Source: Clostridiaceae bacterium
GTDB lineage: Bacteria > Bacillota > Clostridia > Saccharofermentanales > DTU023
Assembly: GCA_012799695.1 (NCBI GenBank)
Contig: JAAZKT010000086.1
Location: forward strand, 1-35,726
Direction of reading: 5' to 3'
Length of the DNA: 35,726 nt
Shown here: piece after piece, positions 1 to 35,726 of the stretch
Position numbering within the stretch: the first letter of the stretch is position 1
Layout of the letters: the number at the start of each line of letters is the position of its first letter
Notes under the pieces: model-generated
What the model saw: only the letters and a program-made list of their open reading frames with translations
Databases searched by the model: none
Told to the model about the DNA's origin: nothing
Program-made: the position numbers and the translations under genes

Positions 1-186
1 ACAACGACAGCGCCTACAACGACAACGCCGACAACGACGACAACGACAACGCCTACAACGACGACGCAGACAACGCCGACAACTACGGCAACGGAGTCGT
101 CAGAAACCTCGACAAGCACATCGACATCTACCGAAGCATCGTCTGAGAGTCCTACATCGACGGGAAAAGAAGCCTGTACCCCATAG
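1..186 (+). CDS. C-terminal fragment of a Thr/Pro/Ser-rich protein (5' end outside window)
   Basis: Frame 1 is open from the first base to a TAG at 184-186 and gives 61 residues. The first 35 or so are almost entirely threonine with regularly spaced prolines, followed by a Ser/Thr/Glu stretch and a short end reading KEACTP. No domain can be seen because the rest of the gene lies outside the window. Such tails usually act as extended linkers or wall-spanning segments of exported proteins, so an extracellular location is inferred. It lies just upstream of, and on the same strand as, a flavin electron-transfer cassette. It could belong to an exported electron-transfer or wall protein, but this cannot be decided here. 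A similar Thr/Pro tail ends the PASTA kinase at 30649. Confidence 0.7.
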   Translation, partial: TTTAPTTTTPTTTTTTTPTTTTQTTPTTTATESSETSTSTSTSTEASSESPTSTGKEACTP

Positions 187-283
187 GAGCTTTGTCTCTA
201 CGACGTTCAGTTTTGCTTTGCTCCGTTAATGTATGATTCGGAAGGCAATGATGGATGAGTAAGGGCGAACGGAGCGAAAAAAG

Positions 284-706
284 ATGAAAGACAACGTTGA
301 TGTCACACGCGATCGGAGAGTGTTTATCCGGCCGCGTGATTTTTTTGTCTTGGCCGTATTGATCGGCTTAGCTCTGATTTTGTATATTGTGACTTGGACG
401 ACACGAACCTCTTCCGAGTGCGTCGCCAAAATTTACCATAATGGTCAGTTGCTTGAAGTCGTGAAGCTGGAGCTTGGAGAAGAGAGGGAGTTTCGATTTG
501 ATTTAGAGCCATCGATCGCCATACGGCAGTTCGCCGATCAATCGATCGCGTTCATGTCCTCTGACTGTCCCGATCGCGTCTGTGTCAAGTCCGGGCGGAT
601 CAAGCGACCGGGTGAATTCGCCGCCTGTGTGCCTAACCGTTTTCTCATCGTGATTGAGGGTACGGCAGAGTCATCGAAAGGGGAGGATGTCGATCTTGTC
701 GCGTGA
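284..706 (+). CDS. NusG domain II-containing membrane-anchored protein (EetA-like)
   Basis: The 140-residue protein has a basic N-terminus, one transmembrane segment at about residues 22-40, and an extracytoplasmic NusG domain II fold. The family hallmark is visible: CPDRVCV, a gap, then PGEFAACVPN, giving Cys pairs near residues 94-99 and a third Cys near 114. The family occurs next to Gx transporter and ApbE genes in Gram-positive extracellular electron transfer loci, where the Listeria homologue is called EetA; that parallel is from family knowledge. The start is an ATG with GGAG about 11 bases upstream. The next gene begins inside its last codons, so the two are probably translationally coupled. 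The molecular role is not established; an assembly or membrane-adapter role in flavin-based electron export is an inference. Confidence 0.8.
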   Translation: MKDNVDVTRDRRVFIRPRDFFVLAVLIGLALILYIVTWTTRTSSECVAKIYHNGQLLEVVKLELGEEREFRFDLEPSIAIRQFADQSIAFMSSDCPDRVCVKSGRIKRPGEFAACVPNRFLIVIEGTAESSKGEDVDLVA

Positions 707-1229
707 ACGTGGAATATCCGTATCGGTGCGACGGCTCACGCGTTCTGCCGTCATGCTGGCTACGGCGCTTGCCTTGGGATTGCTTGAGGGGATGTTGCCG
801 CATTTGCCGGCGCCCGTTCCGCTCCGGTACGGTCTCGCCAACGTTGCCGTCATGGCGACGCTGATTTTTATCGGATCTCTCGAGGCTTTTTCTGTCGCAT
901 TTTTGAAAAGCGTTTTTGTTTTTATGACACGAGGACTGATTGCCGGGGGCGTATCCATGACGGGAACGCTTCTGTCGGTCGCCGCGATGATTGCGATTGA
1001 TCGATTTTTAAAGCGGCGGACGTCCGTTTTCCTGTTGTCGATTTTGGGAGCGATCACACATAATGCGGGACAGATGATTTTTCTTATTCTGTTTTTGCAG
1101 TACAGAATATCCGTTCTCCTTGTCGGTCCCTATCTGCTCTTGTTCGGGATTGCGACAGGTAGCTTATCGGGTCTTCTTTTGTATGTCATGATGAAACCGT
1201 TACAATCATTCTTTAAGAGTCGGGCATGA
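696..1229 (+). CDS. Gx transporter family protein (heptaprenyl diphosphate synthase component I-like; EetB-like)
   Basis: This is a small, very hydrophobic protein of about 177 residues with five or so membrane segments. It matches the family annotated as Gx transporter or heptaprenyl diphosphate synthase component I (LEGMLPHLP, an LRYGLANVAV stretch, and TGTLLSVAAM). The start is uncertain. GGGAGG at 681-686 touches the ATG at 687 with no spacing, whereas the in-frame TTG at 696 sits nine bases away and is preferred; a TTG at 654 has no site. It overlaps the end of the NusG II gene, and the ApbE gene overlaps its end. The family resembles small substrate-binding S components. In Listeria the equivalent (EetB) is needed for extracellular electron transfer, so a quinone- or flavin-related membrane role is likely but not shown. 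Confidence 0.78.
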   Translation: MSRERGISVSVRRLTRSAVMLATALALGLLEGMLPHLPAPVPLRYGLANVAVMATLIFIGSLEAFSVAFLKSVFVFMTRGLIAGGVSMTGTLLSVAAMIAIDRFLKRRTSVFLLSILGAITHNAGQMIFLILFLQYRISVLLVGPYLLLFGIATGSLSGLLLYVMMKPLQSFFKSRA

Positions 1230-1258
1230 TAACGATGGTGGCAATCGGGAGGTTCATC

Positions 1259-2344
1259 GTGTCGCCAAAAAAAAGTCACACATCTGAACGTTGTGGATCG
1301 CCACGCGTCTTCACTGTTTTATTGGTGGTCCTTTTTGTTTGCGGTACGGTCATGCTATGTGTGTCGGGGTGCCAAAGAGAGTCATTTGAAGCGTTTGTGA
1401 CGGGGCCGTTCGATACGGTGACGAAGATGATCCTCTTTTCGGATGATCAAAGCGAGTTTGATGAGCACCGCCGTTTTGTTGAGCAGGAGCTTTGGCGCTA
1501 TCACCAGTTGTTCGATGTTTATAACGATTATCCGGGCGTGACGAACATCAAGACGATCAACGATCGCGCAGGGAGCGCCGTCGCTTGTTCCGAGGATCTT
1601 CTCGACCTGATCGAATTCGGCATCGAATGTGAGGACAAGTCGGACGGGCGTGTCAATGTGGCGTTAGGTTCCGTCCTGATACTTTGGCACGAGGCGCGGA
1701 CGAATTCGACGGCAGAGCCCTCACAAGCGTATGTTCCCGATCAACAGGTGCTGGAAGATGCGGCACGACACACATCGATTGAAGACGTAAGAATTGACCG
1801 GGAGAAGGGAACAGTCACGTTGATGGATCCCTTGATGCGCCTCGATGTCGGCGCGATTGCGAAAGGATACGCGGTCGAGAAAATTGCGTGCGCGCTTGTG
1901 AGGCGGGGAATCCGCGCCGGTGCTCTCGATGCGGGCGGGAATATACGCGTAATCGGACAAAACGTTGTCAAAAACAGTCCTTGGCGTATCGGCATCCGCA
2001 ATCCCTTGGAAGATTCCGATGGTTCTTTCGTCGAGATCGTCGATGTCGTCAATCGATCGGTTGTGACGTCCGGCAACGATCAGCGATATTTCGTGTTCGA
2101 GGGAAGGCGCTATTCTCATATTATCGACCCCGCGACGAATCAGCCTGCCGAATACCACGACGCCGTGAGCGTCATCGCGGAAGATTCGGGCGTGGCCGAT
2201 TTTTTATCGACGACGCTCATGTTGATGACGGAAGCGGACGGGCGCAAGCTGCTTGTGAATTATCCCGGCTGTGAAGCTCTGTGGGTGCGGGGGTCAACAG
2301 TGACGATGACGGATGGGTTCAAGGAGTACGCTGCCGGTCACTGA
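1259..2344 (+). CDS. apbE: FAD:protein FMN transferase lipoprotein (ApbE/FmnB family)
   Basis: ApbE enzymes use FAD and Mg2+ to attach FMN covalently to Ser/Thr of exported electron carriers. The preferred GTG start at 1259 lies six bases after GGGAGG and gives 361 residues; an ATG at 1226 is the longest alternative. Residues 17-38 form a signal peptide ending in the lipobox VSGC, so Cys38 should be lipidated and the enzyme held outside the membrane. Family features follow: FDTVTKM, LWRYHQLFDVYND, INDRAG, a KGYAVEKIA stretch after LDVGAIAKG, the DAGGN motif, and SVVTSGNDQRYF with HIIDPAT near the C-terminus. It is the third gene of the EetA/EetB-like cassette. Its flavin acceptor is not in the window and may lie upstream. 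Confidence 0.93.
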   Translation: MSPKKSHTSERCGSPRVFTVLLVVLFVCGTVMLCVSGCQRESFEAFVTGPFDTVTKMILFSDDQSEFDEHRRFVEQELWRYHQLFDVYNDYPGVTNIKTINDRAGSAVACSEDLLDLIEFGIECEDKSDGRVNVALGSVLILWHEARTNSTAEPSQAYVPDQQVLEDAARHTSIEDVRIDREKGTVTLMDPLMRLDVGAIAKGYAVEKIACALVRRGIRAGALDAGGNIRVIGQNVVKNSPWRIGIRNPLEDSDGSFVEIVDVVNRSVVTSGNDQRYFVFEGRRYSHIIDPATNQPAEYHDAVSVIAEDSGVADFLSTTLMLMTEADGRKLLVNYPGCEALWVRGSTVTMTDGFKEYAAGH

Positions 2345-2465
2345 CGGATGGCATGCTCAACTGTACGGGGATGGGTTTGAAACATCCCGAAGATTTCTGA
2401 GCGATACATAGAATAGCTCAACGGGTTTGCTTATTATGATGGGTGCGAGATCGGGCACTTTCCGA

Positions 2466-2494
2466 TTAGCCCTTTATACCACCTGTGATATAAT
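2466..2494 (+). promoter_or_regulatory. Extended -10 promoter for the site-2 protease/scp operon
   Basis: A perfect TATAAT lies at 2489-2494, preceded by TG one base upstream (TGATATAAT). A weak -35, TTAGCC, lies 17 bases upstream at 2466-2471. The 247-base gap after apbE holds nothing else except a short hairpin without a T-run. The predicted start near 2501 would leave a leader of about 90 bases. Confidence 0.6.
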
Positions 2495-2591
2495 CTCATC
2501 ATTCGCATATGAATAATCATGCCGTGATTCAAGGTCTCCCAGTACAGCTGTATATGTGCCCTTGTAACGGCTTTGAAATAACTCAGTACGA

Positions 2592-3371
2592 ATGGTGACT
2601 GTTGTGCATATGATGTATTATTTGAAACCATACGCCGTGACTTTGGCTTTGCCGCTACTGAACTTCGGTAAGATTGATATCGTTGAAATTCTTATTCTTG
2701 TGTTCGTTTTGGCACTCTCTCTGTCACTGCATGAGTTCGCACACGCCTACGCGGCGCTCAAAATGGGCGACGATACGGCTGCGATGGCAGGTAGGCTGAC
2801 GTTGAATCCGCTTAGGCATCTCGATCCTATCGGTTCGCTCGTCTTTCTCTTCGCGCGCATCGGCTGGGCGAAACCGGTCCCTATCAATCCGTTGCGTTTT
2901 ACGAAGGCGAAGAGTATCAAGAGCGGGATTTTCTGGGTGAGTCTTGCGGGACCGCTGTCGAATTTATTGCTCGGCACAATATCGTGGTTTTTGTTCTGTG
3001 CGCTCTTTACGATCATGATGGCTTTCAGGATTGCCGGGCCGATCGTCGAAGTCATTATGCGGCTGTTCTTAACGCTCTTCCAAGCGAATATGTTGTTGGC
3101 GGTTTTCAATCTTCTCCCGGTTCCTCCGCTTGACGGGTTTAAGGTATTCGGCGTCGTGTTACCGGATAAGTGGTACGGTAAGTTGCTGCAGTATGAGCGA
3201 TTTATCGGCATTGCGTTTTTGTTCATCGTTTTCTTTTTCCGCGGTGTGCTTACAACAGTCCTCGGGTGGATTCTCGTACCTTTCAATTACGTGATCCAAT
3301 ATCCGATTACATGGCTCTTTCAACAGCTGCAGGCGGCACTTGGACTGCCTGTGATGCCCATGTTTTTGTAA
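2592..3371 (+). CDS. Site-2 protease family (M50) intramembrane metalloprotease
   Basis: This 259-residue multipass membrane protein carries the zinc site HEFAH at about residues 47-51 in the first strong membrane segment, and the NLLPVPPLDG motif supplying the third ligand near residue 180. It lacks a PDZ domain, so it belongs to the compact SpoIVFB/YwhC-like group rather than RseP. Such proteases cut membrane-spanning substrates, often signalling proteins; the substrate here is unknown. The ATG at 2592 has no strong ribosome binding site, and GTG or ATG codons a few residues in are possible alternatives. scpA begins nine bases after its stop. Presence next to scpAB is common in Clostridia. 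A second, PDZ-containing site-2 protease is at 18169. Confidence 0.85.
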   Translation: MVTVVHMMYYLKPYAVTLALPLLNFGKIDIVEILILVFVLALSLSLHEFAHAYAALKMGDDTAAMAGRLTLNPLRHLDPIGSLVFLFARIGWAKPVPINPLRFTKAKSIKSGIFWVSLAGPLSNLLLGTISWFLFCALFTIMMAFRIAGPIVEVIMRLFLTLFQANMLLAVFNLLPVPPLDGFKVFGVVLPDKWYGKLLQYERFIGIAFLFIVFFFRGVLTTVLGWILVPFNYVIQYPITWLFQQLQAALGLPVMPMFL

Positions 3372-3380
3372 AATGACGGT

Positions 3381-4160
3381 ATGAACGCGGAAAACACAAC
3401 GCTGGAAATCGATATCCTCCAATATGAAGGGCCACTTGATCTGCTCAGTCAGCTGATAGACAAAAATCGTGTGTCGGTTGACCGCGTCTCCATCGCATCG
3501 ATCGCCGATCAATATCTGGAAATCATCCGTAGCAGTGCCGCTCTCGATATGGAGCTTGCGAGCACATTCCTCCTGATGGCGGCGACGTTGATTCACTTGA
3601 AATCATCGCTCTTGCTTCCAGATCAACGCCGCCTCGTGGATTCCGATGAGACTGATCCCGGGGATTTGCTCATTATGCGTTTATTGCAGTACAGGCGGTG
3701 CAAGGCGCTGGCGACTTCTCTTCGTGAACGGTACGCGCGGTGCGGTCGGTCGTTCGGCAAATCGTCCGAACCTCCGGAACGCGTCGGCATCGAGCGCGAA
3801 CGCGAAACGACTTCGCTTGATCGGGCGCGATTCGATTTTGCCGTTGAGACCGTGACGATGCGGAATAATGTGCGTTTTCACGACAGTGCGGCGGAAGTGG
3901 ATCAGATACTAGAACGTGAGCGCATTTCACTCCATGAAAGAATGTCGTTTATCGTGCGGCAGATTGCCGGAAGAGCGCGCGTCTTCTTCTATGAGCTCTT
4001 TCCTCCGGAGCTTCCCACGTTGGAGCGCGTTACGGGTTTTCTTGCCGTGTTGGAGCTCGTTTTCCAAAGAAAGATAAAAGTGAAGCAAAAATCATCCTTT
4101 GCGCCGATTCTCATAGAACGTGAAACAGCACGAAGCCGTGGGGGAAGGGAAACAGCATGA
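3381..4160 (+). CDS. scpA: Segregation and condensation protein A
   Basis: ScpA is the kleisin subunit that bridges the two heads of the SMC dimer and binds the ScpB dimer, forming the condensin that compacts and separates new chromosomes. The 259-residue protein opens with the family signature LQYEGPLDLLSQLIDKNRVSV at about residues 12-32, followed by the SIADQYLEII helix and a winged-helix C-terminus that would contact the SMC head (FFELFPPE-like segment, here FYELFPPELPT). The start ATG lies ten bases after the previous stop with only a weak binding site, suggesting coupling. Its TGA overlaps the ATG of the next gene (ATGA), the usual scpA-scpB arrangement. Confidence 0.93.
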   Translation: MNAENTTLEIDILQYEGPLDLLSQLIDKNRVSVDRVSIASIADQYLEIIRSSAALDMELASTFLLMAATLIHLKSSLLLPDQRRLVDSDETDPGDLLIMRLLQYRRCKALATSLRERYARCGRSFGKSSEPPERVGIERERETTSLDRARFDFAVETVTMRNNVRFHDSAAEVDQILERERISLHERMSFIVRQIAGRARVFFYELFPPELPTLERVTGFLAVLELVFQRKIKVKQKSSFAPILIERETARSRGGRETA

Positions 4161-5434
4161 GCGAAGTTGATAAGATGGCGAGATTGGAAGCGTTGCTGTT
4201 CGTGTCGGGCGACCCTTTGGCCAACGCGGACATCGCGACCTACTTGGAAGTGGACGCGGATGAAGCGGCAAGTCTCATCGAGCAGCTCAAACGTCGTTAC
4301 CAACGCGATCCTATGTCGGGGTTGATCGTGCGGCAAATCGAAGGGGCGACGTCACTCGGGACAAAGCCGGTCTACGCCGATACGTTGGAGGCGTTCTACG
4401 GGAAGGTGCGCGATCTGAAATTGACGGATGCCGCCTATGAAACGCTTGCAGTCATTGCTTACAATGCGCCTGCGACACGTGCTGAAATCGAGACCGTACG
4501 CGGGGTCAACAGCGATTCAGTCGTAAGCCGTCTGATCGAACGCGGGTTGGTGCGTGAAGTCGGCACTCTTGAGACGCCGGGTCGTCCTGCACTTCTCGAT
4601 GTAACGGAGCAATTCCTGATGGATTTCGGGCTGTCCTCGACACGGGAGTTGCCTCCCGTCGACCTTATGATGTACGACACGATTACCGAATTTACGCAAG
4701 AACGGCAATCTGCCGCGATCGGCGCGGCGCCTAAGCCGCTTGTTATTGCGATCGACGGGCCGTCCGGTTCCGGCAAGAGTACAATTGCGAGGTTATTGTC
4801 CGAGCACTTGGGTATTCTGACACTTGATACGGGAGCGATGTACAGAGCGCTCGGCGTCAAGGCGTTACGTCTGGGGATATCGCCATCCGATCAGGAAGCC
4901 GTCCGCGCGATGCTGTCCGAGACGTCGATGGAAATCGATTTGGCTGATCGCGTCCAGAAGACGATCGTGGACGGTTCGGATTACACGCCTTATATTCGTA
5001 CGCCGGAGGCATCGAAGGCTGCATCCGATATCAGCGTTCTGCCGGTAACGCGCGAGTACTGTGTGCGCATTCAACGCGAGATCGGCAAAAGGCAGGCATT
5101 GATTCTCGATGGGCGCGATATCGGTACATACGTTTTCCCGGACGCTCCGGTCAAGTTTTTCCTCACCGCTTCGCATGAGGTTCGTGCAAAGCGGCGACTT
5201 GTTGACCTTGAGCGAGCCGGTGTTCCGTCGACGCTTGAAGAGGTGATGCGCGAGATGGAGATTCGCGATCGTCAGGATAGCGAGAGGCAGTTGGCGCCGA
5301 CGAAACGCGCGGATGACGCCATCCTGATCGACACAAGCGAAATGAGTATAAGAGAGGTCGTCGATGTCATGATCGATGTCATACGACAGCGTGAGCAAGT
5401 TCAACCGTCCTGGAGTCAAAGTCGACATGGCTAA
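4157..5434 (+). CDS. scpB-cmk: Fused segregation protein ScpB and cytidylate kinase
   Basis: One uninterrupted frame of 425 residues joins two usually separate proteins. Residues 1-165 are ScpB: paired winged helices with LEALLFVSGDPL near the start, LTDAAYETLAVIAYNAP at about 89-105, and VSRLIERGLV then TPGRPALLDVT at about 123-150. Residues 195-410 are a complete cytidylate kinase: Walker A GPSGSGKST at 201-209, DTGAMYR at 224-230, DGRDIGT at 318-324, and the lid arginines in RDRQDSER at 370-377. The linker (about 166-194) has no good internal ribosome binding site, so a single polypeptide is expected. It should act both as condensin subunit and as the CMP/dCMP kinase. In related genomes rluB often sits between the two genes; here it is absent. 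Confidence 0.92.
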   Translation: MSEVDKMARLEALLFVSGDPLANADIATYLEVDADEAASLIEQLKRRYQRDPMSGLIVRQIEGATSLGTKPVYADTLEAFYGKVRDLKLTDAAYETLAVIAYNAPATRAEIETVRGVNSDSVVSRLIERGLVREVGTLETPGRPALLDVTEQFLMDFGLSSTRELPPVDLMMYDTITEFTQERQSAAIGAAPKPLVIAIDGPSGSGKSTIARLLSEHLGILTLDTGAMYRALGVKALRLGISPSDQEAVRAMLSETSMEIDLADRVQKTIVDGSDYTPYIRTPEASKAASDISVLPVTREYCVRIQREIGKRQALILDGRDIGTYVFPDAPVKFFLTASHEVRAKRRLVDLERAGVPSTLEEVMREMEIRDRQDSERQLAPTKRADDAILIDTSEMSIREVVDVMIDVIRQREQVQPSWSQSRHG

Positions 5435-6146
5435 GCGTGATTACCAAAAGAAACCGTTTGGAGGCGAGCCTTTTTCGAAATTTTTAAGGGGCGTCATTCG
5501 CCTGCTTGTCGCCGTTTTTATTTGGCCTTTTTATTTGCCGCGCGCTGAAGGCAGTCGCGAGGAACCGTCTGACGGCGGCTGCATTCTCGTCGCCAATCAC
5601 CACAACTTCTTTGATCCTATTTTTATTACTTTCTATTTCAGGAGCACGAGGCTTTGCTTCATTGCCAAGAAAGAGTTATACAATGCCAAATTGATTGGCA
5701 GAATTCTGAAGGCGTTCGGGGCGATACCGCTAGACCGATCAAGTTCCGATATGCAGGCAAGCAAACTCATTATTTCGGAAATCGCCAACAAGAAGATCAT
5801 CGGCTTATTCCCGCAGGGGACGCGCGTACCGATCGGGGAAGAGATATCCTCTGATCCGCATTTCGGGTTAATTCATTACGCGATTCGGCGAGACATCCCG
5901 ATCATTCCCGTAGGCATTGACCCGACATACAGGTTCTTCGGAAGACCACGTTTCGTTTTCGCCGATAGCATTTTGTTGAGACTGAAGGATGGGGAAAAGC
6001 TGAACCCCGACGAACAAACCATGGTGGCACATGACGTGATGCGGCGTGTGTACGCATTGGCGGGACGTGAATATCCGCGAAAAGACAATGTCGAAAATGA
6101 AAAACTTTTCTTGAGGAAGATCGATGTTATGCCCCTTTGCGAATAA
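5427..6146 (+). CDS. plsC: 1-acyl-sn-glycerol-3-phosphate acyltransferase
   Basis: PlsC adds the second acyl chain to lysophosphatidic acid at the membrane, giving the phosphatidic acid that CdsA (15951) activates. The 239-residue protein has a hydrophobic N-terminal segment (about residues 20-36) and the catalytic HX4D motif in NHHNFFDP at about 57-64. Motif III reads FPQGTR rather than the usual FPEGTR, and the PIIPVGI block follows. The ATG at 5427 is preferred because it overlaps the scpB-cmk stop by eight bases and has GGAG upstream; the longer frame from 5376 would run far into cmk. The next gene starts inside its end. The order cmk-plsC-ispH-rpsA is common in Clostridia. Confidence 0.9.
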   Translation: MAKRDYQKKPFGGEPFSKFLRGVIRLLVAVFIWPFYLPRAEGSREEPSDGGCILVANHHNFFDPIFITFYFRSTRLCFIAKKELYNAKLIGRILKAFGAIPLDRSSSDMQASKLIISEIANKKIIGLFPQGTRVPIGEEISSDPHFGLIHYAIRRDIPIIPVGIDPTYRFFGRPRFVFADSILLRLKDGEKLNPDEQTMVAHDVMRRVYALAGREYPRKDNVENEKLFLRKIDVMPLCE

Positions 6147-8652
6147 CGGTGATTTTCTCATCTCGGTAGCGTCTTCGTCCGGTTTTTGCCCCGGTGTTCG
6201 CCGCGCGATCGACATGGCGAACGACTTCATGAAGAAGGCGAGCGGCCGTCCTGTTGTCATGCTGGGAGCGATTGTCCATAACGAACACGTTATTGCCGAT
6301 TTTAATCGAAGAGGCGTCTCCATCGTCGACCGTGTGGAAGAGGTACCGCACAATGCGCTCGTTATCATTCGTGCGCACGGCGTGGCACCGGAAGTTGAAG
6401 CGGAATTGATACGAAAAGGGTGCGAGTTGATGGACGGGACATGTCCTTTTGTCAAGAATGTTCAACGGCTTGCGGCGGAAGCGGCTACGAGGGGTGACGG
6501 TATTGTGATCACGGGCGCGACGAATCATCCTGAAGTGATCGGGGTGATCGGTTATGCATCTCCTGAAAAACCGGTACTCATCGAGACGCTTCACGAGGCT
6601 GAGCAAGCGGAGTTTAATGACAGACCGTGGGTTTTGGTCTCTCAAACGACGTTTTCCGCTGAAAAATGGAATCATATATGCGAATATTTGAAAAATAAAA
6701 TTGATAATCTTACGATATTTGATACAATATGTAACACGACTGCCCAAAGGCAGTCTGACGCGAGGGTGCTCGCAGCATCATCCGATGTCATGCTCGTGCT
6801 CGGCAGCGAGACGAGCTCCAACACGGCAAAGCTTGTGGAGGTATGTCGGCAGGGGTGTTCCGCGACGCATCTGATAAGCGTACCGGGTCAAGTTGACGAA
6901 GTGACTTCGAAGTATACGACAAGACCCGTGAGGATCGGTGTTACGACCGGTGCCTCAACACCAGACGAGATGATCAGGGAGGTTATCAAAAGAATGATGA
7001 CAAATGAAGGCCTGACGAAACCGGAAGAACAGCCGGAAGTCAATTCGGAAAAAGTGATGGAAGCAGAAGTGGAGGCAGCGGTAGAGCAAGTCGCTGACGT
7101 CGTTACTGAAGAAGTTGTTGAAGAAGTGACAAAAGCTGTCGATGGAGAAGTCGCAGAAGAGTCAAAAGAAGTAACGAAAGAGAGCGCCGCACCCGAGCCC
7201 AACGCTGATATCAGCTTTGAAGAGTTTATCGACAACATTCCCGAGCTTCAACCGAAGACCATCGTGAGCGGCAGAGTCGTACGCTATGACGAAGAGTATG
7301 TGTACGTTGACGTGAGGGACAAGTCAGAGGGCAAAATCCCGATCCGAGAGATGGACAATAATCCTGAGTTCGATTTGGATGAAGCGGTCAAATGCCATCG
7401 CGAAATCGATGTGTACATCCGCAGCATCCGCTCATCGGCCGATGCAGGCAAGGAAATTTTGCTATCCATCGCGTACGTCGATACGTTGAGGCAGAAAGAA
7501 TTCGTTAAACAGGCATACGAAGAGAAAACTCCCGTACCGGTAAAGGTGATCAATGTCGTAGGAGACGGCGTGATCGCTTCATACGGAAGAGTTGAGATTT
7601 ATATCCATCGCACGCAGTTGGAACTGTCAGTCGTCGATGATCTTGAGCCTTATCGCGATCAAATGTTTGACGTGCTCATTACTCAATTCGATGACAGACG
7701 TCGCCGCATGCGCGTATCGGGTTCGCGCCGTTCACTGCTTGAGCGCGAGCGCAGGGCACACGCCAAGGAGATTTGGTCGACGATTGAACCGGGAAGCGAA
7801 TTCACGGGTATTGTCCGCAATCTGACGAATTTTGGCGCTTTTGTTGATATCGGCGGCGTAGACGGACTCGTCCATGTCAGCGAGATCTCATGGCAACGCA
7901 TTCGCCACCCGTCCGAGGTGTTATCTGTCGGCGACAAGATCGACGTCTTCGTATTGGACTTCGATCGTGCCAAGAAACGCATCTCGCTCGGCTATAGGCG
8001 AAAGGAAGAAGATCCGTACGCCAACATCGAAGAACGATTCCCGGTGGGGACGATTGTGCGCGGTGTTGTCGTAAGAATGTTCCCGTTCGGAGCATTCATC
8101 AATATCGCTCCCGGCGTCGATGCGCTCTGCCACATTTCGCAGATCTCCACGTATCACCTAAATAAGCCGGGCGACGTTCTTGCGACGGGGATGGAAGTCG
8201 ATGCGCGTGTCGTCGAAGTATCGGATGAGGCGCGCCGCATCAGCATCAGCATCCGCGATGTCGAGCCGATCAATCCGGCTCCCGATTCGGAGATCGTACT
8301 CCGACAGGAAGAACAGCAACAACAGCGTCAGCAGCGTGAAGCGCGTCGTCGCGGCAAGCGTCGTCGCGGAGAAGATGGTGACGGATTGCCGACGAGCTAC
8401 GTCGATAAGCAAGCGCGTTCCGCGATCGGTGATATGGCGGAGATTACAACGGTCACGAAGGCCGGTTCGGAACTGCTTGATTCGTTGAAAGATGCTTCAG
8501 AAGATAAAGCGGACGCCAAAGAGATCGGTGAACCTGTCGCTGTTGAGCTTGCCGAGGTTGAACCTGCGGAAGTCGCGCTGAAAGTGACGGACGATTCTGA
8601 CGACGAAGCCAAGAAGACAGCGGTCGCCCTTGAAGACATGGGTGCCGAATAA
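6124..8652 (+). CDS. ispH-rpsA: Fused IspH (HMBPP reductase) and ribosomal protein S1
   Basis: The 842-residue protein has two parts. Residues 1-295 are IspH, the last MEP-pathway enzyme, which reduces HMBPP to IPP and DMAPP with a 4Fe-4S cluster. The cluster cysteines are C22 (GFCPGV), C107 (GTCPF) and C203 (ICNTT), with H52, H85 and H135 at the substrate site. An acidic linker (300-362) leads to four S1 RNA-binding repeats at about 378-450, 465-535 (degenerate), 554-624 and 640-711, then a basic RRRGKRRRG patch (741-749) and an acidic tail. This fusion is known in Clostridia. The ATG at 6124 lies seven bases after GAGG and overlaps plsC by 23 bases. It closes the operon. Confidence 0.96.
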   Translation: MLCPFANNGDFLISVASSSGFCPGVRRAIDMANDFMKKASGRPVVMLGAIVHNEHVIADFNRRGVSIVDRVEEVPHNALVIIRAHGVAPEVEAELIRKGCELMDGTCPFVKNVQRLAAEAATRGDGIVITGATNHPEVIGVIGYASPEKPVLIETLHEAEQAEFNDRPWVLVSQTTFSAEKWNHICEYLKNKIDNLTIFDTICNTTAQRQSDARVLAASSDVMLVLGSETSSNTAKLVEVCRQGCSATHLISVPGQVDEVTSKYTTRPVRIGVTTGASTPDEMIREVIKRMMTNEGLTKPEEQPEVNSEKVMEAEVEAAVEQVADVVTEEVVEEVTKAVDGEVAEESKEVTKESAAPEPNADISFEEFIDNIPELQPKTIVSGRVVRYDEEYVYVDVRDKSEGKIPIREMDNNPEFDLDEAVKCHREIDVYIRSIRSSADAGKEILLSIAYVDTLRQKEFVKQAYEEKTPVPVKVINVVGDGVIASYGRVEIYIHRTQLELSVVDDLEPYRDQMFDVLITQFDDRRRRMRVSGSRRSLLERERRAHAKEIWSTIEPGSEFTGIVRNLTNFGAFVDIGGVDGLVHVSEISWQRIRHPSEVLSVGDKIDVFVLDFDRAKKRISLGYRRKEEDPYANIEERFPVGTIVRGVVVRMFPFGAFINIAPGVDALCHISQISTYHLNKPGDVLATGMEVDARVVEVSDEARRISISIRDVEPINPAPDSEIVLRQEEQQQQRQQREARRRGKRRRGEDGDGLPTSYVDKQARSAIGDMAEITTVTKAGSELLDSLKDASEDKADAKEIGEPVAVELAEVEPAEVALKVTDDSDDEAKKTAVALEDMGAE

Positions 8653-8684
8653 CTCGCATCACAATCAGTGCACTGAAATCATTG

Positions 8685-8716
8685 AATGGATGGCGAGGTT
8701 TCTTGCCATCCATTTT
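8685..8716 (+). terminator. Rho-independent terminator after ispH-rpsA
   Basis: Bases 8685-8697 pair with 8702-8714 in a 13-bp stem (one G-U pair) around a four-base GTTT loop, followed by TTTT. It lies 32 bases after the stop and ends the scpA to rpsA operon. The A-rich bases after it could give weak function in the other direction too. Confidence 0.85.
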
Positions 8717-8860
8717 AAAATGCTCTGAATGAAGAGTTCACCGCGTCCGGTGCATTCGGATCGGTTTTGAATCTCGATGTCGCACGTCGGAGGAATGGAA
8801 GGTCAGTATTCGATCCTTGTGTAAAAGGTAAGGGGAGAGAGTATCGGAACGGAGAACGAT

Positions 8861-9973
8861 GTGATCATCATTAAGGGAAAATACAACGAGGCGAAAGTAT
8901 TTACGAAGGATTTGGAAAAGACGGCACGCGACCAGATACAGACGCTGTGCGATCAGCCGTTTGTGCAGGGGAGCAAGATCCGTATCATGCCTGATGTCCA
9001 TGCGGGTGCGGGGTGTACGATCGGGACGACCATGACGATCGACGACAAAGTTGTCCCCAATCTCGTCGGTGTCGACATCGGTTGCGGCATGGAGACGATC
9101 AGGCTCCTCAGCGACGATCTTGATTTCAAAGAGTTCGATCAGCTCGTGAGGCGTCAGATTCCATCCGGTTTTTCGATCAGACGAAAACCACACCGTTATC
9201 TGCAATCGATCAATCTGAAAAAACTCCGTTGTCGTGAAAGCGGGAAAAACGACAAGGCGCTTCGCATGGACCGCGCGGAGCTGTCGCTCGGCACTCTAGG
9301 CGGCGGAAACCATTTTATCGAGATCAACCGCGACGAACGCGACAGGCTCTACCTCGTCGTGCATTCCGGTTCGCGCAATCTCGGACTTCAAGTCGCGCTC
9401 TATTATCAGCGAAGAGCGTCGGCATTGCACCCGTATCTCCCGCGGGACCTCGCTTATTTAGACGGTCGATGGTTCGATGACTACCTGCACGATATGCAGT
9501 TGATCCAGCAATTTGCCGTATTGAACAGAAAAGCCATCGTCGACGAGCTCGTTCAAGGGATGAGCTTTCGCTACGATCTCGATTTTACGACGATCCACAA
9601 CTATATCGATCTCGACAGAATGATTCTGCGCAAAGGGGCGATCTCGGCACTCAAAGGCGAGCGAGTCTTGATCCCGCTCAACATGCGCGACGGTTCGCTT
9701 ATCTGCGAAGGGCTCGGCAATTGCGATTGGAATTACTCGGCGCCGCACGGCGCGGGGCGCGTCATGTCGCGAACGGAGGCGAGAAAAAAGTTGTCATTGA
9801 AGACGTTGCATGAGATGATGCGCGATGTCTACACGACATCGATCAATCGCGAAACGCTCGACGAGAGCCCTGAAGCGTACAAGCCGGCTTCCGAGCTTAT
9901 CGACGAGATAGGCGATACTGTCAAGCTCATCCACCGGCTACGACCTGTATACAATTTCAAAGCGCGCGATTAG
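8861..9973 (+). CDS. rtcB: RtcB family tRNA/RNA-splicing ligase
   Basis: RtcB joins RNA ends carrying 2',3'-cyclic phosphate or 3'-phosphate to 5'-hydroxyl ends through a GMP-histidine intermediate with Mn2+. The 370-residue protein shows all main motifs: MPDVHAGAGCTIG (about residues 44-56), VGVDIGCGM with the metal Cys (about 70-78), GTLGGGNHFIEI (about 145-156), HSGSRNLG (about 168-175) and SAPHGAGR with the guanylylated His near residue 296. It is shorter than E. coli RtcB (408 residues), as in other compact RtcB proteins. The start is GTG with GGAG about six bases upstream. No archease, RtcA or RtcR gene is nearby. Its likely role is repair of cleaved tRNA or rRNA rather than intron splicing; this is inferred. 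Confidence 0.93.
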   Translation: MIIIKGKYNEAKVFTKDLEKTARDQIQTLCDQPFVQGSKIRIMPDVHAGAGCTIGTTMTIDDKVVPNLVGVDIGCGMETIRLLSDDLDFKEFDQLVRRQIPSGFSIRRKPHRYLQSINLKKLRCRESGKNDKALRMDRAELSLGTLGGGNHFIEINRDERDRLYLVVHSGSRNLGLQVALYYQRRASALHPYLPRDLAYLDGRWFDDYLHDMQLIQQFAVLNRKAIVDELVQGMSFRYDLDFTTIHNYIDLDRMILRKGAISALKGERVLIPLNMRDGSLICEGLGNCDWNYSAPHGAGRVMSRTEARKKLSLKTLHEMMRDVYTTSINRETLDESPEAYKPASELIDEIGDTVKLIHRLRPVYNFKARD

Positions 9974-9974
9974 T

Positions 9975-11867
9975 TCAATCCGCCAACCTACGTAAAGCCT
10001 CGCGGTAGATCACGGCGCCGGCGAGGAGTGAGTCAACCGACATCCATTCATTTGCTTGGTGCGGAACATCGGGGTCGCCCGGGAAGGCGGGTCCAAAGCC
10101 GCAAATGTTGGGCAGTGAACGCGCATACGTTCCGCCACCGATGGCGAGCGCCTCGCCGGAAAGACCGGTCGCCTCGTTGTAAACATTCATGAGTGTGCTG
10201 ATCAGATGCGAATCTTTCGGCAGATGGAGCGGCTCCACCACCGAGATCCATTCGGCTTTGACATCAAATGCGTCGGCATTATTGCGCAAACGCTCCTTAG
10301 CGGCATCGACATCGAATGACACGGGGTAGCGGATGTTAATCGTTACTCGCGCTTCGATCTCATCGATGTGAAGGAGTCCGGCATTGACCGTCGTATCGCC
10401 TGTCTCGTCGGAGTAAGCGAGCCCGAGCGATTGACCGTCAAGTTCCTGACCTATAAGAGCGCGGTAAGCCGTGACGAATCTGTCCGTCAAGCCTTTTTCC
10501 GACAGCTCGCGATCAAGTTCCTCCATGGCGCGGGATATGGCGTTTACTCCCAAATGAGGTGTGCTCGCATGCGCACTGACACCTTTATACGTTCTCGGTT
10601 CATTTTCTTCTTTAAGTGTCACTTCGACATCTGAAGGTACCATGTTGACGGCAGCGCCACCTCGTGCCGAGGAGATCGCGTCGCTCACACCGCGTTTTTG
10701 CGACAGCGCAATGGAGGCAATCCCTTTTTCCGCGTAGATGGCGGGGAACTGCGCGTCGGGCGTAAAGCCGGCGACGGGAAGTTCCTCGACATCGCGGTAA
10801 TGTTTCATGCACGCCATACCTTTCTCTTCGTTGAGTCCGACGATGAGACGGATACGCCGTTTTGGCGAAAAATCGGCATCATCTTTCAGCGCTTTCATGG
10901 CGTAAAGTGTCGCGAGACAAGGTCCTTTATTGTCGTTGACGCCGCGCGCCGTTACCTTGTCACCTTCGATCAGGAGCTTAAATGGATCACTCTCCCATCC
11001 GCTCCCGGCGGGTACGACGTCAAGGTGACAGACTGCAGCGACCATTTCATTACCTTTACCCATCTCGACGTACCCGGCGACGTTGCCGAGGTTAACCGTT
11101 TTAAACCCCATACCGCTTGCCATATCGAGAAAGACCTCCAGCACGCGCTTCGTTTCGCGACCGAAAGGCGCGCTATCTTCGGGTGTTCCATCAACGCTGG
11201 GGACGGCGCAAAGTCGGCGCAAGTCATCTAAAAACTGTTCGCGATCTCCGGAAAACTCCTGCGCAAGAGCGGAAATACGCTCTTTGTCGGGACGATCGCC
11301 CGACTCGTCGTCCTCATTCGCGGGAATATCGCCCATCGGTGTAAGCATGACGAGCTCATCGGACTCCTTGTCTTCTTTTTCGCTCTCGGGATCATCCTCG
11401 GTCGCGATTGACGTGAAGTCATACCCCTCCTTGTCAATGCAGTCGGGATGGAAGTGGCAGTAGAGCCCCACATAGAGCGCAAGTTCATCGGCAGGCAGTC
11501 CGCAGATTACACAGAGTCCGGGGTCGACCTCGAGAGCTTTAAGTTTGTCGGTGAAAAGCTCGAGAAAGGTCTCCATCTGTTTTGCCGTACCTGAGAAAGC
11601 CGTATCTTTTGCGCGGATCGCAATGAAATTGTCGGTCATCTCATAGTCGACAAGCTTGAGCGGGAAACGCGTCTGTTCGAGCCAAGTTGTGAGTTCAATT
11701 AAATCCTCAGGTGCGATACCGGCGATCGAAGTAAAAAATGAAGTGAGCACATCATCCGTTTTTGCCGTAATACAGTAATCGTGGAATTTACCGAATACGT
11801 ATTCATCCTCATTGGCGACGTGCCAATTCTGACTTGCTGCGAATTTAAGTAGCGTGTTCGAAATCAT
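9975..11867 (-). CDS. PepV-like M20 dipeptidase with an N-terminal Cys/His-rich domain
   Basis: Residues 205-630 are a dinuclear-zinc M20 dipeptidase of the PepV type. Expected ligands are visible: H281 (CHLDVVPAG), D312 (GVNDNKGP), the E347-E348 pair (LNEEKG), D371 (FTPDAQ) and H603 (PHQANEW), and SAHASTPH lies in the lid domain. It should cut short peptides in the cytosol. Residues 1-155 are not part of PepV (normally about 470 residues) and are unrecognised. They contain C119-x2-C122 and C137-H138-x-H140-x2-C143, a probable zinc knuckle, followed by an acidic linker (157-195). The start has TTGGAGG six bases before ATG. Its stop is one base from the rtcB stop on the opposite strand. Confidence 0.88.
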   Translation of the reverse strand: MISNTLLKFAASQNWHVANEDEYVFGKFHDYCITAKTDDVLTSFFTSIAGIAPEDLIELTTWLEQTRFPLKLVDYEMTDNFIAIRAKDTAFSGTAKQMETFLELFTDKLKALEVDPGLCVICGLPADELALYVGLYCHFHPDCIDKEGYDFTSIATEDDPESEKEDKESDELVMLTPMGDIPANEDDESGDRPDKERISALAQEFSGDREQFLDDLRRLCAVPSVDGTPEDSAPFGRETKRVLEVFLDMASGMGFKTVNLGNVAGYVEMGKGNEMVAAVCHLDVVPAGSGWESDPFKLLIEGDKVTARGVNDNKGPCLATLYAMKALKDDADFSPKRRIRLIVGLNEEKGMACMKHYRDVEELPVAGFTPDAQFPAIYAEKGIASIALSQKRGVSDAISSARGGAAVNMVPSDVEVTLKEENEPRTYKGVSAHASTPHLGVNAISRAMEELDRELSEKGLTDRFVTAYRALIGQELDGQSLGLAYSDETGDTTVNAGLLHIDEIEARVTINIRYPVSFDVDAAKERLRNNADAFDVKAEWISVVEPLHLPKDSHLISTLMNVYNEATGLSGEALAIGGGTYARSLPNICGFGPAFPGDPDVPHQANEWMSVDSLLAGAVIYREALRRLAD

Positions 11868-11986
11868 ATATAACCTCCAAGGCTAACATTGACGATACAA
11901 GCCTGCCGCTATCCCGTCCGAGAAAGCGTGGGCCTGCCAAATCAAATATTATTCTACTACATCACGCTTCCTTTTGACGTGACCGG

Positions 11987-12015
11987 TTGCCGTGACTTGA
12001 CAACTGTGCTATCAT
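11987..12015 (+). promoter_or_regulatory. Promoter of rpsB
   Basis: A -35 TTGCCG (11987-11992) and a -10 TATCAT (12010-12015) are separated by 17 bases, and TG one base before the -10 makes it an extended element. Predicted transcription starts near 12022. This leaves an 80-base leader containing the hairpin 12052-12066 ahead of the AGGAGG site for rpsB. Confidence 0.6.
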
Positions 12016-12051
12016 CTTCGAGGAAAACACACGGGAGAAGCTCTTCTGTTG

Positions 12052-12066
12052 CCCTTAAGGTAAGGG
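12052..12066 (+). promoter_or_regulatory. Small hairpin in the rpsB leader
   Basis: CCCTTA at 12052-12057 pairs with TAAGGG at 12061-12066 around a three-base loop. A weaker AGAA/TTCT pairing lies just upstream (12036-12047). Many bacteria control rpsB-tsf through S2 binding to the leader, so these may form part of such a site. That is inferred from position only. Confidence 0.35.
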
Positions 12067-12100
12067 TTGGAGCGTCCCGGAGGCAAAAACAGGAGGTATT

Positions 12101-12853
12101 ATGTCTGTCGTTTCCATGAAACAATTACTTGAGGGTGGCGTACATTTCGGTCACCAAACACGCCGTTGGAACCCGAAAATGGCTCCCTATATCTTTACGG
12201 AGCGCAACGGCATCTACATCATCGATCTGCAGAAGACGATGCGCAAAATTGAGACCGCCTATCGGTTCATCAATGAGATTTCCGCCAGAGGCGGAACGGT
12301 TCTTTTCGTCGGCACGAAGAAGCAGGCCCAAGACGCTATTCGCGAAGAAGCTGAACGTTGCGGCATGTTTTATGTCAACAACCGCTGGCTCGGCGGTACC
12401 TTGACGAACTTCCAGACGATCAGCAAGCGTATTGAAAGGCTCCACGAGCTTCGCGAGATGGAGGCGAGCAATGCTTGGGCGAATCTCCCGAAGAAAGAGA
12501 TCGCTTCGCTTCGCCTCGAACTTGAAAAGCTCGAGAAGAACTTGGGCGGGATCGCCGGCATGAAGCATCTGCCGTCATGTGTTTTTATCGTCGACACGAA
12601 CAAAGAACACATCGCCGTGGCGGAAGCGAGGAGATTGCGTATCCCGATCGTCGCCATCGTCGACACGAACTGCGACCCCGAAGAAGTCGATTTCGTGATT
12701 CCGGGCAATGACGACGCCATCCGCGCCATCAAGCTGATCACGGGGGCGATGGCAAATGCCGTTATTGAGGGTCGCGAGGGCTACGAGGTTCAGCAGCTTG
12801 ATCCGGAGTCAGACTCTGAAGCCGAAGAAGACACTGAACCGTTTGAATTTTAA
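12101..12853 (+). CDS. rpsB: 30S ribosomal protein S2
   Basis: S2 is a late-assembling protein of the small subunit, placed between head and body and needed for S1 binding. The 250-residue product shows the family signatures: [22 protein letters not shown] at residues 5-26, IIDLQKT at 43-49, [11 protein letters not shown] at about 67-77, [10 protein letters not shown] and [12 protein letters not shown]. The C-terminus is a strongly acidic tail of about 20 residues. The start ATG follows AGGAGG at six bases. It is the first gene of the rpsB to ispG block and has its own promoter at 11987. The 84-base gap to tsf may hold a second promoter. Confidence 0.98.
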
Positions 12854-12864
12854 TGTGATGTAGT

Positions 12865-12892
12865 TTGAATAACCGGGATACATTGAGATAAT
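12865..12892 (+). promoter_or_regulatory. Possible internal promoter for tsf
   Basis: TTGAAT (12865-12870) and GATAAT (12887-12892) are separated by 16 bases in the rpsB-tsf gap. Both are moderate matches to the sigma-A consensus. A separate start would let EF-Ts be made independently of S2. Confidence 0.35.
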
Positions 12893-12937
12893 TAGACAAA
12901 GATTTTTACTCCGAAGAGTCGGAACAGGAGGAATACT

Positions 12938-13588
12938 ATGAAAGTAACCGCACAAATGGTTAAAGAGTTGAGAGAAATGACGGGCGCCGGCATGATGGAC
13001 TGCAAAAAGGCGCTCACCGCATCGGAGGGTGACGTCGAGGGCGCGATTAAGTGGTTGCGCCAGCACGATCTGGCGACTGCCGAGAAGAAAGCCGGCCGTA
13101 TCGCCGCCGAGGGAATCGTCGATTCCTACATTCACGAGGGCGGTCGCATCGGTGTTTTGATTGAGGTCAACATCGAGACGGACTTCGCAGCGAAGAATAA
13201 GGAATTCAAAGAACTCGTTTATGAGCTCGCTATGCAGGTCGCCGCGATGAACCCGCAATACGTCACGCGTGACGAAGTGCCGGAAGAAGTGGTCGAGCGC
13301 GAGCGCGAAATCGCGAGGGTACAGGCGATCAAGTCCGGTAAGCCCGAGCACATCGTCGAGAGAATTGTTGACGGGCGACTCGAGAAGTTCTTCGAGGAAG
13401 CTTGCCTGATGGAGCAGTCCTATATTCGCGACGATAACAAGACATGCGAGCAGCTCGTCAAGGAGTTTATCGGAAAAATCGGCGAGAACATCAAGGTGCG
13501 CCGCTTCGTTCGCTACGAGATGGGAGAGGGTCTGGAGAAGCGTAATGAGTGCTTTGCCGATGAAGTCGCCGCACAGCTCGGCAAGTAA
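12938..13588 (+). CDS. tsf: Elongation factor Ts
   Basis: EF-Ts releases GDP from EF-Tu so that it can be reloaded with GTP. The 216-residue protein carries the N-terminal UBA-like domain with the family signature LREMTGAGMMDCKKAL at residues 10-25. It then has IEVNIETDFAAKN at about 67-79, the second signature that contacts EF-Tu. It is short compared with the E. coli form (283 residues) and resembles the compact, single-subdomain versions such as that of Thermus. The ATG at 12938 has AGGAGG upstream. The gene is followed by a strong terminator, so pyrH must be read from readthrough or its own promoter. Confidence 0.97.
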   Translation: MKVTAQMVKELREMTGAGMMDCKKALTASEGDVEGAIKWLRQHDLATAEKKAGRIAAEGIVDSYIHEGGRIGVLIEVNIETDFAAKNKEFKELVYELAMQVAAMNPQYVTRDEVPEEVVEREREIARVQAIKSGKPEHIVERIVDGRLEKFFEEACLMEQSYIRDDNKTCEQLVKEFIGKIGENIKVRRFVRYEMGEGLEKRNECFADEVAAQLGK

Positions 13589-13607
13589 GTAATCGCTTGA
13601 CATCATG

Positions 13608-13636
13608 GAGAGGGCACGGGTGCCCTCTCTTTTTTT
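13608..13636 (+). terminator. Rho-independent terminator after tsf
   Basis: GAGAGGGCA (13608-13616) pairs with TGCCCTCTC (13621-13629) around a CGGG loop, followed by seven T residues (13630-13636). It is a textbook strong terminator 20 bases after the tsf stop. It separates rpsB-tsf from pyrH onward. Confidence 0.93.
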
Positions 13637-13761
13637 AGTAAAACGGGCGAATCGTATAAGAATTTAGTAGAATGAAACCAAATAGAGAGATTAATCAATG
13701 ATCGGAGGTAGTGTCTGTACGTAAATCTCGACGCGAGAGGTGCGACAGGTGCGCAGCAAAG

Positions 13762-14460
13762 ATGAAATACCGTCGCTTATTACTGAAAATATCGGGCGAA
13801 TCACTTGCCGGAGATTCAAAGAGGGGCATTGACTCTTCACTGGTCGATGAGTACGCGTCGATTGTCGCACGACTCGTAGACAAAGGTCACGAGGTCGGTA
13901 TCGTCATCGGCGGGGGCAACTTCTGGCGCGGACGGACAAGCGGTGACATGGATCGCGCCGCGGCTGATCGGATCGGCATGCTCGCGACCGTCATGAATTC
14001 CATCGCCATGACGGATGGTTTGACGAGGTTGGGATATAGGGTTCACTTGATGACGGCGGTACCGATGCCGACCGTCGGCGATCCCATCGATGCGCTCAAG
14101 GCGAAAAGATATCTCAAGGAAGGCTGTGTCGTCGTTTTTGCCGGCGGAACGGGCAATCCCTTTTTCTCGACCGATTCAGCGGCGGCTCTTCGCGCTGCGG
14201 AGATCGATGCCGATATCATCTTGAAGGCGACGCTCGTCGACGGAGTATACGACAAAGATCCGAACACACATAGCGATGCGATCATGTTCAAAGAGCTCAC
14301 ATTTGATGAAGTGCTTGAGCGACGCCTTGGCGTGATGGACGCTACGGCGGCCGCGCTCTGCCGCGACTACAAGCAAAAGGTTGTTGTTTTCAATATTGCC
14401 GATCTTGAGAACATCATCAAAGTCGCCTCAGGCGAACCGATCGGGACACTCGTTCGCTAA
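13762..14460 (+). CDS. pyrH: Uridylate (UMP) kinase
   Basis: PyrH phosphorylates UMP to UDP and is a hexamer of the amino-acid-kinase fold. The core reads YRRLLLKISGESLAG at the N-terminus, IVIGGGNFWRG (about residues 48-58), the tandem Met and Asp motif MAMTDGL region, and VVFAGGTGNPFFSTDSAAALRA (about 128-149), all typical. The start is uncertain. ATG 13762 gives 232 residues and fits the conserved start of the family. A GTG at 13711 would add 17 residues but sits only two bases after a strong GGAGG (13704-13708). No clear promoter was found between the tsf terminator and this gene. Confidence 0.95.
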   Translation: MKYRRLLLKISGESLAGDSKRGIDSSLVDEYASIVARLVDKGHEVGIVIGGGNFWRGRTSGDMDRAAADRIGMLATVMNSIAMTDGLTRLGYRVHLMTAVPMPTVGDPIDALKAKRYLKEGCVVVFAGGTGNPFFSTDSAAALRAAEIDADIILKATLVDGVYDKDPNTHSDAIMFKELTFDEVLERRLGVMDATAAALCRDYKQKVVVFNIADLENIIKVASGEPIGTLVR

Positions 14461-14547
14461 GGTTCGAATTGCCTATTTGTTAAGATGTTGACAGCCGAAT
14501 TTTACCGGCATTGAGATGAAGTCTGAATCACTAGGAGGTACGTAAAT

Positions 14548-15120
14548 ATGCCATTGAACGAAAAAGTAAGCGGAGCTTATGACGGTTTTGAAGAAAAAAT
14601 GAAAAAAGCGGTCGCAGTCCTCGAGAATGATCTAAGAACCGTTCGCGCGGGGCGTGCAAATCCGCACGTGCTTGATCCCATCACTGTCCCATATTATGGC
14701 GTGCCGACGCCGTTGAATCAGGTGGCGAATATTCAGGTGCCCGAAGCGAAAATGCTCGTCGTGACACCGTGGGACAAGAGTCTGCTCAAGGATATCGAGC
14801 GTGCGATTCAGGCTTCCGACCTCGGGATCAATCCAATGAATGACGGTCAGAGCCTTCGTCTGATTTTTCCTTCTTTGACGGAGGAGCGCCGCCGCGAACT
14901 GACACGTGAAGTCGCGAAAAAAGGCGAAGACGCCAAAGTTTCCATCCGTCACATCAGACGTGAGGCGAACGACTACTACAAAGACTTGGAAAAAGCGAAA
15001 GAAATATCGGAAGATCTCTGTTTTTCAATGGGAACGGAAATTCAAAAGCTGACCGACCAATACATCGTCAAAATCGACGAGACGATCGAGCGCAAAAACG
15101 CGGAACTCATGGAAATCTGA
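14548..15120 (+). CDS. frr: Ribosome recycling factor
   Basis: RRF works with EF-G to split the post-termination ribosome. The 190-residue protein is close to the usual 185. It shows LRTVRAGRANPHVLD (about residues 31-45), the PLNQVANIQVPEAKMLVVTPWD segment, and the C-terminal helix with RRELTREVAKKGEDAKVSIRHIRR. The start ATG has AGGAGG nine bases upstream. The 87-base gap before it contains a TTGACA at 14488 without a convincing -10. The pyrH-frr pair is near-universal in bacteria. Confidence 0.98.
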   Translation: MPLNEKVSGAYDGFEEKMKKAVAVLENDLRTVRAGRANPHVLDPITVPYYGVPTPLNQVANIQVPEAKMLVVTPWDKSLLKDIERAIQASDLGINPMNDGQSLRLIFPSLTEERRRELTREVAKKGEDAKVSIRHIRREANDYYKDLEKAKEISEDLCFSMGTEIQKLTDQYIVKIDETIERKNAELMEI

Positions 15121-15194
15121 TGATTCGCGATCCTGGTCGTTCGATCTCGGTCAAAGAGTAGCCAAAAAACTTTACGCGCATAGGATTGGAAACA

Positions 15195-15908
15195 GTGGAG
15201 TCGAGAAAAGAAGGAATACTCCGTCATCTCGCCGTCATCATGGACGGCAACGGTCGATGGGCGAAAAAACGTCATTTGTCGCGCGAATTCGGCCATCGTC
15301 GCGGTGCCGAGAATTTGAGAACGCTTTGCATACTCTGTCGCGAGCGGGAGATTCAATATCTGACAGTCTATGCGTTCTCGACCGAGAACTGGAAGCGTCC
15401 CGCTACGGAAGTCAGTGCTCTGATGAGTCTCGTTATACGTGTTTTCAGACAATACATGGATGAACTCGAAAGAGAGGGGATTCGACTCCGATTCATAGGT
15501 GATCGTATCGGTTTGCCCGCTGAAGTCATCGAGACGATGGTGGAGGCCGAGGAGTCGTCGAAAAATCGTCAAAAGCTCCAGCTCATCATTGCGCTCAATT
15601 ACGGCGGAAGGCGCGAGATCATCACCGCCGCTCGAGCACTGTCGTCGAATATTTTAGCGGGCACGATCAGCGAGGATGAAGTGACGGAAGAGATATTCGA
15701 GCAACATCTCTATCTGTCCGACGTGCCCGATCCAGATCTCATCATACGTACAGGAGGGGAAATGCGCCTCTCCAATTTTTTATTGTGGCAGGCAGCTTAT
15801 GCTGAGTTCTATTCTGTCGATTGTCTATGGCCCGATTTCGGTGCCGAGGAACTCGATGCGGCGCTTGAAGATTACAGTAAACGTCAACGTCGTTATGGCG
15901 GCGTGTAG
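15195..15908 (+). CDS. uppS: Isoprenyl transferase (undecaprenyl diphosphate synthase)
   Basis: UppS extends farnesyl diphosphate with eight isopentenyl units in cis configuration to make the C55 carrier for wall polymers. The protein (237 residues from GTG 15195) has the diphosphate loop VIMDGNGRWA near the N-terminus with the catalytic Asp, a YAFSTENWKRP segment, LNYGGRREI, and the C-terminal signature DLIIRTGGEMRLSNFLLWQ. GTG 15195 is nine bases after AGGA; a TTG at 15186 is the alternative. It consumes IPP made by the Dxr, IspG and IspH enzymes in this window and lies directly before cdsA, as in most Bacillota. Confidence 0.97.
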   Translation: MESRKEGILRHLAVIMDGNGRWAKKRHLSREFGHRRGAENLRTLCILCREREIQYLTVYAFSTENWKRPATEVSALMSLVIRVFRQYMDELEREGIRLRFIGDRIGLPAEVIETMVEAEESSKNRQKLQLIIALNYGGRREIITAARALSSNILAGTISEDEVTEEIFEQHLYLSDVPDPDLIIRTGGEMRLSNFLLWQAAYAEFYSVDCLWPDFGAEELDAALEDYSKRQRRYGGV

Positions 15909-15950
15909 TTATCATGCCAAATGAGCTCCCTGCGGTAAGGAGAAAAAAAG

Positions 15951-16871
15951 ATGTTGAAAAACAAAGAATTAAGGACGCGTATCACGACAGCGGCCATCTA
16001 TGCGGCCGTTATGATCACTTTTATTGTTCCGGGGCTTTGGGTGCCGTTTTTGACCGTGATTCTCTATTCTGTCGTTACCTTAATGATCGGTTTTGAGAAG
16101 GCCAAGGCGGTTAACCTGCGTCTTGGGAATATCTCATTATGGCCGGTGGCGGTCGCTTCCGTCGTCGTGGGATTATTCGGGTTGTTCGGGATCTTGGGGG
16201 GAACCTTTTTACGCGGGTTACCATCTGCCATCGATGTATCCGTCAATTCAGTCGTTGCGCCGCGAATTATCGGCTATTTTGCATTGTTTACATTGTTATT
16301 GCTCCCGCTTGTTACTCTGGTCCGTATGTGGCGTCGCGGTGCCGATCTCTATCCGACGACTATCGCGGAGATCATGATCGTCATCTCTTCGGCTTTTCCG
16401 CTCGTATCAACGATCGCACTTCTTTACGGTGTCAAGTGCGGCTGGCACTGGTTCGTGTTGGCAGTTCTGACAACGTGGGTATCCGACACCGCGGCTTATT
16501 TCGCGGGGAAACTGTTCGGACGGATCAAGTTCTCGCCTGTGTTGAGTCCCAATAAAACGTGGGAGGGGACAATCGGCGGTATTGCCGGAACGATGATTCT
16601 CTACCTGATCTACATACCGCTCGTAATCGGCAACCGCATCGGTTTCCCTCCCGGCATATCGCTCGCCTTCGCTGTGATTGCCGCCTTGCTCATGAGTACG
16701 GCTTCGACGCTCGGTGATGTCAAAAGCTCCGCACTGAAACGTTGGTGCGGTATCAAGGACTTCGGTTCTCTACTCCCCGGACACGGCGGTGTGACGGATC
16801 GATTTGACAGCATGTCGACAGCTTTGCCCGCCATGCTCTTGATGTCGATGCTTGCGCAACTATTCGTGTGA
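15951..16871 (+). CDS. cdsA: Phosphatidate cytidylyltransferase
   Basis: CdsA makes CDP-diacylglycerol from CTP and phosphatidic acid, the branch point of phospholipid synthesis. The 306-residue protein has about eight membrane segments. The complete family signature lies near the C-terminus: S-x-L-K-R, then IKDFGSLLPGHGGVTDRFD (about residues 268-286). The start ATG follows AAGGAG by about seven bases. Its TGA shares one base with the dxr start (TGATG), so translation is coupled. Confidence 0.96.
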   Translation: MLKNKELRTRITTAAIYAAVMITFIVPGLWVPFLTVILYSVVTLMIGFEKAKAVNLRLGNISLWPVAVASVVVGLFGLFGILGGTFLRGLPSAIDVSVNSVVAPRIIGYFALFTLLLLPLVTLVRMWRRGADLYPTTIAEIMIVISSAFPLVSTIALLYGVKCGWHWFVLAVLTTWVSDTAAYFAGKLFGRIKFSPVLSPNKTWEGTIGGIAGTMILYLIYIPLVIGNRIGFPPGISLAFAVIAALLMSTASTLGDVKSSALKRWCGIKDFGSLLPGHGGVTDRFDSMSTALPAMLLMSMLAQLFV

Positions 16872-18142
16872 TGTCGCAACATAAGATTCTTTCGCTAAAA
16901 AAATATAGAGACGGCAGTTTTCTGCCCGTCCCGCGCCGCCTGAGTGACCGTATTCGTCCGACAGAAAAACTCGCGGTACTCGGTTCAACAGGTTCAATCG
17001 GGACGCAGTCACTTGAAGTCGCGTGCGACGAAGGGTTTGAAGTCGTCGCTTTGGCAGCTGGTGGAAATGTTGAGAAACTGGCGCAACAAATACATATGTT
17101 CAACCCCGCTTACGTCAGCGTACGGGACGAGGAGGCGCGCGCGTCGTTGATGCGATTACTCGCCTCCCAACATGTGCCATGCCCCGATATCGGAGTCGGA
17201 CGCGCAGGTGTGGTACGTGTCGCCCAATGGGATGACGCCGATACGGTCGTTGCCGCCATTACCGGGTTTGCCGGTCTTGAACCCGTTCTTGCCGCGGCTA
17301 TGTCGGGCAAGAAGATCGCTCTCGCAAATAAAGAGGCGTTAGTCGTTGCCGGGCACGCCGTCATACAGTTGGCATCTGACTCGGGCGCGCTCATTCTCCC
17401 GGTGGACAGTGAGCATTCGGCGATCTGGCAGTGTCTTATGGCGGCGCTCCCTTCCAATTTGCACCATCTGATTTTGACATGTTCCGGAGGTCCCTTTTTC
17501 GGGCGGCAACGCGATGAGCTGGCGCACGTCTCGGTTGAAGAAGCATTGGCTCATCCGACTTGGATCATGGGAAATAAAATAACCATCGATTCTGCCACTT
17601 TGATGAACAAAGCGTTCGAATTGATTGAGGCGTGTCATTTGTACGGACTTGAGCCGGAGGATGTTGGTGTTGTCATCCATCCGCAAAGTATCGTCCATTC
17701 GCTTGTCGCGTTTAAGGACGGATCTTATCTCGCACAGCTCGGCTCGCCCGACATGCGCGTACCCATTCGCTATGCTTTGACGTTTCCAAACCGTTCCGAC
17801 CGTTCCGCCTATACGTCGTTCGATTTATTTGATGTCGACAAAAATAACGCGTGGACATTCGCAAAAGTCGACGAGGAGACTTTTCCGTCGCTTCGGTTTG
17901 CGCGAAAAGCCTGGCGCGACGGTGGCATGATGCCGCTCGTTTTCAACGCCTCGAACGAGGAGGCTGTCAAGCTCTTTCTTGACGGCGCCATTCGGCTGTC
18001 GCAAATTTTCGATTTTGTGGAGCGCGCTCTTGTCGATTTTAGTCACATGTCCTCTATAGAGTCGTCAACTTTTGATGATATGATGAACGAACACCATCGC
18101 GTGATGAAGCGAGTGCGCGAATACGCTCACGCGACGGGTTGA
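16871..18142 (+). CDS. dxr: 1-deoxy-D-xylulose 5-phosphate reductoisomerase
   Basis: Dxr converts DXP to MEP with NADPH, the first committed MEP-pathway step. Motifs present: the NADPH loop VLGSTGSIG (about residues 36-44), ANKEALVVAG, the metal site VDSEHSAIWQ, CSGGPFFG, MGNKITIDSATLMNKAFELIE, IHPQSIVHS and FNASNEEAV. The ATG at 16871 overlaps the cdsA stop. An adjoining GTG at 16868 would add one residue. The 423-residue protein has about 30 extra residues before the nucleotide-binding strand compared with typical Dxr (about 390), with no recognised feature in them. Confidence 0.97.
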   Translation: MSQHKILSLKKYRDGSFLPVPRRLSDRIRPTEKLAVLGSTGSIGTQSLEVACDEGFEVVALAAGGNVEKLAQQIHMFNPAYVSVRDEEARASLMRLLASQHVPCPDIGVGRAGVVRVAQWDDADTVVAAITGFAGLEPVLAAAMSGKKIALANKEALVVAGHAVIQLASDSGALILPVDSEHSAIWQCLMAALPSNLHHLILTCSGGPFFGRQRDELAHVSVEEALAHPTWIMGNKITIDSATLMNKAFELIEACHLYGLEPEDVGVVIHPQSIVHSLVAFKDGSYLAQLGSPDMRVPIRYALTFPNRSDRSAYTSFDLFDVDKNNAWTFAKVDEETFPSLRFARKAWRDGGMMPLVFNASNEEAVKLFLDGAIRLSQIFDFVERALVDFSHMSSIESSTFDDMMNEHHRVMKRVREYAHATG

Positions 18143-18168
18143 CCAATTTATAAGTTACGGGAGTAAAA

Positions 18169-19491
18169 ATGACTGTTCTCGGGATTTTGGCCGGTATATT
18201 AATTCTCGGCCTGATCATGGTCATCCATGAACTGGGTCACTTCTTGGCGGGTCGACTCTTCAAGTTTAAAATAACGCAGTTCTCGATTTTTATGGGACCT
18301 GTCCTTTTCGAACGTGAAAAGAATGGTATAAGATACAATATCAAAGCGTTTCCTATAGGTGCCTCCGTCAGCTTTGCTGGGGAGGAGTCTGAGATTGAAG
18401 GGGAGGAAAATGATCCGGAACTCGACCCCGATGATCCCGGACTCTTCAACAACAAGCCGCGTTGGCAGCGGGCGATTGTCATCGCGATGGGACCTCTTCT
18501 CAATTTTGTGACGGCATTTCTTGTATTTTCAATACTCTTCACCGCCCAAGGGACGATTACGCCCGTGATCGGGCGCGAGGATCCCGGCACGCTGATCGTG
18601 GAGTCGGACATCGGCGTCGGTGATCGTATCCTTGCGATGAACGGCACACGCATCCACACGACACTCGATATCTCGATCGCCGAGATGGTTCGTAAGGATG
18701 ATGCTCCTTGGACGATTTCTTATCGAAAACCGTCGGGAGAAATTAAAGAGACGACAATCCATCCGAGAAAATCGAAGCCTCGCCCGATGCTGGGTATCTC
18801 ATACTATGAAGAAGATGGAAGGTATGTCATTCAGGAAGTAAATCAAGCTGCCGATCATGGGATTGATGGCTTTCAAAAAGGAGATGCCGTCTTATCGATT
18901 GAAGGTATACCTTTCAGCGAGGGGGCGCGAATTACTGAACTCGTCAGCGCGTCGGACGGGAAAACTTTGACGGCAGAGATTGAACGCGGACGCGTGCCGA
19001 TGACGATCAAGGTCAAACCGGTCATGTTGGAGATCGACATACCGCTCGGACTCATCTTGACTCAGACAAGGAATGCCAAGGACGTCTTGTCGCAAGGCTT
19101 CCACTATCCTGTCTCCGTTCTACGTTCTACGTTCCGCGCTTTAGGTATGGTTTTCGCCGGCAGGATAGCTGTAAAAGACAGTGTCGCCGGACCGATCGCC
19201 ATTGTCTCGATAGCTGCGGATACGGTGAAGCAGGGGAAATCATTCGCCGAAATTGTCGTTAATCTCGCGACGCTTTTGGGGCTTCTCTCGGTCGCGGTCG
19301 GTTTTACGAATCTTCTGCCGATACCACCTCTCGACGGCAATCAGTTGATTCTAATCGGCATCGAGGCGATTCGTCGCAAGCCGCTTTCAAAGAAGTTTAA
19401 GTCCGTTACCGGAGCGGTCGGTCTTGTCTTTATACTTTTGCTCGGTCTGGTGGTCATTATGCTCGATCTTATGCGATTATTCGGTTGGTAG
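18169..19491 (+). CDS. rseP: RIP metalloprotease RseP/RasP (site-2 protease with PDZ domains)
   Basis: This intramembrane zinc protease cleaves membrane-anchored regulators such as anti-sigma factors, and remnant signal peptides. The 440-residue protein has the active-site HELGH in the first membrane helix (about residues 22-26) and the third-ligand motif NLLPIPPLDG near residue 386. Between them are two PDZ-like domains: one around residues 135-205 (VGDRILAMNGTRI) and one around 215-290 (KGDAVLSIEGIPF). An acidic insertion, EGEENDPELDPDDPG, lies at about 79-93. The position between dxr and ispG is standard. The start ATG follows a GGGAG site. Confidence 0.95.
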   Translation: MTVLGILAGILILGLIMVIHELGHFLAGRLFKFKITQFSIFMGPVLFEREKNGIRYNIKAFPIGASVSFAGEESEIEGEENDPELDPDDPGLFNNKPRWQRAIVIAMGPLLNFVTAFLVFSILFTAQGTITPVIGREDPGTLIVESDIGVGDRILAMNGTRIHTTLDISIAEMVRKDDAPWTISYRKPSGEIKETTIHPRKSKPRPMLGISYYEEDGRYVIQEVNQAADHGIDGFQKGDAVLSIEGIPFSEGARITELVSASDGKTLTAEIERGRVPMTIKVKPVMLEIDIPLGLILTQTRNAKDVLSQGFHYPVSVLRSTFRALGMVFAGRIAVKDSVAGPIAIVSIAADTVKQGKSFAEIVVNLATLLGLLSVAVGFTNLLPIPPLDGNQLILIGIEAIRRKPLSKKFKSVTGAVGLVFILLLGLVVIMLDLMRLFGW

Positions 19492-19514
19492 TATTTTGGG
19501 GCGAGGGTGCGTGC

Positions 19515-20606
19515 ATGAGTGCAATTAATAGAAAAAGAATAAAGCAAGTACAGGTTGGCCCCGTTCTCATCGGAGGCGGTGCTCCCGTATCGGTTCAGTC
19601 GATGTGCACGACAGATACGCGCGACGTGAAAAGTACACTTGAAGAGATCGGGAGACTCGATGAAGCGGGATGCGATATCGTCCGCGTCGCCGTTCCCGAT
19701 GCCGAGGCGGCACAGGCTCTCCATCGCATCTGTCTCAAATCACCGATACCCGTTGTCGCGGATATTCACTTCGACTATCGTTTGGCGATCTCCGCCATTC
19801 GCTCAGGCGCTAATAAAATCAGGATCAATCCCGGCAATATGCGCGACGGCGACAGTTTGATGAAAGTCGTGGAAGAAGCCCGCAAGGCTTGCGTTCCCAT
19901 TCGCGTCGGGGTCAATGCCGGCTCGCTCGACAGAAGACTTGTCGACGAATACGGCGGCGTCACGCCGGAAGCGCTCGCTGCGTCGGCTGTTCTTGCGGTG
20001 CGTGAATTGGAGCGACTTGATTTTACCGATCTTGTCGTCTCCGCCAAGGCGTCATCTCCGCGCCTGATGATCGAGGCGTACCGGATTCTCTCCGATGCGC
20101 TCGATTGCCCGCTGCACCTCGGGGTGACGGAGGCGGGGACGATGTCGGAGGGCGTCATCCGATCGGCGGTCGGAATCGGAACACTCTTGTCAGAAGGTAT
20201 CGGCGACACGATACGTGTCTCGCTGACTGCCGATCCCGTTGAGGAGGTTCGCGCCGGGTTTGCCATTCTCAAAGCGCTCGAGCTTAGGCAGCGCGGTGCG
20301 ACATTGATCAGCTGTCCGACGTGCGGCCGTACGGAAGTCCCTCTCATGGAAATCGCTGAGGAGATGGAGAGACGACTTGCCTCCGTGAAAGAGCCGATCA
20401 AAGTCGCTGTTATGGGTTGTGTTGTCAATGGTCCCGGAGAGGCTCGCGAAGCTGATGTCGGCATTGCCGGAGGAAAGGATCACTTCGTATTATTCCGTCG
20501 AGGAGAAGTTGTTCGTAGAATTTCGAAAGAGAAAGCGGTCGATGAGTTGACTGCCGAGATCGACAAGCTGTTGAGTGAACGCGCCGATCGTTTCCGATCA
20601 GTTTAG
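19515..20606 (+). CDS. ispG: (E)-4-hydroxy-3-methylbut-2-enyl-diphosphate synthase
   Basis: IspG (GcpE) reductively opens MEcPP to HMBPP using a 4Fe-4S cluster. The 363-residue bacterial-type protein starts with the RKRIKQVQVGPVLIGGGAPVSVQSM region and has ADIHFDYRLA and IRINPGNM in the TIM barrel. The cluster domain carries SCPTCGRTE and GCVVNGPGEA with three Cys and the Glu ligand. The ATG at 19515 is preferred over the longer frame from 19485, which overlaps rseP. In many Bacillota polC follows; here priA follows after 32 bases. Confidence 0.97.
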   Translation: MSAINRKRIKQVQVGPVLIGGGAPVSVQSMCTTDTRDVKSTLEEIGRLDEAGCDIVRVAVPDAEAAQALHRICLKSPIPVVADIHFDYRLAISAIRSGANKIRINPGNMRDGDSLMKVVEEARKACVPIRVGVNAGSLDRRLVDEYGGVTPEALAASAVLAVRELERLDFTDLVVSAKASSPRLMIEAYRILSDALDCPLHLGVTEAGTMSEGVIRSAVGIGTLLSEGIGDTIRVSLTADPVEEVRAGFAILKALELRQRGATLISCPTCGRTEVPLMEIAEEMERRLASVKEPIKVAVMGCVVNGPGEAREADVGIAGGKDHFVLFRRGEVVRRISKEKAVDELTAEIDKLLSERADRFRSV

Positions 20607-20638
20607 CATGACGGTCGGTGTGTGGGTTGAGCGAACGC

Positions 20639-22924
20639 ATGAAACGTCTCTGTCAAGTGGTTCTCGCCAATGCCTCGCGTCATTTCGACCGTGAATGGAC
20701 TTATGTAGTCCCCGAGCCGCTCAGAGAGTCCATCGATATCGGCTCTGTCGTCTACGTGCCGTTCGGCACGCGCAAAACACCTTCGCGTGGCTTTGTTACG
20801 CGTTTTCTTCCCGAACTTCCCGATCAATACGACGAGGAGAAAATTCGCGACATTTCTGCCCTCCTATCGGATCGTCCCGCGGTGACGGAAGAGCAAGTGA
20901 AACTCGCTTTCGAGATGAAACGTCGCTACTACTGTACCGTCGGCGATGCGCTTGATACCATGGTGCCGCCGACCGTTCTTTCCGTCGGTGATCGTCGCGT
21001 CAAAGCGGCGCGTCTTGTCGATATGGATGAAGCGACCGAATTGCTCGATTCCGGTGATCTTCGCAGCTTAAAACAGGTTCGCGTGATTGAACTGCTTCTC
21101 GAGCACGAAGAGGCTTCGTGTATCGAGATTAGGCAGGCGGCCGACGTTTCGCAGGGCGTCCTCAATACGCTCGCTAAGAACGGGGTCATCGAATTCTTAC
21201 AGAGGACCGTCTCGCGCAAGTTGCCGGAGGAACTTGAAGAGGTCGAACCCGCCGACGCTTTCGAGGCGACGGAAGCGCAAAGAAAAGCCATCGAGGAGAT
21301 TGATGACGCCGCGTACGCCGCCACGCCCGGGGAACTCAATGAGTTTCTGCTTCATGGCGTGACGGGGAGCGGCAAGACGGAAGTCTACCTTCAGGTTGCC
21401 GATCACGTTCTCTCGCGTGGAAGGCAAGTACTCATTCTCGTACCGGAAATTGCGCTCACGCCGCAGATGACGCGACGCTTAGTCGCGCGTTTCGGCGAGC
21501 GCGTCGCCATACTCCACAGCCGTCTCACGCCCGCCGGTCGCTACGAAACGTGGCAGCGTATTTTGGCCCAGGAGATCCCCATTGTCGTCGGCGCTCGGTC
21601 TGCAGTTTTCGCTCCTTTAAAAAACATAGGTCTTATCGTCGTCGACGAGGAACAGGAATCGAGTTATAAAGCCGAGACGAAACCGCGCTATTACGCCGTC
21701 GACATTGCCAGAATACGGGCTATGATGAATGGTGCCGTACTAGTGCTCGGTTCCGCGACGCCGCAGGTGTCATCGTATTGGCGCGCGAAGAACGGATTCT
21801 CTACGCTTCTCAATCTTCCGGAGAGAATCAGCGACGCGGGGATGGCCGATGTCGAGGTGATCGATATGCGCGCCGAATATGCGCGCGGCAATTTGTCCAT
21901 CTTCAGCGAGCGCCTGACGAGGGAATTGTTTTATACAATCGAACGCGGCGAACAGGCGATGATTCTGCTTAATCGGCGAGGTTTTTCTCGAACGATCGTC
22001 TGTAGAAGCTGCGGTTGGCAGATGCGCTGTCCTTTTTGCGACATCGCGCTCACCTCGCATCGCAATCCGTACGGAGGAGAGGCCAAACTGCCCAATCGTA
22101 TGGTTTGTCATCTGTGTGAACGCCTCGCACGTGTGCCGAAGTATTGTCCGGAATGTTCAAGCGAGGAAATCATGGCGCTTGGAGCGGGAACACAGCAGGT
22201 GGAAGAGGAGATCAATAAGCAGCTTCCTCATGCGAAAATCCTCCGTATGGATCTCGACACGACGAGAGGACGATTCTCACATAAAGAAATATTAGATGCC
22301 TTTGAACGCCATGAGGCGGACGTTCTCGTCGGAACGCAGATGATCGCCAAAGGACACGACTTTCATAACGTGACGTTGTCTGCGATTCTGTCCGCCGATC
22401 AGCTTCTCGGAGCAGGCGAATTTCGCGCGTCGGAACAGGCGTTTCAGCTGATGACGCAAGTGGCTGGTCGTGCGGGACGCGGGTTGAAGAAAGGGCGTGT
22501 CATCATCCAGGCAGTCCAACCCGATCATTTTGTCGTAAAAGCGGCGGCTAAACAGGACTACGATGCTTTTTACCGCGAAGAGATTATCTTTCGAAATCGC
22601 ATGGCATATTTGCCCTTCGGCCACATCGGGATGGCACAGTTAAAGGGCTTTGACCGTTATGAGACGGAGGACGTCGCACGTGCATTTCAGCGTGAGGTCG
22701 CCGCGCTGATTGACCAATACGGAGGTACATTCTCGAACACGATATTGACGGATGCGTCGCCCGCTCCCGTTGAGCGTATTAGAAGTCGTTATCGCTATCG
22801 CGTGATGGTAAGGGACGAATCGGCGGAGAATCTTACGCGGTTGCTCTTTATGGCGGCGGACAGGCTGAAGCGACCGAAAGGCGTATCGTTGGCGATCGAT
22901 ATTGACCCTTGGACAACCTTATGA
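20639..22924 (+). CDS. priA: Primosomal protein N' (PriA replication-restart helicase)
   Basis: PriA recognises stalled forks and reloads the replicative helicase. The 761-residue protein has an N-terminal DNA-binding region, Walker A GVTGSGKTE (240-248), motif III GSATP (371-375), motifs V/VI with GTQMIAKGHDF (565-575) and QVAGRAGRG (607-615). Eight zinc cysteines sit at 455, 458, 464, 467, 490, 493, 503 and 506. Motif II reads DEEQ (336-339) where PriA normally has DEEH. ATG 20639 is the likely start; a GTG at 20618 and TTG at 20627 are upstream in frame. Placement directly after ispG joins two clusters usually apart. Confidence 0.95.
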   Translation: MKRLCQVVLANASRHFDREWTYVVPEPLRESIDIGSVVYVPFGTRKTPSRGFVTRFLPELPDQYDEEKIRDISALLSDRPAVTEEQVKLAFEMKRRYYCTVGDALDTMVPPTVLSVGDRRVKAARLVDMDEATELLDSGDLRSLKQVRVIELLLEHEEASCIEIRQAADVSQGVLNTLAKNGVIEFLQRTVSRKLPEELEEVEPADAFEATEAQRKAIEEIDDAAYAATPGELNEFLLHGVTGSGKTEVYLQVADHVLSRGRQVLILVPEIALTPQMTRRLVARFGERVAILHSRLTPAGRYETWQRILAQEIPIVVGARSAVFAPLKNIGLIVVDEEQESSYKAETKPRYYAVDIARIRAMMNGAVLVLGSATPQVSSYWRAKNGFSTLLNLPERISDAGMADVEVIDMRAEYARGNLSIFSERLTRELFYTIERGEQAMILLNRRGFSRTIVCRSCGWQMRCPFCDIALTSHRNPYGGEAKLPNRMVCHLCERLARVPKYCPECSSEEIMALGAGTQQVEEEINKQLPHAKILRMDLDTTRGRFSHKEILDAFERHEADVLVGTQMIAKGHDFHNVTLSAILSADQLLGAGEFRASEQAFQLMTQVAGRAGRGLKKGRVIIQAVQPDHFVVKAAAKQDYDAFYREEIIFRNRMAYLPFGHIGMAQLKGFDRYETEDVARAFQREVAALIDQYGGTFSNTILTDASPAPVERIRSRYRYRVMVRDESAENLTRLLFMAADRLKRPKGVSLAIDIDPWTTL

Positions 22925-23001
22925 CTTGATTTTTCCGCTTGATTCGACGATCGAGGTTTATATAGGGGACCCCCTTTACGTAATGATTGGAGATGGAGTC
23001 A

Positions 23002-23745
23002 ATGATTACCGAGACATGTTTAATCGGACATGGGATACCATCCGTGTCGAACGACGAACTCATTGAACGGTGGCCTTCGTCGGTCCCGCTCGGCATGATT
23101 CTAAACGGTAAAATCGAACTCTTAAGCATGGCGGAATTTGTTCCGTTTAGGGGTCAAGCATTGCCTCGTTACAACTATTTCATGCTTGACAACATTCCTG
23201 CGGGAACGTACGCTTTTCTGACGGCGTCCGGTGCGATGAAAGCGGCAGAATTGTCAGGTCTTCGCTGGGCCTTGAGCGGAGGTTTGGGCGGCATCCATCC
23301 GGAAATACGCAAGGATACCGTCTGCCCCGATCTCTATGCGCTCGGCAACAGTTCAGTCAAGCTGTTGGCGATCGCTTTTAAAGATATGGTGGATTATGAG
23401 GCGACCTTTGCTCAATTGCGAATCCAAGGGAGTTATTACCGGTTTCTCGATTCGTTCGTACCCGGATACATCTTCAAGCTCAAGTCAGATCTTTACGTCG
23501 ACATGAGTCCCGCAGGGGATTGTGAGGGCGGGCTCTATCTCAGGGAGATCCCCGCCGAGAAACGCATTCAAGACCTTGAACTTCTGTCTCGAGGTGTCGC
23601 TTTCGGCAACGAGGCGGTTCGAGCGGGCAAGCCTTTTCATCCCGAGGTAAACGGTTTTTTTGATCGCGAGACGGACGGCTATTCCTCACACATTCAGTTT
23701 GAAGCTCTCTTGTCGAACATAGAGTATTTACTGCGAAATCTATAA
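23002..23745 (+). CDS. Divergent pseudouridine-5'-phosphate glycosidase (PsuG/IndA)-like protein
   Basis: The 247-residue protein aligns by eye along its whole length with PsuG (about 310 residues), which splits pseudouridine 5'-phosphate to uracil and ribose 5-phosphate. Compared with E. coli PsuG as I recall it: ETCLIGHGIP (4-13) matches ESTIISHGMP with the acid Glu, GGLGGIH (93-99) matches GGIGGVH, and CPDL (108-111) precedes K127 by exactly the family's 17-residue spacing, placing K127 at the Schiff-base Lys. The substrate Lys (K93) is not retained, the family Asn near the C-terminus is His230, and the Mn-binding Asp is displaced or replaced. No PsuK kinase gene is adjacent. ATG 23002 with GGAG is preferred; ATG 22993 is possible. 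Homology is likely; retained activity is doubtful. Confidence 0.7.
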   Translation: MITETCLIGHGIPSVSNDELIERWPSSVPLGMILNGKIELLSMAEFVPFRGQALPRYNYFMLDNIPAGTYAFLTASGAMKAAELSGLRWALSGGLGGIHPEIRKDTVCPDLYALGNSSVKLLAIAFKDMVDYEATFAQLRIQGSYYRFLDSFVPGYIFKLKSDLYVDMSPAGDCEGGLYLREIPAEKRIQDLELLSRGVAFGNEAVRAGKPFHPEVNGFFDRETDGYSSHIQFEALLSNIEYLLRNL

Positions 23746-23845
23746 GAACACGAATGATTGGCCGTATCGCGGGCGACTGAATCGTCAATCGTCACTGCTG
23801 TATACTTAGTAATTGAACCGGCATGGAAAGTTGAGGCGCATAAAG

Positions 23846-24445
23846 ATGGCCATACGAACGATACTGCTCGAAGGTGATCCGACGCTATTGAAGAAATCGC
23901 GACCCGTCAAACGGTTCGACGATCGTTTGGCGACGCTGGCGGAAGACATGATTGAAACGATGCGCGAATATAACGGCGTGGGCTTGGCAGCGCCCCAGGT
24001 CGGCGTTTTACGACGTCTTTTTGTTATGGACACTGGAGAAGACGGGGATGCGGTCGTCTTTGTCAACCCCGAGATTCTCGACGAGGATGGTGTGCAAACC
24101 GGAGTGGAGGGCTGTCTCTCGTTGCCTGATCTTGTCGGGGTCGTCTCTCGTCCTCTCACTGTCACGGTCCGCGCGCAGGATTTAACGGGTGAATATTTCG
24201 AGAAGACTTATTCGGAACTCTCAGCGCGTTGCGTCTGCCATGAGACGGATCATCTTGACGGCATTTTGTATCGTCGGCGTTCCGATATCATTCTCTGTAC
24301 GCTCGAAGAGTATGAAGAAGAGCGCAGGAAAGCGGAAAGCGAGAATCATGCGATGAATGACATATCGCCTGACGGAACCGAGTCGAAACCTGCCGCGAGC
24401 GGAGAAGTTCGTCATGGCGCGTTAGACGGCGAGGTTAATGCATGA
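23846..24445 (+). CDS. def: Peptide deformylase
   Basis: Def removes the formyl group from the N-terminal methionine of new proteins. The three motifs are present: GVGLAAPQVG (about residues 44-53), EGCLSLP with the metal Cys (about 88-94), and HETDHLDG with the HExxH metal site (about 132-139). About 35 residues beyond the catalytic core form a charged C-terminal tail without a known role. The ATG at 23846 fits the family start; the frame continues upstream to 23813 without a better site. A TATACT at 23801-23806 could be a promoter -10, with a poor -35. The TGA overlaps the fmt ATG. Confidence 0.96.
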   Translation: MAIRTILLEGDPTLLKKSRPVKRFDDRLATLAEDMIETMREYNGVGLAAPQVGVLRRLFVMDTGEDGDAVVFVNPEILDEDGVQTGVEGCLSLPDLVGVVSRPLTVTVRAQDLTGEYFEKTYSELSARCVCHETDHLDGILYRRRSDIILCTLEEYEEERRKAESENHAMNDISPDGTESKPAASGEVRHGALDGEVNA

Positions 24446-25386
24446 CCGTTCGATATGCTTTCATGGGAACGCCGGAATTTGCGACAATTGTCCTCAATCA
24501 CCTTGAGGCTGCATCGATGTCGCCCTCCCTTGTTATCACACAACCCGATCGCCCGAGAGGGAGGGGGCGTAAGTTGGCGGCGCCTCCCGTTGCCTTGTGG
24601 GCGAAGGAACGCGGTATACAGCTGATACAACCGACAAGCTGTCGCGATGAGGCGCTCATCGCCGCTTTAGATGAGCTTCGTCCTGAAGTTATCGTGACGG
24701 CATCGTTCGGCCAGTATCTTCCCGCGTCTATACTTACGTTGCCCAAGAAAGGATGTCTCAATGTCCACGCCTCCCTGCTCCCGAAATATCGCGGAGCGTC
24801 TCCAATCCAATCTGCCATCATGGCGGGGGAAGAGGAGACGGGAGTTACCTTGATGTTGATGGACAAAGGCATCGACACGGGGCCTATGCTCGCTCACGCG
24901 CGCCATCGTATCGACGATGAAATCAACGCCGGAGCTCTTAATTTTGCACTCGCCGAACTCGGCGGAGCGTTGATTGTGCGTGAACTGCCGCGCTATCTGG
25001 CAGGTGAACTCGTCCCCGTCGAGCAGGACGAAGCGATGGCGACCGTGACAAGAAGACTTCGAAAATGCGATGGCTGCATTGATTTTAGGAGGAGTGCGCG
25101 CGCCGTTCACAATCATATTCGCGCCGTATCGCCGTGGCCGGGAGCCTATGCTTTCCTCGACGGCAAACGTTATAAACTTCTTCGAGCACGCCTTCACGAC
25201 TGCGATGGGCACCCATGCGGCGAGCCGGGCGAAATCAGCGTAAGAAGTGAACGCATGTTCATTTCTTGCGTCGACGGGGTGATTGAACTATTGGATATCC
25301 AACCGCAATCGGGCGTGGCGATGCACGTCAGCGAATGCGCGCACAATTTCGATTGCGGCGCCATTTTCAGCAATATGGAAGAGTGA
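24442..25386 (+). CDS. fmt: Methionyl-tRNA formyltransferase
   Basis: Fmt formylates Met-tRNA(fMet) with 10-formyl-THF for initiation. The 314-residue protein has a formyltransferase domain with FMGTPEFA at the start and the signature NVHASLLPKYRGASPIQ (about residues 109-125) containing the catalytic Asn and His. GVTLMLMDKGIDTGPML follows, with the catalytic Asp. The C-terminal OB-like domain includes IRAVSPWPGAYAF. It is coupled to def by an ATGA overlap, the usual pairing for these opposing activities. Confidence 0.97.
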   Translation: MTVRYAFMGTPEFATIVLNHLEAASMSPSLVITQPDRPRGRGRKLAAPPVALWAKERGIQLIQPTSCRDEALIAALDELRPEVIVTASFGQYLPASILTLPKKGCLNVHASLLPKYRGASPIQSAIMAGEEETGVTLMLMDKGIDTGPMLAHARHRIDDEINAGALNFALAELGGALIVRELPRYLAGELVPVEQDEAMATVTRRLRKCDGCIDFRRSARAVHNHIRAVSPWPGAYAFLDGKRYKLLRARLHDCDGHPCGEPGEISVRSERMFISCVDGVIELLDIQPQSGVAMHVSECAHNFDCGAIFSNMEE

Positions 25387-25404
25387 CGAAAATGAGGTAA
25401 CGAT

Positions 25405-26091
25405 ATGACATGGTACTACTGGGGTTTTATCTGTGCGATGGTTCTGAGTCTATTCGCGCAAATCAGAGTGCGGTCGAGTTTTAATCAATATGCCAGAATC
25501 ATGTCGCGATCTGGTTATTCGGGATTTGAAGCCGCACGGCGCGTTCTCGATGAGAACGGCATGAGCCATGTTCGAATTGAGCGCGTGAGGGGTACTTTAA
25601 CCGACCATTACAGTTCTCGGGAGAAAACGCTCCGACTTTCGGATGCGACGCATGATTCGCGGTCCATTGCGGCAATCGGCGTTGCGATACATGAGGTCGG
25701 TCACGCCATGCAGGATAAAGAGGGGTATGTCGCGAATAAAGTTCGTTCCTCTCTCTTATTACCTGCCAACATCGGCTCGAGATTCGGTCCAATTCTGGCG
25801 ATTGTCGGGTTTATGATGCAGTCGATGTTCGGCGACGTCTTGGTGAATGTCGGGATAGCTTTTTTCGGCGCTGCCGTCCTTTTTTACCTCGTCACGCTGC
25901 CTGTGGAGTTTAACGCGAGTCACCGCGCGATGACTCTTATTTCGCAGACAGGCATTCTTACGAACGATGAGATGGCGGGTGCCCGTAGTGTCTTGTCCGC
26001 CGCGGCGCTGACCTATATCGCTTCAGCTTTGACGGCAGTTCTTCAATTTCTCCGCTTTCTAGCGATGGCGAACTCGCGACGCAGGCGATGA
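25405..26091 (+). CDS. Membrane zinc metallopeptidase (YugP/Zn_peptidase_2 family)
   Basis: The 228-residue protein has an N-terminal membrane helix, a cytosolic stretch ending in the zinc-peptidase motif AIHEVGHAMQDKEGY (HExxH at about residues 95-99), and three further membrane segments. LPVEFNASHRA, with a likely third-ligand Glu, lies near residue 172. This matches the YugP-like family, common in Clostridia and often placed between fmt and rsmB. The substrate is unknown; membrane-protein quality control is a guess. It follows fmt by 18 bases and precedes rsmB by 19, so it is part of the operon. Confidence 0.88.
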   Translation: MTWYYWGFICAMVLSLFAQIRVRSSFNQYARIMSRSGYSGFEAARRVLDENGMSHVRIERVRGTLTDHYSSREKTLRLSDATHDSRSIAAIGVAIHEVGHAMQDKEGYVANKVRSSLLLPANIGSRFGPILAIVGFMMQSMFGDVLVNVGIAFFGAAVLFYLVTLPVEFNASHRAMTLISQTGILTNDEMAGARSVLSAAALTYIASALTAVLQFLRFLAMANSRRRR

Positions 26092-26110
26092 TTCAGGGAG
26101 AAAAGGGTGC

Positions 26111-27514
26111 GTGAGTCCAAAGAAACAAAAAGTAGACAAGGCTCGGCTAGCTGCCGCGAAGGTGATTCAGGCAGTCACGTTTGAAAACGCTTTTTCGAAT
26201 GAAAGCGCGGCGTTCCACCTTTCGTCGCTTGGATCTGATGCGCGCGACAAGTCTTTTGCTTCCGCGCTTATTTACGGGACTCTTTCGTATCTGCCTTTGA
26301 TCGATTGCTACGTAGCGCAAGCTTCTTCGCGACCTTTGGAGGCGCTCGACCCATCCGTGTTGACGGCTCTCCGAATGGGCGTATGGCAACTCTATTTTTC
26401 TTACCACGTACCGCCGAGAGCGGCTGTCGATGAAAGTGTCAAATTAGTACGTTTTCTGTCCGGCGAGAGGGCGACGGGTTTTGTCAATGCGATCATGCGA
26501 AAGCTGACGCGGCGGAAGCCGGAGCTTCCGGCGGACGAACGGCAAGCGCTTGAACTCGGGCTGACGCAAGAGCTCTTTGCGATGCTGACGCGGTGGTACG
26601 GGAAAGAGCATGCCATCGCGATCGGGCAAAACAGTCTTCAATCTCCGGCATATGTGTCGATACGGATGAATCGAATGAAGGCGGACGAGTTCAATCGGTG
26701 GGCGGACAGCGAGGAAACTGAGGCGCTTTGTTTGAGAAAGCTCGCCTGGCCCGATTGCGCGTATGGATTAGAGCCCGGCGGCACAGATGTTACGCAATTA
26801 CAGGCTTACCGAGACGGGTTGTTTTCCTTACAGTCGCAGTCGGCGATGCTTGTCGGCGCTTTGTCCGGCGTCGAACCCGATGACCGCGTACTGGATTTAT
26901 GTGCGGCTCCGGGAGGCAAATTGTCTCATGTCGCTGAATTAAAGGGGAACATCCGCGGAATTGTTGCCTGCGATCAATCGGAGGACCGTCTGCTTTCGCT
27001 CATCGAGATGATGGAGCGTCTCGGTTTCGGGGCGGTTGACCGGTATTGCATCGATGCAACGGTACACCGGGATGAATTCGACGATTCGTTTGACCTTGTG
27101 CTTTGCGATGTTCCGTGTACGGGACTCGGTCTTCTGCAAAAGCGTCCTGAAATACGATCGCGCGTGACATCGGAGACTGTTGAGCGCCTTTTGCCCATTC
27201 AGCGCGCCATTCTTACGAACGGTTCGAAGGCGGTCGTTGCCGGCGGATTGCTCATGTATTCGACGTGTACGATCAATCCTGAGGAGAATGAGGAACAGGT
27301 AAGGGCTTTTCTCGATTCGAATGAAGGCGAGGCGTTCGAGCTAATACACCTTGATATAGATCGCATAGGCGCCTATAGCGATAATTGTCCGACAAGCGAA
27401 CAAAAAACACCTGAAAGCCCACTCCAGGCGCGATTACCCGGGACGCTTCTATTATTGCCGCATATGTGTCATTCAGATGGTTTCTTTATTGCGCTTATGA
27501 GACGCACGAGGTAA
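26111..27514 (+). CDS. rsmB: 16S rRNA (cytosine-967-C5)-methyltransferase
   Basis: RsmB methylates C967 of 16S rRNA. The 467-residue protein has a NusB-like RNA-binding N-terminal domain (about residues 5-135, with LDPSVLTALRMGVWQL and AVDESVKL) and a Rossmann methyltransferase domain. SAM binding is at VLDLCAAPGGKLSH (about 260-273), and the two catalytic cysteines are in DVPCTGLGLL (about 334-343) and YSTCTINPEENEEQV (about 383-397). The start is GTG with GGGAG upstream. In related clusters rlmN follows; here it is missing and a 251-base gap leads to stp. Confidence 0.95.
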   Translation: MSPKKQKVDKARLAAAKVIQAVTFENAFSNESAAFHLSSLGSDARDKSFASALIYGTLSYLPLIDCYVAQASSRPLEALDPSVLTALRMGVWQLYFSYHVPPRAAVDESVKLVRFLSGERATGFVNAIMRKLTRRKPELPADERQALELGLTQELFAMLTRWYGKEHAIAIGQNSLQSPAYVSIRMNRMKADEFNRWADSEETEALCLRKLAWPDCAYGLEPGGTDVTQLQAYRDGLFSLQSQSAMLVGALSGVEPDDRVLDLCAAPGGKLSHVAELKGNIRGIVACDQSEDRLLSLIEMMERLGFGAVDRYCIDATVHRDEFDDSFDLVLCDVPCTGLGLLQKRPEIRSRVTSETVERLLPIQRAILTNGSKAVVAGGLLMYSTCTINPEENEEQVRAFLDSNEGEAFELIHLDIDRIGAYSDNCPTSEQKTPESPLQARLPGTLLLLPHMCHSDGFFIALMRRTR

Positions 27515-27550
27515 GGTTTCAATCTCTTAGAGTGTTGTCAGACGCATTTG

Positions 27551-27579
27551 TTGCGGGACTTTTGTCAAACTGATACAAT
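27551..27579 (+). promoter_or_regulatory. Promoter for stp-prkC
   Basis: TTGCGG (27551-27556) and TACAAT (27574-27579) are separated by 17 bases, with TG one base before the -10 forming an extended element. It lies in the 251-base gap after rsmB. The predicted leader of about 180 bases before the stp ATG contains no other clear gene or terminator. Confidence 0.55.
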
Positions 27580-27765
27580 CAGTCAATAGGACATAATACT
27601 TTCCGACCGCTCTTTTTGTTATTCCGTTTTTCCATTTTTGTGGATTCGCTATCATGGATGCTACGGATGATTAGAAGGAGAGCTGATGTTTGCCTTGCAA
27701 CGCGATTGAAAAGATCAAGCGTGTTTTGTGCAATCAGATTATATGAAGAGGAAAGCGCACAGGGT

Positions 27766-28515
27766 ATGGCCGGTGATTTAATCACATACGCAGGGATGAC
27801 GCATATTGGTCTCATTCGCGAGAAGAATGAGGACTCATACGCAATCGATGCCCACAATAATCAGTGGCCGCTGATCTTTATTGTCTGTGATGGACTCGGC
27901 GGACACAGGAATGGTGAGCTGGCAAGCAAGACTGCCGTCGAGTATGCAAAGGCACACCTGCGCACGGCGTTGCCCGATGAGAACGACCCCTATAGGGTTC
28001 GGGACGTCCTTGAGGATGTCATGCAAAAGACGAATGTCCGCGTTTATCTGACTTCTCTGGAGAGTCAAGAGAATTTCGGCATGGGAACAACGATGACCCT
28101 GACGGTGTTCTACGAGAGAAGTTGTTACGTGGCGCATATCGGTGACAGCCGCTGTTATCTCTACCGCGATAACAAGCTGGATCTCTTGACAGAGGATGAC
28201 ACGTACGTACACAAGATGGTCGTATCCGGCTCGATAACGGAGAACGAAAGCACGATACATCCGCGGCGTCATGTTTTGACACAGGCGTTGGGCTTTCCGG
28301 AGTATGTTAAACCGGAGATCACGCACGTTGATCTCTTGCCTGGAGACCGTTTCCTGTTGTCAAGTGACGGATTGCACGGATTTGTGACGTTTGAAAATAT
28401 TCAGGCGACGATGCGCCAAGCGAACAATCCTGAGGCTGCCGCGTCGTCCCTCATTGAGCAAACACTCGAGGCGGGAGCGCCGGACAACGTTACGGTTGTC
28501 GTCGTTTTTGCCTGA
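27766..28515 (+). CDS. stp: PP2C-family Ser/Thr protein phosphatase
   Basis: This is the phosphatase partner of the PASTA kinase that follows. The 249-residue protein has the PPM metal-site motifs in order: GLIREKNEDS (about 15-24), VCDGLGGHRNGE (about 40-51), MGTTMT (about 105-110), HIGDSRCYLY (about 123-132), LSSDGL (about 202-207) and DNVTVVV at the C-terminus. The start chosen is ATG 27766, which matches the family N-terminus. The frame is open back to 27616, but those 50 residues are unlike any PP2C and probably leader RNA. prkC begins 13 bases after its stop. Confidence 0.94.
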   Translation: MAGDLITYAGMTHIGLIREKNEDSYAIDAHNNQWPLIFIVCDGLGGHRNGELASKTAVEYAKAHLRTALPDENDPYRVRDVLEDVMQKTNVRVYLTSLESQENFGMGTTMTLTVFYERSCYVAHIGDSRCYLYRDNKLDLLTEDDTYVHKMVVSGSITENESTIHPRRHVLTQALGFPEYVKPEITHVDLLPGDRFLLSSDGLHGFVTFENIQATMRQANNPEAAASSLIEQTLEAGAPDNVTVVVVFA

Positions 28516-28528
28516 CTGGAGATAGTTA

Positions 28529-30649
28529 ATGATTACTAAGCAACCATTTCCTGCAGGGACTGTCGTCGCTGAGAGGTACCGCATCGCCCGTACGTTGGGA
28601 CAGGGCGGTATGGCGACGGTCTATCTGGCAGTTGATTCATTATCGGGCGAAAGGGTCGCCGTTAAAGTCATGCACGCCGATTTGGCGAATGATCCGGAAT
28701 TTGTCCGTCGATTCGCAACGGAAGCGCGTGCAGCGGCCAGTCTTGACCACCCCAATATTGTCCGTGTTCTCGATTACGGCTCGCACGAAGGCGTCCGCTA
28801 TATCGTGCAGGAGTATATCGAGGGGAATACGCTAAAAGAAATTATCCGTCGGCACGGGCCAATCGATTATCGTTTGGCTACGCCGCTCTTGATTCAAGTC
28901 GCGCTCGCTCTGGAACACGCGCATAGGCGTGAAGTGATTCATCGCGATATTAAACCGCAGAACATACTGATTACTCACGACATGGTCGCGAAGGTGACCG
29001 ACTTCGGCATTGCCCGGGCGTCCAGCACCAACACAATCACGCTGACAGGCGGTGTCGTGATGGGATCCGTCCATTATTTTTCGCCTGAGCAGGCTCGTGG
29101 CGGGCAGGTGACGGCGCGTTCAGATCTCTATTCGCTCGGCATCATGTTTTACGAGATGTTGACCGGAACGTTGCCGTTCGACGGCGAGTCTTCCGTCGCT
29201 GTCGCGATTAAGCATTTGCAGGAAGTACCGCCCGCACCGTCGACGATCGTGTCGTCGTTACCCCCTGCGCTTGACAAGATCATCAACCGCGCCATCCAGA
29301 AAAATCCCGACGCTCGTTATCAGACGGCACGTGAACTCGTCGATGAACTCGACGCGTTCATGGTCGATCCGGAAGGCGTATATGGTGTCATCCCCAAATC
29401 TGCCGCTGTCTGGGAAGATGCCTCGACGTCGGCGATCGGTGTATCGAATACGGAGTCGAATTTCCGGAAGATGCAGGAAATTGAGCGAACGTACAACAGA
29501 AGGCGTTCATCGCGATTTCGAGAGACGGCTGTCGCCGTGACAGTCGTCACGGTTGCGATTGCTCTGCTCGCCGTATTGACCGTTTATCTTATGAATCGAT
29601 TCTCTCCGGAAGGTCCGGTGGATCCCAATCAGTCGGAAATCGTCTTGCCGAATTTCCAGGGGAGCTCCATGGGTGATATTGTTACTCAACTCGCGCTGCT
29701 CGAAGGAGCGGGAATGACGATTGAGAAGAGATATGAGGAGAGCGATACGGTGCTTCCCGATATCGTTCTGAGGCAGGAGCCCGAGTCGGACGGCAATGTA
29801 AAAATCAAGCCGAAAGGTGTCACGTTGACTCTTTACATTTCAATTGGCAAAGACTCCGAGCAGGTTCCCGATGTTGTGGGACAGTCGTCGAGTCTCGCCG
29901 ATATCACGCTGCGTTCGCAAGGATTCGTGGTGAAATTTACGACGGAAGCATCTAATACCGTGCCGAAAGGACAGGTTATCAGGACCGTACCCGCAGCGGG
30001 CGAACTCGTTCCTCATGGCGCTACGATCGAGCTTGTATACAGTTCGGGACCTTCTCACGTACTGGTACCGAATATTATGGGATTAAGATACGAGACGGCG
30101 ATTGAATTGCTTTCGGAGAATTCACTGCTCATCGGCGGTGAGTCGTACATGTCCGAAGAACCTCCGCCCGCAGAGGATAAATGGGTCATTCTGCAGACGC
30201 CGGCGCCCGATACGGAGGTCCCGCAGAATACGCCGGTGACGATCGTCGTGGGCACCGCGCAAGAACTGTATAACTACTTAAATCCGACGACCACTCTGCC
30301 GCCCGAACAGACGATGCCGCTCTTAGAGGGATCGACTTTCGATGTGGCAAAGGACAGACTGACAAAACTTGGGGTTACCACCATTCGCATGACGCGCTGG
30401 AGCGGATCGACGACGACACTGAATCCGAAAAATGACGACGATGCGAGTGAGATCTATGTGATTGCGCAATGGCCTGCACCCGGTGTGACGTTCAGTCCCG
30501 CGGACGGCGTTGATCTCATTTACGGTTCTTTTGAGGATTACCAGAACTACATCAATCCTCCGACTACGACTACTCCGACTACGACTACTCCGACAACAAC
30601 GACAACGACAACCACGGAAGATGACGGCGGTGAAGGCGGCGGCGGGTAA
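28529..30649 (+). CDS. prkC: PASTA-domain Ser/Thr protein kinase with a Thr-rich tail
   Basis: PrkC/PknB kinases sense muropeptides or lipid II outside the cell and phosphorylate cell-wall and growth regulators inside it. The 706-residue protein has a kinase domain: glycine loop GQGGMATV (25-32), K46, HRDIKPQN (138-145), DFG (158-160), and SPEQARGG in the P+1 region. One membrane helix follows at about 333-355. Outside are four PASTA repeats at roughly 370-440, 443-507, 510-576 and 593-667; the last two are the more divergent. The end (677-706) is a Thr/Pro tract, then EDDGGEGGGG. That tract is encoded partly by 15-base tandem units. In related clusters rsgA follows; here rpe does. Confidence 0.96.
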   Translation: MITKQPFPAGTVVAERYRIARTLGQGGMATVYLAVDSLSGERVAVKVMHADLANDPEFVRRFATEARAAASLDHPNIVRVLDYGSHEGVRYIVQEYIEGNTLKEIIRRHGPIDYRLATPLLIQVALALEHAHRREVIHRDIKPQNILITHDMVAKVTDFGIARASSTNTITLTGGVVMGSVHYFSPEQARGGQVTARSDLYSLGIMFYEMLTGTLPFDGESSVAVAIKHLQEVPPAPSTIVSSLPPALDKIINRAIQKNPDARYQTARELVDELDAFMVDPEGVYGVIPKSAAVWEDASTSAIGVSNTESNFRKMQEIERTYNRRRSSRFRETAVAVTVVTVAIALLAVLTVYLMNRFSPEGPVDPNQSEIVLPNFQGSSMGDIVTQLALLEGAGMTIEKRYEESDTVLPDIVLRQEPESDGNVKIKPKGVTLTLYISIGKDSEQVPDVVGQSSSLADITLRSQGFVVKFTTEASNTVPKGQVIRTVPAAGELVPHGATIELVYSSGPSHVLVPNIMGLRYETAIELLSENSLLIGGESYMSEEPPPAEDKWVILQTPAPDTEVPQNTPVTIVVGTAQELYNYLNPTTTLPPEQTMPLLEGSTFDVAKDRLTKLGVTTIRMTRWSGSTTTLNPKNDDDASEIYVIAQWPAPGVTFSPADGVDLIYGSFEDYQNYINPPTTTTPTTTTPTTTTTTTTEDDGGEGGGG
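30558..30602 (+). repeat. 15-base tandem units encoding the Thr/Pro tail of PrkC
   Basis: The unit CTCCGACTACGACTA occurs exactly at 30558-30572 and 30573-30587, followed by a degenerate third copy. It lies in frame and encodes Thr with one Pro per five residues. Such units change copy number easily, so tail length may vary between strains. Confidence 0.8.
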
Positions 30650-30684
30650 ACGACTATCGCGCATCAGATAAACGCGCCAAACAA

Positions 30685-30719
30685 GCTGAATCTTCCCCAT
30701 ATGTCGGCAAAGATTCAGC
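30685..30719 (+). other. Perfect 10-bp inverted repeat between prkC and rpe
   Basis: GCTGAATCTT (30685-30694) pairs exactly with AAGATTCAGC (30710-30719) around a 15-base loop. It lies in the 103-base prkC-rpe gap and ends about 20 bases before the GGAGG site of rpe. There is no T-run after it, so it is not a standard terminator. It may stabilise or divide the transcript, or bind a regulator. Confidence 0.6.
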
Positions 30720-30752
30720 AAAGCGGTGTACGAGCACCGGAGGGGGCACCCG

Positions 30753-31475
30753 ATGAGTATTAAAACAAAGACAACTGTGCGCGAGGACGCTTTTGCGAAT
30801 CGTTCTCGCGTGCTCTTATGTCCTTCCATCCTTTCATCGGATCTCGCCAATCTTGCCGAGGAAATCAACCTCCTAGGCGACAGCATCGATATGGTGCACT
30901 GCGATGTGATGGATGGCCATTTCGTACCGAATTTGACGTTCGGGCCGCCCGTCATCAAGGCTCTTTCCAAGCGAACCGACAAACAGCTCGATGTCCACTT
31001 GATGGTGACGAACCCCGGCAAACTGTTGGCGTCATATGCCGAGGCCGGAGCGTCGACCCTCGTCGTACATCAGGAAATTCTGTACCATGCCCAGAGAACG
31101 CTGAATGAGATCAGGGCGCTCGGATGCTATGCCGGTATTTCGCTAAATCCCGCGACGCCGATCGAGACGATCCAATGGTTGCTTCCCGATCTCGACATGA
31201 TTCTCCTGATGTCGGTAAACCCGGGATTCAGCGGACAATCATTTATTCCACAAGTGATGGAAAAAATAAAAAAGACGCGAGCGATGATCGATGCTTCCGG
31301 CTTTCCGATTCGTTTGCAGGTCGATGGGGGCGTGACGCTCGACAATGCCGCTGATATCGTTCGCGCCGGCGCCGATATGATCGTTGCCGGATCGGCCGTC
31401 TTTGGACAGGAATCTCCCAAAGAGGCGGCAGAATCGCTCGGTCGTGCGATCAGGCTGGCCAAAGCGAAATTATGA
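30753..31475 (+). CDS. rpe: Ribulose-phosphate 3-epimerase
   Basis: Rpe interconverts ribulose 5-phosphate and xylulose 5-phosphate in the pentose phosphate pathway. The 240-residue TIM-barrel protein shows LCPSILSSDLANL near the N-terminus, HCDVMDGHFVPNLTFGP with metal-binding His and Asp (about residues 48-64), LDVHLMV, LLMSVNPGFSGQSFI (about 152-166) and VDGGV with the second catalytic Asp. The ATG at 30753 is nine bases after GGAGG. The frame extends to 30726 but without a site there. Its end overlaps thiN by four bases. Confidence 0.97.
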   Translation: MSIKTKTTVREDAFANRSRVLLCPSILSSDLANLAEEINLLGDSIDMVHCDVMDGHFVPNLTFGPPVIKALSKRTDKQLDVHLMVTNPGKLLASYAEAGASTLVVHQEILYHAQRTLNEIRALGCYAGISLNPATPIETIQWLLPDLDMILLMSVNPGFSGQSFIPQVMEKIKKTRAMIDASGFPIRLQVDGGVTLDNAADIVRAGADMIVAGSAVFGQESPKEAAESLGRAIRLAKAKL

Positions 31476-32239
31476 ACATCCGATCGTTCGATGCGGCCAT
31501 CGCGCTCGCAGGATGCCAAGGCCCGGAAGACATTTTCGCATCGCTTCTGCTGTCGCAGACTAAATACATCATCGCCGCTGACGGCGGGGCTGATTGTGTT
31601 ACCCGACTGGGATTTCACCCTGATCTTGTGATCGGGGATTTTGATTCGATCGAAAACGATTTTGAACGACGTATGCTTGCGTCAACGAAGCTGATGGTAT
31701 TTCCCGTCGATAAGAACCATACGGACGGCGAACTCGCCTTGGCTGCTGCAGTACTTCATTCTCTAGGCGAAAAAATCCCGCAGGACGAGTTCGAGCTTTA
31801 CGAAAAATTCGACCGATGTGACGATTTGACCGGAGTCTCTCTGCTCTTTGTCAACTATTTCGGTTCTCGGCACGATCATACAATCGCAAATCTCGCATTA
31901 GCCGCCTTAGCGGCTCGACGCGGCGCAGACGTTTATTTGACGGACGGAACGACGCTGGGACGCATCGTTGCAGGTCCCGTAACGCTCGCACCCGTCTTCC
32001 ATCGCGACTGTTTCGCTCGGGCGGGGGAGAGGTTGTTCCTCTTTTCCGCGCAGCCGCTCGACGAAGATGTCAGCGGTTTGACGCTCAAAGGTTTGTGCTG
32101 GGAACTCGACGACGCATGTTTGGCGCAGGCGCGTGCCCTCTGCCTGAGTAATCGCGCGCTCACGAATCACCCCGACAACGTTCGCCTCCACTGTCGCCGG
32201 GGGACACTTGCGGTATTTACATTTCCCGCGAGCTTGTAA
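31472..32239 (+). CDS. thiN: Thiamine pyrophosphokinase
   Basis: ThiN transfers pyrophosphate from ATP to thiamine, giving TPP. The 255-residue protein has the catalytic stretch IAADGGADCVTRLGFHPDLVIGDFDSI, here read in two parts at about residues 33-42 and 43-59. It then has VDKNHTDGELAL (about 78-89) and GSRHDHTIANLALAA near 131-145. It is somewhat longer than the usual 210-220 residues, with an insertion at about 95-120. It closes the priA to thiN block and converges on tyrS with 16 bases between stops. TPP is the cofactor of transketolase, which uses Rpe's product. Confidence 0.93.
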   Translation: MNIRSFDAAIALAGCQGPEDIFASLLLSQTKYIIAADGGADCVTRLGFHPDLVIGDFDSIENDFERRMLASTKLMVFPVDKNHTDGELALAAAVLHSLGEKIPQDEFELYEKFDRCDDLTGVSLLFVNYFGSRHDHTIANLALAALAARRGADVYLTDGTTLGRIVAGPVTLAPVFHRDCFARAGERLFLFSAQPLDEDVSGLTLKGLCWELDDACLAQARALCLSNRALTNHPDNVRLHCRRGTLAVFTFPASL

Positions 32240-32255
32240 TCAGTACGGAAATTCG

Positions 32256-33479
32256 CTAATCAATTACGAGTTTGACGTAGCGCTTCTTGCCGAGGCGGAT
32301 GAGCAGCTCGCCACCGGAAAATGCGTCTTCATCGAGTGTAGCGAACAACTCTTTCACGTTTTCGTCGCCGACGTAGAAACCGCCTTGACTGATCAGACGA
32401 CGCGCCTCACTTTTCGAAGCGGTCAGCCCGTATTTTGTCAAGACGTCGATAAACGTCGAACCGAGATCTTCACGCGTGATGTTTTCCGTCGGTACGGAAG
32501 CGTCATCGCCCCCACCGCCGAAAACGGAGCGCGCCGCCTGCGCCGCTTGTTCAGCTTTCTCACGTCCATGAACGATCGACGTGACCTCAAGGGCGAGTCG
32601 TTCCTTGGCGACATTGATGTCGGAGCCGATAAGCTTATCGTATTCCGCAATTTCTTCGAGCGGGAGCATGGTCAGCAGGCGCATCGACCGCGTGACGACC
32701 TCATCCTCGACATTCCTCCAGTACTGGTAGAAGTCGTAGACGGAACATTTATCCTCGTCAAGCCACAGGGCGCCGCGCGCCGTCTTGCCCATTTTTTCTC
32801 CGGATGCCGTCGTGAGCAGCTGAAACGTCATGCCATAGGCAGGCTCTTGCTCTTTGCGGCGGATTAACTCCGTGCCTGCGATGATGTTGGACCACTGATC
32901 GTCTCCGCCTGCCTGAAGGCGACAGCCGTAGGTGCGGAAGAGATTGAGGAAGTCATATGCCTGAAGCATCATATAATTAAACTCGAGGAAGGTCAGCCCG
33001 CTGTCGAGTCTTTGCTTGTAACAGTCGGCGCTGAGCATCCTGTTGACAGTAAAGTGCGGTCCGACTTCGCGAATGAATTCGATGTAATTCATGGGGACGA
33101 GCCAGTCGGCATTGTTGACAAAGATGATCTTGCCGTCACTGATGTCGAGGATGCGTTTCATCTGCTCGGCGAAGCAGCCGACATTATACTCGATCGTTTC
33201 AGGAGACATGACGGAGCGCATATCCGTGCGATCTGAGGGGTCTCCGATATATCCCGTGCCGCCGCCCATGAGCGCGATCGGGACGATTCCGGCATTCTGC
33301 ATATGTCTCATGACCATGAGTTGAAGCAGATGACCGACGTGAAGGCTGTCAGCCGTGGGATCAAAGCCGACGTAGAAAGTCGCACCTTCTTTCGACAGAT
33401 AGTCACGCACCTCATTCTCATGAGTGACCTGAGCGACATATCCGCGCTCGACCAGCGTGTCAAATATGTTTTTCTTCAT
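32256..33479 (-). CDS. tyrS: Tyrosyl-tRNA synthetase
   Basis: TyrS charges tRNA(Tyr). The 407-residue protein has the class I HIGH-type motif HVGHL (in DSLHVGHLLQL, about residues 46-56), the tyrosine-binding AYDFLNLF and GGDDQWSNI segments, and a KMSKS-type loop written KMGKT, as in many bacterial TyrRS. A C-terminal S4 domain (SKSEARRLISQGGFYVGDENV) binds the tRNA. The ATG at 33479 is nine bases after GGAGG; a TTG at 33488 touches that site and is rejected. The 83-base upstream gap has no T-box leader. It lies just downstream of tmcAL on the same strand and may be cotranscribed with it. Confidence 0.97.
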   Translation of the reverse strand: MKKNIFDTLVERGYVAQVTHENEVRDYLSKEGATFYVGFDPTADSLHVGHLLQLMVMRHMQNAGIVPIALMGGGTGYIGDPSDRTDMRSVMSPETIEYNVGCFAEQMKRILDISDGKIIFVNNADWLVPMNYIEFIREVGPHFTVNRMLSADCYKQRLDSGLTFLEFNYMMLQAYDFLNLFRTYGCRLQAGGDDQWSNIIAGTELIRRKEQEPAYGMTFQLLTTASGEKMGKTARGALWLDEDKCSVYDFYQYWRNVEDEVVTRSMRLLTMLPLEEIAEYDKLIGSDINVAKERLALEVTSIVHGREKAEQAAQAARSVFGGGGDDASVPTENITREDLGSTFIDVLTKYGLTASKSEARRLISQGGFYVGDENVKELFATLDEDAFSGGELLIRLGKKRYVKLVID

Positions 33480-33562
33480 CTTGTGCAACCTCCTTCGTAA
33501 ATCGTTTTGCCTTACTCACTTTACCACATCCTTTATCAGGAGTTGAGCGAGATAAGGGTGTG

Positions 33563-34903
33563 CTACTTCAAGATGATGGCGCTCCTTTTGAACTCATCGA
33601 CATCATGCAACGAAGCAAAATGATTCCACCAAGCCTGCGCGTATAAATCGAGTTTTGCCTGTCGGCGAGCCGATTCAGTTTCAAGCGAACGCGCATCGGA
33701 AGCGCTCATCAAGACGGGTAGAGCGGCGGTGTGGCGCATAAAGGAAAGGAGACGTCTGCCGCGACGTGTAAAGCCAAGGACGCGAATATACTGAGGATCG
33801 TCATGACAAAGTGCCGTATCGTCATTCCGGATATTGAACGCGGAGGCGAGAATGGCGCGTCGTACGCGGGAGGCGGGATGAGTGCGCGTCGCCATCTCGC
33901 GAATAAAACGATCGTAGGGAAGAGATATCTCTTGGTCATGCGTTCGCTCCCCATGTCTCAGGACGTTGAGCGGGTCATCGCGAAGTACTCCGCAAAGCCT
34001 TTCGGCGAGACCGCCCTGCATTCCGTTAATCTCCTTAAGAGCCTCGACATCGCGAAAGTGCGGCGAGAGGAGAAGCGACGATGCGATCATCTCCTCCGTT
34101 ACGAGACCTCTTCCCTCGGCGAGTGCCTTCATGACGGCGGCTGCCGAATCGTGCGTCAAAACAGATGAAAGATGGCGGAAAACTTCTAAAAGGGAGTAAG
34201 TGCTGCCGGAAACGTCTTCCGACGTTCTATACTTCGCCCACGAGACGACTCTGCGCACGGCGGTTGATGATTGAATCTGTTTGTCAAAAAGGGGAAGCGC
34301 GATCGTCTCAATCTCATGCGATGTTGCGTTGTCGTCGGTCCCGCTGTCTTCTGTTTCGCGTCGTTGTTTTCGCAACGCTTTTTCGTACTCGACGGCAAGA
34401 ATGGAGTTGGGTGCTTCCAAGATCGCCTTATGTCGTGCGTTACCGGTCAAGCCCGCGACGGCATCCGACCGCGATGCGGCGAATCCCTTTCCGTCGCGAA
34501 TGCCGTCGAGGATGTTGTCGTACAGTTCTTCAGGCTCATCCGCAAGAAATTCAGCTGCCTCGCAGATGGCGTTGCGGCCTTCCGGATACTCGCTGCCGTA
34601 AGCGATGTGGCGGACGACGCCGGTCGATCGGAGGATACCGATCGCTCCCTCGGCGAACCGTTCGGCGGATGCGAGAGCAAACGCTTGGGGCAGTTCAATG
34701 ACGAGATCGGCTCCGTGGCTGAGGGCGATGTTTGCGCGTTCTCCTTTGTCGAGCATGGCAGGGACTCCATGTTGACAGAACGGCCCCGACAGGCAGACAA
34801 CGATGCCGACATCACGTCCGAACGTTTCTCGTATTAATTCGAGTTGGCGTGCGTGCCCTCTATGAAAAGGGTTGTATTCAGCTGTCAGTCCGCATGTTTC
34901 CAT
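33563..34903 (-). CDS. tmcAL: tRNA(Met) cytidine acetate ligase (TmcAL/YlbM family)
   Basis: TmcAL makes N4-acetylcytidine at the wobble base of elongator tRNA(Met) using acetate and ATP. The 446-residue protein starts METCGLTAEYNPFHRGH, with the HxGH nucleotidyltransferase motif. It continues with a VVCLSGPFCQHGVPAMLDKGERAN region, split here as residues 37-46 and 47-60, and GADLVIELP. It reads QHG where many family members have QRG. The ATG at 34903 matches the family start; the frame is open to a TTG at 34960, which is rejected. The start lies in a 57-base divergent gap shared with the next gene. It precedes tyrS on the same strand. Confidence 0.9.
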   Translation of the reverse strand: METCGLTAEYNPFHRGHARQLELIRETFGRDVGIVVCLSGPFCQHGVPAMLDKGERANIALSHGADLVIELPQAFALASAERFAEGAIGILRSTGVVRHIAYGSEYPEGRNAICEAAEFLADEPEELYDNILDGIRDGKGFAASRSDAVAGLTGNARHKAILEAPNSILAVEYEKALRKQRRETEDSGTDDNATSHEIETIALPLFDKQIQSSTAVRRVVSWAKYRTSEDVSGSTYSLLEVFRHLSSVLTHDSAAAVMKALAEGRGLVTEEMIASSLLLSPHFRDVEALKEINGMQGGLAERLCGVLRDDPLNVLRHGERTHDQEISLPYDRFIREMATRTHPASRVRRAILASAFNIRNDDTALCHDDPQYIRVLGFTRRGRRLLSFMRHTAALPVLMSASDARSLETESARRQAKLDLYAQAWWNHFASLHDVDEFKRSAIILK

Positions 34904-34928
34904 TCCGTATCCGTCCGTGTTGTCTAGA

Positions 34929-34937
34929 TGATAAAAT
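34929..34937 (+). promoter_or_regulatory. Extended -10 element for the 34961 gene
   Basis: TGATAAAAT: a five-of-six -10 match (TAAAAT, 34932-34937) with TG one base upstream. No good -35 is seen. It lies in the short divergent region with tmcAL. On the other strand TTGTCG and TATTTT with 16 bases between could serve tmcAL, so the two promoters would overlap. Confidence 0.4.
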
Positions 34938-34960
34938 AAAGCTAAAGGATGGATCGACAA

Positions 34961-35726
34961 ATGTCAAAAAGAAAAAGGATCATATTGTTAATCGTGGCGG
35001 GCGTTCTTGTGCTCGCTGTCTTAATGATTCTCCTTTTTGAGTTTGTGCTTTTGCCGGGTCGACGAAGTGTAGCGCTTCCGCCACTACCCGGTCTCGCTTC
35101 ATCGGTAAAGGAATGCGATCCGGAACTTCTGGCACCCGGCATCAGGAAGATTATGAAAAGTCGCCTCTCGACTTCGGTCATGGTTTATGGAGAACAAGTG
35201 GACGGTCTATTGGCGAGTTCGTACGAGACATCGGAACGCCGCGGTTTTCCGGGCACAAAGACGTCGAGTTTTCTTGCCGGCGATCAGATTCGATACGGCA
35301 GGGCGCTTGTCAGGTTGAACGAACGCTCCGCGTTCCTCGATTGGGTAGAGGATTTCGATCAGGCATTCCGACCGAAAGGATCGGGATTTCACGCCTCCGT
35401 GCTCAGGAGTACCGAATCTAACGCGAGTTCTTCCAATGAAATGGAGATAACCGAATCGAATCTTGAGGGAGATCGTACCGACACGCCCGAGCATGAGCCC
35501 GTCAATCAGCACTGGAGCGTGACGCTTTCATTTGCGCGAGCACTTCTGGAAGGTTATCAAAGGTTTGGCGGACGCTACCTTGAGAATCGTATACGTGCCG
35601 AATCCGATGCATTGCTTTCAGTATTTCGTGATGGGAAAACGGACGATGAATTGCTTGCCGGACCGCGCATGCTCTTAGCTCTCGATGAATGGGATGACCC
35701 GATACCTGGATCGACGCCTGAACCGG
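34961..35726 (+). CDS. Membrane-anchored extracytoplasmic protein of unknown function (3' end outside window)
   Basis: The frame is open from ATG 34961 to the right edge (255 residues so far). Residues 1-6 are basic (MSKRKR) and about 7-32 form one membrane helix, so the rest should lie outside the cell. The visible ectodomain has one Cys (in KECDPELL), a Ser/Glu/Asn-rich low-complexity stretch at about residues 145-185, and a helix-like SFARALLEGYQRFGGRYLENRI segment at about 193-215. That segment faintly recalls helical-barrel carbohydrate enzymes, but this is too weak to name a family. AAGGA and GGATGGA lie upstream as a modest binding site. I do not recognise the protein. Confidence 0.8.
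   Translation, partial: MSKRKRIILLIVAGVLVLAVLMILLFEFVLLPGRRSVALPPLPGLASSVKECDPELLAPGIRKIMKSRLSTSVMVYGEQVDGLLASSYETSERRGFPGTKTSSFLAGDQIRYGRALVRLNERSAFLDWVEDFDQAFRPKGSGFHASVLRSTESNASSSNEMEITESNLEGDRTDTPEHEPVNQHWSVTLSFARALLEGYQRFGGRYLENRIRAESDALLSVFRDGKTDDELLAGPRMLLALDEWDDPIPGSTPEP

Follow-up and report, generated by a model that had tools for sequence, protein, structure and literature searches.

A short gene between priA and def in the genome of a Clostridiaceae bacterium (GCA_012799695.1) encodes a protein resembling pseudouridine-5'-phosphate glycosidase (PsuG), which raises the question of whether this protein is a second PsuG, a relic of an operon enzyme or an enzyme that acts on a different substrate. 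The original prediction, made from the letters of the window (the whole 35,726-nucleotide stretch of DNA that was analysed), proposed the last of these. Few enzymes cleave carbon-carbon glycosidic bonds and, to our knowledge, PsuG is the only characterised catabolic member of its family.

The window gene and its family

The gene is a real open reading frame whose coordinates, from its ATG to the end of its stop codon, were confirmed, and it does lie between the two housekeeping genes named in the prediction (Table 1), separated from priA by 77 bases and from def by 100. The sequence around it showed no convincing promoter or terminator, and no RNA family matched the window. Comparison with three relatives in the genus gave a dN/dS of about 0.11-0.23 (dN 0.08-0.21; dS 0.4-1.8, the high dS values being approximate), and the reading frame is intact in the window gene and its relatives in four species. 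The gene is under purifying selection.

Table 1 Features of the short PsuG-like gene and its neighbours (positions in the window)
Feature	Position	Strand	Evidence
priA, upstream housekeeping neighbour, context only	20618..22924	+	ORF; synteny and homology in genus members
Short PsuG-like gene, 247 aa	23002..23745	+	PF04227 match; profile to solved PsuG and TM1464; dN/dS
Glu4 codon (= E. coli PsuG Glu31)	23011..23013	+	Alignment; Glu 22/25, Asp 3/25
Arg56 codon (= PsuG Lys93)	23167..23169	+	Arg 25/25 short; Lys 14/14 PsuG
Asp110 codon (= PsuG Asp149)	23329..23331	+	Alignment; 25/25
Lys127 codon (= PsuG Lys166, Schiff-base lysine)	23380..23382	+	Alignment; 25/25
HPxxN motif (His213, Pro214, Asn217), subfamily signature	23638..23652	+	H, P and N each 25/25
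Gln232 codon (= PsuG Asn289, base-contacting)	23695..23697	+	Gln 25/25; Asn 14/14 PsuG
def, downstream housekeeping neighbour, context only	23846..24445	+	ORF; synteny and homology in genus members

Searched alone, the window protein matched PF04227 (Indigoidine_A, the PsuG/IndA/AlnA family) significantly, with 28.6 bits against a curated cutoff of 25.2, over residues 70-143 only, and the same model was matched by all 25 subfamily members with E <= 0.01. The claim that the protein aligns with PsuG along its full length was borne out at the profile level: the 25-member profile matched TM1464 best among solved structures (3.3e-25, covering TM1464 28-291) and also matched E. coli PsuG (7e-23, covering PsuG 47-328), and a profile-profile comparison of the subfamily with PsuG by hhalign gave a probability of 99.7% over 257 columns. 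The window protein had no match among NCBIfam models and no close match in plasmid records, where one of its relatives gave weak matches only, to ordinary PsuG-like genes; viral contigs yielded no further family sequences. A literature search, limited in scope and hence no proof of absence, did not turn up any account of a short PsuG subfamily.

As predicted, the protein is shorter than PsuG, having 247 residues as against 329 for the PsuG encoded in the same genome, and the deficit corresponds to an N-terminal extension and several internal loops that have been lost. The protein has not arisen by truncation of PsuG; it belongs to a separate subfamily. Relatives in the genus share 85, 72 and 69% identity with the window protein, and members in three other genera of the family share 38-39%. 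Three further members were found in a class-wide sample of 391 genomes, and fourteen further genomes with members in a phylum-wide sample of 398; in the class search, short-family members scored at least 265 bits and ordinary PsuG proteins less than 70. The separate clade that the prediction had proposed looking for was found in a tree of 25 short and 15 PsuG proteins, which split the two groups with a support of 100/100 and placed the window protein outside the PsuG clade; the tree is midpoint-rooted only and has many long short-family branches, and its inner branching order is therefore uncertain. The short proteins form a distinct, sparse subfamily within the same phylum. The stem branch of the window clade is long (2.02), and presence of the gene is patchy within the genus. 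Among named relatives, the nearest are MAGs that carry the label Clostridiaceae bacterium; judging from these and from the oxygen-sensitive enzyme families in the operons, the hosts appear to be anaerobes. One short-family copy (G758, L119:7793-8197) has a reading frame broken by three stop codons, which suggests a pseudogene.

Active-site residues

Residues were mapped through PDB alignments and compared in 25 short-family and 14 PsuG sequences. The active-site geometry was taken from the alignment because the AlphaFold2 model of the window protein was poor (pLDDT 37.6), only three sequences having been used as input. Asp149 of PsuG, presumably a metal ligand, aligns with the invariant Asp110; the metal-ligand region had been described as shifted, and the loop preceding this residue is indeed shorter, but the presumed ligand itself is not lost. 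Likewise, the phosphate-site Lys and the C-terminal Asn, said to be lacking, are altered rather than missing, the positions being fixed as Arg56 and Gln232. Lys93, presumably a phosphate-site residue as the original prediction has it, is kept in PsuG, TM1464 and AlnA; as judged from the alignments, the change to Arg is peculiar to the short subfamily among solved relatives, so that even a 5-phosphate on the substrate is something that we infer.

His99 and His230, which had been named for inspection, vary even within the genus (H/R/Y and H/Q/R/L, respectively), and His99 was rejected as a metal ligand because the closest relatives have R or Y there. Asp128, which directly follows the Schiff-base lysine, is invariant in all 25 members and specific to the subfamily. 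The positions of the HPxxN motif are occupied by T/S, P and L in PsuG, which makes the invariant His213 and Asn217 new relative to that enzyme. The catalytic pair had been recognised correctly: Glu4 and Lys127 align with Glu31 and Lys166 of E. coli PsuG (YeiN), where both residues are catalytic, Lys166 is the Schiff-base lysine and Asn289, the counterpart of Gln232, contacts the base (uracil) (PMC7722734). Neither of the outcomes that would have counted against the prediction, a profile match below significance or loss of K127 and E4 among homologues, was observed, K127 being invariant and E4 replaced by Asp in three members only.

Genomic context

On another contig of the same genome (L120:7998-14372), a pseudouridine-type operon encodes a nucleoside-type ABC transporter, a PfkB kinase, the ordinary PsuG and a phosphorylase-like protein, the gene names being assigned by homology and ORF reading. 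The reported lack of a PsuK partner holds for the immediate neighbourhood of the window gene, but the genome has this PfkB-PsuG operon elsewhere, and the window protein is therefore not by default the pseudouridine enzyme of this organism.

Among 26 short loci, which are not independent (L113 and L154 are near-identical, four come from the window clade and several lie on truncated contigs), none has a PsuK-like kinase beside the gene, whereas one is close by in 21 of 21 ordinary PsuG loci; an RbsB-like binding protein occurs at 15 of the short loci versus one of the PsuG loci. The short loci also carry an RbsC-like permease (14/26), a different, non-PsuK PfkB kinase (9/26), a double-cubane reductase (7/26), a URO-D/MtaA-like protein (6/26), an ADP-ribosylglycohydrolase (4/26) and BMP-type permeases (3/26). 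Ribose/nucleoside-type ABC transporter operons are present at 18 of the 22 short loci outside the window clade. The RbsB-like proteins are closest to allose/ribose models and the PfkB neighbours are ribokinase-like. No close RbsB-like partner was found in the window clade, where the best match had 24% identity; in its sister genera, the partner was found at 54-56% identity or was the query itself.

A recurring operon (L113, L112, L114 and L154) combines an RbsABC-like transporter, the short PsuG, an MtaA-like URO-D protein, a double-cubane reductase and PfkB, with DUF436 also present at L113, L114 and L154. At L092, L111, L116 and L118, the short PsuG gene and that of a PfkB kinase have ADP-ribosylglycohydrolase genes, sometimes two, next to them, an arrangement reminiscent of E. 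coli yegTUV, genes that are not known to have a settled function.

Discussion

The separate clade, the fixed substitutions, the resident PsuG operon and the operon context support well the prediction that catalytic residues are kept while substrate residues are altered and the substrate is different. On these comparative grounds, we consider it reasonably probable that the window protein is a glycosidase/lyase of a distinct, short subfamily, working through a Schiff base on a sugar-phosphate conjugate that differs from pseudouridine phosphate.

All core catalytic residues are aligned, and the exchanges of Lys for Arg and Asn for Gln are conservative, as would be expected of a divergent isozyme, that is, a second pseudouridine-5'-phosphate glycosidase with the substrate of PsuG. 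We regard this as quite unlikely, given that a PsuG operon including a PfkB kinase is already present in the genome, that the exchanges are fixed in all 25 members, and that the PsuK-like kinase of the PsuG loci is absent beside the short ones. It is also unlikely that the same lysine serves a sugar-phosphate lyase or aldolase working without a nucleobase-like aglycone: the allose/ribose affinity of the RbsB-like proteins, the ribokinase-like kinases, the change at the uracil-contacting Asn289 and the likening of the Schiff-base chemistry to that of aldolases (PMC7722734) speak for it, but an amide is retained at the Asn289 position in every member, and the ADP-ribosylglycohydrolases and BMP-type permeases fit ribosides better. 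Finally, the patchy presence in the genus, the long stem branch and the absence of a transporter or kinase partner nearby could be read as signs that an operon enzyme was left stranded between priA and def as a relic, either decaying or without catalytic function; the low dN/dS, the frame intact in four species and the retention of E4, R56, D110, K127, H213, N217 and Q232 make this very improbable.

If the protein is, as we prefer, an enzyme for another conjugate, Lys127 would form an iminium adduct with C1 of the ring-opened sugar phosphate, Glu4 would be the putative acid/base, Asp110 would occupy the presumed metal site, and the bond cleaved may be that joining a ribose-5-phosphate-like sugar to a non-uracil aglycone. 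Retuning of the phosphate and aglycone sites may have come from the replacement of Lys93 by Arg and of Asn289 by Gln, from the loss of loops and from the HPxxN motif. Since PsuG accepts several analogues of uracil as well as pentose phosphates (PMC7722734), the short enzyme may have residual activity on pseudouridine phosphate. Most relatives appear to take up the substrate via an ABC transporter of the ribose or nucleoside type, and some would then phosphorylate it with the non-PsuK PfkB kinase. In the window lineage, the gene lies between priA and def and no such transporter was found; the substrate there is therefore probably an intracellular compound, for which modified nucleotides released in RNA turnover would be one candidate, or enters the cell through a different importer. 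More tentatively, the operons could represent an undescribed catabolic route in anaerobes of this phylum, in which a ribosylated compound would be imported by RbsABC- or BMP-type systems, phosphorylated by the non-PsuK PfkB kinase and split by the Schiff-base glycosidase, the aglycone being processed by the MtaA-like URO-D protein and the double-cubane reductase.

Of the known systems, PsuG/YeiN (PDB 4GIJ, 4GIM) shares full-length homology and the equivalents of Glu31, Asp149 and Lys166, but the short protein is about 60-80 residues smaller in its loops and N-terminus, carries Arg and Gln in place of Lys93 and Asn289 together with the new HPxxN motif, is without a PsuK partner and belongs to a clade of its own. 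TM1464 (PDB 1VKM), the best profile match among solved structures, retains the PsuG-type Lys and does not have the HPxxN signature. AlnA, the alnumycin C-glycosynthase (PDB 4EX8), belongs to the same family and indicates that a different aglycone can fit this fold; its C-terminal site also differs from that of PsuG, but, unlike the short protein, it is longer, keeps the Lys93 equivalent and is encoded in a biosynthetic cluster. A non-uracil aglycone is likewise used by the YeiN-like C-glycosynthase of the MinB type (PMC8724604), which we liken to the short family by description, not by sequence, and which stands in a biosynthetic NRPS context. Neither a biosynthetic partner phosphatase nor an NRPS was present among the recurring neighbours typed at the short loci, where the context is one of transporter or housekeeping genes. 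The conservation of this sister subfamily, with its rebuilt substrate site and the uptake operon that recurs around it, suggests that anaerobes use a new class of modified nucleosides or C-glycosides. The subfamily members may be new biocatalysts; annotation of these proteins as PsuG by default is possible and would mislead.

The suggested link to the surrounding translation genes did not stand up, as other genera carry the family in transporter operons and, in genus members without the gene, priA is directly followed by def. The gene has therefore been inserted into that cluster rather than built with it, and insertion in one sublineage is the simplest reading of its position. The priA-def location, whose conservation in the clade the prediction had suggested checking, is that of the window sublineage; in the other genera, the gene mostly lies in transporter operons. 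In one relative (G009, L086:1266-2270), about 1 kb of extra DNA separates priA from the short gene; its broken frames resemble, by eye only, the remains of an ATP-binding/HTH protein, and this extra DNA suggests that the priA-def junction accepts insertions.
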